A DNA stretch of 64,000 nt, taken from NCBI GenBank assembly GCA_012837525.1, contig DUQZ01000013.1:1-64000 (forward strand), read 5' to 3'. Shown piece after piece: positions 1-64,000 of the stretch. The number at the start of each line of letters is the position of its first letter. Positions within the stretch are counted from its first letter, which is position 1. Origin of the DNA: Clostridiales bacterium (lineage in GTDB: Bacteria; Bacillota; Clostridia; Christensenellales; Aristaeellaceae). Below the pieces are notes generated by a model. The model was given only the letters and a program-made list of their open reading frames with translations, made no database searches and had not been told where the DNA came from. The position numbers were made by a program, and so were the translations under genes.

Positions 1-585
1 ATCATGCTGTGGGGCGGCTGGCAACTGACACAATTGCCGGCGGAGGATGTGGTGACCCCGCTGGGGCCGGATCAATCCCTTTCTCCCTCCCAACAGGTGG
101 AAATTTCTCCCCCGGCCTGGACGGCTACGCCCGTCATCACGGAAGTGCCGACGGACAGCCCGACGCCCACGCCTTCCCCCACACCAACGCCAAGCCCGAC
201 ACCGACGCCAACACCAACCATCACGCCCTCGCCTACGCCGCTTATCCAGGCCTGGGGCGGCAACTACTTCCCGCAGGGCGCGGAGGATCTGTTTGAAACA
301 GCGGAACTGAGCGCGGATAACAATGCCTACCAGGCGGTGTTTACGGACAGCGAGGGACATCAGGTAAGCTATACCGAATACAAGGGGCTGTATATCCCGC
401 CCATGACGGATACCGCGAAGCCCTCCTATATCCGTTTGCAGCAGGGCGTCATCGCCTTTGTAACGGAGGACGACACCGGCGCCACTCTCACCTGGGACGC
501 GGATGATCAGACGCTGCAGGTGAAGTCCTCGCAGGGCATGGATGCCGCTGTGGCGCTTGCCAACGCCATTGAAAAAATAAAATAA
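1..585 (+). CDS. C-terminal part of a secreted or surface protein with Pro/Thr linker (partial)
   Basis: The reading frame is open to the window edge, so the true start is probably upstream; the first ATG in frame is at position 4. Visible residues begin with a short segment, then a low-complexity T-P-S-P linker (about residues 50-78), then a compact domain of about 115 residues with no motif I recognise. Such linkers usually separate a membrane or signal segment from an extracellular domain in Gram-positive bacteria. It sits upstream of the SH3-type secreted proteins in the same direction, which is consistent with an envelope role. No terminator is visible after the stop. Function unknown. 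Confidence 0.6.
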   Translation: MMLWGGWQLTQLPAEDVVTPLGPDQSLSPSQQVEISPPAWTATPVITEVPTDSPTPTPSPTPTPSPTPTPTPTITPSPTPLIQAWGGNYFPQGAEDLFETAELSADNNAYQAVFTDSEGHQVSYTEYKGLYIPPMTDTAKPSYIRLQQGVIAFVTEDDTGATLTWDADDQTLQVKSSQGMDAAVALANAIEKIK

Positions 586-641
586 TTTTTGACGCAACAA
601 TTCGTATGTCCTGATTGTCATCTAATATGTAACGCTGAGCA

Positions 642-803
642 GCACTGGACGAACGCGTTAGTGCACGGATGGGAAGAGGATTTTTGATGGCTCCGCAAAG
701 CTGAGGGAAGGAGGCGTAGCCGCAGTCCTACGCCGACAGATGAAGGCAACGCGGAGACGCAAAAAGACCTGCCCATCAAAGCATTAACAAGCGAGTCCTG
801 TGC
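642..803 (+). ncRNA. Structured RNA candidate, copy A
   Basis: About 162 nt that can fold into a long imperfect helix with an apical branch. The outer arms are 642-650 and 795-803 (8 of 9 pairs). An internal loop (GAACGC / AAGCGA) follows, then GTTAGTGC 657-664 with GCATTAAC 781-788, GATGGG 668-673 with CCCATC 772-777, CTCCGC 691-696 with GCGGAG 751-756, and a hairpin GGCGTAG 713-719 with CTACGCC 728-734. A second copy at 29064-29223 keeps the same architecture while several helices have different base pairs. The G661-T784 pair is a G-U wobble only if the plus strand is the RNA. It lies just upstream of the SH3 gene at 826, so a leader or independent RNA are both possible. No named family recognised. 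Confidence 0.6.
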
Positions 804-825
804 AAAAGAAAGGACATGACAAGAC

Positions 826-2328
826 ATGATGAAAAAATGGACAACAACCCTGCTCCTCTCCCTCCTGCTGCTGGCAGTCTGCCTGCCGCTGGCCCAGGCG
901 GACGGCTACAGCAGCGCGCCGCCCAAGGAGGTTGTGGACCATATCCAGAAGAACTACGCCGCCTATACCCTGGAGGACTATGTCCTCATTGACGGCACCC
1001 CCAAGGGCGATTATGGCTTTGCCCTGGTCAAGAAGGACGCCTCCCGCGTGCTGCTGGGCTACCACCTGGAAAACGGCAAAATGACGTACTGGCTTAAAAA
1101 CGCCGGCGCAGTGCCCCAGGGCGCGCCGACCGCCAGATTTATGCGCCATTGGGAAGGTAAGCTCATCAGCGAGGGCAATACCAAAAAGGCGTACACAGAT
1201 AACCTGGGCTTTACCATCTCCCGCCTGGAACCAGATGCCGAGGAATACGTCTTGCAGCGCATCTCCTATCACTGGGAAAACGGCGGGTTCAAGCTGCAGA
1301 CCTATATGGACCGGGAAGTGTACTGGTGCGAAGCCTATGTGCAGGAGAACAGGGTGTCCTTTTTCGACCTGGGCTATGGGAAGGACCTGGGCCATGTTTA
1401 CGGCGTCATCCAGCGCGAGCTGCGCTATGTAAGTTTCCAAGCCCTGCCCAAGACCTACGAGGCCGCCAGAAAGAGCCTGACCTTGGCGCCCGAGATCCCC
1501 GCGGGTGAGCTGTCCGCCAACAAGATCAAGTTTACCGGCGGGCAGAAATTTCCCGTGTACTCCGGCCCCGGCACGCAGTACCTGCGCGCCGCAAACGGCA
1601 AGGCGCTGGTCTCCACCAATGCCTGGATCCAGGTGTTCGGGGAGGAAAATGGCTGGATCTTGATCCAGTATGATCTGGACAGCAAACACATGCGCATGGG
1701 CTATATCGAGGCCAAAGCCCTGCCCAAAAACGCGAAGGTCAACAGCCTGGCGCTTTACAACCAGGCGTATGAGTTGATTTCCCCCGTCACCTTAACGGAT
1801 GACCCCCTCTTTTCCCAGAGCGCGCTGGCCAGCCTGCCGCAGGGGCAGCAGGTTCGCCGTCTGTCCGGCATGGGCAGCTGGGCCTATGTGGAAACCATGG
1901 TGGGCAACACCCCCGTGCGCGGCTTTGTGCCCCAGTCCAGCCTGTACATGCCGCCGCCCGCGCCCACGTCCACACCGCCCATCCCGGCAGGAAGCCTGTA
2001 CAACGGCAGCTTTGGCTTTGCGGAATATCAGGGCACGGTAACCATCAGCCTGTCCGCTGACCAGACCCGCTATGACATCCGGGTCTATGTGCGGGAGCCC
2101 GCGGCCTGGAAGGCGAAGCAGGCGGGCACGGACTACCTGGTGGGTTACCAGCTCTACCAGAACAACCAGGCTTCCGCCCTGGCGCAGACCGCGCCCGATA
2201 TGGGTGAGTTTTCTGTCTTTATGTTAAGCGCGCCCAGGGCACAAGGCGCCACCACCCTGGGTCTGGTGCCCATCTTTTCAAACAGCAACGCGAAGGTGGA
2301 CGAGACCATCACGATCCCCCTGGAGTAA
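826..2328 (+). CDS. Secreted SH3-domain protein
   Basis: A 500-residue exported protein. Residues 1-24 form a signal peptide ending near A-Q-A, without a lipobox cysteine. Residues 25-225 form a domain I do not recognise. Two SH3-like modules follow at about 235-300 (G-P-G-T-Q-Y-L with a G-W-I-L strand) and 305-375, then a P-rich linker and a C-terminal beta-rich domain of about 110 residues. The SH3 pair resembles the C-terminal pair in the peptidoglycan-binding protein at 49003, so it probably binds cell wall; that is inference. Start is ATG at 826 with AAAGGA upstream; an ATG follows immediately at 829. The next gene starts 11 bases after the stop, so the two probably form an operon. Confidence 0.8.
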   Translation: MMKKWTTTLLLSLLLLAVCLPLAQADGYSSAPPKEVVDHIQKNYAAYTLEDYVLIDGTPKGDYGFALVKKDASRVLLGYHLENGKMTYWLKNAGAVPQGAPTARFMRHWEGKLISEGNTKKAYTDNLGFTISRLEPDAEEYVLQRISYHWENGGFKLQTYMDREVYWCEAYVQENRVSFFDLGYGKDLGHVYGVIQRELRYVSFQALPKTYEAARKSLTLAPEIPAGELSANKIKFTGGQKFPVYSGPGTQYLRAANGKALVSTNAWIQVFGEENGWILIQYDLDSKHMRMGYIEAKALPKNAKVNSLALYNQAYELISPVTLTDDPLFSQSALASLPQGQQVRRLSGMGSWAYVETMVGNTPVRGFVPQSSLYMPPPAPTSTPPIPAGSLYNGSFGFAEYQGTVTISLSADQTRYDIRVYVREPAAWKAKQAGTDYLVGYQLYQNNQASALAQTAPDMGEFSVFMLSAPRAQGATTLGLVPIFSNSNAKVDETITIPLE

Positions 2329-2339
2329 GAGGTAACGCC

Positions 2340-3065
2340 ATGAAAAACCGTATTGTTTGTGTGGGCATCTGCCTGCTGCTCCTCTGTGTCCAGAGCGCAT
2401 TCGCGTCTTCCAGCGATTTGGACCTGGCCTTTGTGGATGGCAAGGATGCCGGGCAGGCGCCGTTGTGGAACACCATGTCAAAGGATGCCCGGAGCCTGGG
2501 TGTTTATTACAACGGGACCATGGTCAAGCTTCTGTCCGGCCATACCGAGCCTGGATGGCAAAAGGTGCAGATTGGGGCGCTGATTGGATACATCAGGGCA
2601 GAGTTCTTGGCCGGTCCCGGTGACCACATCGATTTTACCATCAAGGAAGCCAGGATCAAGGTCCAAGGCCGGTCCTGGGTCAATGTGCGGGCCTTGCCCG
2701 ATTTGAGGGCCAAGATTCTTCGCCGGGCCTATGCCGGTGACCCATACCTGATTTACGGCGAGGTGGACAACGGCTTTTGCTATATGGGCTACAACAATTT
2801 TCATGGCTTCATCAAGGCTGAATACCTGGAAGTGCTGCCCAAGCAAACCAGCAACCCCGCGCAGGAGACAGCGCGCCCTGAAATAAGCCAGGAGGGGACG
2901 GAACGGAATTCCCCCATGCAGGACAAGCTGGCCATTGTGAACAACCCCGATCCCAAAGACAGGTTGCATCTGAGAAAAAAGCCAACGGTTTCCTCTCAAT
3001 CACTGGGAAAGTATTACAACGGCGTTGTTGTGACCATCCTGGAGGAATATAACAATGCTGAATAG
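2340..3065 (+). CDS. Secreted multi-SH3 protein, N-terminal part ending at a premature TAG
   Basis: Signal peptide at residues 1-22 (K-N-R then a leucine-rich core, cleavage near A-F-A). Tandem SH3-like modules follow; each ends in a W-x-K-V-Q-I-G then G-Y-I/M pattern. The frame stops at TAG 3063-3065 inside the third module, and the same frame continues directly into 3066-3590. The codon at the stop aligns with the tryptophan of the first module (P-G-W-Q-K-V against A-E-stop-M-K-V), so a single TGG to TAG change explains the break. The product as read is 241 residues. It may be truncated, read through, or a sequencing error. RBS GAGGTAACGCC precedes ATG 2340. Confidence 0.65.
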   Translation: MKNRIVCVGICLLLLCVQSAFASSSDLDLAFVDGKDAGQAPLWNTMSKDARSLGVYYNGTMVKLLSGHTEPGWQKVQIGALIGYIRAEFLAGPGDHIDFTIKEARIKVQGRSWVNVRALPDLRAKILRRAYAGDPYLIYGEVDNGFCYMGYNNFHGFIKAEYLEVLPKQTSNPAQETARPEISQEGTERNSPMQDKLAIVNNPDPKDRLHLRKKPTVSSQSLGKYYNGVVVTILEEYNNAE

Positions 3066-3590
3066 ATGAAAGTACGGATCGGAACGCTGGTTGGGTATAT
3101 GCAGCGCAAATATTTGGAAACCGGCGCCGCTTCAGCCTCCGTTTTATCCGCCCGTCCCAGCGTGATGGTATCCAACAGCTCTGGCAAAGGGCTCCACCTG
3201 CGGGAATATCCCCGTATCAATTCAACATCATTGGGCTTGTTTGTGAATGGAACACAAGCGCTTGTACTTGGCATCACAGAGCAGTGGTATCACGTCCAAA
3301 TTGGGGATGAATTCGGATTCATGTCAGCGCATGGGATAACACCCCGGCTGCAATACGACAGTTCAGTCGACGCCAAGCCCCAAAAGCCAAACACCATCGC
3401 AAAGAACGCCATCGTTACCAGCGAGGTTTACATGTATCAATACGATTCCGAGAATAGCCTTGAAGTCATCACCACTTTACCAACCGGGGAAGTTGTAACC
3501 GTCTTAAGCAGTGACAGCAACGGATGGAGCAAGGTTTCAAACGGGATACGTGTTGGATACGTCCTTACAAAGTACCTGAAGTTTAAGTAA
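3066..3590 (+). pseudogene. Downstream half of the interrupted multi-SH3 protein
   Basis: This stretch is in the same frame as the gene starting at 2340 and directly follows its TAG. It begins in the middle of an SH3 module (M-K-V-R-I-G-T-L-V-G-Y-M) and carries two further modules with the same V-x-I-G and G-Y/F-M strands, ending Y-L-K-F-K. It has no signal peptide and no ribosome binding site before its ATG at 3066, so it is unlikely to be an independent gene. Restoring one sense codon would give a single 417-residue secreted protein with about five SH3-like modules. Codon use matches the upstream half, which suggests a recent lesion. Confidence 0.7.
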
Positions 3591-3673
3591 TCCCAAGCGC
3601 GCAGCGGACGGGTGTCTTTATTTTCATTGAAAACCAAGGGAAACAAAGGGGCCATCCCCTGTGTTGTATCAAA

Positions 3674-3694
3674 ACCACCGGCTTAGCCGGTGGT
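3674..3694. repeat. Perfect 9-bp hairpin in intergenic DNA
   Basis: The arms ACCACCGGC (3674-3682) and GCCGGTGGT (3686-3694) flank a TTA loop. No T-run follows, so it is not a standard terminator. Short, tight GC hairpins of this kind occur at ends of IS200/IS605-type elements and in REP-like repeats, but no transposase or second copy is visible here. Role unknown. Confidence 0.4.
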
Positions 3695-3744
3695 ATCAGA
3701 CTGTAGACAAACTAATTCCTGGGGAGTTTGCCTGGCATCTTAAT

Positions 3745-3777
3745 AGCCCGCGGCACGGATACCGCGGGCTCTATTTT
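3745..3777. terminator. Bidirectional terminator between convergent genes
   Basis: A 9-bp perfect stem, AGCCCGCGG (3745-3753) with CCGCGGGCT (3762-3770), is followed on the plus strand by CTATTTT. It lies between the SH3 gene (plus) and the tyrosine phenol-lyase gene (minus), so it can end transcription from both sides. Confidence 0.7.
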
Positions 3778-3793
3778 GGTGCGTTCAGTATGA

Positions 3794-5338
<1,545 letters not shown>

Positions 5339-5414
5339 TTAATTGAGTTTATCCCCTGTTGTAAGTCCGCTGGGTTTTTATCATCATGAGAATGCCTGTT
5401 ATGAACCCTGCCTG

Positions 5415-5630
5415 CTAAAAATTTTTCCCCCAGGGCATTTCGTTGTCGTGCAGTCCGCAGCCGGGGCAGGTGCGGCCGGGGGTAAACATCGTGCCGCAAT
5501 TGGGGCATTCCTCCTGGCCCAGGTAGCGTTTGCCGCGCTTCTCCTCCTTTTTGGTGGAGAACAGCACATCAAACAGGCTTTCCTCCTCGGTGCCGAAAAA
5601 GGTATCCCACAACGACTTTTTCTTGTTCAT
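5415..5630 (-). CDS. Small zinc-ribbon protein
   Basis: A 71-residue protein with a C-terminal zinc ribbon, C-P-N-C-G then C-P-G-C-G about 13 residues on. The N-terminal half is charged (M-N-K-K-K-S-L-W-D, then acidic and K-K-E-E-K-R-G-K-R). I recognise no named family. The start was placed at ATG 5630 because the protein becomes regular there; a longer frame reaches 5687 but overlaps the typA terminator. A TATAAT lies only a few bases upstream of the ATG, so the message may be nearly leaderless. Real but uncharacterised. Confidence 0.55.
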   Translation of the reverse strand: MNKKKSLWDTFFGTEEESLFDVLFSTKKEEKRGKRYLGQEECPNCGTMFTPGRTCPGCGLHDNEMPWGKNF

Positions 5631-5639
5631 ATTTGCATT

Positions 5640-5677
5640 ATAAAGAAAAATCAGACCGGTTACAACGCCGGCCTGAT
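5640..5677 (-). terminator. Terminator of typA
   Basis: The 10-bp stem 5650-5659 / 5668-5677 with an 8-nt loop is followed on the minus strand by TTTTTCTTT. One position pairs as G-U only on the minus strand, which supports this direction. Confidence 0.75.
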
Positions 5678-5694
5678 TACAAAACACTCATATC

Positions 5695-7518
5695 TTACTT
5701 TTTGGCCCGGTTTATGCCCTTGGCGCGCTGCTCGTGGCTCAGTATGCGCTTGCGCATGCGCAGGGACTGGGGCGTGACCTCCAGCAGCTCGTCCTCATCG
5801 ATGAACTCCATGCACTCCTCCAGCGTCATCGCGCGGGCGGACATCAGGCGCATGCTGTCCTCGGCCGCGGCGGCGTTGCGCGTGTTGGTGACATGCTTTT
5901 TGCGGCACACGTTCACCACAATATCACCCGGGCGGCTGGACTGTCCGCAGATCATCCCGGCGTAGACGGGCGTCTGGCTGCCGATGAAAAGGGCGCCCCG
6001 CTCCTGCGCGCCGTACAGGCCGTACTGCGTGCTCTCCCCGGTCTCAAAACACACCAGCGCGCCTACGTTGCGGCGGGGGATCTCGCCCCGGTAGGGCTCA
6101 AAGCCGTCAAAAACGGCGCTCATGATGCCCTCGCCGCGGGTGTCGGTCAAAAACTCGTTGCGGTAACCAAACAGGCCGCGGGAAGGGACGGAAAACTCCA
6201 GGCGCACGCGGTCCTGGCCGGTCATGGTTTTGAGGATGCCGCGGCGGCGGCCCAGCTTCTCAATCACCGCGCCCGCGGCGACGGAGGGCACGTCCGCGCG
6301 CAGCAGCTCGATGGGCTCCATCACCTGGCCGTCGATCTCCTGCAAGATGACCTCCGGCCGGGACACCTGGAACTCATAGCCCTGGCGGCGCATGGTTTCA
6401 ATCAGGACGGACAGGTGCAATTCCCCCCTGCCCTTGACGATAAACTGATCGGGCGTTTCACCGTCCACCACGCGCAGGGAGACGTCCGTGTGCGTCTCCT
6501 TGTACAGCCGGGCGCGCAGGTGGCGGCTGGTGACATAGGTGCCTTCCCGGCCCGCGAAGGGGCTGTCGTTGACGGAGAAGGTCATGGACACCGTTGGCTC
6601 ACCGATGGCTACAAAGGGCAGGGCCTCGGGCGTGTGCGCCTCGCATACGGTATCGCCGATGTTCAAATCCTCAAGACCAGAGAGGGCGATGATGTCCCCC
6701 GCGCTGACGCTTTCCGCGGGAAGGCGCTTGAGTCCGTCAAACACGGACAGCTCCGTCACCTTAAACACGTCCCGGACGCTGTCATCCAGCGCGTTCACGC
6801 GCACCAATTGCTCCTGGGTGTGCGCGCTGCCGCGGGTGACCCGGCCAATGCCGATGCGGCCCACATACTCGTTGTAGTCCACGGTGGAAATGAGCGTCTG
6901 GAAGGGGCCGTCCGGGAAGCACTCCGGCCCTGGGATATATGTTAGGATCGCTTCAAACAGCGGCGCCAAATCGGTGCCCGGCACATCAAGGTCGGTGGTT
7001 GCCGTGCCCTGGCGCGCGGATACGTACAGGATGGGCCGGTCCAGCGTCTCCTCCCCCGCGTCCAGGTCAATCAAAAGGTCCAGCAGCTCATCCACTACCT
7101 CGGCGCTGCGGGCGTCGGCGCGGTCCACCTTGTTGATAACCATGAGGACGGGCAGGTTTAAATCCAGCGCCTTGGATAACACAAAGCGCGTTTGCGGCAT
7201 GGGGCCTTCAAAGGAGTCGGTCAACAGCAGCACGCCGTCCACCATCTTCAGCACGCGCTCCACCTCACCCGAAAAATCGGCATGGCCGGGGGTGTCCACG
7301 ATGTTGATCTTGGTGTCGCCCCAGTGCACCGCGGTGTTCTTGGCCAGGATGGTAATGCCGCGCTCACGCTCAATATCGCCCGAGTCCATCACGCGCTCGC
7401 GCACCTGCTGGTTCTGGCGGAAGACGCCCGCCTGGCGCAGCATTTGATCCACCAGGGTGGTCTTGCCGTGGTCCACGTGGGCGATAATGGCTATATTTCG
7501 GATATCGTTGCGAATCAT
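5695..7518 (-). CDS. typA: Ribosome-associated GTPase TypA/BipA
   Basis: Translational GTPase of the EF-G/LepA class that acts on ribosomes and affects ribosome assembly and stress or cold growth. The 607-residue length matches the family. G motifs are visible near the N-terminus: A-H-V-D-H-G-K-T-T (G1), D-T-P-G-H-A-D-F (G3) and N-K-V-D-R (G4); the R-G-I-T-I-L-A-K switch and the C-terminal TypA domain (G-R-R-R-G, F-G-Y-R-N-E-F) follow. The start at ATG 7518 has GGAAGGG upstream; an in-frame extension to 7593 would run into the promoter. It has its own promoter (7564-7593) and terminator (5640-5677). Confidence 0.95.
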   Translation of the reverse strand: MIRNDIRNIAIIAHVDHGKTTLVDQMLRQAGVFRQNQQVRERVMDSGDIERERGITILAKNTAVHWGDTKINIVDTPGHADFSGEVERVLKMVDGVLLLTDSFEGPMPQTRFVLSKALDLNLPVLMVINKVDRADARSAEVVDELLDLLIDLDAGEETLDRPILYVSARQGTATTDLDVPGTDLAPLFEAILTYIPGPECFPDGPFQTLISTVDYNEYVGRIGIGRVTRGSAHTQEQLVRVNALDDSVRDVFKVTELSVFDGLKRLPAESVSAGDIIALSGLEDLNIGDTVCEAHTPEALPFVAIGEPTVSMTFSVNDSPFAGREGTYVTSRHLRARLYKETHTDVSLRVVDGETPDQFIVKGRGELHLSVLIETMRRQGYEFQVSRPEVILQEIDGQVMEPIELLRADVPSVAAGAVIEKLGRRRGILKTMTGQDRVRLEFSVPSRGLFGYRNEFLTDTRGEGIMSAVFDGFEPYRGEIPRRNVGALVCFETGESTQYGLYGAQERGALFIGSQTPVYAGMICGQSSRPGDIVVNVCRKKHVTNTRNAAAAEDSMRLMSARAMTLEECMEFIDEDELLEVTPQSLRMRKRILSHEQRAKGINRAKK

Positions 7519-7563
7519 AAAATCCCTTCCTATCAATCGCCGGCTGGTTCTGCCAGCCCTGCG

Positions 7564-7593
7564 ATTATAGAGCCAGCGCGCAAAACCTGTCAA
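7564..7593 (-). promoter_or_regulatory. Promoter of typA
   Basis: Minus strand TTGACA (-35), 18-bp spacer, TATAAT (-10), about 45 bases before the ATG. Both hexamers match consensus. Confidence 0.75.
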
Positions 7594-7611
7594 GAACGGA
7601 TACCAGAAAGT

Positions 7612-7641
7612 ATAAATAAGGGGCTGCCCTGCGGCAGCCCC
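7612..7641 (-). terminator. Terminator of the membrane alpha/beta hydrolase gene
   Basis: A 9-bp GC stem, GGGGCTGCC (7620-7628) with GGCAGCCCC (7633-7641), and a 4-nt loop. On the minus strand it is followed by TTATTTAT. Confidence 0.7.
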
Positions 7642-7661
7642 TCAGGTCGTCTATATCAGGA

Positions 7662-9692
7662 TTAACGTTGGAAATACACGGTGGTATTGGCCACGGTGAC
7701 CAAGGTCATCAGCATGGCGTTGAGGAAAGCCGCCGTCCACACATTGCCGTCGCGCTTGTACAAGGCGCGGGTGAAGATGGCCGCGATGATCAGCACCGGC
7801 ACAAAGCCAAACAGCAGGATGCTGGACAGGCTCTGGGTGGGGAAGAGCGCGGTGCCCCTTATGAACAGAAGGCCGTAATGCGCGAGCAAATACAGGATGA
7901 TGCCGCCGGCGTTGAGCAGGATGGCCCGGAAATAGCCGCGGACGCCCTGGCATTTGACGGTGTTGGTGTTGATGATGATGCTGACGCCGGAGAGGAAGTA
8001 GAACACAAAGAAGAAGGGCAAATAGCGCAGGAAGACCGGCAGGATGCTGCCTGGTTCAAAGGTTTTGAAGGCAAACACCCACAGGCGGAAGTCTGTCACA
8101 AACAGGCCGTCCACCAGGAAGACCAGGCCATAGCCCAAAGCGAAGGCGATGAGCGCGGTGACAAAGCCAGCCAGGATGGCAACCGGGCTGACCCTGACGC
8201 CGTAGTTTTTACAGCGCACGCCCTGCTTGCGCAGGAACAGCAGGTAGACGACCACCATCATCACCAGGGACAACAGGCCGCTGATGAGCGCCCAGTACAC
8301 GATGGCGTTGGTGGTGGGCGCCGGGAAGGTGGGGCTGTCGGCGAAGGTTTTGAAGTGCAGCAGGTAAAACAGCGCGCCGCCGGCAATCACCAGCAACAAG
8401 CCGGGGGCCATGCCCCTGCCTTCCTTCTTCTGCGCCTGGCTCATAATTGCCAGCGCCAGGCTGCCAGCCGCGATGGCCGCGCTGACCCACTTGAAGACGG
8501 TGAGGAAGGTGCCGTCCAGCTTCTTGTCCATCACCGCCGGGAAGATGATGGCCGGCAGCAGGATACCAAGGACCAGCAGCAGCGCGCGCAGCGGGTTGAA
8601 GGGCGCGTCAGCAAGCGGCTCCAGGCGTTCTGTTTTGGCAAGCTTCAGGAAAGGCAGCCGGCGCATCAGGCTGATGAGCGGGATGAACATCAGCACAAAG
8701 CCAATGAGGGCAATAAACTCTGCCAGCTCCTTCCAGATCCAGGTTTGCTGGGTGGCGGGCTGCGGGCTTAGCTGCGCCTGGTAATCCGCGAACGCGGTCT
8801 GGTAGAATTCCACCGTGTGCGCGGTTGATTTTGTGGAGAAATGGTTCCAGGGGTGGATCTCATAAGGCTGGTATATGATACGCTTTCCGCCGTCTGGCGT
8901 GTCATACCAGGTATCGGCGCTGGGCGCATCCTGCTGCAGGAAGGCCTGGGCGCTGGCGGTGGCCACATAGTTCTTTTTGCGCACCGTGCCTGCCGGGTCG
9001 CCCTCGGCGTTGAAGAAGAACTCGTCAAACTGGGCGGCCAGCATGCCCAGGGTGCGGCCGCCGGCGTTTTGCGCGATCACCTCCGCGCCGATGCCCGGCA
9101 TAATGCCCACCGCGCCCAGCATCTCCGTCCACTGGTAGTCCGACCCATGGGTCATCCCCGCCGCAATTTTGCGGATGCCGGTCTCGTTATAATCCTGCTC
9201 ATCCAGGAAGATGGCGGTGGTTGTGGAAAAACCGCCCATGGAGTGGCCGGTCACACCGATAATGCCGTTGCCCGCTTCATCCTTGAGTACATATGGCTGC
9301 TCATAGAAATACTGCACCGCGTCATAGATGGAGGTGGGCCAGAAGGCGAAGAAATTGCCGCCTTTGCCCTCATTGAGCGCGGAGTGGCCGTGGTCGTACA
9401 TGTCCAGCGCCAGCACCGCAAAGCCGCGCTTGCTCAGCTCAATGGCGTTGGCGTCCTGCATCTCGCCCGAGTTGAGGTAGCCGTGCGTGAGTACGACGCC
9501 GGGGCGCGGGTCATCCCCCACGGGGCGGTACAAAAGGCCGGACAGCGTGCCCTTGTCGGTATCAAAATACACGCGCTCCACCTTGACCTTGTTGAAAGCC
9601 CCGTTGAAGCCATGGGCCAGCCAGCTGAAGCCCAGCACAATCACCAGGGCAATCACAAGCCAGGATACCTGTTTTTTGAGTTTGGAATCCAT
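7662..9692 (-). CDS. Membrane-bound alpha/beta hydrolase
   Basis: A 676-residue protein with an N-terminal transmembrane anchor (about residues 8-25), an extracellular alpha/beta hydrolase domain (about 50-330) with nucleophile elbow G-H-S-M-G-G, an upstream T-H-G-Y oxyanion strand and a likely catalytic histidine in H-P-W-N-H-F. A C-terminal half with about nine hydrophobic segments follows. The fusion of a dienelactone-hydrolase-like domain to a multi-pass membrane region suggests an ester or acyl substrate at the membrane; the substrate is unknown. The start at ATG 9692 has AAGGAGG at good spacing. A promoter is at 9800-9828 and a terminator at 7612-7641. It is not part of the inositol operon that ends just upstream of its promoter. 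Confidence 0.75.
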   Translation of the reverse strand: MDSKLKKQVSWLVIALVIVLGFSWLAHGFNGAFNKVKVERVYFDTDKGTLSGLLYRPVGDDPRPGVVLTHGYLNSGEMQDANAIELSKRGFAVLALDMYDHGHSALNEGKGGNFFAFWPTSIYDAVQYFYEQPYVLKDEAGNGIIGVTGHSMGGFSTTTAIFLDEQDYNETGIRKIAAGMTHGSDYQWTEMLGAVGIMPGIGAEVIAQNAGGRTLGMLAAQFDEFFFNAEGDPAGTVRKKNYVATASAQAFLQQDAPSADTWYDTPDGGKRIIYQPYEIHPWNHFSTKSTAHTVEFYQTAFADYQAQLSPQPATQQTWIWKELAEFIALIGFVLMFIPLISLMRRLPFLKLAKTERLEPLADAPFNPLRALLLVLGILLPAIIFPAVMDKKLDGTFLTVFKWVSAAIAAGSLALAIMSQAQKKEGRGMAPGLLLVIAGGALFYLLHFKTFADSPTFPAPTTNAIVYWALISGLLSLVMMVVVYLLFLRKQGVRCKNYGVRVSPVAILAGFVTALIAFALGYGLVFLVDGLFVTDFRLWVFAFKTFEPGSILPVFLRYLPFFFVFYFLSGVSIIINTNTVKCQGVRGYFRAILLNAGGIILYLLAHYGLLFIRGTALFPTQSLSSILLFGFVPVLIIAAIFTRALYKRDGNVWTAAFLNAMLMTLVTVANTTVYFQR

Positions 9693-9799
9693 AAAAGCCT
9701 CCTTGCTATTTGTCCGGCCAGCGCCAACACAGGTTTGTTCCAATTTGTACCAACTCATGTCTTTCCCGGCCGGATTTTTGCGTTTTATTGCATAAACGC

Positions 9800-9828
9800 A
9801 GTATATCACCGCGCGCGGGCTTTGTCAT
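9800..9828 (-). promoter_or_regulatory. Promoter of the membrane hydrolase gene
   Basis: Minus strand ATGACA (-35), 17-bp spacer, TATACT (-10), leaving a leader of about 100 nt. Confidence 0.55.
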
Positions 9829-9837
9829 TCTGAAACA

Positions 9838-9873
9838 GGAAAAGGGCAGGGTGATGAATGCATCAACTTGCCC
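9838..9873 (-). terminator. Terminator of the inositol operon
   Basis: Two stacked helices (GGGCA/TGCCC and TGATG/CATCA, separated by a 3x3 internal loop) lie between 9844 and 9873. On the minus strand TTTTCC follows. This marks the 3-prime end of the operon after the transketolase C-terminal subunit. Confidence 0.65.
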
Positions 9874-9901
9874 AGTTTTGAAAAAGGTGGTAAAACGGCT
9901 T

Positions 9902-10864
9902 CTACTTGCGCTTGATTAGGTCCTGCGCCACCTGGACGATGTGTTCCTTGGTCAGGCCAAAGCGCTGCTGCAGGTAGTCCTGCGGGCCAACCTCGCCGTA
10001 CTCGTCCTCCACCGCGACACAGGCCGCCGGCGTGGGATGGTGGAAGGCCAGGGCCTCACACACCGCGGCGTAGAGGCCGCCAATCTTGTTGTGGTTCTCT
10101 GCCACCAGCACAGCGCCGGTCTTTTTGGCGCTGTGAAGCAGGCCTTCTACATCCAGCGGCTTGATGGTGAACATGTCCAGCACCTCGGCATGGATGCCCT
10201 GCTCTGAAAGGATGCGGGCAGCCTGCAACGCCTCATGCACCATGATACCGCAGGCGATGATGGTGAGGTCACTGCCCTCCCGCAGACGGATGGATTTGCC
10301 CACCTCAAACGCGCTGCCCTCGTCATAGACCTTGGCGTTTTGCTTGCGGCCCACGCGGATATACTTGACGCCCGGCCGCTCAATGAGCTGCGGCAGCAGG
10401 GTTTTAAACATCACGGTATCGGTGATGTCCAGGATGGTGGCCGTCGGAATGGCGCGGTAGAGCGCCACATCCTCAAAGGGCATGTGAGTGCCGCCGTTGA
10501 AGGCCGCGCACACGCCGGGGTCGGTGCCGATGACGGTGATGTCATTGCCGGCATAGCCCGCGGACAGGAAGACCTGGTCAAAGCTGCGGCGGGAGGCGAA
10601 GGGACCGAAGGTGTGGGCGATGGGTTTGAACCCGCTGGCGGCCAGGCCGCCCGCCACGCCCATCATGTTGGCCTCCGACACCCCCATGTTGATGGCGCGG
10701 TCCGGGTGCTCCTGGTGGTATTTGTAGGTCCCGATGGTGCTCATCAAATCAGCGTCCACGTAGATCACATCCGGGTCGCTCTCCAGCAGGCGGATGATGG
10801 TTTGGCCGATCACATCCTTGAACGTGCGGGGATCCAGGGAACCGTCGTATACAATCTTAGGCAT
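9902..10864 (-). CDS. Transketolase, C-terminal subunit
   Basis: Carries the pyrimidine-binding and C-terminal domains of a split transketolase; it pairs with the product of the preceding gene to form a thiamine-diphosphate enzyme that moves a two-carbon ketol between sugars. Length is 320 residues. Catalytic Glu64 sits in G-V-S-E. Residues matching the substrate-phosphate pocket of classical transketolases appear conserved by eye: Arg13, Ser42, a T-H-M-P histidine and the arginine in R-V-G-R-K. The start is ATG 10864, with GGAGG upstream, overlapping the stop of the N-terminal subunit by 8 bases, so translation is coupled. It is the last gene of the operon. Inferred role: use of 2-deoxy-5-keto-D-gluconate as ketol donor, with an aldose phosphate as acceptor. 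A housekeeping pentose-phosphate role is the alternative. Confidence 0.85.
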   Translation of the reverse strand: MPKIVYDGSLDPRTFKDVIGQTIIRLLESDPDVIYVDADLMSTIGTYKYHQEHPDRAINMGVSEANMMGVAGGLAASGFKPIAHTFGPFASRRSFDQVFLSAGYAGNDITVIGTDPGVCAAFNGGTHMPFEDVALYRAIPTATILDITDTVMFKTLLPQLIERPGVKYIRVGRKQNAKVYDEGSAFEVGKSIRLREGSDLTIIACGIMVHEALQAARILSEQGIHAEVLDMFTIKPLDVEGLLHSAKKTGAVLVAENHNKIGGLYAAVCEALAFHHPTPAACVAVEDEYGEVGPQDYLQQRFGLTKEHIVQVAQDLIKRK

Positions 10865-11711
10865 CAAAAACACCTCCGTCCATCGCCGCGATCTGATCGC
10901 GCAAAATTTGCACCCAACCCTGGATGACCTCGGGCTTGGGGGTCATGGAGTGGTTGCTGAAGGTGTCCTCCACCTCCTTGATGCCAGCGCCCTTGATGGT
11001 GTCCAGCACAATGGCGTGCGGCCTGCCCTTGACCTCTTCACAGGCCTGTATCGCGCGCAGCACTTCTTCCACGCTGTTGCCCTTGACCTGCTGGGTGTGG
11101 AAGCCAAAGGCCTCCATCTTGGCGGCGAAGCTTTGCGGGTCGTTGATGTCAGCCACAAAGCCGTCCAGCTGTTTTTTGTTCCAGTCAATCAGCACGGTGA
11201 GGTTGTCCAGCTTCTGGGCCGCCGCGAACATGAAGGCTTCCCAGGGCTGCCCTTCGTTGAGTTCCCCGTCGCCGACAATCAGGTACATGCGGCTGTCCCG
11301 TCCCTTGAGCCGGTCCCCCAGCGCCATGCCCACCGCCAGCGAGGTGCCCTGGCCCAGGGAGCCGGTGGTCATGTCCACGCCCGGTGTCTTTTTGCGGTCG
11401 CAGTGGCTGGGGAAATTGGTGCCCGGCTGGTTGAGCGTCAAGATGTCCTCGTAGGGGAAGTAGCCTTTGAGCGCCAGCGCCGCGTAGACGGCTGGGCCTG
11501 CATGGCCCTTTGAGCACACCATCTTGTCCCGCTCCGGCCACTTGGGGTTGTTTGGATCCACCCGCAAAATGGCGCCGTACAGCACAGCCAAGGTATCCGC
11601 CACGCTGAGCGAGCCGCCAACGTGGCCAAAACCGCGGGCCTGGATGGCCTCCATCGCGCCCAGGCGAATCTGTGCCGCCAGTTTCTTGAGCGCGTTTACA
11701 TTGTTTGTCAT
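10857..11711 (-). CDS. Transketolase, N-terminal subunit
   Basis: Binds the diphosphate end of thiamine diphosphate and contributes active-site histidines. The 284-residue product shows G-F-G-H-V-G-G-S (His30), S-K-G-H-A-G (His70), T-G-S-L-G-Q-G and the metal/TPP motif G-D-G-E-L-N-E-G (about 148-154). Start is ATG 11711 with AAGGAGG. It lies 16 bases after the LarA-like gene and overlaps the C-terminal subunit gene. Split transketolases often belong to dedicated catabolic operons; the sulfo-transketolase pathway for sulfoquinovose is a known case where the donor carries a sulfonate instead of a phosphate. That precedent supports, but does not prove, a carboxylated donor here. Confidence 0.87.
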   Translation of the reverse strand: MTNNVNALKKLAAQIRLGAMEAIQARGFGHVGGSLSVADTLAVLYGAILRVDPNNPKWPERDKMVCSKGHAGPAVYAALALKGYFPYEDILTLNQPGTNFPSHCDRKKTPGVDMTTGSLGQGTSLAVGMALGDRLKGRDSRMYLIVGDGELNEGQPWEAFMFAAAQKLDNLTVLIDWNKKQLDGFVADINDPQSFAAKMEAFGFHTQQVKGNSVEEVLRAIQACEEVKGRPHAIVLDTIKGAGIKEVEDTFSNHSMTPKPEVIQGWVQILRDQIAAMDGGVFDA

Positions 11712-11727
11712 CACATCCTCCTTGTTG

Positions 11728-12993
11728 TCACTGTGCTGGCGCTTCACCCTTCACGCGGGGCAGGGTGGACCCGCCATAGGGCATGGCCAGTACAGTCGCT
11801 GATTGACCCAATTTCAAAAACGCGTGGTCCAGCGCCTGCTGCACCGTGGCAAACGGCGTCAAAAAGCAGCTGCGTACCAGCACGTCGTCCATGTCGCTTA
11901 CCAGGTAGATGTCCGCGTTTTGCAGCACCAACGCGATGGCCGCGGCCTTGTGCCCGCCCAGTTCAAACTGGCGCGTGACACGGTCGATCAAGTCCTGGGG
12001 CGTCTTTGCCTCCTTCACCCAGCGGGCGAAGGTGTCATCCCCCAGCCCTTCGGCGCAGGAGCCCGCGACGATGATGATGCCGCCCGGTTTGACGGCGTGC
12101 TTGGCGTTGTCCAGCGCCTTTTGCGTCTGGTAGAGGTTTAAATCCTTGGGCGCGCCGCCCTGGGAGACAATGACGATGTCCGCGCGCTGGTCAATCTCTT
12201 TTAAATAAAACGCGTCCAGAAACCGGCAGCCCTCCCGGTGGGCTAGGACGCTGTCGCCCGCCACCGCCTTCACGATACGCTTGTGCTCATCCAGCACCAC
12301 ATTGAGGATGAAATCCACACCGCAGACCGCGGCGCCTTCCTCAATGTCCTCCCGGATGGGGTTGCCGGAAAGCCGGCCCGCGCAGGCATCCGGCTGCACC
12401 ATCATCTGGTGGTTGCGCTCGATGGCCTCCTTGGTGGATACGCCCGGCATGATGGCCTTGCCGCCGCCGGAGTAGCCGGCGAAGTAATGGTACTCGATAT
12501 TGCCCAGGCAGATGCGCCGGTCGGCCTGCGCCACGTGGCGGTCAATATCAATGGGCGTGCCGGCCTTGGTATAGCCCATGTGAATGACATCCTCCTGGCT
12601 GGAATCCACACAGCGGATTTTGTCAAAGGCATAATCCCCCACCAGCTTGCGCTGCTCCTCCTTGGTGTGCGCGCGGTGAATGCCCAGGCCAAACACCAGG
12701 GTGATGTCCTTTAAGTCTACCCCCGCTTTTTCCAATTCCTCAAGCAGAGCGGGCATGACGGTGTGGGTGGGCATGGGCCGGGTGATGTCGCTGGTGATGA
12801 TGGCAATTTTCTCCCCCGGTTTCACGATGTCCTTTAACCTGGGGCTGCCAATGGGCGACTTCAGCGCCCGGCGGACTTCCTCCTCACCAGTTAGGCCCAG
12901 CGTGACCTCGTTGTGCGTCAGGACACCCAGCAAGTTTTGCTCCGGCACCTTGACCGTGTCCACACGGTTTCCGATCGCGAATGCTATGTTCAT
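11728..12993 (-). CDS. Nickel-dependent lactate racemase (LarA) family protein, predicted malate racemase
   Basis: LarA homologues racemise 2-hydroxy acids with the nickel-pincer nucleotide cofactor. The 421-residue length fits LarA. Key residues are visible: catalytic His106 (in I-H-R) and His169 (Y-H-Y-F-A-G-Y-S-G-G), the cofactor lysine Lys179, nickel-ligand His195 (R-N-H), and the substrate-site run L-Y-Q-T-Q-K (Tyr288, Gln289, Lys292). LarA homologues acting on malate are known. In this operon the expected substrate is D-malate, giving L-malate; that is inference. The cofactor genes larB, larC and larE are not in the window. Start ATG 12993 has GAGGA upstream and overlaps the PGK-like stop at 12990 (ATGA). 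Confidence 0.85.
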   Translation of the reverse strand: MNIAFAIGNRVDTVKVPEQNLLGVLTHNEVTLGLTGEEEVRRALKSPIGSPRLKDIVKPGEKIAIITSDITRPMPTHTVMPALLEELEKAGVDLKDITLVFGLGIHRAHTKEEQRKLVGDYAFDKIRCVDSSQEDVIHMGYTKAGTPIDIDRHVAQADRRICLGNIEYHYFAGYSGGGKAIMPGVSTKEAIERNHQMMVQPDACAGRLSGNPIREDIEEGAAVCGVDFILNVVLDEHKRIVKAVAGDSVLAHREGCRFLDAFYLKEIDQRADIVIVSQGGAPKDLNLYQTQKALDNAKHAVKPGGIIIVAGSCAEGLGDDTFARWVKEAKTPQDLIDRVTRQFELGGHKAAAIALVLQNADIYLVSDMDDVLVRSCFLTPFATVQQALDHAFLKLGQSATVLAMPYGGSTLPRVKGEAPAQ

Positions 12994-14255
12994 AGGGTTT
13001 CCTCGCCAAAGGCTTTCGCCGCGTGACGCAGCGCCTTCACCACCGGCAATTCCTCCCCGGTAAGGAAGCGGATCAGCGCCCCGCCACCGGTGCAGATATA
13101 GCTGATGGACGCGGTTTTCTGGTATTTGCTTGTGGCCGTGATGCTGTCCCCGCCGCCCACGACGGTGTGGGCCTTCGTGTCGCCCAGGGCGTCCCACACA
13201 ATGCGGGTGCCCAATTCCGTCTGCTCCTGCTCAAACACGCCCATGGGGCCGTTGACAAAGACGGTGCTTGCCGCGCGGATGATATCGGCATAGGTTCTGG
13301 CGGTTTGCTCGCCAATGTCCAGCGCCGCAGCGTCTTCCGGCAGATCCTTCGGCGCCGCTTCGTGCCTGCGCCCGCCTTCAAGATAGGCCAGGGTGTCCGG
13401 CAGCACCAGCTTGCCGCTGTGCTTTGAAAGCAGGTCTTTCGCGGTTTGCACCATCTCATCCAGGCCCAGTTTGCGCAGGGTGTCCTCACTGCCGCTGCCG
13501 ATTGGCTCCCCCTTGGCTTTGAGCAGAATATTGGCTACCAACCCGCCGGTCAACACCTGGTCCGCAGCACCACTTGACAGCACACTGTCCATCATCCCAA
13601 AGGCATCGGCCACCTTGGCACCGCCCAGCACAAACACGCAGGGGCGCTCTGGCTGCGCCATCAATTCTGAGATGACCACGTACTCCCGCTCAAACAGGCG
13701 GCCCATCATGGAGGGCAGCACCTGCTCAAACCCGCACAGGCTGGGCTGGTCGCGGTGCGCTGCCGCGAAGGCGTCACACACGTAGTAGTCCATGAGCGGC
13801 GAAAGTTTGCTCACCACCTGGGTCTGTGCCTGCTCCTCATGCGTCAGGCGCAGTTTCATTTCAAACAGCGTCTGCTCCTCCGCGCAAAAGCGCACGTTGT
13901 CCAGCAGCAGGATCTCACCAGGTGTCAGCGCCTTGATCTGCGCCCTGGCAGCGGGGCCGCACACATCGTCCACAAAGCGCACGGGGCGGCCCAGCAGATT
14001 GCTGAGCACCTCCGCGTGCGGCTGTGTGGTGTAGTAATTGTTGTACTCAATGTCCGAGCCCTGGTGCGCCAGCAGCACCAGTTTGGCGCCGCGCTCTGCC
14101 AATTCGCGAATGGTGGGCAAACTGGCCTCTATGCGGGCGGTGGATTTCAGCGTGCCCGTTTTGCGGTCAATGGGCTGGTTGATGTCTACCCGGCACAGCA
14201 CCGTCTTGCCCGACACATCATAGGTGTCCAGGGTGTTGATGCCAAAGCGCTTCAC
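12990..14255 (-). CDS. Archaeal-type phosphoglycerate kinase homologue, predicted malyl-phosphate kinase
   Basis: The 421-residue sequence follows archaeal phosphoglycerate kinases: R-V-D-I-N-Q-P, an A-H-Q-G segment, F-V-D-D-V-C-G-P-A-A-R, L-L-L-D-N-V-R-F, D-A-F-A-A-A-H-R, V-L-G-G-A-K-V and V-V-G-G-G-D-S. Arg22, Arg41, His64, Arg122 and Arg168 of the basic patch are kept. The arginine that normally follows two positions after the H-x-x of this motif (H-x-x-R-P) is replaced: here it reads A-H-Q-G-S-D (63-68). Loss of that substrate-phosphate contact fits a substrate bearing a carboxylate. Start is GTG 14255 overlapping the GAPDH-like stop (GTGA). Inferred reaction: malyl 4-phosphate plus ADP to D-malate plus ATP. 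A true 3-phosphoglycerate kinase is the alternative. Confidence 0.85.
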   Translation of the reverse strand: MKRFGINTLDTYDVSGKTVLCRVDINQPIDRKTGTLKSTARIEASLPTIRELAERGAKLVLLAHQGSDIEYNNYYTTQPHAEVLSNLLGRPVRFVDDVCGPAARAQIKALTPGEILLLDNVRFCAEEQTLFEMKLRLTHEEQAQTQVVSKLSPLMDYYVCDAFAAAHRDQPSLCGFEQVLPSMMGRLFEREYVVISELMAQPERPCVFVLGGAKVADAFGMMDSVLSSGAADQVLTGGLVANILLKAKGEPIGSGSEDTLRKLGLDEMVQTAKDLLSKHSGKLVLPDTLAYLEGGRRHEAAPKDLPEDAAALDIGEQTARTYADIIRAASTVFVNGPMGVFEQEQTELGTRIVWDALGDTKAHTVVGGGDSITATSKYQKTASISYICTGGGALIRFLTGEELPVVKALRHAAKAFGEETL

Positions 14256-15304
14256 TTTTTGAACCTGCCGATGCGCAGGTATTCGTTGGTTTTGGCGGTA
14301 CCTTCCTCGCGGGTGGCCTGCGTTTTCATAGCCGCGCGCACCGCGTCCAGGGTTTCGGGGATGGTGACCGCCTCCTGTGGGATGTTGATGGCAAACATGA
14401 TGTCATCGCCTGATTCCACCACGCTGTCCTTCCACAGGGCGATCTCATACATGTCCCCGCGGCGGCCGCCCAGGTCCCGCGCGTAGCGGAACAAGCTGGC
14501 GTTGCCCAGGAAGCCCTCGTCGATGGAGACCACGCGGATGCGGGGATGCGCCTCAAACACCTCCAGCGCCTGATCCTTGGTGATCTTGCCGTTTTTGCCG
14601 GAGGCCAGCACCGTGATGATGTGCCCATGGGTGACCGGGGTGTGCACCAGGATGCCGGTCGCCTCCACGTGGGGCATGATGGTCATCAAGTCCACCGCCT
14701 GGTGGCTGGGCGCCTTTTCCATCTGCAGCGCGTTGGTGAGCCCGCGGTGATAATCGCCCGGGTCCGCCACGCGGCGGATGATGGTGATGGCCACCTTCTT
14801 CAGGCCAAAGGCGCGGTCCAGCGCGTCCACCGCGCGGATGAGGCCGGTCGTGTTGCAGCTGGTCAATTTCAGGTAATCCACACCCAAGCCCGCCTCATAA
14901 TTGGCGTACCCGTGGAAGAAGACATCGGCCACAGAGTTTTTCTCCCCGCCCTGGAAGACCGCCTTTTTGTTATATTTCTCATACACCAGTTTGTTCTTGG
15001 CGCCAACGCCGCCGGGCGCTGAATCCAGCACGATGTCGGCTTTTTGCACCAGGTCCTCAAAGCTGCCGGCGACCGGGATGCCCAGCGCGTCAAACTGCGC
15101 CTTATCGGCCCCGTCCACCAGATACAGCGGGTAGGTGATGCCGTTTGCGCCCTGCATGTCGTTTTCATACAGCGCGCGGATGGCCAGCGTGGGCGCGATG
15201 TCCGCGATGCCGACCAGTTCCATATCGCCTTGCAGGGCCACGCCGTCCGCCAGCCGCTGGCCAATGACGCCATACCCGGCAACCGCTACTTTAATTTTAC
15301 TCAT
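14252..15304 (-). CDS. Archaeal-type (type II) glyceraldehyde-3-phosphate dehydrogenase homologue
   Basis: NAD(P)-dependent phosphorylating aldehyde dehydrogenase of the archaeal GAPDH class, 350 residues. Visible features are the nucleotide-binding G-Y-G-V-I-G at 10-15, catalytic Cys150 in S-C-N-T-T-G-L, Arg177-Arg178 followed by V-A-D-P, and a histidine pair in T-H-G-H (226-228). From family memory, archaeal enzymes have S-H-H-G-P-D and a T-x-x-M-H-x-H motif; here they read S-H-Q-A-V-D and T-H-G-H, so the substrate pocket may differ. Start ATG 15304 has AAGGAG. It is followed by the PGK-like gene with a 4-base overlap, as expected for two consecutive steps. Inferred substrate: 3-hydroxy-4-oxobutanoate, giving malyl 4-phosphate. 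Confidence 0.85.
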   Translation of the reverse strand: MSKIKVAVAGYGVIGQRLADGVALQGDMELVGIADIAPTLAIRALYENDMQGANGITYPLYLVDGADKAQFDALGIPVAGSFEDLVQKADIVLDSAPGGVGAKNKLVYEKYNKKAVFQGGEKNSVADVFFHGYANYEAGLGVDYLKLTSCNTTGLIRAVDALDRAFGLKKVAITIIRRVADPGDYHRGLTNALQMEKAPSHQAVDLMTIMPHVEATGILVHTPVTHGHIITVLASGKNGKITKDQALEVFEAHPRIRVVSIDEGFLGNASLFRYARDLGGRRGDMYEIALWKDSVVESGDDIMFAINIPQEAVTIPETLDAVRAAMKTQATREEGTAKTNEYLRIGRFKK

Positions 15305-15353
15305 GTCAAACTCCTTAATAATCAGTTATTAAACGCAGGGAATTAACCCTGGC

Positions 15354-16367
15354 TTAGTCCTGCACCTTGACAGGCGCGCCGCCCTGCTCATAGCTTTTTT
15401 GGGCCGCGATGGCAATCTTCACCGGCTGCAGGCCGTCAAAAGCGCCCACTTCCACCTCTGTGCCGTTTAGGCAGGCGTCCACAAAGCTGCGGGTTTCCTC
15501 CACAAAGGCTTCGTTGTAACGCTCCAGGAAGAACCACAGGGGTTTTTCCATGGTGACGGATGCCGCCGTATAATGCACCGTGTTGTTGGCCCGCTCGTTA
15601 TCCGCGGTGATGCAGCCCTTGGAACCAAACACCTCAATGCGCTGGTCGTAGCCGTACACCGCCTGGCGGCTGTTGTCTATCACGCCCAGAGCGCCGTTTT
15701 TGAAGCGCAGCGAAATGATGCAGGTATCCACATCCCCTTCCTTGATGATGTCGGGGTTGACCAGGCCCGCGCCAAAGACGGAGACTTCCTCCACTTCGCT
15801 GCCGGTCAAATAGCGCACCATGTCAAAATCGTGGATGGTCATGTCCATGAAGATGCCGCCGGAGCTTTTGACATAGCTCAGCGGGGGCGCTTCCGGGTCG
15901 CGGGATGTCACCTTGACGATGTGCACATCCCCCACGCCGCCGTCCTGGACAATTTTGCGCACGTGCTTGAAGTTGCGGTCAAACCGGCGGTTAAAGCCCA
16001 CCTGGTACTTGACGCCCGCCTTCTTGACCTCCGCCAGCACCTCTTCAATCCTGCCCAGGTCGTGGTCAATGGGCTTTTCGCAGAAGATGTGCTTGCCGGC
16101 CTTGGCCGCAGCGATAGAGATGGGGTAGTGCATATCGGTGGAGGCGCAGATGAACACCGCGTCCACTTCGGGGTCTGTGAGCAGCTGGTTGTAATCATCA
16201 AAAACCTTGGTAACGCCGTGCTTATTGGCAAGGTCCTTCGCGGCCTGCAGGTTGACATCCGACACCGCCTCCAGTTTAGCGCCCGGCACCCGGTTGACCA
16301 GGTTGTCCGCGTGCAGCTTGCCGATGCGCCCAGCGCCGATGACACCGATTCGTAATTGCTTGTCCAT
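15354..16367 (-). CDS. iolG: Inositol 2-dehydrogenase
   Basis: Oxidises myo-inositol to 2-keto-myo-inositol (scyllo-inosose) with NAD+, first step of inositol breakdown. The 337-residue Gfo/Idh/MocA-type protein has the Rossmann motif G-A-G-R-I-G (11-16), the catalytic Lys98 in E-K-P, and the Asp175 and His179 pair in M-D-M-T-I-H-D-F-D-M, all typical of IolG. Start ATG 16367 has AAAGGAG upstream. It lies 11 bases after iolD and 49 bases before the GAPDH-like gene. The neighbours iolD, iolB and iolE make the inositol assignment firm; another cyclitol could also be accepted. Confidence 0.9.
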   Translation of the reverse strand: MDKQLRIGVIGAGRIGKLHADNLVNRVPGAKLEAVSDVNLQAAKDLANKHGVTKVFDDYNQLLTDPEVDAVFICASTDMHYPISIAAAKAGKHIFCEKPIDHDLGRIEEVLAEVKKAGVKYQVGFNRRFDRNFKHVRKIVQDGGVGDVHIVKVTSRDPEAPPLSYVKSSGGIFMDMTIHDFDMVRYLTGSEVEEVSVFGAGLVNPDIIKEGDVDTCIISLRFKNGALGVIDNSRQAVYGYDQRIEVFGSKGCITADNERANNTVHYTAASVTMEKPLWFFLERYNEAFVEETRSFVDACLNGTEVEVGAFDGLQPVKIAIAAQKSYEQGGAPVKVQD

Positions 16368-16378
16368 TGTTCTCTCCT

Positions 16379-18301
16379 TTAATATTGTCTGGCCTTTTTG
16401 ACCTGGTTTTCATGATGTTCATACGCCTTGCGGTTGGCTTCCTTTTGCGCCACTGCCACCGAGCCCACGCGCCACCAGGCGTCATAGCCGTCGGTCATGG
16501 ACTTGGGGATGACCTTGATGTCAAACAGCACGGGCTGGTCCTTGACCGTGAGGGCATCCTGTACCGCCGCCTCCAGTTCATCCAGCGTGCGGATGGTATA
16601 GGCGCGGGTGCCGTAGCCGCGCGCGATGGCGGCATAGTCCACGTGCAGGAAATCCCCGTCGTGCTTGCCATCCGCCCCGCGGAAGCGCAGTTCGGTGCAC
16701 AGGCTGTCATTGCCCTGATCCACCTGCAGGTTGTTGATGCAGCCGTAGCTTGCGTTGTCAAACAGGCAGATATTGATCTTGAGCCGCTCCTGCACCGCCA
16801 GCAGCAACTCGGAGTGCAGCATCACGAAGCTGCCGTCCCCCACCATGGAGTAGACCTCCTTGTCGCCCACAGCCAGCTTCTGGCCCACCGCGCCGCAGAT
16901 CTCATAGCCCATGCAGGAGTAGCCGTACTCCATGTTGTAGCTGTCCGGGGTCTTAGGCCGCCACATGCGCTGCATGTCCCCCGGCAGGCTGCCGGAGGAG
17001 CCGATGACCACCGCGTCTGTTGGAATTAAGTGGTTGATTTTGCCCAGCGCCGCTGTTTGTGTAAGCACGCTGTCCAAATCCTGCGCGAACTTCTGCGCCG
17101 AATCGGCGTTGGCGTCGTTGATCAGCGGCGGCTGCCCCTGGCCATAGGACATGCCATCCAGGCGCGCCAGCTCCGTAAGCCACCTGTCCTTTGCCTGCTT
17201 GATCTCATCCTGGTATCCCGTATTGTAATCATCCAGCGCGCCCTTGAGCGCAACGAGCGCTTCCCGGGCATCCGAGAGCACCGGAACGCCGTCAAACTTG
17301 ATGGCCTGGGCGGGTGACATGGTGATGTTGACAAACCGCGCCTCCTGGTCAAACAGGGATTTGGAGGCGGTGGTGAAATCGGTATAGCGGGTGCCCACAC
17401 CGATAATCAGGTCCGCCTGCGCGGCAATCTCATTGGCGGCGGCGCAGCCTGTGACCCCGATGCCGCCCAGGTTGAGCGGATGATCCCACACAACGGCGGA
17501 CTTGCCCGCCTGGGTCTCCCCAAAGGGAATGCCAAAGGCTTCCGCGAAATCACGGAAGGCGTCATGGGCCTCGGAATAGCGCACGCCCCCGCCGCAAATT
17601 AAGAGCGGTTTTTTGGCGCTGCGGATGGCGTCCGCGGCCTGCTTGATGGCATACGCCGTTGGCGGCCTGCGCTCCAGCACATGGACGCGCTTTGTAAAGA
17701 AGCTTTCCGGGTAATCATAGGCCTCGCCTTCCACATCCTGGGGCAGGGCAACGCAGACAGCGCCGGTATCCGCCGGGTCAGTCAGCACGCGCATGGCGTT
17801 GAGCATGGCGCTCATGAGCTGCTCCGGCCGCTGGACGCGGTCAAAATAGCGGCAGACGGCGCGGAAGGCGTCATTGGTGGTGGTGCCCGCGTCGTGGATG
17901 TGCTCGATTTGCTGCAGCACAGGGTCAGGCTGGCGGCAGGCGTAGGTATCGCCGGGCAGCACCAGCAGGGGGATGTTGTTGGCTGTGGCGGTGGCGCAGG
18001 CGGTGACCATGTTGGCAGCGCCAGGCCCGACGGAGGAGGTGGCGGCGAAGATTTGCTTGCGCTTCATCTGCTTGGCGAAAGCGACCGCGGCGTGCGCCAT
18101 GCCCTGCTCGTTTTTGCCCTGGTAGATCTCAAGCCGTTTGCGCTCCTGCAGCAGCGCCTGCCCCAGGCCAACCACATTGCCGTGGCCGGGCAGCATGAAC
18201 ACGCCGCGCACAAAGGGCTGCTCCTGATTGTCCCAGGCCAGGTACTGGTTCTCCAAAAAACGCACCAAGGCCTGGGCCATGGTTAATCTGACTGTTTTCA
18301 T
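16379..18301 (-). CDS. iolD: 3D-(3,5/4)-trihydroxycyclohexane-1,2-dione acylhydrolase
   Basis: Thiamine-diphosphate enzyme that opens the cyclohexane ring by hydrolysing the diketone to 5-deoxy-D-glucuronate. The 640-residue length and sequence match IolD of the acetolactate-synthase fold: N-terminal G-N-V-V-G-L-G-Q-A and E-Q-G-M-A-H-A-A, central G-P-G-A-A-N-M-V-T, and the C-terminal TPP motif G-D-G-S-F-V-M-L-H. Start ATG 18301 has GGAGG upstream and overlaps the iolB stop by 4 bases (ATGA). Third reaction in the pathway, between IolE and IolB. Confidence 0.93.
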   Translation of the reverse strand: MKTVRLTMAQALVRFLENQYLAWDNQEQPFVRGVFMLPGHGNVVGLGQALLQERKRLEIYQGKNEQGMAHAAVAFAKQMKRKQIFAATSSVGPGAANMVTACATATANNIPLLVLPGDTYACRQPDPVLQQIEHIHDAGTTTNDAFRAVCRYFDRVQRPEQLMSAMLNAMRVLTDPADTGAVCVALPQDVEGEAYDYPESFFTKRVHVLERRPPTAYAIKQAADAIRSAKKPLLICGGGVRYSEAHDAFRDFAEAFGIPFGETQAGKSAVVWDHPLNLGGIGVTGCAAANEIAAQADLIIGVGTRYTDFTTASKSLFDQEARFVNITMSPAQAIKFDGVPVLSDAREALVALKGALDDYNTGYQDEIKQAKDRWLTELARLDGMSYGQGQPPLINDANADSAQKFAQDLDSVLTQTAALGKINHLIPTDAVVIGSSGSLPGDMQRMWRPKTPDSYNMEYGYSCMGYEICGAVGQKLAVGDKEVYSMVGDGSFVMLHSELLLAVQERLKINICLFDNASYGCINNLQVDQGNDSLCTELRFRGADGKHDGDFLHVDYAAIARGYGTRAYTIRTLDELEAAVQDALTVKDQPVLFDIKVIPKSMTDGYDAWWRVGSVAVAQKEANRKAYEHHENQVKKARQY

Positions 18302-19101
18302 TCTCTTGCCTCCGGGTTGAAGATATGGTCATTGGCGTCGGGCTGCCACAGCCACTCGTACCCAGGGTCATCAATGCGGGTCTTGCGCCAGGGCTCTCCA
18401 TCCAGGTGGCGGATGCCCCACACATAGCACTGGCAGTAGCCAGGCGCGGAGGTTTGGGAGTGGAAGCCGTCCAGGATGACCGTTAAGCCGTTGTGGCGGG
18501 AGGTATGCACCTCCCCGTTGGCAAAGCTGGCGCCAAAGCCGTTGGGGTAGTCAAAGCGGTGGAAATACACCTCCGGCTGCGGATGGTGGTGGGGCGGGTA
18601 GCTGGACCATTTGCCGGGGAAGTTGAGCACCTCGCCCAACACCATGTTGCTATAGGGCGCGGATTCATAATCATAAAAGGTTTTGATGTTGCGGCGCATC
18701 GCCCCCAGCAGCTCGCCCTTGTTGCCCGCTTCCTGCACCATGACATCCTTTGGCGTAAACAGCCTGGGCTCGTAGTCCCGCTTGTTGTGCGCGGCCTGGT
18801 GGTACAGTTCCGCGTGCGTAAGCGCCTTGACCTTGACCGGTGTGCCCTTTGGCACCAGCAGGCAATAGCCTTCATCCACAAAGGGGTTCTTACGCTGGGC
18901 GGTTTGATGCCGCTCCCCCCAGAAAAATTCCACCTGCCCTTCGAACAAAAGCAGCGACACTTCCTTGTCCGCCTCCAGGCAGGACCATTCCTGCCCGGGT
19001 TCCAACACCAATAACCCCACATCCATGTTGACCTCGGGGTTGTTTTCACAGGTGAGGTAGGCGTTGTAGCCGGGCTTGATTTGAGGTTGCAGATAGGCCA
19101 C
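18298..19101 (-). CDS. iolB: 5-deoxy-glucuronate isomerase
   Basis: Cupin-type isomerase that converts 5-deoxy-D-glucuronate to 2-deoxy-5-keto-D-gluconate (DKG). The 267-residue length matches IolB. The metal-binding region P-P-H-H-H-P-Q-P-E-V-Y is visible, followed by F-H-R-F-D-Y-P-N-G-F-G. Start is GTG 19101, five bases after AAGGAGG; the longer upstream frame runs inside iolE. It begins 10 bases after the iolE stop and overlaps iolD. Its product is the branch point: the usual DKG kinase and aldolase are missing from the operon. Confidence 0.92.
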   Translation of the reverse strand: MAYLQPQIKPGYNAYLTCENNPEVNMDVGLLVLEPGQEWSCLEADKEVSLLLFEGQVEFFWGERHQTAQRKNPFVDEGYCLLVPKGTPVKVKALTHAELYHQAAHNKRDYEPRLFTPKDVMVQEAGNKGELLGAMRRNIKTFYDYESAPYSNMVLGEVLNFPGKWSSYPPHHHPQPEVYFHRFDYPNGFGASFANGEVHTSRHNGLTVILDGFHSQTSAPGYCQCYVWGIRHLDGEPWRKTRIDDPGYEWLWQPDANDHIFNPEARE

Positions 19102-19111
19102 GTCGTCCTCC

Positions 19112-20011
19112 TTACAAGCCCGCGTGCTCGCGGATAAAGCGGCGCGCCTTGATGGCGTACTCAAGCGGGTTGGCACGTGCGGGGTCCTGCTCGGCCTCTA
19201 CCAGCAGCCAGCCCTCATAGCCGGCCTTGGACAGTTTTTCAAAGATGGGGTCAAAATCCACACAGCCATCGCCCGGCACGGTGAAAGCGCCTTTGCGCAC
19301 GGCCTTCAAAAAGCTCCAGCCTTCGGGCTTCACCCTGTTCACCACCGCGCGGCGCATGTCCTTTAAGTGCACATGGCCCACCCGGTCGGCGTATTTTTCA
19401 AGCATGGTCAGCGGGCTTTCACCGGCGAAGGTAAAATGGCCCGTATCATAGCACAGCCAGACATAAGCCGGGTCGGTATTGGCCAGCATCCGATCGGTCT
19501 CCTCCGCGGTTTGCACTACGGTGCCCATGTGGTGGTGGAAGCACAGCTTAAAGCCACGCTCCTTCGCCGCCTTGCCCAGCTTGTTGAGCCCTTCGCAGAA
19601 GGTGTCCCACTCCGCATCCGTCATCACATGCTTGGCGTCGCCCAAAACAGGGGTATCCACCTGCCCCTGGATGGAGTAGCTTTGCTCGGACACGTTGATC
19701 CGGTTGGCGCCCACAGCGGCCAGGAAATCCAGCTCCTTCAAAAACTCCGCCTCTACCTCTTCATAAGGCTTGGTCAGCAGAAAGCTTGAAAACCAGCGCG
19801 AGGCTACGCGCATGCCGCGCAGGTCCAGCTCCCGCTTGAGCTCCCCGGGGTCTGTTGGGTACTTGTTGCCGATCTCCGTGCCGGTGAAGCCGGCCAGCGC
19901 CATTTCGCTGACGGTCTGGCGGAAGGTGTTCTCCGCCCCCAATTCGGGCATGTCGTCATTGCACCAGCCGATGGGCGCGATGCCCAGAAATACCTTTTCC
20001 TGATTGAACAA
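19112..20011 (-). CDS. iolE: Inosose dehydratase
   Basis: Dehydrates 2-keto-myo-inositol to 3D-(3,5/4)-trihydroxycyclohexane-1,2-dione. The 299-residue protein is a xylose-isomerase-like TIM barrel with the N-terminal G-I-A-P-I-G-W-C-N-D-D-M typical of IolE, and metal-site residues in C-F-H-H-H-M-G, C-Y-D-T-G-H and H-V-H-L-K-D. The best start is TTG 20011, preceded by AAGGAGG and aligned with the family N-terminus; no ATG fits. It lies 16 bases after the permease gene and 10 bases before iolB. Confidence 0.92.
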   Translation of the reverse strand: MFNQEKVFLGIAPIGWCNDDMPELGAENTFRQTVSEMALAGFTGTEIGNKYPTDPGELKRELDLRGMRVASRWFSSFLLTKPYEEVEAEFLKELDFLAAVGANRINVSEQSYSIQGQVDTPVLGDAKHVMTDAEWDTFCEGLNKLGKAAKERGFKLCFHHHMGTVVQTAEETDRMLANTDPAYVWLCYDTGHFTFAGESPLTMLEKYADRVGHVHLKDMRRAVVNRVKPEGWSFLKAVRKGAFTVPGDGCVDFDPIFEKLSKAGYEGWLLVEAEQDPARANPLEYAIKARRFIREHAGL

Positions 20012-20027
20012 GTGTTTGTCCTCCTTG

Positions 20028-21065
20028 TTATAGTGTCGCGAGTTTGCGAGCGCGGGCTTCCACCTTGCCGCGGGTGACGTCAATGGTGACCGCCAGGATG
20101 ATGACGGAGCCAATGACGATGTACTGGATGTCGTTGCCGGCGCTGAACAGGTTGAGCCCGTTGCGGATGGTGGAAATCAGCAGCGCGCCCAGCATGGTGC
20201 CCCAGATGGTGCCCTTGCCGCCGCGGAAGGATGCCCCGCCGATGATGCAGGCGGCGATGGCGTCGGTATCATAGGTGGCGGCAGAGGCCGTGTTGGCGGT
20301 GTTCAGCCGCCCGGCCAGCACCACACCCGCGATGCCGCACATCAAGCCCGAGATGGTGTACACCACCGTGAGCACGTTTTTGGAGCGGATGCCCGACATC
20401 CTGGCGGCCTCCGGGTTGCCGCCCACGCAGTAAATTTGCCGGCCAAGAGCAGTATGGTTGAGAAACACATGAAACGCAAGGTATACCAGCAGCACCAGAA
20501 TAAAGCTGGCCGGGAAGCCCTCCAGCAGCTTGACGCCAAAGATGTTGACATCAAAAGTGCTGCGCCCAATCCACAGCACATCGTCAATGCCCTTGTTTGT
20601 AAAGCCGATGGTCTTGGATGATGTGATCAAAAGGGCTAAGCCCCACAAGACATTTTTCATCCCCAGGGTGGAGACAAAGGGGTGCGGCAAGTCCAGCCTG
20701 GTGAGCAGCGTGCCGTTCATGAAGCCCGCGAAAGTGGATACCAAAATCGCCGCGGGGATTAAAATCCACGCGCTGGTGATGCCAAAGTTTTGCATCAGCA
20801 CGCCGATGGTGCAGGTGGCCAGAATGGCGTTGTAGCCCACGGACAAATCAATGCCGGCGGTTATGAGCGCCAGCAGCATCCCGCTGCCGATTAAGCAGTT
20901 GACCGCGGTTTGCTTTAAAATGTTCATCTGGTTGGCCATGCTGATGAAGCGGCCCGGACGGGTGAAGGCGAAGATGACATACAGCAGCGCCAACACCATC
21001 AACGGGCCCAGTTTCATGAGCAGATCACCCAGGTTGCTTTTTTTCTTGGCAATGGGCTGTGTCAT
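20028..21065 (-). CDS. Sugar ABC transporter permease (RbsC-like)
   Basis: Membrane subunit of a monosaccharide importer of the ribose/xylose/inositol class. The 345-residue protein has about ten hydrophobic segments and the conserved run L-I-T-A-G-I-D-L-S-V-G near residue 70, plus a G-x-x-x-A-A-C-I-I-G-G loop typical of RbsC. Start ATG 21065 overlaps the ATPase stop by 4 bases (ATGA). With the ATPase and binding protein upstream and inositol genes directly downstream, myo-inositol is the likely substrate. Confidence 0.88.
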   Translation of the reverse strand: MTQPIAKKKSNLGDLLMKLGPLMVLALLYVIFAFTRPGRFISMANQMNILKQTAVNCLIGSGMLLALITAGIDLSVGYNAILATCTIGVLMQNFGITSAWILIPAAILVSTFAGFMNGTLLTRLDLPHPFVSTLGMKNVLWGLALLITSSKTIGFTNKGIDDVLWIGRSTFDVNIFGVKLLEGFPASFILVLLVYLAFHVFLNHTALGRQIYCVGGNPEAARMSGIRSKNVLTVVYTISGLMCGIAGVVLAGRLNTANTASAATYDTDAIAACIIGGASFRGGKGTIWGTMLGALLISTIRNGLNLFSAGNDIQYIVIGSVIILAVTIDVTRGKVEARARKLATL

Positions 21066-22567
21066 GCGATTTCTCCTCCCCAGGCTGCTTTCATAATATC
21101 ATGCTGGTTAAAATGGTCACTGTCCCGCGCGATCTCCGCCATCACGCGGCCTTCGCGCATCACGATCACCCGGTCCGCCATGCCCAGCACCTCCGGCAGT
21201 TCGGAGGACACCATAATCAGGCACTTGCCCTCCTTGACCAGGCGGTTCATCACGTTGTAGACCTCGATCTTGGCGCCCACATCAATGCCGCGGGTGGGCT
21301 CATCAAAAATAAAAATATCCGCGTCGCAATTGGTCCATTTGCCGATGACAACCTTTTGCTGGTTGCCGCCGGACAACTGCACCACCACCTCGTTGATGCT
21401 GGGGGTTTTGATGCGCAGAGTGCGCACGTTGTCCTCGCTCACCTGGCGGATGTGGTGATGGTTCAAAAGTGGCCCGCGGCGGTATTTCTTCATGTTGGCC
21501 ATGGTGAGGTTTTGCCGCACAGGCAGGGACAGCACCAGGCCCTGGCCCTTGCGGTCCTCGGTCAAAAAGGCGATGCCCCGGCGGATGGCCTCCCCCGGGT
21601 TTTTGATGTTGACCTTCTCGCCCTTGATGTACAAGTCCCCGCTGTCCAGCTTGTCCGCGCCAAACACAGCGCGCATGGTCTCGGTGCGGCCGGCGCCCAC
21701 CAGGCCCGCGAAGGCCAGCACCTCGCCGCTGTAGGCTTCAAAGCTGACATCCCGGAGCACCCCTGCCTGGTTGAGCCCAACGGCTTTCAAGTAGCAGCTG
21801 CCCTTCACCCCGAATTCCTTGGGGTACTGGTTGTCCAGGCTGCGGCCGACCATGCCCTGGATCAGTTTGTCCTCATCAAGGTTTGTGATGTCGTCCGTCA
21901 ATACATGCTCCCCGTCCCGCATCACGGTGACGCGGTCGCACAATTCAAACAGCTCATCCAGTTTGTGGGAGACGAACAGGATGGCGATGCCGCGGTCCCT
22001 AAGCCTGCGCACCGTATCCATCAGGTGCTTGACCTCCTGCTCGCCCAGGGAGCTGGTGGGCTCGTCCATGATGATCAGCCGGGCGTCCTGGGTGACCGCC
22101 TTGGCGATCTCCACCATCTGCTGCAGGCCGATGCCCAGCTTGCCGCACTCCATTTTGGTATTGATTTCCGCGTGGCCCAGGGTGCTCAGCGCCTCGTGGG
22201 CGATGCGGTGCATCTGGGGGTAATCCAACAGCCCAAAGCGGTTTGTCGGCCTGCGGCCCATGAACACATTGTCCACCACGGGTAGCATGGGGACGATGTT
22301 CAGCTCCTGATAGACACAGGCGATGCCCGCTTCCATGGCCTGAACCGGGTTGCGGAAATTGACGCGCGCCCCATCTACATAGATTTCGCCTTCCTCAGGG
22401 ATATGAATGCCTGTGAGCACCTTGATCAAGGTGGACTTGCCCGCCCCGTTTTCCCCAACCAGGCCATGGATTTCGCCGGGCTTGATCTGGATGTGCATGT
22501 CGCGCATCGCCACCACACCCGGGAACTTCTTGGTTACGTGTTTAAGCTCTACTACATATTCGGCCAT
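21062..22567 (-). CDS. Sugar ABC transporter ATP-binding protein (RbsA-like)
   Basis: Energises the importer. At 501 residues it contains two fused nucleotide-binding domains, as in RbsA/MglA. The first has Walker A G-E-N-G-A-G-K-S-T and a Walker B ending I-I-M-D-E-P. The second has a degenerate Walker A (G-L-V-G-A-G-R-T-E), a clear signature L-S-G-G-N-Q-Q-K and Walker B I-F-D-E-P. The weak second P-loop is normal for this subfamily. Start is ATG 22567. A strong hairpin (22618-22648) separates it from the binding-protein gene and may lower its expression. Confidence 0.9.
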   Translation of the reverse strand: MAEYVVELKHVTKKFPGVVAMRDMHIQIKPGEIHGLVGENGAGKSTLIKVLTGIHIPEEGEIYVDGARVNFRNPVQAMEAGIACVYQELNIVPMLPVVDNVFMGRRPTNRFGLLDYPQMHRIAHEALSTLGHAEINTKMECGKLGIGLQQMVEIAKAVTQDARLIIMDEPTSSLGEQEVKHLMDTVRRLRDRGIAILFVSHKLDELFELCDRVTVMRDGEHVLTDDITNLDEDKLIQGMVGRSLDNQYPKEFGVKGSCYLKAVGLNQAGVLRDVSFEAYSGEVLAFAGLVGAGRTETMRAVFGADKLDSGDLYIKGEKVNIKNPGEAIRRGIAFLTEDRKGQGLVLSLPVRQNLTMANMKKYRRGPLLNHHHIRQVSEDNVRTLRIKTPSINEVVVQLSGGNQQKVVIGKWTNCDADIFIFDEPTRGIDVGAKIEVYNVMNRLVKEGKCLIMVSSELPEVLGMADRVIVMREGRVMAEIARDSDHFNQHDIMKAAWGGEIA

Positions 22568-22617
22568 CCATTTACCTCAACCGTCATTTGCAGGCCTTTC
22601 ACAATGTGTCTAAAACG

Positions 22618-22648
22618 CCGGCAAGAGCCCTATGTGGGCTCTTGCCGG
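22618..22648 (-). terminator. Intercistronic hairpin between binding-protein and ATPase genes
   Basis: A perfect 13-bp stem (22618-22630 / 22636-22648) with a 5-nt loop. On the minus strand only GTTTTA follows closely, so it is a weak terminator or an mRNA-stabilising hairpin rather than a full stop. On the plus strand it is followed by a T5 run. It could keep the binding protein more abundant than the membrane subunits. Confidence 0.6.
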
Positions 22649-22658
22649 TTTTTGTCAC

Positions 22659-23579
22659 TTATTTAGCCAGGTATTCTTCGAAATTGTCCTTGTTGATGAT
22701 GACTGTATCAACCACCACGTTGTCTTCCACCGCCTCGCCCTTTAAGGCCTTCAGCGCGGTTTCAACGGACAGGTAGCCCATCAGTTTGGGCTGCTGGGCA
22801 ACGGTACCGGCCAGGTCGCCGGACGCGATCAGTTCCACAGCGGACTGGTTGCCGTCAAAGCCCATGATGGTGACGCCTTCGCGGCCAGCCGCCTTCACAG
22901 CGTTGAGCGCGCCGATGGCAGTGTCGTCGTTGTGGCACAGCACCAGGTTGATCTCCGGGTTGGCGACCAGCTGGTCTTCCATGACCTTGGTGGCGCCGTC
23001 GGTGGTGTTATTGCCGGACAGCATGGCTACGGCTTCCAGGCCGGCCTCTGCCAGCGCCTGCTCGTAACCGGCCTTGCGCAGGTTGGAGGTGTTGTCGCCT
23101 TCCTGGCCGTAGATGATGAGGGCTTTGGTGTTTTCTTTCCCGACCAGTTCAATGCCGTACACACCGCCAGAGTGGGCCGCGACCTGGTTGGAGGTGCCAA
23201 CGAAGGACACCTTCTTCTCATAGGGCGCGTCGGTATCACAGAAGATGACCAGGCCTTCGTAGCCTGTGTTGTTGATGGCGCCGATGACGGCGTCGCCGTC
23301 CAGAGGCGCGATGATGATGGCGTCCGGTTTGGCTGCCATCTGGGTTTCCAGCTGCTGCACCTGCTCGGCGATTTCGGTTTCCGCGGCAGGGCCTTGCACA
23401 TCGATGGTCAGCCCGAATTCGGCCGCTGCCTCATCGATGCCGCTTTTCACCGTCTGCCAGTATTCACTGGAGAGGGTCTTCAGGTTGACAACGATGGTGT
23501 AGTTTGGCGTTTCCGCCAGGACAGTCGTCAGGGAAAGAAGGAGGGCGAAGGTCAACAGGGTTGCCAAGAGTTTCCGCAT
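22659..23579 (-). CDS. Sugar ABC transporter substrate-binding protein, likely inositol
   Basis: Periplasmic-binding-protein type (RbsB/Peripla_BP_4 fold) that captures the sugar outside the membrane. The 306-residue product has a signal peptide (residues 1-22, M-R-K-L-L then a leucine-rich core, cleavage near V-L-A-E). No lipobox cysteine is present, which is unusual for a Gram-positive binding protein. The mature part shows P-D-A-I-I-I-A-P-L-D-G, C-H-N-D-D-T-A-I-G-A and M-G-F-D-G-N, typical of the fold. Start ATG 23579 has CAGGAGG. It is the first gene of the operon, with a promoter at 23676-23702. Confidence 0.87.
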   Translation of the reverse strand: MRKLLATLLTFALLLSLTTVLAETPNYTIVVNLKTLSSEYWQTVKSGIDEAAAEFGLTIDVQGPAAETEIAEQVQQLETQMAAKPDAIIIAPLDGDAVIGAINNTGYEGLVIFCDTDAPYEKKVSFVGTSNQVAAHSGGVYGIELVGKENTKALIIYGQEGDNTSNLRKAGYEQALAEAGLEAVAMLSGNNTTDGATKVMEDQLVANPEINLVLCHNDDTAIGALNAVKAAGREGVTIMGFDGNQSAVELIASGDLAGTVAQQPKLMGYLSVETALKALKGEAVEDNVVVDTVIINKDNFEEYLAK

Positions 23580-23642
23580 TGGTAATACCTCCTGATATAT
23601 TATTGTGTGGAATGTCTCCACATCAACATCTTTGTCCGTCTC

Positions 23643-23662
23643 GTCTGATGATTCACTCAGAC
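23643..23662 (-). promoter_or_regulatory. Candidate operator downstream of the inositol promoter
   Basis: Inverted repeat GTCTGA / TCAGAC separated by 8 bases, placed just after the predicted transcription start of the operon. Position suits a repressor site. No regulator gene is adjacent, so the factor is unknown. Confidence 0.35.
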
Positions 23663-23675
23663 CGCTGTCATCTAT

Positions 23676-23702
23676 GCTATAACGAATCAAGGGGTCTGTC
23701 AA
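23676..23702 (-). promoter_or_regulatory. Promoter of the inositol operon
   Basis: Minus strand TTGACA at 23697-23702 and TATAGC at 23676-23681 with a 15-bp spacer; TAGCAT two bases downstream would give 17. It lies about 100 bases before the first gene. Confidence 0.55.
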
Positions 23703-23730
23703 GGCGAACCACGCCTTGAATACAGGGTGC

Positions 23731-23761
23731 AAAAAACCCAGAAACACTTGTGGTTTCTGGG
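23731..23761 (-). terminator. Terminator of prfC
   Basis: A 9-bp stem CCCAGAAAC (23737-23745) with GTTTCTGGG (23753-23761). On the minus strand TTTTTT follows; T5 follows on the plus strand too. Confidence 0.75.
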
Positions 23762-23802
23762 TTTTTGGGATTGTGGTTTGATACAGGGCTGTGTGAAATC
23801 TC

Positions 23803-25404
23803 TCAGGCCTCAAACTCCTCCATAGGTTCGATTTCGTTGAGGATGAGCCCGGGGTTTTTCTCCTCCGCCAGACGGATGGACCAGTCGTTTTCAAAAAAGA
23901 GCACGGGTTTGCCCTGGGCGTCCACGCCGCGCGCGGTGCTGGAGGTCAAGGCCAGGCGATCCACCGGGACTGGCGTTTCGACCACCCAGCGCACAAAACG
24001 CCAGGGCAGCATGTCCATTAACAGCTCAGTGCCGTATTCGTGCTTTAGGCGGTGGGAGAGGACATCAAACTGCAGCACGCCCACCACGCCCACGATGCTT
24101 TGCTCCAGGCCGATCTCGTCCCGGGTAAAGGTCTGGATGGCGCCCTCGTTGCTCAATTGCATGATGCCCTTTAAAAACTGCTTGCGCTTCATGCTGTCAA
24201 AGGGGCGCACGCGGGCAAAATGCTCCGGCGCGAACACGGGGATGCGCGCGAAGTGCAGGTCCTTTTGCTGGCTGATGGTGTCGCCCAGGCGGTAGATGCC
24301 CGGGTCAAACAGGCCGATGATGTCACCGGGATAGGCGGTTTCCACAATGGCGCGCTCATCCGCCATGAACTGCTGGGGCGCCTTTAGTTGAATCTGCTTG
24401 TTCTGGCCGGAGTGCCAGGCGCTCATGTCGCGCTTGAACACGCCGGAGACGACGCGCACAAAGGCCAGGCGGTCGCGGTGCGCCGGGTTCATGTTGGCCT
24501 GGATTTTAAAGACAAAGCCGGAAAAATCCGGGTTTTCGGGCGTAATCATGCCCTGGTCGCTCGCGCGGGGCGTGGGCGGCAGGGTGTAGTTTAAAAAGCG
24601 GTTGAGGAAGGGCTCCACCCCAAAGTTGGTGATGGCTGAGCCAAAGAACATGGGGGTCAGTTCGCCTCTGCGGATAGCGTCCAGATCAAAGGAGTCGCCG
24701 GCTTCGTCCAGCAGCTCGACCTCCTCTTTAAGGCGGTTGATGTAGTGCCCGGCCAGCATGCCGGGGAGGGCAGGGTCTGACAGGGCGATCTCCGTCTTCA
24801 CCGCCTTGGTCTTGCCGTGGTCGCCGGAGAAATACAGTTCCACCGTCTTGGTATCGCGGTGGTAGACGCCCTGGAAATCCCCATCCACGCCAATGGGCCA
24901 GTTGACCGGGCAGGCGCGGATGCCCAGCACCTGTTCCAGCTCCTCCATGAGGGCAAAGGGATCCTTAGCCGCGCGGTCCATCTTGTTGACAAAGGTAAAG
25001 ATGGGGATGCCGCGCATGCGGCACACCTTGAACAGCTTGCGCGTCTGCTCCTCCACGCCGCGGGAGGCGTCCAGCAGCATGACCGCGCTGTCCGCCGCCA
25101 CCAGCACGCGGTAGGTGTCCTCGGAGAAATCCTGGTGCCCAGGCGTGTCCAGGATGTTGATGTGGTAGCCGTAAAAATTAAACTGCATGGCAGAGGAGGT
25201 GACCGAGATGCCGCGCTGCTTTTCAATCTCCATCCAGTCAGAAGTGGCATGGGCCGCGGCCTTGCGCGCCTTGACGCTGCCCGCCTGGCGGATCGCCCCG
25301 CCGTAGAGCAGCAGCTTCTCCGTCAGCGTGGTCTTGCCCGCGTCCGGGTGGCTGATGATGGCGAATGTGCGCCGCCGCGCGATTTCCTTTAGCCGCTCGT
25401 CCAT
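23803..25404 (-). CDS. prfC: Peptide chain release factor 3
   Basis: GTPase that recycles release factors RF1 and RF2 from the ribosome after termination. The 533-residue product has the RF3-type G domain: S-H-P-D-A-G-K-T-T (G1), D-T-P-G-H-Q-D-F-S (G3), N-K-M-D-R (G4), followed by the RF3-specific P-I-G-V-D-G-D-F-Q-G-V and the C-terminal G-V-V-G-V-L-Q-F-D-V. Start ATG 25404 follows GGAGGG; the frame extends to 25431 without a better site. A near-perfect promoter is at 25441-25469, so it is transcribed alone. Confidence 0.95.
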   Translation of the reverse strand: MDERLKEIARRRTFAIISHPDAGKTTLTEKLLLYGGAIRQAGSVKARKAAAHATSDWMEIEKQRGISVTSSAMQFNFYGYHINILDTPGHQDFSEDTYRVLVAADSAVMLLDASRGVEEQTRKLFKVCRMRGIPIFTFVNKMDRAAKDPFALMEELEQVLGIRACPVNWPIGVDGDFQGVYHRDTKTVELYFSGDHGKTKAVKTEIALSDPALPGMLAGHYINRLKEEVELLDEAGDSFDLDAIRRGELTPMFFGSAITNFGVEPFLNRFLNYTLPPTPRASDQGMITPENPDFSGFVFKIQANMNPAHRDRLAFVRVVSGVFKRDMSAWHSGQNKQIQLKAPQQFMADERAIVETAYPGDIIGLFDPGIYRLGDTISQQKDLHFARIPVFAPEHFARVRPFDSMKRKQFLKGIMQLSNEGAIQTFTRDEIGLEQSIVGVVGVLQFDVLSHRLKHEYGTELLMDMLPWRFVRWVVETPVPVDRLALTSSTARGVDAQGKPVLFFENDWSIRLAEEKNPGLILNEIEPMEEFEA

Positions 25405-25440
25405 GTTCCCTCCAAAAGCGCATTTGATCAATGAAACTGG

Positions 25441-25469
25441 ATTATAAATTTGTCATACCATCTTGTCAA
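25441..25469 (-). promoter_or_regulatory. Consensus promoter of prfC
   Basis: Minus strand TTGACA, 17-bp spacer, TATAAT: full match in both hexamers, about 35 bases before ATG. Confidence 0.8.
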
Positions 25470-25470
25470 T

Positions 25471-25500
25471 CAAAAACGCCCCGGACATCAGCCCGGGGCG
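25471..25500 (-). terminator. Terminator of the VanY-like gene
   Basis: An 8-bp GC stem CGCCCCGG (25477-25484) with CCGGGGCG (25493-25500); TTTTTG follows on the minus strand. It partly abuts the prfC promoter. Confidence 0.75.
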
Positions 25501-25517
25501 CGGTATATGCCTAGGTT

Positions 25518-26651
25518 TTAGTAGATGGCTGCAACCACGATGCCGCCCATATTGTCGGTGGAGGCCAGGTAGTCCGTCGCGTTGGCGGGCAGGTTGATGG
25601 TGGTGTTCTCGTTGCCGCCGGGCACGCGGTAGATCTCATACTTGAGCTCGCCATCCAGGTAAACTGCGATATGCGGGTGCTTGATGAGGTAGTCGATGTA
25701 CTCCTCCAGCGAGAAGCCCATGTGGTGCATCACCGCCGCGTGCGGCACGCCTACATAGCGGTAGGTGTCCATCTCCAGGTTGATGCCGGTGATATAGGAC
25801 TTGTCCACCGTGTTTATAGAGGGATAGCCCTGCACCGGGAAGCGGAAGACAAAGCCGTACTCCCAGCAGTGCTCGTTGAGCCAATCGGCCTGCTTGCTCT
25901 CCTGGAACTTCATGCTGGAGAGGGCCGAGTCATTGCGGTTGTAGACATCCACATTCACGCTCATCGCGGTGTGGTAATCGCTGGTGCCGGGGTAGGCCAC
26001 ACGCTCCCGTGTTTTTTCGATCAGGGCGTCGCCGGAATAGCGCGCCTCGTGGCGCTTGCGCTCGTTCTCCCAGTTTTCAAGCTGGGTCTGGGCGGTGCGA
26101 TAGCCTTCGCGCATGATGTAGTACTCCAGCCCGGCTGTGCGCGCATCCCCGATCATCTTGTCAAGCGCGGTGATGACGTTGTTCATCAACTGGACGCTGG
26201 CGTTTTCCACCGGGACGCGGTAGTTGGTTTCCACGCCGATGGATTTGATGTCGCCTTCCACCAGGGTGAAATCGGACGGCATCTCATGCCAGCGGTTGAC
26301 CAGCAGCAAGCCGCCCTTTAAGAGTTCTGCCCGGGTGACTTCCTGCTCGCGGGTGGAGGTGATGGGGAAATCGCTGACGTCCACCACATCCCAGCCTTCC
26401 TGCTTGGCTTCAGGCCAGGTTTTGACCTCGCCGGAGGCCAGACTGGCCTGCTGCTCGGCGCGGGCGCGGTTGTTTTCTTCAATAATTTGCTGGTTTTCCT
26501 CAGCAATCCGCTGGGCCTGGCGCTCGACCTCGCCTTTTTGGTATTTATCCAGCAAAACAAAGCCTGTCGCGAAAACCGCAAACAGAATCAGCAGAATAAC
26601 CGTCCACTTCAGCAGTGTGCGAAATGGGTCTGCTTTGCGTGTGTTTGACAT
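25518..26651 (-). CDS. VanY-like D-alanyl-D-alanine carboxypeptidase, membrane-anchored
   Basis: Zinc peptidase predicted to trim the terminal D-alanine of peptidoglycan stem peptides outside the membrane. The 377-residue protein has an N-terminal transmembrane segment (about 17-38), a charged Q/E/A-rich stretch that may be coiled coil (about 45-75), and a C-terminal VanY domain with G-T-S-D-Y-H-T-A-M-S-V-N-V-D, E-Y-G-F-V-F-R-F and Y-R-Y-V-G-V-P-H-A, followed by G-F-S-L-E-E-Y-I. The usual S-E-H reads S-D-Y-H, so activity should be checked. Start ATG 26651 has AAAGGA upstream. The promoter at 26707-26735 contains a dyad. Confidence 0.75.
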   Translation of the reverse strand: MSNTRKADPFRTLLKWTVILLILFAVFATGFVLLDKYQKGEVERQAQRIAEENQQIIEENNRARAEQQASLASGEVKTWPEAKQEGWDVVDVSDFPITSTREQEVTRAELLKGGLLLVNRWHEMPSDFTLVEGDIKSIGVETNYRVPVENASVQLMNNVITALDKMIGDARTAGLEYYIMREGYRTAQTQLENWENERKRHEARYSGDALIEKTRERVAYPGTSDYHTAMSVNVDVYNRNDSALSSMKFQESKQADWLNEHCWEYGFVFRFPVQGYPSINTVDKSYITGINLEMDTYRYVGVPHAAVMHHMGFSLEEYIDYLIKHPHIAVYLDGELKYEIYRVPGGNENTTINLPANATDYLASTDNMGGIVVAAIY

Positions 26652-26706
26652 CTCGACCATCCTTTCGCGCGGCAAGCGCAGGTGGACTCACGTGGAATCT
26701 GCTTCA

Positions 26707-26735
26707 TTTATAACAGGAATGTTACAACCTGTCAA
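26707..26735 (-). promoter_or_regulatory. Promoter of the VanY-like gene with internal dyad
   Basis: Minus strand TTGACA, 17-bp spacer, TATAAA. A near-perfect inverted repeat, TGACAGG and CCTGTTA about 10 bases apart, covers the -35 and spacer, as an operator would. Confidence 0.6.
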
Positions 26736-26770
26736 TAAGATCCAGTGTTTTCAAGCGTTTTTATCCTTTT

Positions 26771-27043
26771 TTATGTCAGGCTGGGTTCGTTTTCCGACTC
26801 CAGGGAGGCCGTGAGCGCGTCCACCGCCGCTTCCTCATCCATGCCCTCGGCAATGAGCGTGACCTCAAGCCCGGTCAGCTTGCCCAGGGACAGCACGCCC
26901 AACAGGGACTTGCCGTTGAAGCTGCCGCGCCGGTCCTGCAAGAGGATATTGGCGGAAAAGGTATTGGCCAGCGCGACCAATTGCTGCGCGCGCTGCGCAG
27001 TAAAGGGGACGGTGCCGCCCAAGGTTACCTTCCGTTTGATCAT
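26771..27043 (-). CDS. HPr-like protein lacking the phosphorylatable histidine (Crh-like)
   Basis: A 90-residue HPr-fold protein. The region that carries His15 in HPr (G-x-H-A-R-P-A) reads P-F-T-A-Q-R-A-Q here, so it cannot act in PTS phosphotransfer. The regulatory serine region is kept as N-G-K-S-L-L-G-V-L-S-L, so HPr-kinase control is possible. Its position directly after whiA mirrors crh in Bacillus, whose product is a catabolite-control cofactor; equivalence is inferred. Start ATG 27043 has AAAGGAGGG. Confidence 0.75.
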   Translation of the reverse strand: MIKRKVTLGGTVPFTAQRAQQLVALANTFSANILLQDRRGSFNGKSLLGVLSLGKLTGLEVTLIAEGMDEEAAVDALTASLESENEPSLT

Positions 27044-27093
27044 ACAGCCCTCCTTTCTGAAGTGATCTTCAATTTTTTATCCAAGCGGGGGGG

Positions 27094-28038
27094 TTATCCC
27101 TCCCCGCGCAATGCTTCGGCGCGTTTGACCAACTCGCGCATCTGATGCTGGACGCCGGACTTGGACAGCGGCGGATCCAGCTGCGCGCCCAGGTCCACAA
27201 GCCGCGCGTCCGGCTGGCTTAGGCGCAGGCGCGCCAGCGCTTCCAACCGGGGCGGCAGCGCGCTCAAGCCGTGCGCCATGGACAGGGCCTCTATGGCCGC
27301 GATCTGCCGGCTGGCGGCGGACAGCTGCCGGTTTAGGTTGGCGTGGTCGCAGTTGACCGCGCGGTTGGCGCTTTCCTTGAGGCTTTTTTCGGCCCGGGTG
27401 TTTTCCAGCGAGAAGAGGGCGCGCGCGGCGCCGATCACCTTGAGCAGCTCCGCCACCTGGTCCCCGCCCTTGATGACCACCAGCACATTGCCGCGGCGGG
27501 CGGACAGCGTGGCCGCCAGCCCCGTTTGCGCCAGCACGCGCTTGAGGCGCAGGGCGCGGGCGCGGTCCTGATAGACCCATTCGGCGTGGTAGCGGCGCCT
27601 GGGATCGGCGATATAGCCGCAGGCTAAGAAGGCGCCGCGCACATAGGCCCTGCGGCAGCAGTTGCGCCGCATCACCCGCTGGGGCGCGGAAAACCGCTCC
27701 TCCCCCGCCTCGTCCAGGCGCAGCATGCCCTGGTCGCGCAGCAGGCGGTGGCTGTCCTCGCTAGACAGTTGCAAAATGTACTGCCGCCTGCCGGCCATGC
27801 GCTCCCGCAGCAACAGCCTGGGCCGGGCCGCAGCCTTGCCGCTTTTGTTAAACAGCCACAAGGCGCGGCGCAGCACTGTGGCGTTTTCGGTGCGAAACCC
27901 AAGGCTGATGTGCCGATGCTGGGATAAGGTCATGACGGAGGCGCCCAGAATGAAGGCGCCCAATTCCGCCGTCACACAGCAGTAGGACTGCTGGGTCTGC
28001 CCCGCCAGCTCCAGCTTGACCTGGGAGGTAAAGCTCAT
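27094..28038 (-). CDS. whiA: WhiA, DNA-binding protein
   Basis: Conserved Gram-positive protein with an N-terminal LAGLIDADG-like domain and a C-terminal helix-turn-helix, involved in cell division and chromosome organisation (sporulation in actinomycetes). The 314-residue product has the typical C-C-R-R-A-Y-V-R-G-A-F-L-A-C-G and D-P-x-R-R-Y-H-A-E-W regions and a C-terminal helix-turn-helix (L-S-K-S-G-V-Q-H-Q-M-R). Start ATG 28038 overlaps the murB stop by 4 bases. The order murB-whiA-HPr-like is a familiar Firmicutes arrangement, although rapZ and yvcK are absent from this stretch. Confidence 0.92.
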   Translation of the reverse strand: MSFTSQVKLELAGQTQQSYCCVTAELGAFILGASVMTLSQHRHISLGFRTENATVLRRALWLFNKSGKAAARPRLLLRERMAGRRQYILQLSSEDSHRLLRDQGMLRLDEAGEERFSAPQRVMRRNCCRRAYVRGAFLACGYIADPRRRYHAEWVYQDRARALRLKRVLAQTGLAATLSARRGNVLVVIKGGDQVAELLKVIGAARALFSLENTRAEKSLKESANRAVNCDHANLNRQLSAASRQIAAIEALSMAHGLSALPPRLEALARLRLSQPDARLVDLGAQLDPPLSKSGVQHQMRELVKRAEALRGEG

Positions 28039-28949
28039 TTTTCCGTGCCCTGGATGATGCGCACCTCGGGCTCCAGCCGCACGCCAAAGCGCTCCTTCAC
28101 CCGCCGCTGCACCTCTTCTTTCAGGGCGACAAAGTCCGCCGTGGTGGCGCCGCCGATGTTGATAAGGAAGCCCGCGTGCTTCTCGCTCACCTGCGCGCCG
28201 CCGATGGTGAGGCCTTTTAACCCCGCCTGCTCAATCAAGGCGCCGGCAAAATAGCCGGTGGGCCGCTTGAAGAAGGAGCCCGCGCTGGGGTAGGACAGGG
28301 GCTGCTTGTCCCGGCGCATGGCCTGGAACTCCGCCATGGTGGCGTACAGGGCATCCTTGCTGCCGGGTGTGAGCCGCAGCACCGCGCCCAGCACCATCAA
28401 ACCCTCTGCCATCATGCGGGAGTGGCGGTAGGATAACTGCGCCTCCTCAAGGGACAGGGTGATGTAATCCCCGTCCTGGTTGACGCAGTGGACTTCCTCC
28501 ACCACCTGGGACATCTCCCCGTTGTAGGCGCCGGCGTTCATGATGAGCCCGCCGCCCAGGGAGCCGGGGATGCCGGCCGCAAAGGCCAGGCCCAGCAGGT
28601 CATGGTCCGCGGCGAAAAGTGCCAATTCCTTAAGCGTCACGCCGCTTTGGGCGTGGATGCGGTCCCCTTCCAGGCGCAGGCCCGCGAACTGATGGCCAAA
28701 GTGGATGACCAGGCCGGGGAAGCCTTCATCGGGGATGAGCAGGTTGCTGCCATTGCCCATAATCAATACGGGGATGCCAAGCGCCCGCGCGGTCGTCCAG
28801 GCTGTGGTAGCCTGTTTGCCGTCTGCCACGTCCAGCAGCCAGCGGGCAGGCCCGCCGGTCCGGATGCTTACCATGTTGGCAAGCGGTACATTTTCTATAA
28901 AAGATTCCCCGCACAGCGTCTGCCACGTGCGTTTATCGTCCATGCTCAT
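28035..28949 (-). CDS. murB: UDP-N-acetylenolpyruvoylglucosamine reductase
   Basis: FAD-dependent enzyme that reduces UDP-GlcNAc-enolpyruvate to UDP-MurNAc in peptidoglycan precursor synthesis. The 304-residue protein has the FAD motifs N-M-V-S-I-R-T-G-G-P-A and G-N-G-S-N-L-L-I, A-G-I-P-G-S-L-G-G, the Y-R-H-S-R-M loop and the catalytic serine region S-A-G-S-F-F-K-R-P. It is a MurB type with the serine directly before F-F-K, common in Gram-positives. Start ATG 28949 has GGAGG. First gene of the murB-whiA-HPr-like operon. Confidence 0.95.
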   Translation of the reverse strand: MSMDDKRTWQTLCGESFIENVPLANMVSIRTGGPARWLLDVADGKQATTAWTTARALGIPVLIMGNGSNLLIPDEGFPGLVIHFGHQFAGLRLEGDRIHAQSGVTLKELALFAADHDLLGLAFAAGIPGSLGGGLIMNAGAYNGEMSQVVEEVHCVNQDGDYITLSLEEAQLSYRHSRMMAEGLMVLGAVLRLTPGSKDALYATMAEFQAMRRDKQPLSYPSAGSFFKRPTGYFAGALIEQAGLKGLTIGGAQVSEKHAGFLINIGGATTADFVALKEEVQRRVKERFGVRLEPEVRIIQGTEK

Positions 28950-28975
28950 GAAATTGAAACTCCTCCGTCCCGGGA

Positions 28976-29004
28976 ATTATACCATGTGGTTTTTGTCCGC
29001 GCAA
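28976..29004 (-). promoter_or_regulatory. Promoter of the murB operon
   Basis: Minus strand TTGCGC, 17-bp spacer, TATAAT, about 25 bases before the murB start codon. Confidence 0.65.
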
Positions 29005-29063
29005 GCGCCAGCAATAACATACGGTAATTCCCTTCAAGAAATATTACATTCAAGGTTTTAAAT

Positions 29064-29223
29064 GTATCAGACGAACGCGTTAATGCGCAGAGAGTTCGAG
29101 GATTTTTTTGTCTCCGCTAAGTTGAGAGAAGGAGGCGTAGTCGCAGCCTACGCCGACTGAACGAAACAACGCGGTGGCGAAAAAAGACCGAACTATCAAT
29201 GCATTAACAAGCGAGTCTGATAC
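29064..29223 (+). ncRNA. Structured RNA candidate, copy B
   Basis: About 160 nt homologous to 642-803. The outer arms 29064-29072 and 29215-29223 pair perfectly (GTATCAGAC with GTCTGATAC) although the sequence differs from copy A. The internal loop GAACGC / AAGCGA is identical. GTTAATGC pairs with GCATTAAC at 29201-29208, AGTTCG (29093-29098) with CGAACT (29189-29194), a T-run with an A-run, and GGCGTAG (29134-29140) with CTACGCC (29148-29154). Changes of whole base pairs between the copies support a conserved RNA fold on the plus strand. It lies between murB and a minus-strand gene whose stop codon touches its end. Confidence 0.6.
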
Positions 29224-29260
29224 TAAAGGAAGAGGCGCTTACGGATTTCTTCCTTTAGTA
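29221..29260. repeat. 12-bp inverted repeat over the end of the zinc-ribbon membrane gene
   Basis: Perfect arms TACTAAAGGAAG (29221-29232) and CTTCCTTTAGTA (29249-29260), 16-base spacer. One arm contains the stop codon of the gene ending at 29223 and abuts RNA candidate B. No T-run follows, so a terminator is doubtful. Confidence 0.45.
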
Positions 29261-29927
29261 CCTTGTTGTGCTCCAGCAAATACGCCATCAGCGCGATGAC
29301 CATCATGGGCGTCGCCGCGTAGACCGACCAGGACAGTCTGACTGCTCCCCAGATGCTTCGGTCCAGGATGACCTCCAGCGCCACCAAAAAGGCGCCAAAA
29401 AGCAACAGCAACAGCGCGCCGCGGTGCAGTTTGACCATCTCTATGCGGCGGATAATCAAAAGCACCAACAAAATGGTGACGCCCATCAACACCAAAAGGG
29501 GCAGCGCGATGATGGAATACCAGGAGAAATTGCCGCTCATCCAGGCGATGAGCGCCAGGTAGCCGCACAGGGCCAGCACATCCAGGGTGACATAGATATA
29601 GGGCCGCCTTAAACGAAACACAATGGGCACCACCAAAAAGCACCACAGCATGACCAGCGCGCCGATCACATAGGGCGACCACATGCTGCCGCCGTCGATG
29701 ATGTCAAGCAAGAGCACGATTAAAATGGGCACCATCATGATGATGACGGACAGCTGCCGCGCGTACCCGCGGTCAATCTGGCCGATGGCGGCCTCAATCT
29801 GATCCGGGTAGGCGGGCTCCGCCTGCTTCTGCTTTGGCGCATTGGGGTTGATGACCGGGGTTTGGCACAGGGGGCATTTTTCCAGCTCCTGGGCCAATTG
29901 CACCCCGCATTCTACACAATAGGACAT
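29223..29927 (-). CDS. Zinc-ribbon membrane protein (DUF6320-like)
   Basis: A 234-residue protein with an N-terminal zinc ribbon (C-V-E-C-G then C-P-L-C), a short linker with Q-K-Q-A-E-P, and six hydrophobic segments from about residue 60 onward. I recall this architecture from DUF6320 proteins, which are found next to an acyltransferase and an alpha/beta hydrolase, as here; the name is from memory. It follows the acyltransferase gene by 18 bases. A role in envelope lipid or ester chemistry is a guess from context. Start ATG 29927 has GGAGG upstream. Confidence 0.65.
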   Translation of the reverse strand: MSYCVECGVQLAQELEKCPLCQTPVINPNAPKQKQAEPAYPDQIEAAIGQIDRGYARQLSVIIMMVPILIVLLLDIIDGGSMWSPYVIGALVMLWCFLVVPIVFRLRRPYIYVTLDVLALCGYLALIAWMSGNFSWYSIIALPLLVLMGVTILLVLLIIRRIEMVKLHRGALLLLLFGAFLVALEVILDRSIWGAVRLSWSVYAATPMMVIALMAYLLEHNKVLKEEIRKRLFL

Positions 29928-29945
29928 CCGTGCCCTCCTTGCTCT

Positions 29946-31229
29946 TTATTCGTTGCTTTCAATCTTCACCGGCACGCCCAGTTTGATGAGGGTGGTGAAG
30001 ACGTGGCGCTCCACCCCGGTTTCCCTGATGGTTTTTGAAAAACTCAAACAGGTGTGGCCGTTGCAGCTGATGACCGCGGCGCCGATGGGCGTTTTCTGGG
30101 CGGAGCCCAGGACGACATCCATGCGCTGCACCTGCTTTGCCATTTCCGCGGGCAGTTTGATGTTGCCCAGGTTGGTGAGCGTGCTGGTGATGTAGCGCTC
30201 GCCCGTCATGCGGTACATCATGCGCAGCACCAATACCTTGAGGAAGAGGGGCGCCGCGCGCAGCAGCTTGTTCTGCTCGGCCTTCACGTTGGCGGAAAAA
30301 CGCGCGTTGAGCTGGGGTTCCATGGTTTCCAGCCCCATGTAGTGGCTGATGTAGGTGATGAGGTCATCCAGGCCGTCCAGCCCATGGCCAGTTTGCACCG
30401 GTACGTTCACATAAAAGGAGAAATTGCGCAGCGTGGCAGAGCCGTAGTACTTGCGCAAGTTGACCGGCAGGGAGAGCTTGACCGGCCTGCGCTTCTGGCG
30501 CTTGGTGCCTTCTTTTTGGATCATTAAGGCCTGCATGATGATGGCCGCCAAGAGGGTGTTGACGGTGGTCTTCTTCTCCCGCGCTAAAAAGAGCAGTTTT
30601 TCTGTTGGCATGATGCCCGTCACCACACGCAAAAAGCCGGCCTCTATCGGCGTGCCTTTTAGTTGCCAGGCGCTTTGCTCGCCCCGGCTTTGGGTCAACT
30701 CCCGCGCGACTCTGGGGAAGGAATCCACCCGTTCCTCGCGCCTGGGCGCCTCCCTGGTATCCAGGATCATCCCTTCTGCCGGGATGCGCTTGCCGGTTTT
30801 AAGGTACAGGTATTCCGCGGAGAGCGTCAGCAAGAAGGTGGTGGCGCCATAGCCGTCGGTCAGAACGTGGAAGACCTCCATCGCCACCCTTTTTTTGTGG
30901 CAGCGCAAACGGAACATAAAGCGTTTGCTGCCCGCCAGGTTAAAGGGCAGCATGGGGTTGCGCGCGTCGTCCTCCACCTGAGGCATGATGTCCTGGTCCT
31001 CCAGGTAAAACCAGAAAAGGCCAGGCCGCAGGCGGTAGCCAAACTGGGGGATGCGCTTGATGGTGCGCTGCAGCGCCTTTTGCAATAAAGCGCGGTCCAC
31101 CTCTTCCACAAAATTGATGGACACCCGAAACAGGGGCATCCAACCCTGGGTGCGCGCGGCGGGGTAAATCTTGGCCGCGTTGTCCAGGCTCAGCCAGGCG
31201 GGGGCGGTAGGGCGCTGCTTCTGGCTCAT
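29946..31229 (-). CDS. Acyltransferase of the condensation / alcohol acetyltransferase fold
   Basis: A 427-residue protein. The central motif F-H-V-L-T-D-G-Y-G matches the H-x-x-x-D-G catalytic signature of chloramphenicol-acetyltransferase-like, condensation-domain and wax-ester-synthase folds. A second typical region is R-N-F-S-F-Y-V-N-V followed by L-G-N-I-K-L-P. It probably joins an acyl group to an alcohol or amine; the substrates are unknown. No signal peptide, so cytoplasmic. It overlaps the upstream hydrolase gene by 4 bases (ATGA), so the two are translationally coupled. Confidence 0.7.
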   Translation of the reverse strand: MSQKQRPTAPAWLSLDNAAKIYPAARTQGWMPLFRVSINFVEEVDRALLQKALQRTIKRIPQFGYRLRPGLFWFYLEDQDIMPQVEDDARNPMLPFNLAGSKRFMFRLRCHKKRVAMEVFHVLTDGYGATTFLLTLSAEYLYLKTGKRIPAEGMILDTREAPRREERVDSFPRVARELTQSRGEQSAWQLKGTPIEAGFLRVVTGIMPTEKLLFLAREKKTTVNTLLAAIIMQALMIQKEGTKRQKRRPVKLSLPVNLRKYYGSATLRNFSFYVNVPVQTGHGLDGLDDLITYISHYMGLETMEPQLNARFSANVKAEQNKLLRAAPLFLKVLVLRMMYRMTGERYITSTLTNLGNIKLPAEMAKQVQRMDVVLGSAQKTPIGAAVISCNGHTCLSFSKTIRETGVERHVFTTLIKLGVPVKIESNE

Positions 31230-32110
31230 GACGCTTCCCTTAGAAAGTCACTGATCAAGCCCTGGGCGTGCCGCGCTTCCGGCACAGGGTAGAGGGGGTA
31301 GACATGCCACATGCCCTCCTCGATATACAGCGCGGCGTCCACCCTCGCGTCCAGCAGTTTCTGGTGGATCTCCTCAGACTCCGGGCGCAGGATCTCATCC
31401 CCGCCGGTGATGATCAAACAAGGCGGAAAGCCCGAAAACTCCCCAAACAGGGGCGATACCAAAGGGTCCTTCGGGTCATGCCCGTCCCGGTACCAGCCCG
31501 CCGCCTCCATCAGGCCTTCGCAGCTGAGGATGGGGTCTTTCCCCATTGTCTGACAGGCGTCCAATGACTGGGACAGATCCACCCAGGGGGAGAGCGTCAC
31601 GATTCGCTCAGGCATCGGCAAGCCCAGCTGCTTGATCCGAAGTGCCAGGGCAAAGCACAGCCCGCCGCCGGCGGATTCACCGGCCAGAGCGATCTCCTCC
31701 GCGGGGTAGCGGGTAAGCATCAATTCATAGGCTTCCACCGCGTCATTAAGCGCGGCGGGGAAGGGGTCCTCCGGCGCCAAGCGATAGCCCAGGCACAGGG
31801 TAGCCCTGCCGGTTTCCAGCGCCAGCAGGCTGCCAAAGCCGCGGGCGTATTCCAGGGTGCCCGCGCAATACGCGCCGCCGTGCAGGTAAAGGGTGGCCTT
31901 GTGCACCCGCTCATTGAGCGGAAATACCCAGCTGGCGTCACAATGGCTCAGCGAGAAATCGTGGTGTCCCGCCTTGTTGCCCGCCACGCGGGAGCCAAGC
32001 GCCGCCAGCCCGTCCTGCAATTTGCGCTGGGTTTCAAGCGTCAGCGCGTTGAGCAGCGGGTTAAGCAGCGTAATCTGCGCTTTGATCAGTGAGCTGATGA
32101 CACTGGGCAC
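31226..32110 (-). CDS. Alpha/beta hydrolase, HSL-type esterase
   Basis: Carboxylesterase of the hormone-sensitive-lipase family, 294 residues. The oxyanion motif H-G-G-A-Y and nucleophile motif G-E-S-A-G-G-G are present, and the C-terminal D and H are visible in G-G-D-E-I-L and M-W-H-V-Y. The start was set at GTG 32110, which has GGAGGG five bases upstream; the longer frame to 32164 has no RBS. First gene of a three-gene operon with the acyltransferase and the zinc-ribbon membrane protein. An esterase paired with an ester-forming enzyme suggests ester turnover. Confidence 0.8.
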   Translation of the reverse strand: MPSVISSLIKAQITLLNPLLNALTLETQRKLQDGLAALGSRVAGNKAGHHDFSLSHCDASWVFPLNERVHKATLYLHGGAYCAGTLEYARGFGSLLALETGRATLCLGYRLAPEDPFPAALNDAVEAYELMLTRYPAEEIALAGESAGGGLCFALALRIKQLGLPMPERIVTLSPWVDLSQSLDACQTMGKDPILSCEGLMEAAGWYRDGHDPKDPLVSPLFGEFSGFPPCLIITGGDEILRPESEEIHQKLLDARVDAALYIEEGMWHVYPLYPVPEARHAQGLISDFLREAS

Positions 32111-32154
32111 CGTTTCCCTCCAAACATGTCGTATGGCCGTTGGTTCATGCTGGG

Positions 32155-32160
32155 ATTGTA
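32155..32160 (-). promoter_or_regulatory. Extended -10 promoter of the esterase operon
   Basis: Minus strand TACAAT preceded by TGT, an extended -10. The -35 is poor. The GTG start is about 45 bases downstream. Confidence 0.4.
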
Positions 32161-32223
32161 ACACGGCAGGGCAAGAATAAACAGCGAAAGCGTTGAAGGC
32201 TGCCAGCGTGTGGCGCGGTTTTC

Positions 32224-32252
32224 TTGAAACCTCCGGCCGTTCACGTTATAAT
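32224..32252 (+). promoter_or_regulatory. Promoter of pyk
   Basis: TTGAAA, 17-bp spacer, TATAAT, about 40 bases before the start codon. Confidence 0.75.
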
Positions 32253-32290
32253 GAGGGCGTATTGGCAAGTGACAATGTAAGGAGAAACAT

Positions 32291-33715
32291 ATGCGGAAAA
32301 CAAAGATCATATGCACCCTGGGGCCAGCCTCCAACAAGCGGGACGTCATCATGGAGATGGTCAAGGCCGGCATGAACGTGGCGCGCTTCAACTTCTCCCA
32401 CGGTACGCATGAAGGGCATCTGGCCACCTTCCATGAGCTCAACTGGGTGCGCAACGAATTGGGCATCCCGGTGGGCACCCTGATGGACACGAAGGGGCCG
32501 GAGATCCGCACAGGCATTTTGAAGGACGGCCCCGTCTACCTGGAGGAGGGGACGGAGTTTACCCTGCTGACGGAGGACATTGAGGGGGATGCCACCCAGG
32601 TGTCCATCTCCTACAAGGAGCTGCCGCAGGATTTGGGCGACAACCACAGGATTTTGATTGACGACGGCTTGATTGAGCTGGAAGTGCTGGAGATTTTGCC
32701 CGGCAAAATCCGCACCCGCGTGGTGGCCGGCGGCGAATTGTCCAACCGCAAGGGCGTCAACATCCCGGGCACCCGCCTGTCCATGCCCTATTTGAGCGAG
32801 GCAGACAAGGAGGACATCGCCTTTGGCATCCGCACCGGGTTTGACATCGTAGCCGCCTCCTTTGTGCGCAAGCGCGAGGATGTCCAGCAGATGCGCGACT
32901 TTTTGGACGAGAACGGCGGCGCGCACATCCGCATCATGGCCAAGATTGAAAACGCCGAGGGCGTCTCCAACCTGGAGGAGATCATCCAGGTGTGCGACTC
33001 CGTCATGATCGCCCGCGGCGACATGGGTGTTGAGATCCCGTTTGAGGAGATCCCCATCATCCAAAAGGACATCATCAAGGTGGCGTCCATGGCCGGCAAA
33101 CAGGTGGTGACCGCCACCCAGATGCTGGAGAGCATGGTGTCCCACCCCCGCCCCACCCGGGCAGAGATTACCGACGTGGCCAACGCCATCTTTGACGGCA
33201 CCAGCGTCACCATGCTGTCTGGCGAGACCGCCAACGGCAAATACCCGGTGGAGGCGGTGAAAACCATGGTGCGCATCATTGAGCGCACGGAGAACGACAT
33301 CGACTACAAAAAGCAGTTCTTCATTGACAACATGTACCAGGACGCGCACAACATCACCGACGCCATCTCCCACGCCACCTGCTTAATTGCCTACAACTTA
33401 AACGCCAAGGCCATCATCACCGTGACCAAGTCCGGCACCACAGCCTACATGATCAGCCGCTTCCGCAGCGACATTCCCATCATCGCCTGCACGCCGGACG
33501 CCACCGTGCTGCGGCAGATGAGCCTGTCCTGGGGCGTGACCGGGCTGATGGTGGGCGAGGAGCGCATCATGGAGGTCCTCTTTGACAGCGCCATCAACAC
33601 CGCCAAGCACGAGGGCCTGGTGGAAGCGGGCGACCTGGTGGTGCTGACCACGGGCATCCCGCTGTCCCAGTCGGGCAGCACCAACCTGGTGAAGGTGACG
33701 CACGTACCGGATTGA
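32291..33715 (+). CDS. pyk: Pyruvate kinase
   Basis: Converts phosphoenolpyruvate and ADP to pyruvate and ATP, last step of glycolysis. The 474-residue length is the short form without the extra C-terminal PEP-utiliser domain found in some Firmicutes. N-terminal C-T-L-G-P-A-S, M-D-T-K-G-P-E-I-R-T-G, the active-site lysine in M-A-K-I-E-N-A-E-G, R-G-D-M-G-V-E-I-P and T-A-T-Q-M-L-E-S-M are all present. Start ATG 32291 follows AAGGAG. It has its own promoter and terminator. Confidence 0.95.
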   Translation: MRKTKIICTLGPASNKRDVIMEMVKAGMNVARFNFSHGTHEGHLATFHELNWVRNELGIPVGTLMDTKGPEIRTGILKDGPVYLEEGTEFTLLTEDIEGDATQVSISYKELPQDLGDNHRILIDDGLIELEVLEILPGKIRTRVVAGGELSNRKGVNIPGTRLSMPYLSEADKEDIAFGIRTGFDIVAASFVRKREDVQQMRDFLDENGGAHIRIMAKIENAEGVSNLEEIIQVCDSVMIARGDMGVEIPFEEIPIIQKDIIKVASMAGKQVVTATQMLESMVSHPRPTRAEITDVANAIFDGTSVTMLSGETANGKYPVEAVKTMVRIIERTENDIDYKKQFFIDNMYQDAHNITDAISHATCLIAYNLNAKAIITVTKSGTTAYMISRFRSDIPIIACTPDATVLRQMSLSWGVTGLMVGEERIMEVLFDSAINTAKHEGLVEAGDLVVLTTGIPLSQSGSTNLVKVTHVPD

Positions 33716-33733
33716 CACCTCGACAAATTATGA

Positions 33734-33756
33734 CCGTGCTGGCAGCACGGTTTTTT
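33734..33756 (+). terminator. Terminator of pyk
   Basis: Stem CCGTGCT / AGCACGG with a GGC loop, followed by TTTTTT. Confidence 0.8.
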
Positions 33757-33802
33757 CATACCGCTACCAGGCTTTGAATATTACGTAGATTTTACAGTTT
33801 TG

Positions 33803-33831
33803 TTGCGCCATTGTGTAAGCACGGCTATAAT
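33803..33831 (+). promoter_or_regulatory. Promoter of the moxR operon
   Basis: TTGCGC, 17-bp spacer, TATAAT. The leader is about 105 nt. Confidence 0.6.
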
Positions 33832-33941
33832 GGGGGATGCGCCAGGGATGAAAACCAGGCCGTCCCCCGTTGTTTATATGACGAGGGAAAAAACCTTGAT
33901 TGTTTGCTTCGCGCAGGATTTCCTGAAAGGAACACAGCCTT

Positions 33942-34892
33942 ATGAATTTTGACCCCCGCAGCCTGGTGCATGCCCTCATCAACAACGTCCGCAAGGTGAT
34001 TGTGGGCAAGGACGAGGCGATTGAGCTGACCTTGATCGCCCTGTTGTGCAAGGGGCATGTATTGATTGAGGACGTGCCCGGCGTGGGCAAGACCACGCTG
34101 GCCGCAGCGCTGGCCCGCTCCCTTGACTGCAGCTTCAACCGCCTCCAGTTCACCCCGGATGTCACGCCCTCTGACGTGACCGGCTTTACCATGTACAACG
34201 CCCAGACCGGGGACATGGAGTACCGCGAGGGCGTGGTGATGACACAGATTTTGCTGGCGGATGAGATCAACCGCACCTCCCCCAAGACGCAGTCCAGTTT
34301 GCTGGAGGTGATGGAGGAGGGCCAGGTGACGGTGGACGGCGTCACGCGCGCGCTGCCGCGGCCTTTCATGGTGCTGGCCACCCAAAACCCGATTGATTTT
34401 GTGGGCACCTATCCCTTGCCCGAAGCGCAGATGGACCGCTTTTTCCTGCGGGTGATGATTGGCTACCCCTCCATCGAGGAAGAAATGGACGTGCTGGACC
34501 GGTTTTCCAGCCAGGTATCCCCGCTGAAATCCCTGCAGCCCGTGTGCGACGCGGCGGAGATCATCGCCATGCAGGAGGTGATCGGCACCGTGTATGCCAG
34601 CCGCGAGGTCCGCAGCTATGTGGCCACCATTGTGGCTGCCACGCGCGCCAACCCCTCCCTGCAACTGGGCGCTTCCCCCCGCGGCGCCATCGCGCTGGTG
34701 CGCGCAGCCCAGGCCTGCGCCGTTTTGGCCGGGCGCGGCTACATTCTGCCGGATGACGTGCGGCGCATGGCGCACAGCGTGCTTTCCCACCGCTTGATTT
34801 TGACGCCGGAAGCCCGGATGAAGGGCATCTCGGCGGAGGCCATCCTCTCCGGCATCATCGATACCCTGCCCGTGCCAGGCGCCAAGGGATGA
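33942..34892 (+). CDS. MoxR-family AAA+ ATPase
   Basis: AAA+ chaperone-like ATPase, 316 residues. Walker A is G-V-G-K-T-T with Lys50, Walker B L-L-A-D-E-I-N-R, and the sensor and arginine-finger regions A-T-Q-N-P and E-A-Q-M-D-R-F are present. MoxR proteins usually work with the DUF58 and transglutaminase proteins encoded next to them, possibly in maturing an envelope complex. Start ATG 33942 follows AAAGGA. The stop overlaps the DUF58 start (ATGACA). Confidence 0.92.
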   Translation: MNFDPRSLVHALINNVRKVIVGKDEAIELTLIALLCKGHVLIEDVPGVGKTTLAAALARSLDCSFNRLQFTPDVTPSDVTGFTMYNAQTGDMEYREGVVMTQILLADEINRTSPKTQSSLLEVMEEGQVTVDGVTRALPRPFMVLATQNPIDFVGTYPLPEAQMDRFFLRVMIGYPSIEEEMDVLDRFSSQVSPLKSLQPVCDAAEIIAMQEVIGTVYASREVRSYVATIVAATRANPSLQLGASPRGAIALVRAAQACAVLAGRGYILPDDVRRMAHSVLSHRLILTPEARMKGISAEAILSGIIDTLPVPGAKG

Positions 34893-36040
34893 CAGGCAGG
34901 CTGTATGCCGCCCTGGGCGTGCTGATCATGACCGGCATGTCCGCCCTGTCCCTGGGCGGGCCGGTTTTTTATTTGATCGCCTGGGTTTTGATCTTCATGA
35001 TTATATACAGCGGCGTCAGCGTCCTTTTGGCCCGGCAGCTCACCGCCATCACCCAGGGCATGGACAGCCTGCAGGTGGAGCGCGGCGGCAAAGCGCGGCT
35101 TATAGTGGGGCTTGCCACACGCAACCCGCTGCCCGCGGGGCCGGTCAGCCTTGGCCTCAGCCTGCCTGACGGCAAGAGCGAGGTGCAGCTGTACCCCGGT
35201 TTTTTAGGGGAGAAGACGGCGGATTTTAACCTGCTGTTCAACCATGTGGGCGTGTGGCCCTGCGGCGCGCAGGCCATGAAGTTCACCGATATTTTTGGCC
35301 TGTTCAACCTGAAAAAAACCATCAAAACATCCTTGCCGCAGATGCTGGTATTGCCGCGCGGCTTTGAGGTACAACCCATGCCTTTTGCCCAGATGGATGA
35401 CGGGCGCGCGCTGCCCAACCGCACCGGGGAGGACGTGACCTCGCCCGAGGATACGCGGCCCTACCGTCAGGGCGACCCCTTCAAGCGCATCCACTGGAAG
35501 CTGTCCAGCCGCACGCGCGAGTTGGTGGTGCGCCGCTTTGAGGTGCCCGCGCCGCCGGACACCCTGATTTTAATGGACTGTACCGAGCCCGTGGGCGGGG
35601 AGGGCAAGCAGGACGGCCGGCTGCGGCTGAGGGACACCCTGTGTGAAACCGCGCTGGCGGTAGCCGCCATGCAGATGGCCGGCGAGCACCCGGTGCGCCT
35701 GCCCCTGTATGGCGCCACGCAGACGGAGTTCCAGTCCGACCGCAGCGGCGCTTTGCACCTTCTGAAGGCGGAACTGGCCTACCAGCTCTTCCGCGGCGGG
35801 GAGCCCTTTGAGCGCGTGTTGAACCTGGAGTTGCGCCGCATGCGCAGGACAGGCGCCACGGTGGTCATCACCACGCGGCTTGACGCCAGCATTGTGGAGG
35901 GCGTCAACAACATCCGCGCTTCTGGCCCCAACGTGCGCTTTTATCTGATTACCTTTGACGCGGGGCATGAGCGCTACACCCCTTATATCCAGCGGTTGCA
36001 GCAGCATATGGTGGAGGTCAACTATGTCACACCTGCATAG
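34889..36040 (+). CDS. DUF58 protein
   Basis: A 383-residue membrane-anchored protein: two hydrophobic segments near residues 5-45, then a soluble part with the hallmark D-T-R-P-Y-R-Q-G-D-P-F-K-R-I-H-W-K and a von-Willebrand-like stretch with I-L-M-D-C. It is the standard partner of MoxR ATPases. It overlaps moxR by 4 bases and the transglutaminase gene by 17 bases. Its molecular role is not established. Confidence 0.88.
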   Translation: MTGRLYAALGVLIMTGMSALSLGGPVFYLIAWVLIFMIIYSGVSVLLARQLTAITQGMDSLQVERGGKARLIVGLATRNPLPAGPVSLGLSLPDGKSEVQLYPGFLGEKTADFNLLFNHVGVWPCGAQAMKFTDIFGLFNLKKTIKTSLPQMLVLPRGFEVQPMPFAQMDDGRALPNRTGEDVTSPEDTRPYRQGDPFKRIHWKLSSRTRELVVRRFEVPAPPDTLILMDCTEPVGGEGKQDGRLRLRDTLCETALAVAAMQMAGEHPVRLPLYGATQTEFQSDRSGALHLLKAELAYQLFRGGEPFERVLNLELRRMRRTGATVVITTRLDASIVEGVNNIRASGPNVRFYLITFDAGHERYTPYIQRLQQHMVEVNYVTPA

Positions 36041-38390
36041 GACCAAAAAGGGGCATGTCTTCGCCTTTTTGCTGACTGCCTTCATCGCCTGGGCGCTGGC
36101 GCTGCCGCTGCTGTCCGCCCTGCATTTAAGCAATGAGAACGTGATGGCGCTCATCTACGCGCTGCTGGCATCCGGCCTCATCACCGCCTACAGCGTCATG
36201 CCCCGCCGGCTGCGCTTTTTGGTGCCGCTTGGCGTCATCGCGGGCACGGTGACAAGCGCCCTGCTCTTCCCCGGCTCCATCCCCGCGCGGGTCTTGAGCT
36301 TTACCCGCAGCCTGGCCTCCGGCGCGGCGGTGTCCCATGCCCTCACCCTGTATATGGACGCGCTGCTGCCGCTGCTTTTGCTGCTCTTTTCTCTGTTCGC
36401 GCGCCTGCTGATGGAGGGCGACCCCAGCTTTACCCTGCCGCTGATGGTGACCCCCATGCTGATGCTGTGGTTTTTGGGCGCGCGAAACGACATCAATATG
36501 TATTTGCCGGCGGTCCTGTGCCTGCCGCTTTTGTATATCTATATCAGCCAAAGCCCAGATGAGCGGCCGCGCACCGCGCGCCCCAAAACGCTCCTGATCC
36601 GCGCTTTGGCCATCGCCTTAGCCCTGGTCTTTTTGGCCAGCGCCCTTACCCCGAATGAGCGCAAGACCCTGCCCCAGGCTGAGCAGATGGCCGATGACCT
36701 GCGCCGCTATATTGAGGATCTGTTCTTCTTCACCGCCACGCGCAACATGTTTACCCTGTCCTCCCAGGGCTATCAGCCCATGGGCGAAAAAGGCCTGGGC
36801 GGCAAGCCGGACATCTCCTGGACGCCCGTACTCAACGTGCGCACCAGTGAGCGGCTCTACCTGCGCGGCACGGTGCTGGACACCTACACCGGCCGCTCCT
36901 GGTATGACTCCCTGAGCAACCAGCGCTTTGGCTGGATGTCCCCGCGCTATGCCGGGCTGCGCGCCAGCCTGTTTAATGAGGACCTGCCAAAGACCGAGCG
37001 TGTGGAGAGCAGGCAGGCTTCCATCACCATGCTGGCGGACATGCCCTCCACCCTGTTTGTGCCCCAGCGGCTGCGGGAGGTGGCCCTGGGCGCCAATATG
37101 GTGGGGTATTTCAACGCCTCTTCTGAGATGTTTATCACCAGGGACTTGAAAAACGGGGACAGCTATTCCTTCCGCTATGAGCCCTATGTGGCGGGAGACG
37201 CGCGCACGGACATCCTGGCGCGCAAGCTGGCTGCCGGCACGCCCCAGCCCTTGCCCGACCTGCCCCCGGAATACACCAGTTTGCCCAAGCACCTGCAGCC
37301 AGACGGCATCGTTGCCGAACTGGCGCGGGAGATTGTGGGCCAGGAGCGCGACCCCTATTCCCAGGCGCAGGCCTTAAAAAATCACCTGAAAACGCGCTAC
37401 GCCTATACCATTGATGTGCCCCTGGCACCGGAGAACCAGGACTTCGCCGCGCATTTTCTCTTTGATTTGCAGGGCGGCTACTGCACCTATTTCGCCACCG
37501 CGATGACGGTGCTGGCGCGCTCCGTCGGCCTGCCCGCGCGCTATGTGGAAGGCTTTTTGGCGCTGCCCGAGGGCGCTGACAGCGTTACGCTCACGGGCAT
37601 GAACGCCCACGCCTGGACAGAGGTCTATATCGCGGGGCTGGGCTGGGTCATCTTTGACGCGACGGCGACCGACGGCAGCACCCAGAACCCGGGCGGTGAC
37701 CAACCGCCGCCCCCGCAGCCGCCCAGCCCCTCCCCCACCCCCACGCCTACCCCCAGCCCGGAGCCGTCGGAGGAACCCAGCCCGCAGCCAGAGGAGCAGC
37801 CGCAGAACACGCCCACCCCGCCGCCGGAGGAACAACTCACGCAGGAACCCACTGCCCAGCCGGATGAGCGTCAGGACAACCGCTCCCAGGATGAACCCGA
37901 CAAACCTTTCCCCTGGTGGATTTTGCTGCTGATCGCGGCGGTGGCCTTCTTCATCTGGCGCATGATCGCGGAAGACCCGCTGCGCCGGGCGCGCGCGATG
38001 CGAAAACCCGAGCAGGTGCTGCACCTGTACTGGGCCAGCATCCTCTTGGTCATGAAAGCAAAGGGCCAGGGCATGAATGAACAGGAAACCCTGCTGTCCT
38101 ATGCCTACCGCATCGGCCGGCAACAGGCAAACCTGCTGCCCATTGCGGTCGCGCAAAGCGCTCTGGTGTACGGGCATAGAAAGCCGGATACCGAGGTGCT
38201 TTCCCTTGCGCGGGACACCTACAAGGCGCAGTTTGAGCAATTGCCCATCCACAAAAAGGCGCGGCTGATGGCTGCGCGCGCGGCATATGGCATCTGGCGG
38301 ATGGCAAAGCGCCTGCCCGCCCTGCTGCTCAAGAAGGTCCGCCAGCTGCTGCCCACCCGGCGGTGGCGCGGGCGGCGCAGGGTAAAATAA
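36024..38390 (+). CDS. Membrane transglutaminase-like protein
   Basis: A 788-residue protein, third member of the MoxR-DUF58-transglutaminase set. The N-terminus has about six transmembrane segments (10-210). An extracellular transglutaminase-like domain follows with Cys487 in G-G-Y-C-T-Y-F-A, the histidine in N-A-H-A-W-T-E-V and the aspartate in I-F-D-A-T. A P/S/T/E-rich linker (about 555-625) leads to a final transmembrane helix (F-P-W-W-I-L-L-L-I) and a cytoplasmic DUF4129-like tail. The start was chosen at ATG 36024 behind GGAGG; the open frame begins further upstream inside the DUF58 gene. Confidence 0.88.
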   Translation: MSHLHRTKKGHVFAFLLTAFIAWALALPLLSALHLSNENVMALIYALLASGLITAYSVMPRRLRFLVPLGVIAGTVTSALLFPGSIPARVLSFTRSLASGAAVSHALTLYMDALLPLLLLLFSLFARLLMEGDPSFTLPLMVTPMLMLWFLGARNDINMYLPAVLCLPLLYIYISQSPDERPRTARPKTLLIRALAIALALVFLASALTPNERKTLPQAEQMADDLRRYIEDLFFFTATRNMFTLSSQGYQPMGEKGLGGKPDISWTPVLNVRTSERLYLRGTVLDTYTGRSWYDSLSNQRFGWMSPRYAGLRASLFNEDLPKTERVESRQASITMLADMPSTLFVPQRLREVALGANMVGYFNASSEMFITRDLKNGDSYSFRYEPYVAGDARTDILARKLAAGTPQPLPDLPPEYTSLPKHLQPDGIVAELAREIVGQERDPYSQAQALKNHLKTRYAYTIDVPLAPENQDFAAHFLFDLQGGYCTYFATAMTVLARSVGLPARYVEGFLALPEGADSVTLTGMNAHAWTEVYIAGLGWVIFDATATDGSTQNPGGDQPPPPQPPSPSPTPTPTPSPEPSEEPSPQPEEQPQNTPTPPPEEQLTQEPTAQPDERQDNRSQDEPDKPFPWWILLLIAAVAFFIWRMIAEDPLRRARAMRKPEQVLHLYWASILLVMKAKGQGMNEQETLLSYAYRIGRQQANLLPIAVAQSALVYGHRKPDTEVLSLARDTYKAQFEQLPIHKKARLMAARAAYGIWRMAKRLPALLLKKVRQLLPTRRWRGRRRVK

Positions 38391-38414
38391 CCTCAAACAC
38401 CCCAAGGAGGCACC

Positions 38415-40043
38415 ATGAGCGAATTGAACGAGAACCCGCAGGCGCTGGACATTGACATCATCCACCAGGAAGCGGCGGGCATTTTGCCGGAGGAGACCGA
38501 ACAGGCCATGATGGCCGAAGCAGACCTGTTGGCGGCGGAGGCCGGCATCACGCTGCAAAACCCGCTTGAGGAAGCCTCTGCTGACGCGGCGGTTGACAAC
38601 AAGGTGCTGCTGCAGGCCTTTGAATGGTATTTGCCCGATGACGGCCAGCACTGGAACCGCCTAAAGGACATGGCACAGCAGTTCACGGAACTGGGCATCG
38701 GCGGCGTCTGGCTGCCGCCCTGCTCCAAGGCGACCGGCACCAACGACGTGGGCTACGGCATTTATGACCTATGGGATCTGGGCGAGTTTGACCAGAAGGG
38801 CTCTGTGCGTACCAAATACGGCACAAAGGACGAGCTGCAATCTGCCATCAAGGCGCTGCAGGAGCAGGGCTTGCAGGTATACGCGGATGTGGTGCTCAAC
38901 CACAAGGCGGGCGCGGATGAAAACGAATTGTTCAAGGCCGTCAAGATTGACCCGGACGACCGCAACCGCCAATTGAGCGAGCCCTATGACATCCGCGGCT
39001 GGACGCGCTTCACCTACCCGGGGCGGGCCGGGAAATATTCGGACTTTGTCTGGAACTTCTCCCATTTTACCGCGGTTGATTATGACGATTTGCACCAGGA
39101 GGGCGGCATTTTCCGCATCCTGGGCGAGAACAAGGGCTTCTCGCCGGGCGTGGACCGCGAAAAGGGCAATTTTGATTACCTGATGTTTGCCGATGTGGAC
39201 TACCGCAACAAGGACGTCATCGCGGAGACCATCCGCTGGGGCGAGTGGTTTGTGGAAACGCTGGGGCTGGACGGCATGCGCCTGGACGCGCTCAAGCACA
39301 TCAACAGCCAGTTTATGGCCGCCTTTTTGCGCGCCATGCGCCTGAAAACCGGGAAGCCCCTGTATTTCATGGGCGAGTACTGGCGCCGGGAAGGGCTGGA
39401 ATTGGTCAGCTATCTGGATGAGACGGACGCGCAGATGGCGCTGTTTGATGTCGCGCTGCATTTCCACTTCCAGCAGGCCTCCCTCAGCGGGCGGGATTAT
39501 GACCTGCGCACCATCTTTGACGGCACGCTGGTGAAAAGCAACCCCTTAAACGCCGTTACCTTTGTAGACAACCATGACTCCCAGCAGGGGCAGGCGCTGC
39601 AAAGCTGGGTGGACGGCTTTTTCAAGGAATTGGCCTATGCCCTCATCCTGCTGCGAAAGGATGGCTATCCCTGCCTGTTCTGGGGGGATGTTTACGGCAT
39701 ATCGGGCGGGCCCAACCCGCAGCCCGGCTGGGGACAGTATATTAAGCCGCTGCTGAAGGCGCGCAAGGAAGCGGCCTATGGCGAGCAGATTGACTATTTT
39801 GACCACGGCAACTGCATCGGCTGGGTGCGCCTGGGCGATGACACGCACCCGGGCAGCGGGCTGGCGGTGGTGATGAGCAACAGCGAGGACGGCCACAAAC
39901 ACATGTCCTTAGGCGCGCTCAACGCCGGCACCGCCTGGCAGGACATCACCGGCCGCATTACCGACCCGGTCACGCTGGATGAGAAGGGCGAGGCTACTTT
40001 TTACTGCAAGGGGCAGTCGGTGTCCGTCTACCGAAGGGTGTAA
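38415..40043 (+). CDS. Cytoplasmic alpha-amylase, GH13
   Basis: Hydrolyses alpha-1,4-glucans. The 542-residue protein has no signal peptide; residues 1-58 are an acidic alanine-rich extension not normally seen in the family. The catalytic barrel starts at L-L-Q-A-F-E-W-Y and carries the GH13 regions A-D-V-V-L-N-H, G-M-R-L-D-A-L-K-H (Asp291), F-M-G-E-Y-W (Glu321) and F-V-D-N-H-D (Asp388). The sequence style is that of the GH13_5 liquefying type. Start ATG 38415 follows AAGGAGG, 25 bases after the transglutaminase gene. Intracellular glycogen or imported maltodextrin is the likely substrate. Confidence 0.9.
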   Translation: MSELNENPQALDIDIIHQEAAGILPEETEQAMMAEADLLAAEAGITLQNPLEEASADAAVDNKVLLQAFEWYLPDDGQHWNRLKDMAQQFTELGIGGVWLPPCSKATGTNDVGYGIYDLWDLGEFDQKGSVRTKYGTKDELQSAIKALQEQGLQVYADVVLNHKAGADENELFKAVKIDPDDRNRQLSEPYDIRGWTRFTYPGRAGKYSDFVWNFSHFTAVDYDDLHQEGGIFRILGENKGFSPGVDREKGNFDYLMFADVDYRNKDVIAETIRWGEWFVETLGLDGMRLDALKHINSQFMAAFLRAMRLKTGKPLYFMGEYWRREGLELVSYLDETDAQMALFDVALHFHFQQASLSGRDYDLRTIFDGTLVKSNPLNAVTFVDNHDSQQGQALQSWVDGFFKELAYALILLRKDGYPCLFWGDVYGISGGPNPQPGWGQYIKPLLKARKEAAYGEQIDYFDHGNCIGWVRLGDDTHPGSGLAVVMSNSEDGHKHMSLGALNAGTAWQDITGRITDPVTLDEKGEATFYCKGQSVSVYRRV

Positions 40044-40066
40044 ATGTTAGAAAGCTGTAAGATTGT

Positions 40067-40094
40067 GCCTGTCCGCTGGACAGGCCCTCTCTTT
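40067..40094 (+). terminator. Terminator after the amylase gene
   Basis: An 8-bp stem GCCTGTCC / GGACAGGC with a GCT loop, followed by CCTCTCTTTC. The U-tract is interrupted. Confidence 0.55.
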
Positions 40095-40143
40095 CATTGA
40101 ATACTTATAAAGGCGGTAGCCAACACCAGGAAAGGAGCAGGGC

Positions 40144-40830
40144 ATGGCAATCATCTGGACAGTTGAGGACGAGGAGACCATCAGCATTTTGATCCAACGG
40201 GTCATCCAGTCCATGGGACACGAAAGCGTGCACTGCTATGACGCGGCGGAATTGGAGCGGCAGATGAAAAAGGGCCTGCCCGATTTGCTGCTGCTTGATT
40301 TGATGCTGCGCGGCAAGACAGGCTACCAGATTCTGAACGAGTGGAAGAGTGACGCGCGCACCCGGCGCATCCCCATCATCATCCTGTCCGCCCGCTCAAC
40401 CGAGACGGACAAGGTGAAGGGCCTGGACTTGGGTGCCGAGGACTACATCACCAAGCCCTTTAGCGTGCGGGAATTAAAGGCGCGCATCAACACCGCGCTG
40501 CGGCGCATCGCGCCCGAAGCCCAGCGCATCGAATTGGGCGGGCTGGTGCTGCAGCCTGATGCCCGCGCGGTTACCCTGGACGGGCAGCAGATAGAACTGA
40601 CCCTGCAGGAGTTTGAACTGCTGCTTTACCTGGTCAACCACGCCGGCAGCGTGGTGAGCCGCGCGCAATTGCTGCAGGATGTCTGGGGTTATCAGGCGCA
40701 GACGGACGCCTCGCGCACCGTGGACTACCACATCCGCGCGCTGCGGGTCAAGCTGGGCGAGGATGTCAGACAGCCCCGTTTTATCCAGACAGTGCACGGC
40801 AGCGGCTACCGGATGCGCAAGGAGGATTGA
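40144..40830 (+). CDS. OmpR-family response regulator
   Basis: A 228-residue regulator. The receiver domain has the acidic pair in V-E-D-E, phospho-acceptor Asp52 in L-L-L-D-L-M-L-R-G, and the conserved lysine in I-T-K-P-F-S. The C-terminal winged helix has E-F-E-L-L-L-Y-L and V-W-G-Y ... R-T-V-D-Y-H-I-R. Start ATG 40144 follows AAAGGAG. The kinase gene starts directly after its stop. The two Asp-rich PepSY-like genes downstream are the obvious candidate targets. Confidence 0.9.
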   Translation: MAIIWTVEDEETISILIQRVIQSMGHESVHCYDAAELERQMKKGLPDLLLLDLMLRGKTGYQILNEWKSDARTRRIPIIILSARSTETDKVKGLDLGAEDYITKPFSVRELKARINTALRRIAPEAQRIELGGLVLQPDARAVTLDGQQIELTLQEFELLLYLVNHAGSVVSRAQLLQDVWGYQAQTDASRTVDYHIRALRVKLGEDVRQPRFIQTVHGSGYRMRKED

Positions 40831-42186
40831 GTGCGCAAGCGTCTTTTGCGGGCGGTCTGGATTGGCAACGCGCTCACCTTGCTGTTGGTGGTTGTGTTTG
40901 TGAGCGTGATGGTCATCAGCGATGTGGAGGCCGATCTGGGCAGTTTAAAGGCCATCCTCTCGACCGCCTCCGCCTGGACGCTGGAAGCCAGCAGCAATCT
41001 GCAGCAGCTGGCGGACCAGATTGCCAGCTCGTCTGAGACACTCAGGGTTGCCTTTCTGATGCCAAACGGCATCGTGCTGGCAGACAGCGGGGATGACGAG
41101 CCAGACGGCGCGGAGTTGCTCAAATTGCCCTCCGTGCGCCAGGCGCTGGCGGGCGAAACCGGGGAGGCGCTGTCCTTTTCAGACGGCTTGCTCACGCCCG
41201 CGCTGCACTCCAGCATCCTGCTTAACGGACGGCTGATTTTGCACTTGAGCGACCCCATCCGCGAGGTGCGCTATGTGCTCACCATCTACCTTCCCCTCCT
41301 TGGGTTGATGATCTTTTTGATGGTGGCGGTCTCACGCTGGCTGATGGCGCCGGTCACCCGCAAGATGATGCGGCAGCTGGAGGAGGTGCGTGACCTGCTG
41401 GAGGGCAGCGTCAGGCTTGAGGACATCGACAGCCAAGCCTATTTGCCGGAACTCAAGCCCATGATGCAAAACATCACCTACCTCATCGCCAAACTGCGCA
41501 AGGACCTGCACGAGATCAGCAAAACCCAGGACATGCAGCGCGACTTTGTGGACAACAGCTCCCATGAGCTCAAAAGCCCCTTGACCTCCATCACCGGCTT
41601 TGCGGAGATGATTCAAGACGACCCGGACATGCCGCTGGCCATGCGCCAGGAATACCTGGGCTACATCCTGCAGGAGTGCGAGCGGATGACCGGCATCATC
41701 AGCGACATCCTGCTGCTGGAGCGGCAAAGCCGCCTGGAAGTAAGCACACAGACGCTGCTTGATGTGCGCCAGATTGCCGATCAAGTGGCGGCCTCGCTGG
41801 CGCCGCAGACCGCCAAACGGGACATTTCCATTGAGGTGTCCGGCCAGATGCGCCTGCGGGGCGAGGAGAGCGACCTGTGGGAGCTGCTGCGCAACCTGAT
41901 GAGCAACGCCGTGCGCTATGGGGTGAATGGCGGCTGGGTCAAGGTTCAGCTGAGCCCGCATACGCTGGTGGTGGCGGACAACGGCATCGGCATAGACCAG
42001 AAGCACATCGGCCGGCTGTTTGAGAAATTCTACCGGGTGGATGATTCCAGGCACCGCGAGGACGGCGGCACCGGGCTGGGGCTGGCCATTGTGGCAGCCA
42101 TCATCAACCGCTACGGCGCCACCATCCACTTGGACAGCGTACCGGGCGAGGGCAGCCGCTTCACCGTCCAGTTTCCAACGGCATGA
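40831..42186 (+). CDS. Sensor histidine kinase
   Basis: A 451-residue membrane kinase. Transmembrane helices lie near residues 8-28 and 150-170 around an extracellular sensor of about 120 residues; a HAMP-like linker follows. The phospho-acceptor is His245 in N-S-S-H-E-L-K-S-P. The ATPase part has an N box (L-M-S-N-A-V-R-Y) and G boxes (D-N-G-I-G-I, G-T-G-L-G-L). Start is GTG 40831, adjoining the regulator stop. PhoR-like in layout. The signal is unknown; metal or envelope state would fit the Asp-rich proteins downstream. Confidence 0.9.
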   Translation: MRKRLLRAVWIGNALTLLLVVVFVSVMVISDVEADLGSLKAILSTASAWTLEASSNLQQLADQIASSSETLRVAFLMPNGIVLADSGDDEPDGAELLKLPSVRQALAGETGEALSFSDGLLTPALHSSILLNGRLILHLSDPIREVRYVLTIYLPLLGLMIFLMVAVSRWLMAPVTRKMMRQLEEVRDLLEGSVRLEDIDSQAYLPELKPMMQNITYLIAKLRKDLHEISKTQDMQRDFVDNSSHELKSPLTSITGFAEMIQDDPDMPLAMRQEYLGYILQECERMTGIISDILLLERQSRLEVSTQTLLDVRQIADQVAASLAPQTAKRDISIEVSGQMRLRGEESDLWELLRNLMSNAVRYGVNGGWVKVQLSPHTLVVADNGIGIDQKHIGRLFEKFYRVDDSRHREDGGTGLGLAIVAAIINRYGATIHLDSVPGEGSRFTVQFPTA

Positions 42187-42217
42187 GGGACCAACCATTG
42201 ACACAAAGGGGGATGGC

Positions 42218-43108
<891 letters not shown>

Positions 43109-43292
43109 CCATCATCGCAATTCTAAGAGTTATGCAGCCGGGGCAGGGTTCAAACCGCCCCGGTTTTTACTTGAATCATCCCATTTGTGAGGGATTTGTG
43201 AGAAGAGGCCCAAAAACCTTCCAATCAAACCAGACGCCGGGTAGGATGTGGTCAGAGCCTCGGAAGAAGGCGCAAGAAAAGGAGTAAGCACC

Positions 43293-44393
43293 ATGAAAAA
43301 AATTCTGTCTCTGATCATTGCCCTGGCGATGTTCACCGGCGTGTTCAGCGCCCTGGCGGATGCCCCGCCCCAGGCCATGCAGGCCGCGCAAAGGCTGCTA
43401 CCGGAGAACGCGATCCTCAATTCAACCGGCGAGGACAGCCAGAAGCTGGAGTTGACCTACAAGGACCAACAGGACAACCAGTACAAGGTGACCCTCAACA
43501 AAGTGCCCCTGTATGTGACCCGTGTCAGCATGAAGGCCGCGGATGAGGCCGGCGCGAAAGCCGTTAAAATGGAAGAACCCGCTGTGCGCGACATCATCCT
43601 GCAGCGCTTCCCGCAAGCCCACATCACCGCCATTTTTGTACAGGCCAAAAGCGAGAGCGAGCTGTATTACCTGGTGATGTTTGAGAGGGAAGGGTATTTC
43701 TACAAAGCGCGCCTGAACGCCGCCACCGGCCGCCTGACGCACTACCTGCAGACCGCCAGCCCCGAGTTGGCCCAATTGCCCCATGAAGGCATCAGCCAGG
43801 AGGACGCCAAGGAACGCGCAAAAGCCTTTACAGCTGGCGGGATCGTAACGGATGTCAAACTGGCGCAAACCGCCCGCGGGATGGTCTACCGCATGGAAAT
43901 CCACAATGGGGATGTGCGCTACTATGTGGTGCTCAGCGCGCAGGACGGCAGCCTGATGGGCTTGACCAGCAAGCTGGCCCAGCGCGTAGCTACAGAGAAA
44001 GTGCCTGCCGAGGTTGTGATTACCCTGCCTGTCATCCGGGACTGGGACGACCATGACGACGACTGGGACGACGACCTGTTTGATGATGATGACCGTGATC
44101 ATGATGATGACTGGGATGACCTGTTTGATGATGATGATGACGATGATTGGGATGACGACTGGGACGACGACGATGATGATGACGACGACCGCGACGACGA
44201 TGATGATGACGACGACCGCGACGACGATGACGATGACGACGATCGCGACAACGACGATAATGATGACGATCGCGATGACGACGATGATGATGACGACGAC
44301 CGCGACGACGATGACGATGATGACGACGACCGCGACGACGATTATGATGACGACCGTGATGACGACGATGACGACGACGATGATGACGACTAA
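43293..44393 (+). CDS. Secreted PepSY-like protein with long Asp-rich tail (2)
   Basis: A 366-residue exported protein with a signal peptide at 1-21 (K-K-I-L-S then core, A-L-A-D). The PepSY-like folded region covers about 25-240 (R-L-L-P-E-N-A-I, R-L-N-A-A-T-G-R-L, S-A-Q-D-G-S-L). The last roughly 117 residues are almost all aspartate, broken by W, L-F, H and regularly spaced R (about every 9-10 residues). The nucleotide sequence is a GAC/GAT tandem array (44040-44392) and may vary in length. Start ATG 43293 follows AAAAGGAG. Same layout as the gene at 42218. Function unknown; cation binding or a metal sensor are candidates. Confidence 0.8.
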   Translation: MKKILSLIIALAMFTGVFSALADAPPQAMQAAQRLLPENAILNSTGEDSQKLELTYKDQQDNQYKVTLNKVPLYVTRVSMKAADEAGAKAVKMEEPAVRDIILQRFPQAHITAIFVQAKSESELYYLVMFEREGYFYKARLNAATGRLTHYLQTASPELAQLPHEGISQEDAKERAKAFTAGGIVTDVKLAQTARGMVYRMEIHNGDVRYYVVLSAQDGSLMGLTSKLAQRVATEKVPAEVVITLPVIRDWDDHDDDWDDDLFDDDDRDHDDDWDDLFDDDDDDDWDDDWDDDDDDDDDRDDDDDDDDRDDDDDDDDRDNDDNDDDRDDDDDDDDDRDDDDDDDDDRDDDYDDDRDDDDDDDDDDD

Positions 44394-44435
44394 GCCATTG
44401 TCACCGCGGATGGCATAATCAACGCCAGCATCCCG

Positions 44436-44466
44436 GCAGCCCGCTTCGGCGGGCTGCTTGCTTGTA
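44436..44466 (+). terminator. Terminator after the Asp-rich gene pair
   Basis: A 9-bp stem GCAGCCCGC / GCGGGCTGC closed by a TTCG tetraloop, then TTGCTTGT. The stable loop makes a terminator likely despite the weak U-tract. Confidence 0.65.
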
Positions 44467-44500
44467 TTCGGGCGTCAATTATGCGGTATTGTAATGGGGG

Positions 44501-44529
44501 TTTTCATATTTTTTGCTTTGCTGTATAAT
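44501..44529 (+). promoter_or_regulatory. Promoter of the ABC exporter gene
   Basis: TTTTCA, 17-bp spacer, TATAAT in an AT-rich stretch. Confidence 0.55.
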
Positions 44530-44579
44530 TCATCCGGACTTTAAGATCCTTGGGGTTATAAATGAAACATCTTGGATAA

Positions 44580-46343
44580 ATGGTTAGAAACACCGTTTGG
44601 CTTTGCCGTCCTTACTGGAAGTATGGCAGGATGTATTCCCTTTTGTTTATTCTGTTGGGCGTTGCCATCACCCCCATCGCGGATTTTATTTATGTGTACT
44701 TTCCCAAGCTTGTTGTAGATTTGCTCAACCAGGGCAAGCCCTTTGGCCAGGTGGCGCTGTATGCTGGCGTGGTCCTCTTGATCTCCTACGCATTGATTTT
44801 GGCCCCCATCATCAGCGATGCCTATTTGCAAAAGAAAAACAAGGCCATTGGCCTGAAGATCAAACGGGATATCTATGAGAAGGCCCTGCGGATAGACTAT
44901 CAGTACATCGACAACCCGGAATACTATGACAAGTACACCTGGGCATTGGATGAATACAGCGATCAGGCCAAAGCCGCCCTCAATTTAGTCAAGCGTTTCT
45001 TTACGCTTGTCGCTTCCATCGGCGTCCTGTTTGCGCTGATTGCCAGCACAGCGCCCTGGATTCTTCTGCTGGATTTTGTCCAGTTGTTTTTGCATGCCCA
45101 AATCTTCAAGTACGAGAACAAGGTCAATATTCAATACAAGGCCGACCTGGTGCCGGTGCGCAGGCGCTTGTCCTACTTCCACCGCATCTTTTATCAAAAG
45201 GAATACGCTGCGGACTTGAAATCATCGCCTTTGAGTAAAAAGATCTTTGGCAAATATGAAATCGCAAGCCAAAAAGATGTTGAAATCACAGAAACCTACA
45301 GCAAAAAGTTAAGCTTTTACAATTTCTTACATGAAACAACCTTCTGTTTGACGGAGTTTATTATCATCATCTACCTTATTCATGCCATCTCCACCGGCAG
45401 AATCGCAGAGGTTGGGCTTTACATCACGATGATTCTGGCCTTTTACAGAATTGATGAGAAGCTGGTCTTTATGCTGCAGACTTTTTCAAGCGCGCATGAA
45501 CTGTCGCTGAATTCGGAGAAGATACAAGCATTCTTTGCAATTGAGCCGAAGATTGAGGTGGAGGCAAAAGATGGTTCACTGACCTCACCAAAAGGGCCCT
45601 TCTCCGTTGAATTCAAGGACGCTGCCTTCTCCTACGAGAATTCGGACTTTTCCGTTTCTGGATTCAACCTTTCCATTAAACCGGGGGAGAAAATCGCCAT
45701 TGTCGGGGAAAACGGCGCCGGAAAATCCACCCTCGTCAAATTGCTGCTCCGCCTTTATGATGTGTCAGGCGGCGCGATTTTAATCAATGGCCAGCCGCTG
45801 CCAGACTATGATATCTATGCGCTGCGCAAAAGAATTGGTGTCGCGTTCCAGACGCCGAATGTCTATGCCATGAGCTATGCGGAAAACATCGCGCTGTATA
45901 GCGACCTGAGCCGGGAGGACTTGGCGTCCATCACAGACCACCTGGGACTGACATCCATTCTAAAGAAGAATCAGGCTGATTTTGATTCAGAGCTGACCCG
46001 GGAGTTTTCAGAGGACGGCATCATGCTCTCGGGCGGGGAAACCCAGAAAATCGCGATTGCCCGCATCATGAAGGGCGACTTCGGGCTGCTCCTGCTGGAT
46101 GAGCCTTCCTCCGCCCTGGATCCCCTGAGCGAGTACAAGATGACGGAGCTTCTCCTGGGCGAAGCCAACAAGACCACAACCATCCTGGTTTCCCATCGCT
46201 TGTCCACCGTGCGGAGCGCTGACAAAATCGTTCTGGTCAAAAACGGAAAAATAGCGGAATGCGGTACGCACGCCCAGCTGATGGCGCTGGAAGGCAGCTA
46301 TTGTGAGATGTTTACCAAGCAGGCTGAACACTATCTGGCTTAA
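44580..46343 (+). CDS. ABC exporter, fused permease and ATPase
   Basis: A 587-residue half-transporter: six membrane segments in residues 1-320, then an ATPase domain with Walker A G-E-N-G-A-G-K-S-T (about 375), signature L-S-G-G-E-T-Q-K and Walker B L-L-L-L-D-E-P. It would act as a homodimer. The substrate is unknown; peptide or lipid export is typical. No clear RBS precedes ATG 44580. A five-codon open frame ATG-AAA-CAT-CTT-GGA-TAA (44562-44579) ends immediately before it, so start by coupling to this mini-ORF is possible. The sequence is less GC-rich than its neighbours, a hint of separate origin. Confidence 0.85.
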   Translation: MVRNTVWLCRPYWKYGRMYSLLFILLGVAITPIADFIYVYFPKLVVDLLNQGKPFGQVALYAGVVLLISYALILAPIISDAYLQKKNKAIGLKIKRDIYEKALRIDYQYIDNPEYYDKYTWALDEYSDQAKAALNLVKRFFTLVASIGVLFALIASTAPWILLLDFVQLFLHAQIFKYENKVNIQYKADLVPVRRRLSYFHRIFYQKEYAADLKSSPLSKKIFGKYEIASQKDVEITETYSKKLSFYNFLHETTFCLTEFIIIIYLIHAISTGRIAEVGLYITMILAFYRIDEKLVFMLQTFSSAHELSLNSEKIQAFFAIEPKIEVEAKDGSLTSPKGPFSVEFKDAAFSYENSDFSVSGFNLSIKPGEKIAIVGENGAGKSTLVKLLLRLYDVSGGAILINGQPLPDYDIYALRKRIGVAFQTPNVYAMSYAENIALYSDLSREDLASITDHLGLTSILKKNQADFDSELTREFSEDGIMLSGGETQKIAIARIMKGDFGLLLLDEPSSALDPLSEYKMTELLLGEANKTTTILVSHRLSTVRSADKIVLVKNGKIAECGTHAQLMALEGSYCEMFTKQAEHYLA

Positions 46344-46382
46344 CCAATTTGCCCCAAAACGCAAGATTCCAAAAAATAGGGC

Positions 46383-46411
46383 TTGCGCTTATCCTTTCAT
46401 TGTGATATGGT
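46383..46411 (+). promoter_or_regulatory. Promoter of rpmB
   Basis: TTGCGC, 17-bp spacer, TATGGT, about 65 bases before the start codon. Confidence 0.55.
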
Positions 46412-46475
46412 ATTTGGGCTGTCCCCGCGCGTGAGCAGTGAGCGCGCCAGGAGGACCCAAACGGAGGGAAGTCAA

Positions 46476-46694
46476 ATGGGTAAGTTTTGTGAAGTTTGCG
46501 AAAAAGGGGCTATGAGCGGCCATAAGATCAGCCACTCCGACCGCAAGAGCAACCGTGTCTGGGCACCCAATGTCCAGCGTGTTCGCGTGCTGTTGAATGG
46601 CTCTCCCCGCCGGCTGTATGTTTGCACCCGTTGCCTGCGCAGCGGCAACGTCCAACGCGCGCTGCCGAGGATGTCCAGCAACACAGTAGCCTGA
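46476..46694 (+). CDS. rpmB: Ribosomal protein L28
   Basis: A 72-residue large-subunit ribosomal protein. The zinc-binding version is visible: C-E-V-C near the N-terminus and C-T-R-C-L-R near the C-terminus, with the family motifs G-H-x-I-S-H-S and R-x-W-x-P-N-V-Q. Start ATG 46476 follows GGAGGG; the longer frame upstream has no family similarity. It has its own promoter and terminator. Confidence 0.95.
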   Translation: MGKFCEVCEKGAMSGHKISHSDRKSNRVWAPNVQRVRVLLNGSPRRLYVCTRCLRSGNVQRALPRMSSNTVA

Positions 46695-46711
46695 GCAGTT
46701 TTTCGCGCAAA

Positions 46712-46741
46712 GCCGTCCCACTGGGGCGGCTTTTCTCTTTT
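46712..46741 (+). terminator. Terminator of rpmB
   Basis: An 8-bp stem (46712-46719 / 46723-46730) containing one T-G wobble, then TTTTCTCTTTT. Confidence 0.75.
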
Positions 46742-46759
46742 GCCCCGGCGCGGTTTTGA

Positions 46760-46788
46760 TTGAATAAAACACGAAAAAACCGTATACT
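46760..46788 (+). promoter_or_regulatory. Promoter of ychF
   Basis: TTGAAT, 17-bp spacer, TATACT, about 33 bases before the start. Confidence 0.6.
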
Positions 46789-46820
46789 GATGACTGATTC
46801 GAAGAAGGAGTTCCTGTTGT

Positions 46821-47918
46821 ATGAAGTTAGGCATCGTCGGCCTGCCCAATGTCGGTAAAAGCACCCTGTTCAACGCCATCACCAACGCTGGCGCCCAAGC
46901 GGCCAACTATCCTTTTTGCACCATCGAGCCCAACACCGGCGTGGTCACCGTGCCGGATGAGCGGGTCGTATGGCTGGCGGACCTGTACCACCCCCGCAAG
47001 ACCACCTTTGCCACGGTGGAATTTGTGGACATCGCGGGCCTGGTGCGCGGCGCCAGCCGGGGCGAGGGCCTGGGCAACCGCTTCCTCTCCCACATCCGGG
47101 AGGTGGACGCCATTGTGCATGTGGTGCGCTGCTTTGATGACAGCAACATCGTCCACGTGGACGGCGAGGTGGACCCGGTGCGGGACATGGAGACCATCAC
47201 GCTGGAATTGATTTTGGCGGACATGGAAACCGTGCAAAAGCGCGGCGAAAAGGCGCGCAAGATGTTCAAAACCGGCGACAAGAAGTTTGAAGAAGAAGCG
47301 GAGCTGGCGGACAAGCTGCTGGCCACGCTGGAAAAAGAACTGCCGGCCAGGCTTTGCCCCTTGACACCGCAGGAGCGGGAAGTGGCCAACCACTGGTTCT
47401 TGCTGACGGACAAGCCGGTCATCTACGCTGCCAACATCGCGGAGGATGACATCACAAACAACCCCGAAACCCTGCCCATGGTGCAGGCCGTGCTCAAAAA
47501 AGCCAAGGAGGAGCAGGCGGAAACCGTCGTCATTTCCGCCCAGATTGAGGAGGAGATCGCCAGCCTCCCGGAGGACGAAAAACAGGCCTTTTTGGACGAG
47601 CTGGGCATCCGCCACAGCGGGCTTGACCGCTTGATTCACGCCAGTTACCGCCTGCTGGGCCTGATCTCCTTTTTAACGGTAGGCGAGGACGAGTGCCGCG
47701 CCTGGACCATCAAATCCGGCTTCAAGGCCCCGCAGGCCGCGGGCAAGATCCATACCGATTTTGAGCGCGGGTTTATCCGGGCCGAAATCGTCCCCTTTGA
47801 CACCTTGCGCCAATACGGCACCATGGCTGCCTGCCGTGAAAAAGGCCTGGTGCGCAGCGAAGGAAAGGAGTATGTGATGCAGGACGGCGATGTGACGCTG
47901 TTCCGCTTCAATGTGTAA
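46821..47918 (+). CDS. ychF: Redox-regulated ATPase YchF (OLA1 family)
   Basis: Obg-related P-loop protein that prefers ATP and binds ribosomes. The 365-residue product has G-L-P-N-V-G-K-S-T (residues 7-15), D-I-A-G-L-V-R-G-A, the altered G4 region A-A-N-I-A, and the C-terminal TGS domain ending [12 protein letters not shown]. Start ATG 46821 follows AAGGAG. The ATP-grasp gene begins three bases after its stop. Confidence 0.95.
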
Positions 47919-47921
47919 GCG

Positions 47922-48929
47922 ATGAGCAAACTGAGCTATTTTTTCAAGCGCCTGGTGCGCATTGACACCCAGCGCTTCCGCGAGACCTTCCGTGAGCTGC
48001 GCAGGATCACCGGCAAAAACCCCGTGTCCCTGGCGCTTGATTTGCTCATCTGCGGCGTGCGCTACAACGCGGGCTATATGGATTATAAGATCGCGCGGAT
48101 GGACAGGCTGAACCACGCCCAGCGGCAGACCGTCATCACCCGCGGCATCAGCAACGGCATCGTCGCGCGCATGAACGACAAGGCCTACTGGCACACCTTT
48201 GATGACAAGTGCGAGTTTAATGAGGTCTTCGCCAAATGGGTACAAAGACAGTGGCTGCGCTTTGACAGCGCCGCCACCAAGGAGCAGCTGGCCGCGTTTT
48301 GTGAGGGCAAAGGCCCCCTGTTTATCAAGCCGCTGCAAGGCTCAAGCGGCGTGGGCGTTGAGCGGGTGGAGCCCGCGGATTTCGCGGACATGGACGCCTT
48401 TTACAAGCGCCTGCGTGACAAAGGCGACTGCATTGTGGAGGAAACCGTCATCCAGCACGAGGAGATGGCCAAGCTCTACCCCGGCAGCGTCAACACCGTG
48501 CGCATCGCCACCCTGCTGGGGGATTTGGACGAAGGCCTGGTCTACGCCTTTGTGCGCATCGGCAACGGCCGGGTGATGGACAACGTGGACGCCGGCGGCA
48601 TGGCCGCGCGGGTAGACATGGAAACCGGCGTTATCAACACCGTGGCTGCCGACAAACAGGGACACGAGTACAACCGCCATCCGCTCACGGATGCCGTCAT
48701 CACCGGCTTTCAGCTGCCCTATTTTGAGGAAGCCAAGCAGATGTGCCTGGAGGCGATGCGCGTAATCCCCCAGGTGCGCTTTGTGGCCTGGGATGTGGCG
48801 CTCACGCCCGATGGACCGCGGCTGATTGAGGGCAATTCCTTCCCCAGCCACGCGGTGCCGCAGTTTGCCGCGCACTACCCGGACGGCATTGGCATCCTGA
48901 CGGAATTTAAGCGCTTTATAACAATTTAA
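47922..48929 (+). CDS. ATP-grasp protein of the sugar-transfer-associated type
   Basis: A 335-residue protein with an ATP-grasp core: F-I-K-P-L-Q-G-S-S-G-V-G-V, E-E-T-V-I-Q-H, S-V-N-T-V-R-I-A-T and the metal-binding end L-I-E-G-N-S-F-P. This resembles the sugar-transfer-associated ATP-grasp family linked to capsule and exopolysaccharide genes, but no such genes are next to it. It probably ligates a carboxylate to an amine or hydroxyl. Start ATG 47922 has a weak RBS and lies 3 bases after ychF, so translational coupling is likely. Confidence 0.75.
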   Translation: MSKLSYFFKRLVRIDTQRFRETFRELRRITGKNPVSLALDLLICGVRYNAGYMDYKIARMDRLNHAQRQTVITRGISNGIVARMNDKAYWHTFDDKCEFNEVFAKWVQRQWLRFDSAATKEQLAAFCEGKGPLFIKPLQGSSGVGVERVEPADFADMDAFYKRLRDKGDCIVEETVIQHEEMAKLYPGSVNTVRIATLLGDLDEGLVYAFVRIGNGRVMDNVDAGGMAARVDMETGVINTVAADKQGHEYNRHPLTDAVITGFQLPYFEEAKQMCLEAMRVIPQVRFVAWDVALTPDGPRLIEGNSFPSHAVPQFAAHYPDGIGILTEFKRFITI

Positions 48930-49002
48930 GGTTCATGCATGAAAGCGCCCTTCCCGCGCGTTTGATGGTTGAACCAAACTGACACCAAAGGAGTGAAACA
49001 AG

Positions 49003-50445
49003 ATGGATTTGGTCAAAACCTTATTGGTATATATGACCGTATTGGTCACTTCCTCTACCATGTTCAGCCCGGCACTTACCCCGATGCCGGCGGATTACGC
49101 GACGGCCACACCGCCCGTTGTGACGGCAACGCCCTATATCCCGCCGGCGACGCTGTCCCCCACGGCGACAGCCGCGGTGACGGCCACCCCGGCCATGACC
49201 ACCCTGTATGTGGGTGACCGGGGCGACAATGTGCGCAAGATGCAGACCCGGCTTAAGGAGCTGGGCTACCTGACGGACAAGGTGGACGGCGTCTTCGGCA
49301 AGAACACCCTGCGCGCGGTGGAGCGCTTCCAGAAGTACAACAACCTGACAGTGGACGGCATCGCGGGCGCCAAGACGCTCAACAAGCTGTACAACGACCG
49401 CAATGTGGTGTTTGCCCCGGTGGACGTTACCCCTTCGCCCACGCCCACCCAGCGGCCGCCGGCCACCGCCAATGTGCCCATTTACTATATGTCCACCACC
49501 GGTGAGCGCATCTATACCGATGTGGTCACCCTGTCTGAGGGCAGGACCACCCTGCGCGCCAACCCCGCCCGGGTGCCCGCGGGCTATGTGCTCACCAGCC
49601 CCGAGCAGGTCACCGTGACCGTTGCCAGCAATGGCACGCCCACGCCTGGCTCCGTCACCTTTACCTATCAAAAGCCGGCGGACCCGACCACAGCGCCGAC
49701 AGATCCGCCGACCACTGCGCCGACGGATACACCTGTCCCGCCAACGGACACGCCGGTGCCGCCGACCGATACGCCGGTCCCACCGACAGATACGCCTGTC
49801 CCGCCGACGGATACACCTGTCCCACCGACAGATACGCCGGTGCCGCCGACAGATACCTCAGTCCCGCCGACAGATACGCCGGTCCCGCCGACGGATACGC
49901 CTGTCCCGCCGACCGACACCCCAGTCCCGCCGACGGATACACCCGTCCCCCCGACCGATACGCCCGAACCCACCGCGCCGCCGGCCACCAAGGTGCCCGC
50001 GTTGCCGGAGTACCAGTCCATCCGCTTCAAGGACGGCAACTACCCGGTCTACACCGGCCCCGGCAAGGACTACTACCGGGTGGATAAAGCCACCGTTGGC
50101 GGCGGCGTCTGCCGCCTGTACGGCAGCGATGGCGATTGGCTGCTGATGGGCTACGGCACCAGCGACGGCGGCTACCGCATCGGCTACATCACCAAGGACG
50201 CGCTGCCGGATGACATCAAGACCGACCCGCTCACCTTCAGCGCCAACCAGGTCAAATTGACCAAGGAAGCCCGCATGATTGATGACCCCATCATCAACGC
50301 CAAGCAGATCGGCCGCCTGCCTGCAGGCAGCACCGTGACCGTGCTGGCCTACCTGGAGGACGGCAACAACTGGGCCTACATCGAGGTAGCGGACTTCAAC
50401 GACCAGCCCGCGCGCGGCTTCATCAACCGCAACAACTTTGAGTAA
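49003..50445 (+). CDS. Secreted peptidoglycan-binding protein with TDTPVPP repeats and SH3 modules
   Basis: A 480-residue exported protein. A hydrophobic N-terminus (residues 1-25) serves as signal or anchor. A peptidoglycan-binding-1 domain covers about 65-130 ([25 protein letters not shown]). A small beta domain (about 155-225) is followed by about 12 tandem heptads T-D-T-P-V-P-P (encoded at about 49725-49970) and two SH3-like modules homologous to those in the gene at 826. Start ATG 49003 follows AAAGGAG. It probably sits in the cell wall; the repeat acts as a flexible stalk. Confidence 0.85.
49725..49970 (+). repeat. 21-bp tandem repeat encoding T-D-T-P-V-P-P
   Basis: Eleven clear units plus a degenerate one, in frame within the wall-binding protein. 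Units differ mostly at third codon positions. Copy number could vary between strains. Confidence 0.85.
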
Positions 50446-50470
50446 ATCCTAAGTACGCATCAACCAATAT

Positions 50471-50502
50471 ACCGTCCCGGGCGCCTGCCTGGGACGGTTT
50501 TG
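50471..50502 (+). terminator. Terminator of the wall-binding protein gene
   Basis: Stem ACCGTCCC / GGGACGGT (50471-50478 / 50491-50498), then TTTTG overlapping its end. Confidence 0.7.
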
Positions 50503-50527
50503 TTACCAGCGGGAACTGCGGGCTTCC

Positions 50528-50556
50528 TTTACAAAATTTGGGCGCCTTGCTACAAT
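50528..50556 (+). promoter_or_regulatory. Promoter of the tat operon
   Basis: TTTACA, 17-bp spacer, TACAAT, about 27 bases before the first tat gene. Confidence 0.6.
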
Positions 50557-50583
50557 CCCAATATCACATGAAAGGTGGCAAAC

Positions 50584-50913
50584 ATGTTCAACATTGGCCT
50601 GTCCGAACTCATCCTCATCCTGCTTGTCGCCTTTTTAATTGTCGGCCCCAAGGACCTGCCCAAAGTGGCGCGCGCCCTGGGCCGTTTTACACGCTTCCTC
50701 AAAACCAAATGGGGCGAGTTTCTGGCCGAGACCGAACTGGATGAGACGGTGGCGGAGTTCAAGGCCGCCGAGCGCGACATCAAGCGCACCGTGAAGGACT
50801 TAAACCCGCTGGATGAGGTCAAGGAAGCGCAGGACATGGCGCGCAGCGCCTTTTCTGGCAACGACAGCGCCAACTCACCTACCACTGAGGAGAAGAAGGA
50901 GGATCAATCATGA
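50584..50913 (+). CDS. TatA/TatB-family translocase protein, TatB-like
   Basis: Part of the twin-arginine translocase that exports folded proteins. The 109-residue protein has one N-terminal membrane helix ([15 protein letters not shown]) followed by [13 protein letters not shown], the hinge and amphipathic helix of the family. The G-P-K-D-L-P hinge and longer acidic tail look more like TatB than TatA. The start was set at ATG 50584; a GTG nine bases upstream falls in the RBS. It overlaps the next tat gene (ATGA). Confidence 0.8.
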
Positions 50914-51098
50914 GACTGGGCCCGCTTGAGATTATACTGATTTTGGTATTAGCCCTGGTATTGTTTGGCGGCAAGAAGCTGGCCGGCGTCGGCAAGGCGC
51001 TGGGGCAAAGCATCCGGGAGTTTAAAAAGGAAGTCGGCGACGGGAAGGACGGCGAAAAGCAGGACGACCCAAGTAAAGACACTGACACCAAAGCGTGA
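50910..51098 (+). CDS. tatA: Twin-arginine translocase subunit TatA
   Basis: A 62-residue protein with the TatA layout: one membrane helix (about 5-19), hinge F-G-G-K-K-L, amphipathic helix [14 protein letters not shown], and a short charged tail. TatA forms the pore-like assembly of the export machine. It overlaps the TatB-like gene by 4 bases and precedes tatC by 22 bases. Confidence 0.88.
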
Positions 51099-51120
51099 TT
51101 GAAGGACGCCTGAGGTGCCA

Positions 51121-51882
51121 ATGAGCAAAGCCAAACGCAAAAAAGAACAGGCAGAGAACCAGCAGGGTTTCGCAAGCCATTTACTGGCGCTGCGCAGCAT
51201 GATGCTGCGCATGGCGCTGATGGTGTTTGCCGCCTTTTTGCTGGTTTTTTATGTGTTTAACCGCCCGCTGGTGGATTTCATCCTGCAGCCGGTTGTTGCC
51301 CGCGGCGTTCAGGTGATCGCCACCCGGGTGAGCGAATCATTGATGATGCAGTTCAAGTTAAGCCTGGTGGCCGGCCTGGTCATCAGCATGCCCTTTTTGA
51401 ACTGGGAGATCTGGCGCTTTGTCGGCCCAGCCCTTTACCCCAAGGAGCGCCGCGCCTACTGGGCGCTGCTGCTGACCACCATCACGCTGTTTTTTGTGGG
51501 CGTGGCCTTCTCCTACCTCACCGTGTTCCCGCTGGCAGTCAACCTGTTTTATGAGGCGGGCGAGGGCATCGCCACCTCCATGTGGTCGGTGGAAGGCTAT
51601 TTCAACTTTATCCTGTCCTTCGTGCTGCCCTTTGGGCTGATGTTTGAACTGCCCGTTGTCATCTACCTGCTGGTGCGCAGCGGCCGGGTAACGGCTGCCG
51701 GGATGGGGCGCGCGCGGCGCTACTTTATGCTGGGGGCGGCGGTTGCGGCGGCCGTGTTAACCCCGCCTGATGTGGTGTCCCAGATGCTGCTGCTGCTGCC
51801 CATCCTCCTTTTGTATGAGATCAGCACGCTGATCGCGCGCTTTATCAAACCCAGGGAACGGACAGAAGAGGCAGAAGCCTGA
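51121..51882 (+). CDS. tatC: Twin-arginine translocase subunit TatC
   Basis: The receptor subunit that binds the twin-arginine signal. The 253-residue protein has six hydrophobic segments and family regions H-L-L-A-L-R near the N-terminus, F-V-G-P-A-L-Y-P-K-E-R, F-S-Y, F-G-L-M-F-E-L-P-V and L-T-P-P-D-V-V-S-Q. Start ATG 51121 is preceded by GAGGTG. Last gene of the tat operon, with a terminator at 51926-51951; a Tat substrate gene follows. Confidence 0.93.
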   Translation: MSKAKRKKEQAENQQGFASHLLALRSMMLRMALMVFAAFLLVFYVFNRPLVDFILQPVVARGVQVIATRVSESLMMQFKLSLVAGLVISMPFLNWEIWRFVGPALYPKERRAYWALLLTTITLFFVGVAFSYLTVFPLAVNLFYEAGEGIATSMWSVEGYFNFILSFVLPFGLMFELPVVIYLLVRSGRVTAAGMGRARRYFMLGAAVAAAVLTPPDVVSQMLLLLPILLLYEISTLIARFIKPRERTEEAEA

Positions 51883-51925
51883 GGCCTCCAGTCCTGCAAA
51901 AAGCATCTTAAAATCAGGAAACCAG

Positions 51926-51951
51926 CCGCCCGCCGCCAATCGGGCGGTTTT
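51926..51951 (+). terminator. Terminator of the tat operon
   Basis: Stem CCGCCCG / CGGGCGG with an 8-nt loop, then TTTTCG. Confidence 0.7.
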
Positions 51952-52009
51952 CGTCCCAGCGGGTCTTCAAATCCAGCCCGCGTAAACGATTTAGACGGCC
52001 CGCGCTGCC

Positions 52010-52038
52010 TTGACACCCCTTTGTCAAACGAATAAAGT
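52010..52038 (+). promoter_or_regulatory. Promoter of the Tat-substrate gene with a -35 dyad
   Basis: TTGACA, 17-bp spacer, TAAAGT. The -35 is one arm of a perfect 6-bp inverted repeat, TTGACA then TGTCAA six bases on, which could be an operator. Confidence 0.55.
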
Positions 52039-52072
52039 GGTAGGGTACCAAGTATTTTAAGGAGGAAACAAC

Positions 52073-52702
52073 ATGGAACATCTCCAATCCCGCCGTGATT
52101 TTCTCAAGACCTCTGCCAAAGTAGCGGCAGGCGTCGCCCTGGTCTCTGCAGGCCGTCCCCTTCTGAACGCCAGCGCGGAAGCCATTGCGGCCCCGTCCTA
52201 TCCCTTCCCCTACAAACGGATCGATCCGGACGTGGCGGAAGAGCGCGGCTACAGGGCCTATTTTGAAAAAGGCGGCTGCGCCCGCGGCGCCGCCGATGCC
52301 CTGATTGGCCAGTTGGCAGATGATGTTGGCTATCCCTTCAACCAGATTCCGATTGACATGTACGCCAATGGCGCCACCGGTTACGGCGCGGGCAGCCTGT
52401 GCGGCTCCCTGGCCGGCGCTGTGAACATGATTGGCCTGGTCTGCGAGCCCGACGACGCCAAAAAGATCACCCAGGAACTGTTTGCCTGGTATCGCAAGGC
52501 CGAACTGCCCATCTACCAGCCCAAGATGAAGAGCGTCACCACCGTGGCCAATTCCGTCAACTGCATGGAATCCGTCAGCCACTACATGGAAGCCACCGGT
52601 GCCAAAATGGGCGATGACTCCCGCAAGGAGCGCTGCGCTGGCGTGACCGGCGACACCGCCAAGAAGACAGCGGAGCTGCTCAACGCGCACTTCGGCGTCT
52701 GA
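52073..52702 (+). CDS. Tat-exported C_GCAxxG_C_C family protein
   Basis: A 209-residue protein with an N-terminal twin-arginine signal, S-R-R-D-F-L-K (residues 6-12), a hydrophobic core and cleavage near A-I-A-A. The mature part has the cysteine pattern of the C_GCAxxG_C_C family: G-G-C-A-R-G, S-L-C-G-S-L-A-G-A, C-E-P, N-C-M-E-S and R-C-A-G. Such proteins are thought to bind a redox cofactor or metal cluster; the exact role is unknown. Its place directly after tatC suggests it is the main Tat substrate. Start ATG 52073 follows AAGGAGG. Confidence 0.85.
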   Translation: MEHLQSRRDFLKTSAKVAAGVALVSAGRPLLNASAEAIAAPSYPFPYKRIDPDVAEERGYRAYFEKGGCARGAADALIGQLADDVGYPFNQIPIDMYANGATGYGAGSLCGSLAGAVNMIGLVCEPDDAKKITQELFAWYRKAELPIYQPKMKSVTTVANSVNCMESVSHYMEATGAKMGDDSRKERCAGVTGDTAKKTAELLNAHFGV

Positions 52703-52723
52703 TAAAATCCGACACTCCAATTG

Positions 52724-52752
52724 CCCCGAAGCCAGCCCGGCTTCGGGGTTTA
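52724..52752 (+). terminator. Terminator of the Tat-substrate gene
   Basis: A 10-bp stem CCCCGAAGCC / GGCTTCGGGG with a 5-nt loop, then TTTA. The U-tract is short. Confidence 0.65.
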
Positions 52753-52924
52753 TCGTATCGACAAAGTGTCTGCGGACACTTTGTCGGTTTGGAGGAACCG
52801 GCATTTTCGCTTGCGAGCTATGCTCGCGGTCAGCGAAAATGCGTGGAATGCATTGCTACGCAATGCCCCGCCCGCCCGGCAGAGCCGAGCGATACGATTA
52901 CAGTCAGAGGACTGCGCCCTCTGA
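52752..52924. repeat. Multi-hairpin intergenic element
   Basis: The gap 52703-53073 holds no gene but this dense structure. An outer 9-bp pair (ATCGTATCG 52752-52760 with CGATACGAT 52890-52898) encloses four hairpins in series: ACAAAGTGTC/GACACTTTGT with a TGCG loop, CGGTT/AACCG, ATTTTCGCT/AGCGAAAAT with an inner GCGAGC/GCTCGC, and GCATTGC/GCAATGC. A further TCAGAGG/CCTCTGA hairpin follows to 52924. It may be a REP- or MITE-like repeat or a structured RNA. No second copy is in the window. Confidence 0.55.
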
Positions 52925-52949
52925 AACTCCCCAGATTTAGTTTGTCCAT

Positions 52950-52970
52950 AGTCTCATCTTGAGACTTTCT
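52950..52970 (+). terminator. Short hairpin before the DUF4342 gene
   Basis: AGTCTCA / TGAGACT with a TCT loop, then TTCTAG. Weak terminator or the last hairpin of the neighbouring element. Confidence 0.35.
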
Positions 52971-53073
52971 AGCACCAGGGTTTTTCATCATTTTCTAATG
53001 ATTCCTGCGCTTTTCCCTTAATCAAGCCGGGTTATGATGCCATCAGACCACAAGGTTATGAGGAGGAAACACA

Positions 53074-53586
53074 ATGGAACATTTTGAAATGGTAGAAAAA
53101 CTGCGCCAGAAGGCAAACATCAGCTACGAGGAAGCCAAAAACGCGCTGGAACAAACCGACTGGGACCTGCTGGACGCCCTGGTCTACCTGGAAAGCCAGG
53201 ACAAGATCAAAAAGGAGCCGGCGGACAGCTTCACCACAAGGAAGGAAAAGCAAGAGCAGCCCCAGGAGGAAGACCTGCGCGGCGTGTTCACCCGGGTGTT
53301 CAGCTACATCGCGGAGTTGATCAACAAGGCCAACAACATCCACATGGATGTGAGCAAACAGGGCAAGACCGCCATCTCCATCCCGCTGACTGTGCTCATC
53401 CTGCTGCTCATCTTCATGTTCTGGTGGGTGCTGCCCATCATGGTGCTGGGGCTCTTCCTGGGCTTCCGCTACAGCTTCCGCGGCCACCAGATGACGGGCA
53501 CCGTCAACAAGGCCATGGACAAGGCGGCGCAGACCGCCGAACAGATCAAAAGCAACATTCACACCGACCCGCACCACGAGGAATAA
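53074..53586 (+). CDS. DUF4342 protein with UBA-like domain and membrane segment
   Basis: A 170-residue protein. Residues 1-45 match the DUF4342 / UBA-like helix bundle (V-E-K-L-R-Q-K-A-N-I-S-Y-E-E-A, W-D-L-L-D-A-L-V-Y-L-E). A charged linker leads to one or two membrane segments (about 105-135) and a positively charged tail. The function of the family is unknown. Start ATG 53074 follows GAGGAGG. It precedes a two-component system but is separated from it by a terminator. Confidence 0.8.
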   Translation: MEHFEMVEKLRQKANISYEEAKNALEQTDWDLLDALVYLESQDKIKKEPADSFTTRKEKQEQPQEEDLRGVFTRVFSYIAELINKANNIHMDVSKQGKTAISIPLTVLILLLIFMFWWVLPIMVLGLFLGFRYSFRGHQMTGTVNKAMDKAAQTAEQIKSNIHTDPHHEE

Positions 53587-53596
53587 TCCGACCAGG

Positions 53597-53630
53597 AAGC
53601 ACAAGGGGCGCAGATCCCCTTGTGCTTTTA
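53597..53630 (+). terminator. Terminator of the DUF4342 gene
   Basis: A perfect 12-bp stem (53597-53608 / 53616-53627) with a 7-nt loop; the run of T continues to 53630. Confidence 0.75.
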
Positions 53631-53685
53631 TGATGCTCATGTGATACTAATGGACAACAGCAATACGACCCAACCCGGAGGAAGC

Positions 53686-54366
53686 ATGCACAAGATTTTA
53701 CTGGTAGAGGACGAGCCCAACATCGCCCGCTTTGTGGAATTGGAATTGACCCACGAGGGCTATGAGGTCACCAAGGCGGAGGACGGGCGCGAGGGCCTGA
53801 AGTTGGCCGAGGGCGGCGGCTTTGATCTGATGCTGCTGGACATCATGCTGCCCGGGCTCAATGGCCTGGAGGTGCTGCGCCGCCTGCGGAAATCCAGCCA
53901 GCTGCCCGTGATCATGCTGACCGCCCGGGACGCCGTGATGGACAAGGTGACCGGCCTGGACATGGGCGCGGATGACTACATCACCAAGCCCTTTTCCATT
54001 GAGGAATTGCTGGCGCGCATCCGCACCGCCTTGCGCAAACAGGTAAAGCAGGAAACGCAGCAACTAACCTATGGCCCCTTAAGCATGGATGTGATGCGCC
54101 ATTTGGTGATGATTGATGAGGATACGGTGGAATTAACCGGGCGGGAGTTTTCCCTCTTGCAAACCCTGCTTGAAAACCAGGGCATTGTCCTCTCCCGCGA
54201 GACATTGATGGACCGCGTGTGGGGCTATGACTTTGTGGGCGAGACCAACCTGGTGGATGTGTACATCCGCTACCTGCGCGCCAAGATTGCCGAGAAGACG
54301 GACCGCAAGCTGATCCAGACTGTGCGCGGTGTGGGCTATGTGCTGCGGGAGGAAGAGGGCGCATGA
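53686..54366 (+). CDS. OmpR-family response regulator
   Basis: A 226-residue regulator. Receiver: V-E-D-E-P, Asp52 in L-L-D-I-M-L-P-G, T-A-R-D switch and I-T-K-P-F-S lysine. Winged helix: E-F-S-L-L-Q-T-L, V-W-G-Y-D-F and Y-I-R-Y-L-R-A-K-I. It resembles ArlR/CsrR-type regulators. Start ATG 53686 follows GGAGG; the frame further upstream crosses the terminator. Its stop overlaps the kinase start by 4 bases. Confidence 0.9.
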   Translation: MHKILLVEDEPNIARFVELELTHEGYEVTKAEDGREGLKLAEGGGFDLMLLDIMLPGLNGLEVLRRLRKSSQLPVIMLTARDAVMDKVTGLDMGADDYITKPFSIEELLARIRTALRKQVKQETQQLTYGPLSMDVMRHLVMIDEDTVELTGREFSLLQTLLENQGIVLSRETLMDRVWGYDFVGETNLVDVYIRYLRAKIAEKTDRKLIQTVRGVGYVLREEEGA

Positions 54367-55670
54367 GCGAAAGCAAGCGCATGAAATCCATCGCAAGGCG
54401 GGTGTCCACCAGCTTTGTGCTGCGCCTGCTGTTCATCATGCTGCTGGTTAATATCGTCCTGATCTTCAGCGTCCTGGGCTGGTCGGCCTACAGTGTGGAG
54501 AAGGCCGCGCTGGGCAGTGACTGGCAGCCCAGCCTGACGCGCGAACTCCATTTTGACCGCTCGCTGCCCGTCATCACCGGCTTTGAACGTTTGACGTATT
54601 CCTTCTCGCTTCCAGGCGGTGAAACACACCGCATGCCCCTGGGCGAAACGCTGTTCAACTTCATCCCTGTTTTAAACGTGCTGCTCATCGCGCAGGTCAT
54701 CATCGTGGTTATCGAGTACCGCGGCTTTCGCCGAAAAACCCTGCTGCTGCTCTCCCCGCTGCAAAAGATCGCGCAGACCGCGCAGGCCCTCAGCGAAACC
54801 CAGTTTGACGAGCAGAAATTTCACAGCCTGGAGGACGCCATCCAGAACATCAGCGTGCTCTCCCCCGGCGCGCGCTTGTCCACCGGCCACAGCGAGCTGA
54901 TGGGCCTGGAGAACGCGGTGAACAACCTCATCAGCCGGATGCACGAGGCCTACCGGCAGCAGACGCGCTTTGTGTCCGACGCCTCGCACGAATTGCGCAC
55001 GCCCATCGCGGTCATCAAGGGCTATGCCGAGTTGCTCAACCGCTGGGGCAAGGACGATCCCAAGGTGATGGAAGAATCCGTCGCCGCCATGCTGGCGGAG
55101 GCCGACAACATGCAGCGGCTGGTGGAGCAGCTGCTGTTTTTGGCGCGGGGTGACGCGGGCCGCACCGCCTTTTCGCCGGAGAAGGTGGATTTGCGGGAGC
55201 TATTGCTGTCCGCGGTGGATGAGTACAAGCTCATCGGCACCAAGCATACCTGGCGCATCCGGGCGGAGGAGCCTGTGTTTACCTTTGGCGATGAAGCCAT
55301 GCTCAAGCAGGCCTTGCGCATTTTGGCGGACAACGCCATCAAGTACTCACCCGAGGGCTCTATCATCACCCTGCGCGCGCATTACACGCCCCAGGGCATG
55401 GCCACCCTCAGCGTGCAGGACAACGGCACCGGCATCAAGGCGGAGGATTTGCCCCATCTGTTTGAGCGCTTCTACCGAAGCGACCCAGCCCGCTCCCGCG
55501 GGGGCACTGGCTTAGGCCTGGCGATTGCCAAATGGATCACCGAGCGGCACGAGGGGCACATCGACGTGTTCTCCAGCCTGGGGTTGGGCACGCGCTTCAC
55601 GATCAATTTGCCCGCCTACAAGGAGGAGGACAAAACAGCCCAGCCGAAAGCCGCCATGGCAGCAGAATAA
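54363..55670 (+). CDS. Sensor histidine kinase
   Basis: A 435-residue membrane kinase, partner of the preceding regulator. Two transmembrane helices (about 20-42 and 98-118) flank a short extracellular loop of about 55 residues. The phospho-acceptor is His209 in D-A-S-H-E-L-R-T-P. The N box (A-D-N-A-I-K-Y-S) and G boxes (D-N-G-T-G-I, G-T-G-L-G-L) are intact. The small sensor domain suggests it senses membrane or envelope state rather than a large ligand. The GH2 gene starts 33 bases after its stop, so co-transcription is possible. Confidence 0.9.
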   Translation: MSESKRMKSIARRVSTSFVLRLLFIMLLVNIVLIFSVLGWSAYSVEKAALGSDWQPSLTRELHFDRSLPVITGFERLTYSFSLPGGETHRMPLGETLFNFIPVLNVLLIAQVIIVVIEYRGFRRKTLLLLSPLQKIAQTAQALSETQFDEQKFHSLEDAIQNISVLSPGARLSTGHSELMGLENAVNNLISRMHEAYRQQTRFVSDASHELRTPIAVIKGYAELLNRWGKDDPKVMEESVAAMLAEADNMQRLVEQLLFLARGDAGRTAFSPEKVDLRELLLSAVDEYKLIGTKHTWRIRAEEPVFTFGDEAMLKQALRILADNAIKYSPEGSIITLRAHYTPQGMATLSVQDNGTGIKAEDLPHLFERFYRSDPARSRGGTGLGLAIAKWITERHEGHIDVFSSLGLGTRFTINLPAYKEEDKTAQPKAAMAAE

Positions 55671-55702
55671 ATTTATTATATTGATATTGAGGAGGCCCAT
55701 TG

Positions 55703-57472
55703 ATGAACAAGGTGTCACACACTGCCCATCCCCGTCCCGATTTTGCGCGGGCGGACTTCCAGCTGCTCAACGGCAGCTGGCAATTTGCGTTTGATGATGA
55801 GGACCAGGGCGTCAAAGACCGCTGGGAGCAGCCGGGGCATACACTGCCCATGACCATTGAGGTGCCCTTTTGCTACCAGAGCAAACAAAGCGGCATCCAC
55901 ACGGATGAGATCCACCCCATTATCTGGTACCGCAGGGCCTTTACCATCGCGCCCGACTGGGCGGGCAGGCACGTCTGGCTGCGCTTTGGCGCGGTGGATT
56001 TTGAAGCCTGGGTGTATGTCAACGGGCGGATGGTGGGCAGCCACCGCGGCGGCTACGCGCCCTTTGGGTTTGACATCACGCCCTATTTGGTGGAAGGCGA
56101 AAACGACCTGTGCCTGCGGGTGGTGGACACGCCGGATTTGTCCCAGCCGCGCGGCAAGCAGTACTGGCAGCGCGGGCTGATGGGCTGCTGGTACACCCCC
56201 ACCAGCGGCATCTGGCAGTCGGTCTACCTGGAGGCCACCGGGCACCACAGCTTTGATGTAATTCACGTGACCCCGGACATCGACAGCCGCGAGGCGCGCA
56301 TCAACACATTGATTGTGGGCGAGGTGAAAACGCCCCTGATGATTGAATATGAAGTGTCCCTGGACGGCCGGATTACCCACCGCGGGCAGTGGCAAACCAC
56401 CACACCCCGCGCCAATTTGACCCTGGACATGCGCGAGGCGGGTGTGGACTCCATGCGCTATTGGCGGCCGGAGGACCCGGCACTGTATCAGCTCACCCTC
56501 ACCTTAAAGCAGGAGGAACAGCCCCTGGACTGCGTGACCACCTACTTTGGCATGCGGTCGGTTGAGGTCAAAAACGGGCAGGTACTGCTCAACCACCAGC
56601 CCATCTACCAGCGCCTGGTGCTGGACCAGGGCTACTGGCCCGACACCCTGCTTACCCCGCCGGATGAGGAAGCCATCATCGCGGATGTAAAATGGATCAA
56701 GGAACTGGGCTTTAACGGGGTGCGCAAGCACCAGAAGGTTGAGGACCCGCGCTTTTACCACTGGTGTGACCGCATGGGCGTCTTAGTCTGGGGCGAATTG
56801 CCGGCCAGCTACACCTACAACAACCAGATGCTTCAAAACAATGTCAACGGGATGATGGACTTCATCAATCGGGATTACAACCACCCCAGCATTATTGCCT
56901 GGGTGCCGCTGAACGAATCCTGGGGTGTGCGGGAAATCTATGCCGATCCCAAACAGCAGGCGGCGGCCCGCATGCTGACGCAGCTTTGTTACGCGGCGGA
57001 CGGCACCCGCATCATCAGCGCCAATGACGGTTGGGAGCAGACGGAAACCGACATCTGCGGTCTGCATGATTACGCGGCAGATGGCGAAACCATCGCCCGC
57101 CACTTCGCCGACCGCGCGCAGGTGGAGCAGACCGGCTGTGACTGGCGCCTGGCTTATGCCAAGGGCGTTGTGCCAAGCGGCAAGGAAGCCTTTATCATCA
57201 CCGAGTACGGCGGCATCGCCATGCAAAACAAAGGCGCGCAGGAGGACATGGGCGGCATGGCCACCTGGGGCTACCACGACAAGGTGGAGGACGAGGACGC
57301 CTTCTTGGCCCGCTATGAGGATGTGACCAGCGCCATCTTTGACATCCCCTATTGCGTGGGCTACTGCTATACGCAATTGACCGACGTCATGCAGGAGATC
57401 AACGGCCTGCTGGGGCCGGACCGCGTGCCCAAAGCCGACCCGGCCAAAATCCGCAAGATTAACCGCGCCTAA
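55703..57472 (+). CDS. Glycoside hydrolase family 2 protein
   Basis: Retaining glycosidase of the beta-galactosidase / beta-glucuronidase family, 589 residues. Domain order is a sugar-binding jelly roll (about 15-180), an immunoglobulin-like domain (about 185-290) and a TIM barrel. The acid/base glutamate is in W-V-P-L-N-E-S-W-G and the nucleophile glutamate in I-I-T-E-Y-G-G. No signal peptide, so it acts on imported glycosides. The substrate cannot be fixed from sequence. Start ATG 55703 follows GAGGAGG. Confidence 0.88.
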   Translation: MNKVSHTAHPRPDFARADFQLLNGSWQFAFDDEDQGVKDRWEQPGHTLPMTIEVPFCYQSKQSGIHTDEIHPIIWYRRAFTIAPDWAGRHVWLRFGAVDFEAWVYVNGRMVGSHRGGYAPFGFDITPYLVEGENDLCLRVVDTPDLSQPRGKQYWQRGLMGCWYTPTSGIWQSVYLEATGHHSFDVIHVTPDIDSREARINTLIVGEVKTPLMIEYEVSLDGRITHRGQWQTTTPRANLTLDMREAGVDSMRYWRPEDPALYQLTLTLKQEEQPLDCVTTYFGMRSVEVKNGQVLLNHQPIYQRLVLDQGYWPDTLLTPPDEEAIIADVKWIKELGFNGVRKHQKVEDPRFYHWCDRMGVLVWGELPASYTYNNQMLQNNVNGMMDFINRDYNHPSIIAWVPLNESWGVREIYADPKQQAAARMLTQLCYAADGTRIISANDGWEQTETDICGLHDYAADGETIARHFADRAQVEQTGCDWRLAYAKGVVPSGKEAFIITEYGGIAMQNKGAQEDMGGMATWGYHDKVEDEDAFLARYEDVTSAIFDIPYCVGYCYTQLTDVMQEINGLLGPDRVPKADPAKIRKINRA

Positions 57473-57606
57473 TCCCGATTTTACCTACATTTTACATGAT
57501 TCCTTCTTCCTTCGCATGATCACGGGACAGGAAGCCCGGGGCTGGGGTATATAGGGCACAGGGCGGGGTTTGCCAAATGTTTTGCCCCGCGCCGGGAAGG
57601 AATACC

Positions 57607-58677
57607 ATGAGGAATGTAAAAAGGCGCTGGCCCAGGCGCTTGTTGATTGGGTTTGTCATCATCTTGGCGGCGCTGCTGCTTGCCATATGGCTTTTGATGG
57701 GCAGCAGCATCACCTCCCTTGCCAGCATCAGGCGGCCGCAAGCGGACAAGGACTTCTTTGTCATGGACTACCAGGCCGATTACGCGCTGGACAAATTGCT
57801 GGAGGACGGTATCGCCAGTGATACGGAGCTGATCCAGTTTCTGGTGCGCAACCTCTTGATGGGGCTGCCGGTCACCATTGATGTGCCGGAGATTGGCTGC
57901 ACCACCTTTGTGGCCAAAACCCCGGCGGGCGGCCACCTGTTTGGGCGCAATTTTGACCTGACAGAATCCCCCGGCAGGCTGCTGTATACCAGGCCCAAGA
58001 CAGGCTATGCCAGCATGAGCATGGTGAACCTGAGCTTCCTGGGCTTTTCGCCAACAGATCTGCCCACCAACCTTTTGAACAGTTTCAAAGCGCTGGCCGC
58101 CCCTTATGTGCCCATGGACGGCGTGAACGAGAAGGGGCTTGCCATTGGCGTGTTGATGCTGCAGACCGGGAACACCAAGCAGGATACCGGCAAAAAGCCC
58201 ATCACCACCACGGTGGCCATCCGCATGATTTTAGACCGCGCCGCCACCGTGGATGAGGCGGTGGAGTTGCTACGCGGCTATGACCTGCAGGCCTCCGCCG
58301 GCGGGGACCACCACTTCCACCTGGCGGACGCGCAGGGCAACTCCGTCGTGGTCTCCTACGAGAATAACGAGATGGTGGTCACCCAGTCTAAGGCCGCCGC
58401 CAACTTCCGCCTGGTGCCGGGCGCCCATGACCCCCGCGGCATCGGCCATGACCGCTATGACGGCGCGATAAAGCGCTTGGCAGAAACAGACGGCAGCCTG
58501 AGCGTGCAGGAAGCCATGGACCTGCTTGAAAAAGTGCACTCCATCCCCGAAATGTGGCCGGATAAGGAGACCCAGACCCAGTGGAGCGCGGTGTATGACC
58601 TGCAAAACCAAAGCCTGCTACTGTCCATCGCGCGGGATTTTGAGCAGCTGGAAACATATCATTTAAACACCCAGTGA
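57607..58677 (+). CDS. Choloylglycine hydrolase / penicillin V acylase family protein, membrane-anchored
   Basis: Ntn-fold amidase of the linear C-N bond family (bile-salt hydrolase, penicillin V acylase, N-acyl amidases), 356 residues. A transmembrane anchor covers about 12-31. The predicted nucleophile is Cys98 in E-I-G-C-T-T-F, followed by G-R-N-F-D (Arg114, Asp117), and N-E-K-G-L-A-I-G further on. In this class the cysteine becomes the N-terminus after processing, so the first 97 residues would be a pro-region that also tethers the precursor. The substrate is unknown; bile salts should not be assumed. Start ATG 57607 follows GGAAGG. Confidence 0.78.
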   Translation: MRNVKRRWPRRLLIGFVIILAALLLAIWLLMGSSITSLASIRRPQADKDFFVMDYQADYALDKLLEDGIASDTELIQFLVRNLLMGLPVTIDVPEIGCTTFVAKTPAGGHLFGRNFDLTESPGRLLYTRPKTGYASMSMVNLSFLGFSPTDLPTNLLNSFKALAAPYVPMDGVNEKGLAIGVLMLQTGNTKQDTGKKPITTTVAIRMILDRAATVDEAVELLRGYDLQASAGGDHHFHLADAQGNSVVVSYENNEMVVTQSKAAANFRLVPGAHDPRGIGHDRYDGAIKRLAETDGSLSVQEAMDLLEKVHSIPEMWPDKETQTQWSAVYDLQNQSLLLSIARDFEQLETYHLNTQ

Positions 58678-58727
58678 TCATGTGATCATCACTCTGCCAA
58701 ATGCCCTCCCAAACATAAGCATTACCA

Positions 58728-58760
58728 CCTGCAGATGGGATTTTCCATTTGCGGGTTTTT
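58728..58760 (+). terminator. Terminator after the choloylglycine-hydrolase-like gene
   Basis: An 11-bp stem (58728-58738 / 58745-58755) with two G-U pairs valid on the plus strand, a 6-nt loop, then TTTTT. Confidence 0.7.
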
Positions 58761-58838
58761 CATGCACGAAAAACACGCTCTGCCGCGTTTAATGGATGTC
58801 ACCCAAATGGTCCTTCAATAACCAGGAAGGAATGTGCT

Positions 58839-60227
58839 ATGAAAAAATCATCTCTCTCCCTGCTCTGTGCTGTCGTTCTTATCTTAGCACATCTTCTCCC
58901 CGTGTACGCAGGCAGCGAGACCTTGCGCTATCGCCTCAATGAACGCCACCCCGGTTTTCAGGCTTTCAAGGAGGCGCACCCTGACCTTACCCTGGTGCGG
59001 GATGAAACGGAATACCTCAACAGCTTTCAACGCCTGGGCGCATTGATTACCGGCACCTTCACAAGCGACGTATTCAATATGAGTTCCGGCATGGACGACT
59101 GCCAGCAGATCTTCTCCAAAGGCTATTGCACAGCCCTTGACCAGAGCGAGATGCTGCGCAGTTTGATCAGCCGCATGCACCCCATGATCGTGCGTCAGGT
59201 GACATGGGATAACCAGCTTTTAGCCTTGCCCAGCAGTCTTGTTTTCTCCTACTACGCGATTAACCGCAATGCCTGGGCGGAAGCGGGGCTGAGCACGGAA
59301 GATATTCCGCAGAGTTTTCCCCAGTTGTTGGACTTTCTCTCGCGCTGGTGTGACCGTGCTGAAGCGGAAATGGACCCCGGCATCCGTGTCATCAGCAGTT
59401 GGGATTATGAACTGTATTCCCCCTTCAGCTATATCGAGCGGCTGACCGGGCTGTTGATTCACAACCACATGATGCAGCTTGAGTATGCGGGCGAGCCGGT
59501 GCGTTTTCACACACCCGAAATGCTGGAACTGCTGGCGCAGATTCGGGACATCGGCCAGCGCCTCTATGACAACGAGCCGCCACCCCAAGATGTGGAATCA
59601 GGCGGCGGCAAAGAATTATTCGCGTCCATATCCCCAGGGGATTTTGGCGAAAACTGGCCTCAACACGCGGAGGACATGTTTTACCTCCCCATCAAGGAAA
59701 GCCAGCCGCGGCTGATTGAAGCCAAGCTCGATATGTTTGCTGTCAATGGGCGAACAAAAGTCCCGGACTTAGCCATTCAACTGCTGGAATCACTGTCAAC
59801 AGCGATGCCGGAGCACGAGACGGTGTTTTTGTTCCAGGATGCGGAGCCTGTTTTAAATCCCAACAATGATCGCAGTCGCAGTATCACCCAGGAAAACATC
59901 GCAAAGACCGAAGAAAAGTTGAAAGACGGCAATCTGTCCAGCCACGAGCGCCAGGATCTGGAGGCCGCATTGGCAAAATATCAAGCAATTCTATCATCCC
60001 TCGACACGGACGAAGAACGCTATCTGATGTCTTCCAGCCAACTGGCAGACTACAAAACCATGGCTGACAAACTCTGGTTTCCCAAGCCCGGCTTTTTCAA
60101 CGAGGGCGAGGACCACTTCCGCCTTCGGCAACTGATTGACCGGTTTGCCGCCGGGCAGCTGGACGGCCCAGGCTTCCTGCAGGAGCTGGACCGCATCGTC
60201 ATCACCATGGAGCAAGAGCGCATGTAA
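58839..60227 (+). CDS. Extracellular solute-binding protein, orphan
   Basis: A 462-residue exported protein. Signal peptide at 1-24 (K-K-S-S-L-S, core, V-Y-A-G) with no lipobox cysteine. The mature part has the layout of family-1 solute-binding proteins (V-F-N-M-S-S-G-M-D-D, Y-Y-A-I-N-R-N-A-W-A-E-A-G-L). No permease or ATPase is adjacent. The region around 375-410 is charged and likely helical (A-K-T-E-E-K-L-K-D-G). Start ATG 58839 follows GGAAGG. The ligand is unknown; a sensing or scavenging role is possible. Confidence 0.7.
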   Translation: MKKSSLSLLCAVVLILAHLLPVYAGSETLRYRLNERHPGFQAFKEAHPDLTLVRDETEYLNSFQRLGALITGTFTSDVFNMSSGMDDCQQIFSKGYCTALDQSEMLRSLISRMHPMIVRQVTWDNQLLALPSSLVFSYYAINRNAWAEAGLSTEDIPQSFPQLLDFLSRWCDRAEAEMDPGIRVISSWDYELYSPFSYIERLTGLLIHNHMMQLEYAGEPVRFHTPEMLELLAQIRDIGQRLYDNEPPPQDVESGGGKELFASISPGDFGENWPQHAEDMFYLPIKESQPRLIEAKLDMFAVNGRTKVPDLAIQLLESLSTAMPEHETVFLFQDAEPVLNPNNDRSRSITQENIAKTEEKLKDGNLSSHERQDLEAALAKYQAILSSLDTDEERYLMSSSQLADYKTMADKLWFPKPGFFNEGEDHFRLRQLIDRFAAGQLDGPGFLQELDRIVITMEQERM

Positions 60228-60281
60228 GCACCCAATCTTTAAAAACCCCCGCAATTCCCGTGTTTTCCAGCCCCGTTTTGG

Positions 60282-60310
60282 TTGAAAAACAAGGGGTACG
60301 GTGCTATACT
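60282..60310 (+). promoter_or_regulatory. Promoter of the M42 peptidase operon
   Basis: TTGAAA, 17-bp spacer, TATACT. The leader of about 85 nt holds two palindromes, AGGCTACG-CGTAGCCT (60330-60345, followed by a T-run) and CCAAACC-T-GGTTTGG. Confidence 0.65.
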
Positions 60311-60403
60311 TCATCATGGCTGGCTGCGCAGGCTACGCGTAGCCTCTGTTTTTCTGCGGGGCCAAACCTGGTTTGGTCTCTGACCTGACGAAAGGAAGCA
60401 TGT

Positions 60404-61441
60404 ATGAAAACAGTGGATTTCCTGCGGGAGATCACAAGGCTGCGCGGGCTGTCCGGGGATGAAGGCATCGTAAGCGCCTTTGTCGCCAAGCAGTTTGAGC
60501 CCTACTGCGATGAGGTCACGGTGGACGTGATGCACAACGTGATCGCGCGCAAAAAGGGCCCCGGCAAAAAGGTGATGTTCGCCGCGCACCTGGATGAGAT
60601 TGGCCTGATGGTTGTCAAAATTGAGGACGACGGCAGCATCCGTATGGGCCAGGTTGGCGGTGTGGACCCGCGCATCCTGCCCGGGCAGCGCGTCACCGTC
60701 TTTGGCAGGGAGCCTTTGCTGGGCATCATCGGCGCCAAGGCGCCCCATCTGCTGAGTGAGGCGGAGCGCGGCAAAAACTACAACCGCGAGGACCTGCACG
60801 TGGACCTGGGCTTGCCCGCTTCCCGCGTGAAGGAACTGGTGCAGATCGGCGACCAGATCCAACTGGAGCACCGCTTCACCGAGTTAAAGAACAACCGCAT
60901 CGCGGTGAAGACCTGTGATGACCGTGCCTGCGTGGCGATGATGTTTGACGCGCTCAAGCGCCTGCAGAACATCCGCCATGACGCGGATTTATACTTTGTT
61001 GCCACCGCCCAGGAGGAGGTGGGCTCCCGCGGCGCCAAAACATCGGCCTTCGCGCTGGAGCCGGATTACGCGGTCGCGCTGGACGTGTGCCACGCGGATA
61101 CGCCCGGCGCGCCCCAGGGCAGAACCATGAAGCTGAACTCCCTGGTGGCCTCCATGGGGCCTTATTTGCACCCCGTGCTGCGCGGCAAGCTGATGGACGT
61201 GGCTAAAGAAAACAACATCACCCTGCAAACCGCGGTGGTGCCGCGCTATACCAGTACAGACGCGGACGACATCGGCGCCGCGCGCGACGGCATCCCCACC
61301 GTCCTCCTGGAACTGCCGCTCAAATACATGCACACCACGGTGGAATTGCTGGATGGGAACCTTCTGGGGGAAGGCGGTCGCCTGCTTGCGCAGTTTGCCG
61401 CCGCCGTCAAGGAAGACTGGGAGGATGAGCTATGGACTTAA
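60404..61441 (+). CDS. M42 family metallopeptidase (1)
   Basis: Cytoplasmic zinc or cobalt aminopeptidase of the tetrahedral-aminopeptidase family that degrades short peptides. The 345-residue product shows H62 and D64 in A-A-H-L-D-E-I-G, the bridging aspartate in C-D-D-R-A-C, the glutamate pair in Q-E-E-V-G-S-R-G-A, D in L-D-V-C-H, and the last histidine in Y-M-H-T-T. Start ATG 60404 follows AAAGGAAG. First of three tandem paralogues that overlap or lie close together, presumably forming a peptide-degrading set with different specificities. Confidence 0.92.
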   Translation: MKTVDFLREITRLRGLSGDEGIVSAFVAKQFEPYCDEVTVDVMHNVIARKKGPGKKVMFAAHLDEIGLMVVKIEDDGSIRMGQVGGVDPRILPGQRVTVFGREPLLGIIGAKAPHLLSEAERGKNYNREDLHVDLGLPASRVKELVQIGDQIQLEHRFTELKNNRIAVKTCDDRACVAMMFDALKRLQNIRHDADLYFVATAQEEVGSRGAKTSAFALEPDYAVALDVCHADTPGAPQGRTMKLNSLVASMGPYLHPVLRGKLMDVAKENNITLQTAVVPRYTSTDADDIGAARDGIPTVLLELPLKYMHTTVELLDGNLLGEGGRLLAQFAAAVKEDWEDELWT

Positions 61442-62442
61442 AGACCCTGACTGAAGCCTTTGGCCCCTCTGGCTATGAAAACGAGGTGCGCAAGCTGCTG
61501 AAGGAAGCCGCCAGCGCATACTGCGATGATATCACCATTGACCGCAGCGGCAACCTGGTGTGCAGAAAGCCGGGCCGTGACCATGCCAAGCCCGCTGTCA
61601 CCTTCGCCGCGCACATGGATGAGATCGGCTTTATCATCACCGGCTACACAGATGACGGCCTGCTGCGCTTCCGCCCCATCGGCGGGGTGGACCCGCGGGT
61701 GGTGGTATCCAAGTTGGTCCTGATTGGCCCGGACCGCATCAAGGGCATCATCGGCGCGATGGCCATCCACCTGCAGACCGCCGCGGACCGCGAGCGGGTG
61801 CTGGGTTATGACAACCTGTATATCGACATCGGCGCTTCAGACGGCAAGGAGGCCGAAAAGCTGTGCCCCCTTGGCACCTACGCTGTGTTTGACAGCGAGT
61901 ATACCGAGTTTGGCGACGGCTTTGTCACCGCGCGCGCCCTGGATGACCGCGTGGGCTGCCTGAACCTGCTGGAAATTTTAAAGAACAGCGACTACGAAGG
62001 CGATTTGTGCTGCGTGTTTGTCACCCAGGAAGAAGTGGGCCTGCGCGGTTCCGCCGGCGCGGCCTTCCTGCTGCAGCCGGATATCGCCATCATCCTGGAG
62101 GGCACCGCCGCCAATGACCTGGGCGACACGCCCCCGCGCTACCAGGTGTGCGTGCCGGGTGAGGGCGTGGCCATCAGCTTCATGGACCATGCCAGCATCG
62201 CGGACCGTGACCTATTTCACCAGATGAAGGAGGTCGCCGCCCGGCAGGGCATCCCGCACCAGATCAAGCGCGCCATCACCGGCGGCAACGACGCGGGCAG
62301 TTTCCAGACCGCCGGCAAGGGCGCCAGGACCTGTGTCCTCTCCGTCCCCTGCCGCTATATCCACTCCGGCAACAATGTCGCCAAACTCAGTGACATCAAG
62401 GCGCAGGCTGATTTGGCCATCGCGTTTCTCAACAGCTTATAA
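61432..62442 (+). CDS. M42 family metallopeptidase (2)
   Basis: A 336-residue paralogue of the preceding gene. Metal-site residues are visible in A-A-H-M-D-E-I-G, A-L-D-D-R-V-G-C, Q-E-E-V-G-L-R-G and, near the end, C-R-Y-I-H-S. In place of the usual L-D-V it reads I-I-L-E-G-T-A-A-N-D, a glutamate at the metal position, as seen in some members. Start ATG 61432 overlaps the previous gene by 10 bases, so the two are co-translated. Confidence 0.92.
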   Translation: MDLKTLTEAFGPSGYENEVRKLLKEAASAYCDDITIDRSGNLVCRKPGRDHAKPAVTFAAHMDEIGFIITGYTDDGLLRFRPIGGVDPRVVVSKLVLIGPDRIKGIIGAMAIHLQTAADRERVLGYDNLYIDIGASDGKEAEKLCPLGTYAVFDSEYTEFGDGFVTARALDDRVGCLNLLEILKNSDYEGDLCCVFVTQEEVGLRGSAGAAFLLQPDIAIILEGTAANDLGDTPPRYQVCVPGEGVAISFMDHASIADRDLFHQMKEVAARQGIPHQIKRAITGGNDAGSFQTAGKGARTCVLSVPCRYIHSGNNVAKLSDIKAQADLAIAFLNSL

Positions 62443-62459
62443 GCAAGAGGAGGAATACC

Positions 62460-63461
62460 ATGCTTCGCGATACACTGCAAACCCTGCTTTCCTGCTACGG
62501 CCCCTCCGGCAGCGAGCATGCCGTCGCCGACAAGGTGCGCGAGTTGCTCTCCGGCCATGTGGACAGCATGAAAACCGACGCGCTGGGCAACCTGATTGTG
62601 GAAAAATTCAGCGCGGATGACAACGCCAAGACCATCATGATCGCCGCCCACATGGACCACATCGGCCTGGTGGTGACCAACATTGAAAAAGACGGCTTCC
62701 TGCGCGTGAGCGCCATTGGCGGCATCGGCCCCCGGCTGGTCAGCGGCCGCAAGGTGGTTTTCGCGGACGGCACCCCCGGCGTTTGCGCCACCCAGCCCAA
62801 CAAAAAGAACCCCAGCGCGCAACCCAGCTTAAACGACGTCTTCATTGACATCGGCGCGGAAAGCCAAGAGGAAGCGGAAAAGCTGGTCGCCATCGGGGAT
62901 GTTGCCGTCTACGCGCCGGACTTCACCCAACTGGGCCGCCACAAGGTGGCCAGCCCCGCCATGGATGACCGCTGCGCCTGCGCGCTTCTGGTGGAGCTGC
63001 TCATGTACGCGGACAACCAAAAGCACAACATCGTGGGCGTCTTCACCACCCAGGAGGAAGTTGGCCTAAGAGGTGCTACCGTCGCCGCCTTCACCGTGCA
63101 GCCGGACATCGGCCTGGCGCTGGATGTGACCGGCTGGGGCGACACGCCGGAGACCGACCTGCCCGCCGTCAAACTGGGCGCGGGCCCGGCCGTCAAGATC
63201 ATGGACCGCAGCATGATTGCCACGCCCAGCGTGCGCGAGAAGCTGTTTGAAGCGGCCGATATGGCGGGCGTCGCGGTGCAGCGCGAGGTGCTGGCCTACG
63301 GCGGCACCGACGGCGGCGCCATCCAGCTAAGCCGCGGCGGCGTGCCCACGGGCACCCTGTCCATCCCCTGCCGCTATGTGCACTCCGCCAACGAAGTCAT
63401 CGACATGCGCGACATGGAAGGTGCCCTCAAGGTGCTTTTGCAGTTTGTCGACCTGGCATAA
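62460..63461 (+). CDS. M42 family metallopeptidase (3)
   Basis: A 333-residue third paralogue with A-A-H-M-D-H-I-G, A-M-D-D-R-C-A-C, Q-E-E-V-G-L-R-G, L-D-V-T-G-W-G-D-T-P and C-R-Y-V-H-S-A. Start ATG 62460 follows GAGGAGG, 17 bases after the second gene. The alaS gene follows after 22 bases, so peptide breakdown and alanyl-tRNA synthesis may share a transcript. Confidence 0.92.
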   Translation: MLRDTLQTLLSCYGPSGSEHAVADKVRELLSGHVDSMKTDALGNLIVEKFSADDNAKTIMIAAHMDHIGLVVTNIEKDGFLRVSAIGGIGPRLVSGRKVVFADGTPGVCATQPNKKNPSAQPSLNDVFIDIGAESQEEAEKLVAIGDVAVYAPDFTQLGRHKVASPAMDDRCACALLVELLMYADNQKHNIVGVFTTQEEVGLRGATVAAFTVQPDIGLALDVTGWGDTPETDLPAVKLGAGPAVKIMDRSMIATPSVREKLFEAADMAGVAVQREVLAYGGTDGGAIQLSRGGVPTGTLSIPCRYVHSANEVIDMRDMEGALKVLLQFVDLA

Positions 63462-63483
63462 ATTTTAGAAAAAGGAACACCAC

Positions 63484-64000
63484 ATGAAAGAACAATTGAC
63501 CGCGAAGCACCTGCGCAGCCTGTTTATCGAGTTTTTTGTGAAGAAGGGGCACACCGTGATCCCCTCCGCTTCGCTCATCCCGGAAAATGACCCCACCGTG
63601 CTGTTTACCACAGCCGGTATGCATCCTTTGGTGCCCTATTTGATGGGGCAGCCGCACCCGGCCGGCAAGCGCCTGTGCAACGTGCAAAAATGTGTGCGCA
63701 CCGGTGACATTGACGACGTGGGCGACAAAAGCCACCTCACCTTCTTTGAGATGATGGGCAACTGGAGCCTGGGCGATTATTTCAAGGAGGAGATGATCCC
63801 CTGGAGCTGGGAGTTTTTGACCAGCCCTGACTGGCTGGGCCTGGACCCGGACACGCTGGCCTTCTCCGTCTTTGAAGGGGATGAGCACGCCCCGCGGGAT
63901 GAGGAAAGCTACAACCTGTGGATCAAGGCCGGCGCCAAGCCGGAGCAGATCTTCTATTTGCCCAAGGAGAACAACTGGTGGGGGCCCGCTGGTCTCACCG
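63484..64000 (+). CDS. alaS: Alanyl-tRNA synthetase, N-terminal part (runs off the window)
   Basis: Class II synthetase that charges tRNA-Ala. Only the first 172 codons are present. Visible motifs are F-F-V-K-K-G-H, P-S-A-S-L-I-P, the motif-1/2 region [14 protein letters not shown], and [15 protein letters not shown]. The stretch [13 protein letters not shown] and the missing A-R-H-x-T (here K-S-H-L-T) differ from the usual Bacillus and E. coli forms and look like a second bacterial AlaRS lineage, as far as I recall. Start ATG 63484 follows AAAGGAA. Confidence 0.93.

Follow-up and report, generated by a model that had tools for sequence, protein, structure and literature searches.

In phosphoglycerate kinase (PGK) of mammals, Arg65, Arg122, and Arg170 bind the 3-phosphate of the substrate, and His62 binds the bridging oxygen (PMC7729029). 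As for the degradation of inositol, a large genome survey counted iolC among the four core genes that it required and attributed its absence to incomplete data (PMC9430895). A transketolase acting on a ketose with another anionic group in place of the phosphate is known from the sulfo-transketolase pathway for sulfoquinovose (SqwGH), where the C2 unit is passed to a sugar phosphate (PMC11659671), and a member of the LarA family, Mar2, has been assayed as a malate racemase (PMC7583248). In the window, i.e., the whole stretch of 64,000 nucleotides of Clostridiales DNA analyzed in this study, we noticed a PGK homologue that is encoded among genes for inositol degradation, transketolase, GAPDH, and LarA (Table 1). 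We consider it likely that this homologue serves as the ATP-forming last step in a phosphate-free copy of the transketolase-GAPDH-PGK segment, which would give D-malate from 2-deoxy-5-keto-D-gluconate (DKG) and replace IolC and IolJ.

Table 1. Coordinates of the operon and of the changed PGK segment in the window
Feature	Position	Strand	Basis
Split transketolase, C-terminal subunit	9902..10873	-	PF02779/PF02780
Split transketolase, N-terminal ThDP-binding subunit	10857..11747	-	PF00456 165.8 bits; best solved relative 6yak, a split transketolase
LarA homologue, nickel-dependent malate racemase, LarAH6/Mar2 group	11728..12993	-	NF052593 573.7 bits, cut-off 500; Mar2 6d6z 402 bits
PGK homologue of 421 residues; D-malyl-phosphate:ADP phosphotransferase (reverse of a D-malate kinase) as proposed function	12990..14255	-	PF00162 378 bits
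A-H-Q-G-S-D, codons 63-68 of the PGK homologue	14052..14069	-	3-phosphate-site Arg/Lys missing at residue 67 (14055-14057)
Archaeal-type (type II) GAPDH homologue; proposed phosphorylating D-malate-semialdehyde dehydrogenase	14252..15304	-	NF003251 383.9 bits, cut-off 185
iolG, inositol 2-dehydrogenase	15354..16367	-	TIGR04380 462.7 bits, cut-off 355
iolD, trihydroxycyclohexanedione hydrolase	16379..18301	-	TIGR04377 882.6 bits, cut-off 715
iolB-like isomerase, divergent	18298..19176	-	TIGR04378 89.1 bits, below cut-off 205; PF04962 147.9 bits
iolE, inosose dehydratase	19112..20113	-	TIGR04379 406.9 bits, cut-off 290
Sugar-type ABC transporter: permease 20028-21065, ATPase 21062-22567, binding protein 22659-23894	20028..23894	-	ORF sequences, gene order

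The operon and its PGK homologue

The open reading frame of the PGK homologue runs on the minus strand from a GTG start at 14255 to a stop at 12990 and overlaps both of its neighbors by 4 bases: namely, the GAPDH gene at its start and the LarA gene, which starts at 12993, at its stop. GAPDH, IolG, IolD, the IolB relative, IolE, and the ABC transporter are encoded upstream of PGK, and LarA and the split transketolase downstream. IolD, IolE, and IolG, which belong to the classical pathway, all score above their cut-offs; the IolB relative falls below that of its family, and DKG as the intermediate therefore rests on context. The IolB-like isomerases in related clusters are only moderately similar to the protein encoded at 18298-19176. 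The ABC transporter, homologues of which adjoin several related clusters, is probably for the uptake of inositol. Separate housekeeping genes for PGK, GAPDH, and transketolase are found elsewhere in the genome, which rules out the operon PGK as its only PGK, and the genome also encodes LarE (for the nickel cofactor) and malic enzyme.

The AlphaFold model of the homologue (pLDDT 90.8) is confidently a PGK, with the changed loop 69-71 at pLDDT below 50. Its best match in Foldseek, and also its best solved relative, is an archaeal PGK, 2cun (TM 0.87/0.90, E 1.4e-42, 41% in the alignment). The fold and the Pfam profile are thus those of PGK (EC 2.7.2.3), while the basic patch composed of three Arg residues and His62 is incomplete, the equivalent of Arg65 being Ser67. 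A sequence-only reading of the window had described A-H-Q-G-S-D at residues 63-68 with the other residues of the patch retained, and this holds for the minus-strand frame: R122, R168, and H64 are the equivalents of mammalian Arg122, Arg170, and His62, while D24, N26, and R41 correspond to Asp23/Asn25 and Arg38, and all of these together with R22 are invariant among the 81 clade sequences aligned. The same reading had taken H-x-x-R-P as the rule for PGK, which turned out to be too strict; a basic residue is indeed general at this position and is lost here, but Arg is not obligatory, given that 2cun has HQGKP, with Lys at the lost position, and that Lys is found in 14 of 30 housekeeping PGKs. 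Another change that this reading had overlooked, from the human catalytic Lys219 to Ala218 in all 92 operon PGKs, is probably an archaeal-type trait because 2cun has Ser at that position.

We then compared the position of residue 67 between clade 1, for which eighty relatives were taken from genome contigs, clade 2, which was found in a class sample of 293 genomes (41-46% identity), and reference PGKs. In the alignment, Ser (80) or Gly (2) occupies this position in clade 1, Asp (10) in clade 2, and Arg (20) or Lys (2) in the references; furthermore, the housekeeping PGKs of 30 genomes carrying a clade-1 PGK have Arg (16) or Lys (14). A basic residue is missing from all 92 operon PGKs, whereas each of the 52 housekeeping or archaeal PGKs has one, and the change does track the operon, as the sequence-only reading had proposed to check. 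Sequencing error or a lone odd genome is ruled out as the cause, since the loss is shared by all 92. The proline beside the lost residue is also replaced, by Asp in clade 1 and by Thr in clade 2, and Tyr71 and Asn73, new invariants nearby (92/92), are candidates for a new contact. In a phylogenetic tree, both clades group together (98/93) beside the archaeal PGK and apart from the bacterial housekeeping PGKs, with the archaeal side represented by one sequence on a long branch.

The Foldseek list also contains 1qpg, a crystal structure of the R65Q mutant of yeast PGK. This mutant is reportedly still active on 3-phosphoglycerate, and the loss of this Arg alone would therefore not abolish that activity; the lost Arg is better regarded as a marker than as proof. 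Malate as the acid product, suggested earlier from the Arg loss, is well supported by context, because the change tracks the operon and relatives of the gene adjoin those for malate racemase and malic enzyme, but the loss by itself does not prove specificity.

Altered neighbors and the absence of IolC

The neighboring GAPDH fits the profile of the type II enzymes and has the catalytic Cys (Cys150, kept in 81/81 homologues), while residues close to the active site on which the solved archaeal enzymes agree (SHH, P and T) are missing; the H, P, and T of four such archaeal structures are replaced by Q202, H221, and P223 in 81/81 homologues. These positions are presumably near the substrate and would be expected to face or bind its phosphate, and our search of the open literature on phosphate-site residues of archaeal GAPDH found nothing useful. 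The transketolase, similarly, possesses the ThDP and pyrimidine domains with the catalytic Glu (Glu67, 60/60) and lacks the phosphate-site His and Asp: the C-subunits of both clades have D118 at the position of human His416 and N126 at that of human Asp424 (60/60), where the references have H and D. We take His416 of human transketolase to contact the substrate phosphate and Asp424 a hydroxyl. The change from His to Asp would place a negative residue where a carboxylate would want a positive partner, and the distal group may thus be bound differently. All three operon enzymes (transketolase, GAPDH, and PGK) are altered at sites expected to grip the substrate phosphate.

Gene content, linkage, the absence of IolC, and the residue changes were all computed. 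The IolC kinase was not found in the window's genome, which is 96.6% complete and where the best match reached 78.8 bits against a cut-off of 300. In the class sample, 23 genomes have IolD over the cut-off, nine with the operon type of PGK and 14 without it, and IolC over the cut-off was detected in none of the former and in 11 of the latter (Fisher p = 0.0003). Among 48 further genomes with a clade-1 PGK, only one, that of L041, has IolC over the cut-off (G320:C47:21959-22930). In the remaining three IolC-less genomes of the class sample (G072, G031, and G057, with the loci L142, L143, and L144, respectively), the iol cluster contains a member of the transaldolase family together with an aldehyde dehydrogenase of the methylmalonate-semialdehyde or CoA-acylating type; inositol degradation apparently ends there in a third manner, by which DKG would be split to malonate semialdehyde. 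With nine genomes of the PGK type, 11 with IolC, and three of the transaldolase type, therefore, all 23 are accounted for by three endings.

A proposed route to malate and its alternatives

In the proposed route, IolG, IolE, IolD, and IolB would lead to DKG, which, when read from C6, would present the arrangement of D-xylulose, CH2OH-CO-CHOH-CHOH-CH2, with COO- in place of the O-PO3 of xylulose 5-phosphate. The split transketolase would cut DKG between C4 and C5; a sugar phosphate would accept the C5-C6 unit, and D-malate semialdehyde (3-hydroxy-4-oxobutanoate, D configuration) would remain, which corresponds to D-glyceraldehyde 3-phosphate with a carboxylate for the phosphate. Oxidation of this aldehyde by the GAPDH homologue would then give D-malyl phosphate, an analogue of 1,3-bisphosphoglycerate, with a reduced cofactor, and the PGK homologue would form D-malate and ATP from D-malyl phosphate and ADP; the changes at the phosphate sites of the three enzymes would suit CH2-COO-. 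By LarA, D-malate would be converted to L-malate, to be used by malic enzyme or fumarase. The stereochemistry, which we derived by hand with the Fischer projection, would give D-malate first and L-malate via the racemase, the latter being needed for D-malate as malic enzyme needs the L-form. Relative to IolC/IolJ, no ATP would be spent on DKG (one saved) and one would be gained. In this scheme, we infer the substrates, the stereochemical fit, the direction, and the energy yield. No description of an inositol-to-malate route via transketolase, GAPDH, and PGK was found in open-licence papers outside bioRxiv, which is weak evidence of novelty.

PGK and GAPDH might instead be extra, ordinary isoenzymes of glycolysis/gluconeogenesis that act on 1,3-bisphosphoglycerate and handle triose and pentose phosphates made by the transketolase. 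The remaining 3-phosphoglycerate contacts are all kept in the PGK homologue, the GAPDH is above the cut-off for type II GAPDH, and yeast R65Q PGK could be crystallized (1qpg), which would be consistent with such a role; nonetheless, housekeeping copies are already present, with two PGKs in 45 of the 48 further clade-1 genomes, and ordinary isoenzymes would leave unexplained the loss of phosphate-site residues in three enzymes, the presence of malate racemase and malic enzyme, and the fate of DKG without IolC. We thus regard this explanation as unlikely.

Alternatively, the trio might use a different acid semialdehyde that ends in a carboxylate, for example that of tartrate or hydroxyglutarate, in which case the product would not be malate. 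Mar2-type LarA indeed has a side activity on tartrate (PMC11770544), and PGK and GAPDH are paired in some loci beyond the inositol operons as well (L066, L082, L132, and L133). In the 26 loci that extend for 7 kb or more to either side of PGK, we found the GAPDH homologue in all 26, LarA in 21, an iolD/E/B gene in 21, transketolase in 19, and malic enzyme in 14. Malic enzyme accompanies the module in loci both with and without iol genes, and LarA falls in the malate group, both of which speak against another acid and make it decidedly improbable. Neutral drift of a redundant PGK from Arg to Ser/Asp, without consequence for its substrate, is hardly credible: loss of this single residue is reportedly tolerated in yeast PGK (mutant structure 1qpg), but drift would not preserve A-H-Q-G-S/G-D-I/L-E-Y across four phyla and the new invariants Tyr71 and Asn73.

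Several related loci differ in their surroundings. The PGK-GAPDH pair lacks iol genes at L066, L067, and L082, and in two of these (L082:11250-16033 and L067:3516-7669) it stands beside E1, E2, and E3 subunits resembling those of pyruvate/acetoin dehydrogenase, which take the place of the transketolase; L082 also has LarA and malic enzyme. This arrangement suggests other routes to the same C4 aldehyde, which may be supplied there by a different thiamine enzyme. The clade-2 module (GAPDH, PGK, LarA, and often transketolase and malic enzyme) at L132, L133, L128, and L131 is outside a full iol cluster and adjoins zinc dehydrogenases and other transporters; a non-inositol substrate is therefore probably fed into it. 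Two cultured species, Pelolinea submarina and Desulfosporosinus metallidurans, also possess the module, at loci devoid of iol genes. Two clusters of Treponema (L012 and L014) and one of Clostridia (L028) contain iol or sugar genes together with PGK, GAPDH, and transketolase, and LarA was not found within the DNA surrounding these three loci, where D-malate might be consumed as such or released.

Returning to the proposed route to D-malate, it is about an even chance that the transketolase-GAPDH-PGK segment was recruited as a whole and adapted jointly, with carboxylate for phosphate, that it allows ATP-yielding conversion of dietary inositol to D-malate in anaerobes of at least four phyla, and that its carriers, some of them without a linked racemase, are a source of D-malate in the gut. 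D-Malate has been seen in animal guts (PMC10897302), and the route, if true, would name a microbial origin for it. It would also establish a subfamily of PGK for a new substrate and a third way of finishing inositol degradation, accounting for inositol clusters without iolC. Three consecutive enzymes altered together in the same part of the substrate pocket would, furthermore, be a clear case of joint change.

Comparison with known systems

The PGK homologue shares with the archaeal-type PGK of Pyrococcus horikoshii (2cun) the fold, Asp24, Asn26, Arg41, His64, Arg122, Arg168, and the glycine-rich nucleotide motifs, but it has no basic residue at 67, a replaced Pro68, invariant Tyr71 and Asn73, and Ala165 for Thr, and its gene is within an operon that is proposed to form malate. 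LarA of the operon is closest to crystallized Mar2 (6d6z); both exceed the curated cut-off of the same NCBIfam model (LarAH6) and have the GHK motif (LGGHKAA in the operon protein) and a Tyr after the catalytic His, whereas Lys173 of Mar2 is Phe in the operon LarA. As in the sulfo-transketolase pathway with SqwGH, a transketolase is proposed here to act on a ketose that carries another anion in place of the phosphate and to hand the C2 unit to a sugar phosphate; the mimic would, however, be a carboxylate, and the aldehyde would be carried on by the GAPDH and PGK homologues with a gain of ATP. With the classical inositol pathway (IolG-E-D-B-C-J), finally, the operon shares IolG, IolE, IolD, and a relative of IolB, by which the same ring-opened acid would be made, but IolC and presumably IolJ are replaced in this operon by transketolase, GAPDH, PGK, and LarA, and the proposed product is malate instead of malonate semialdehyde and dihydroxyacetone phosphate.
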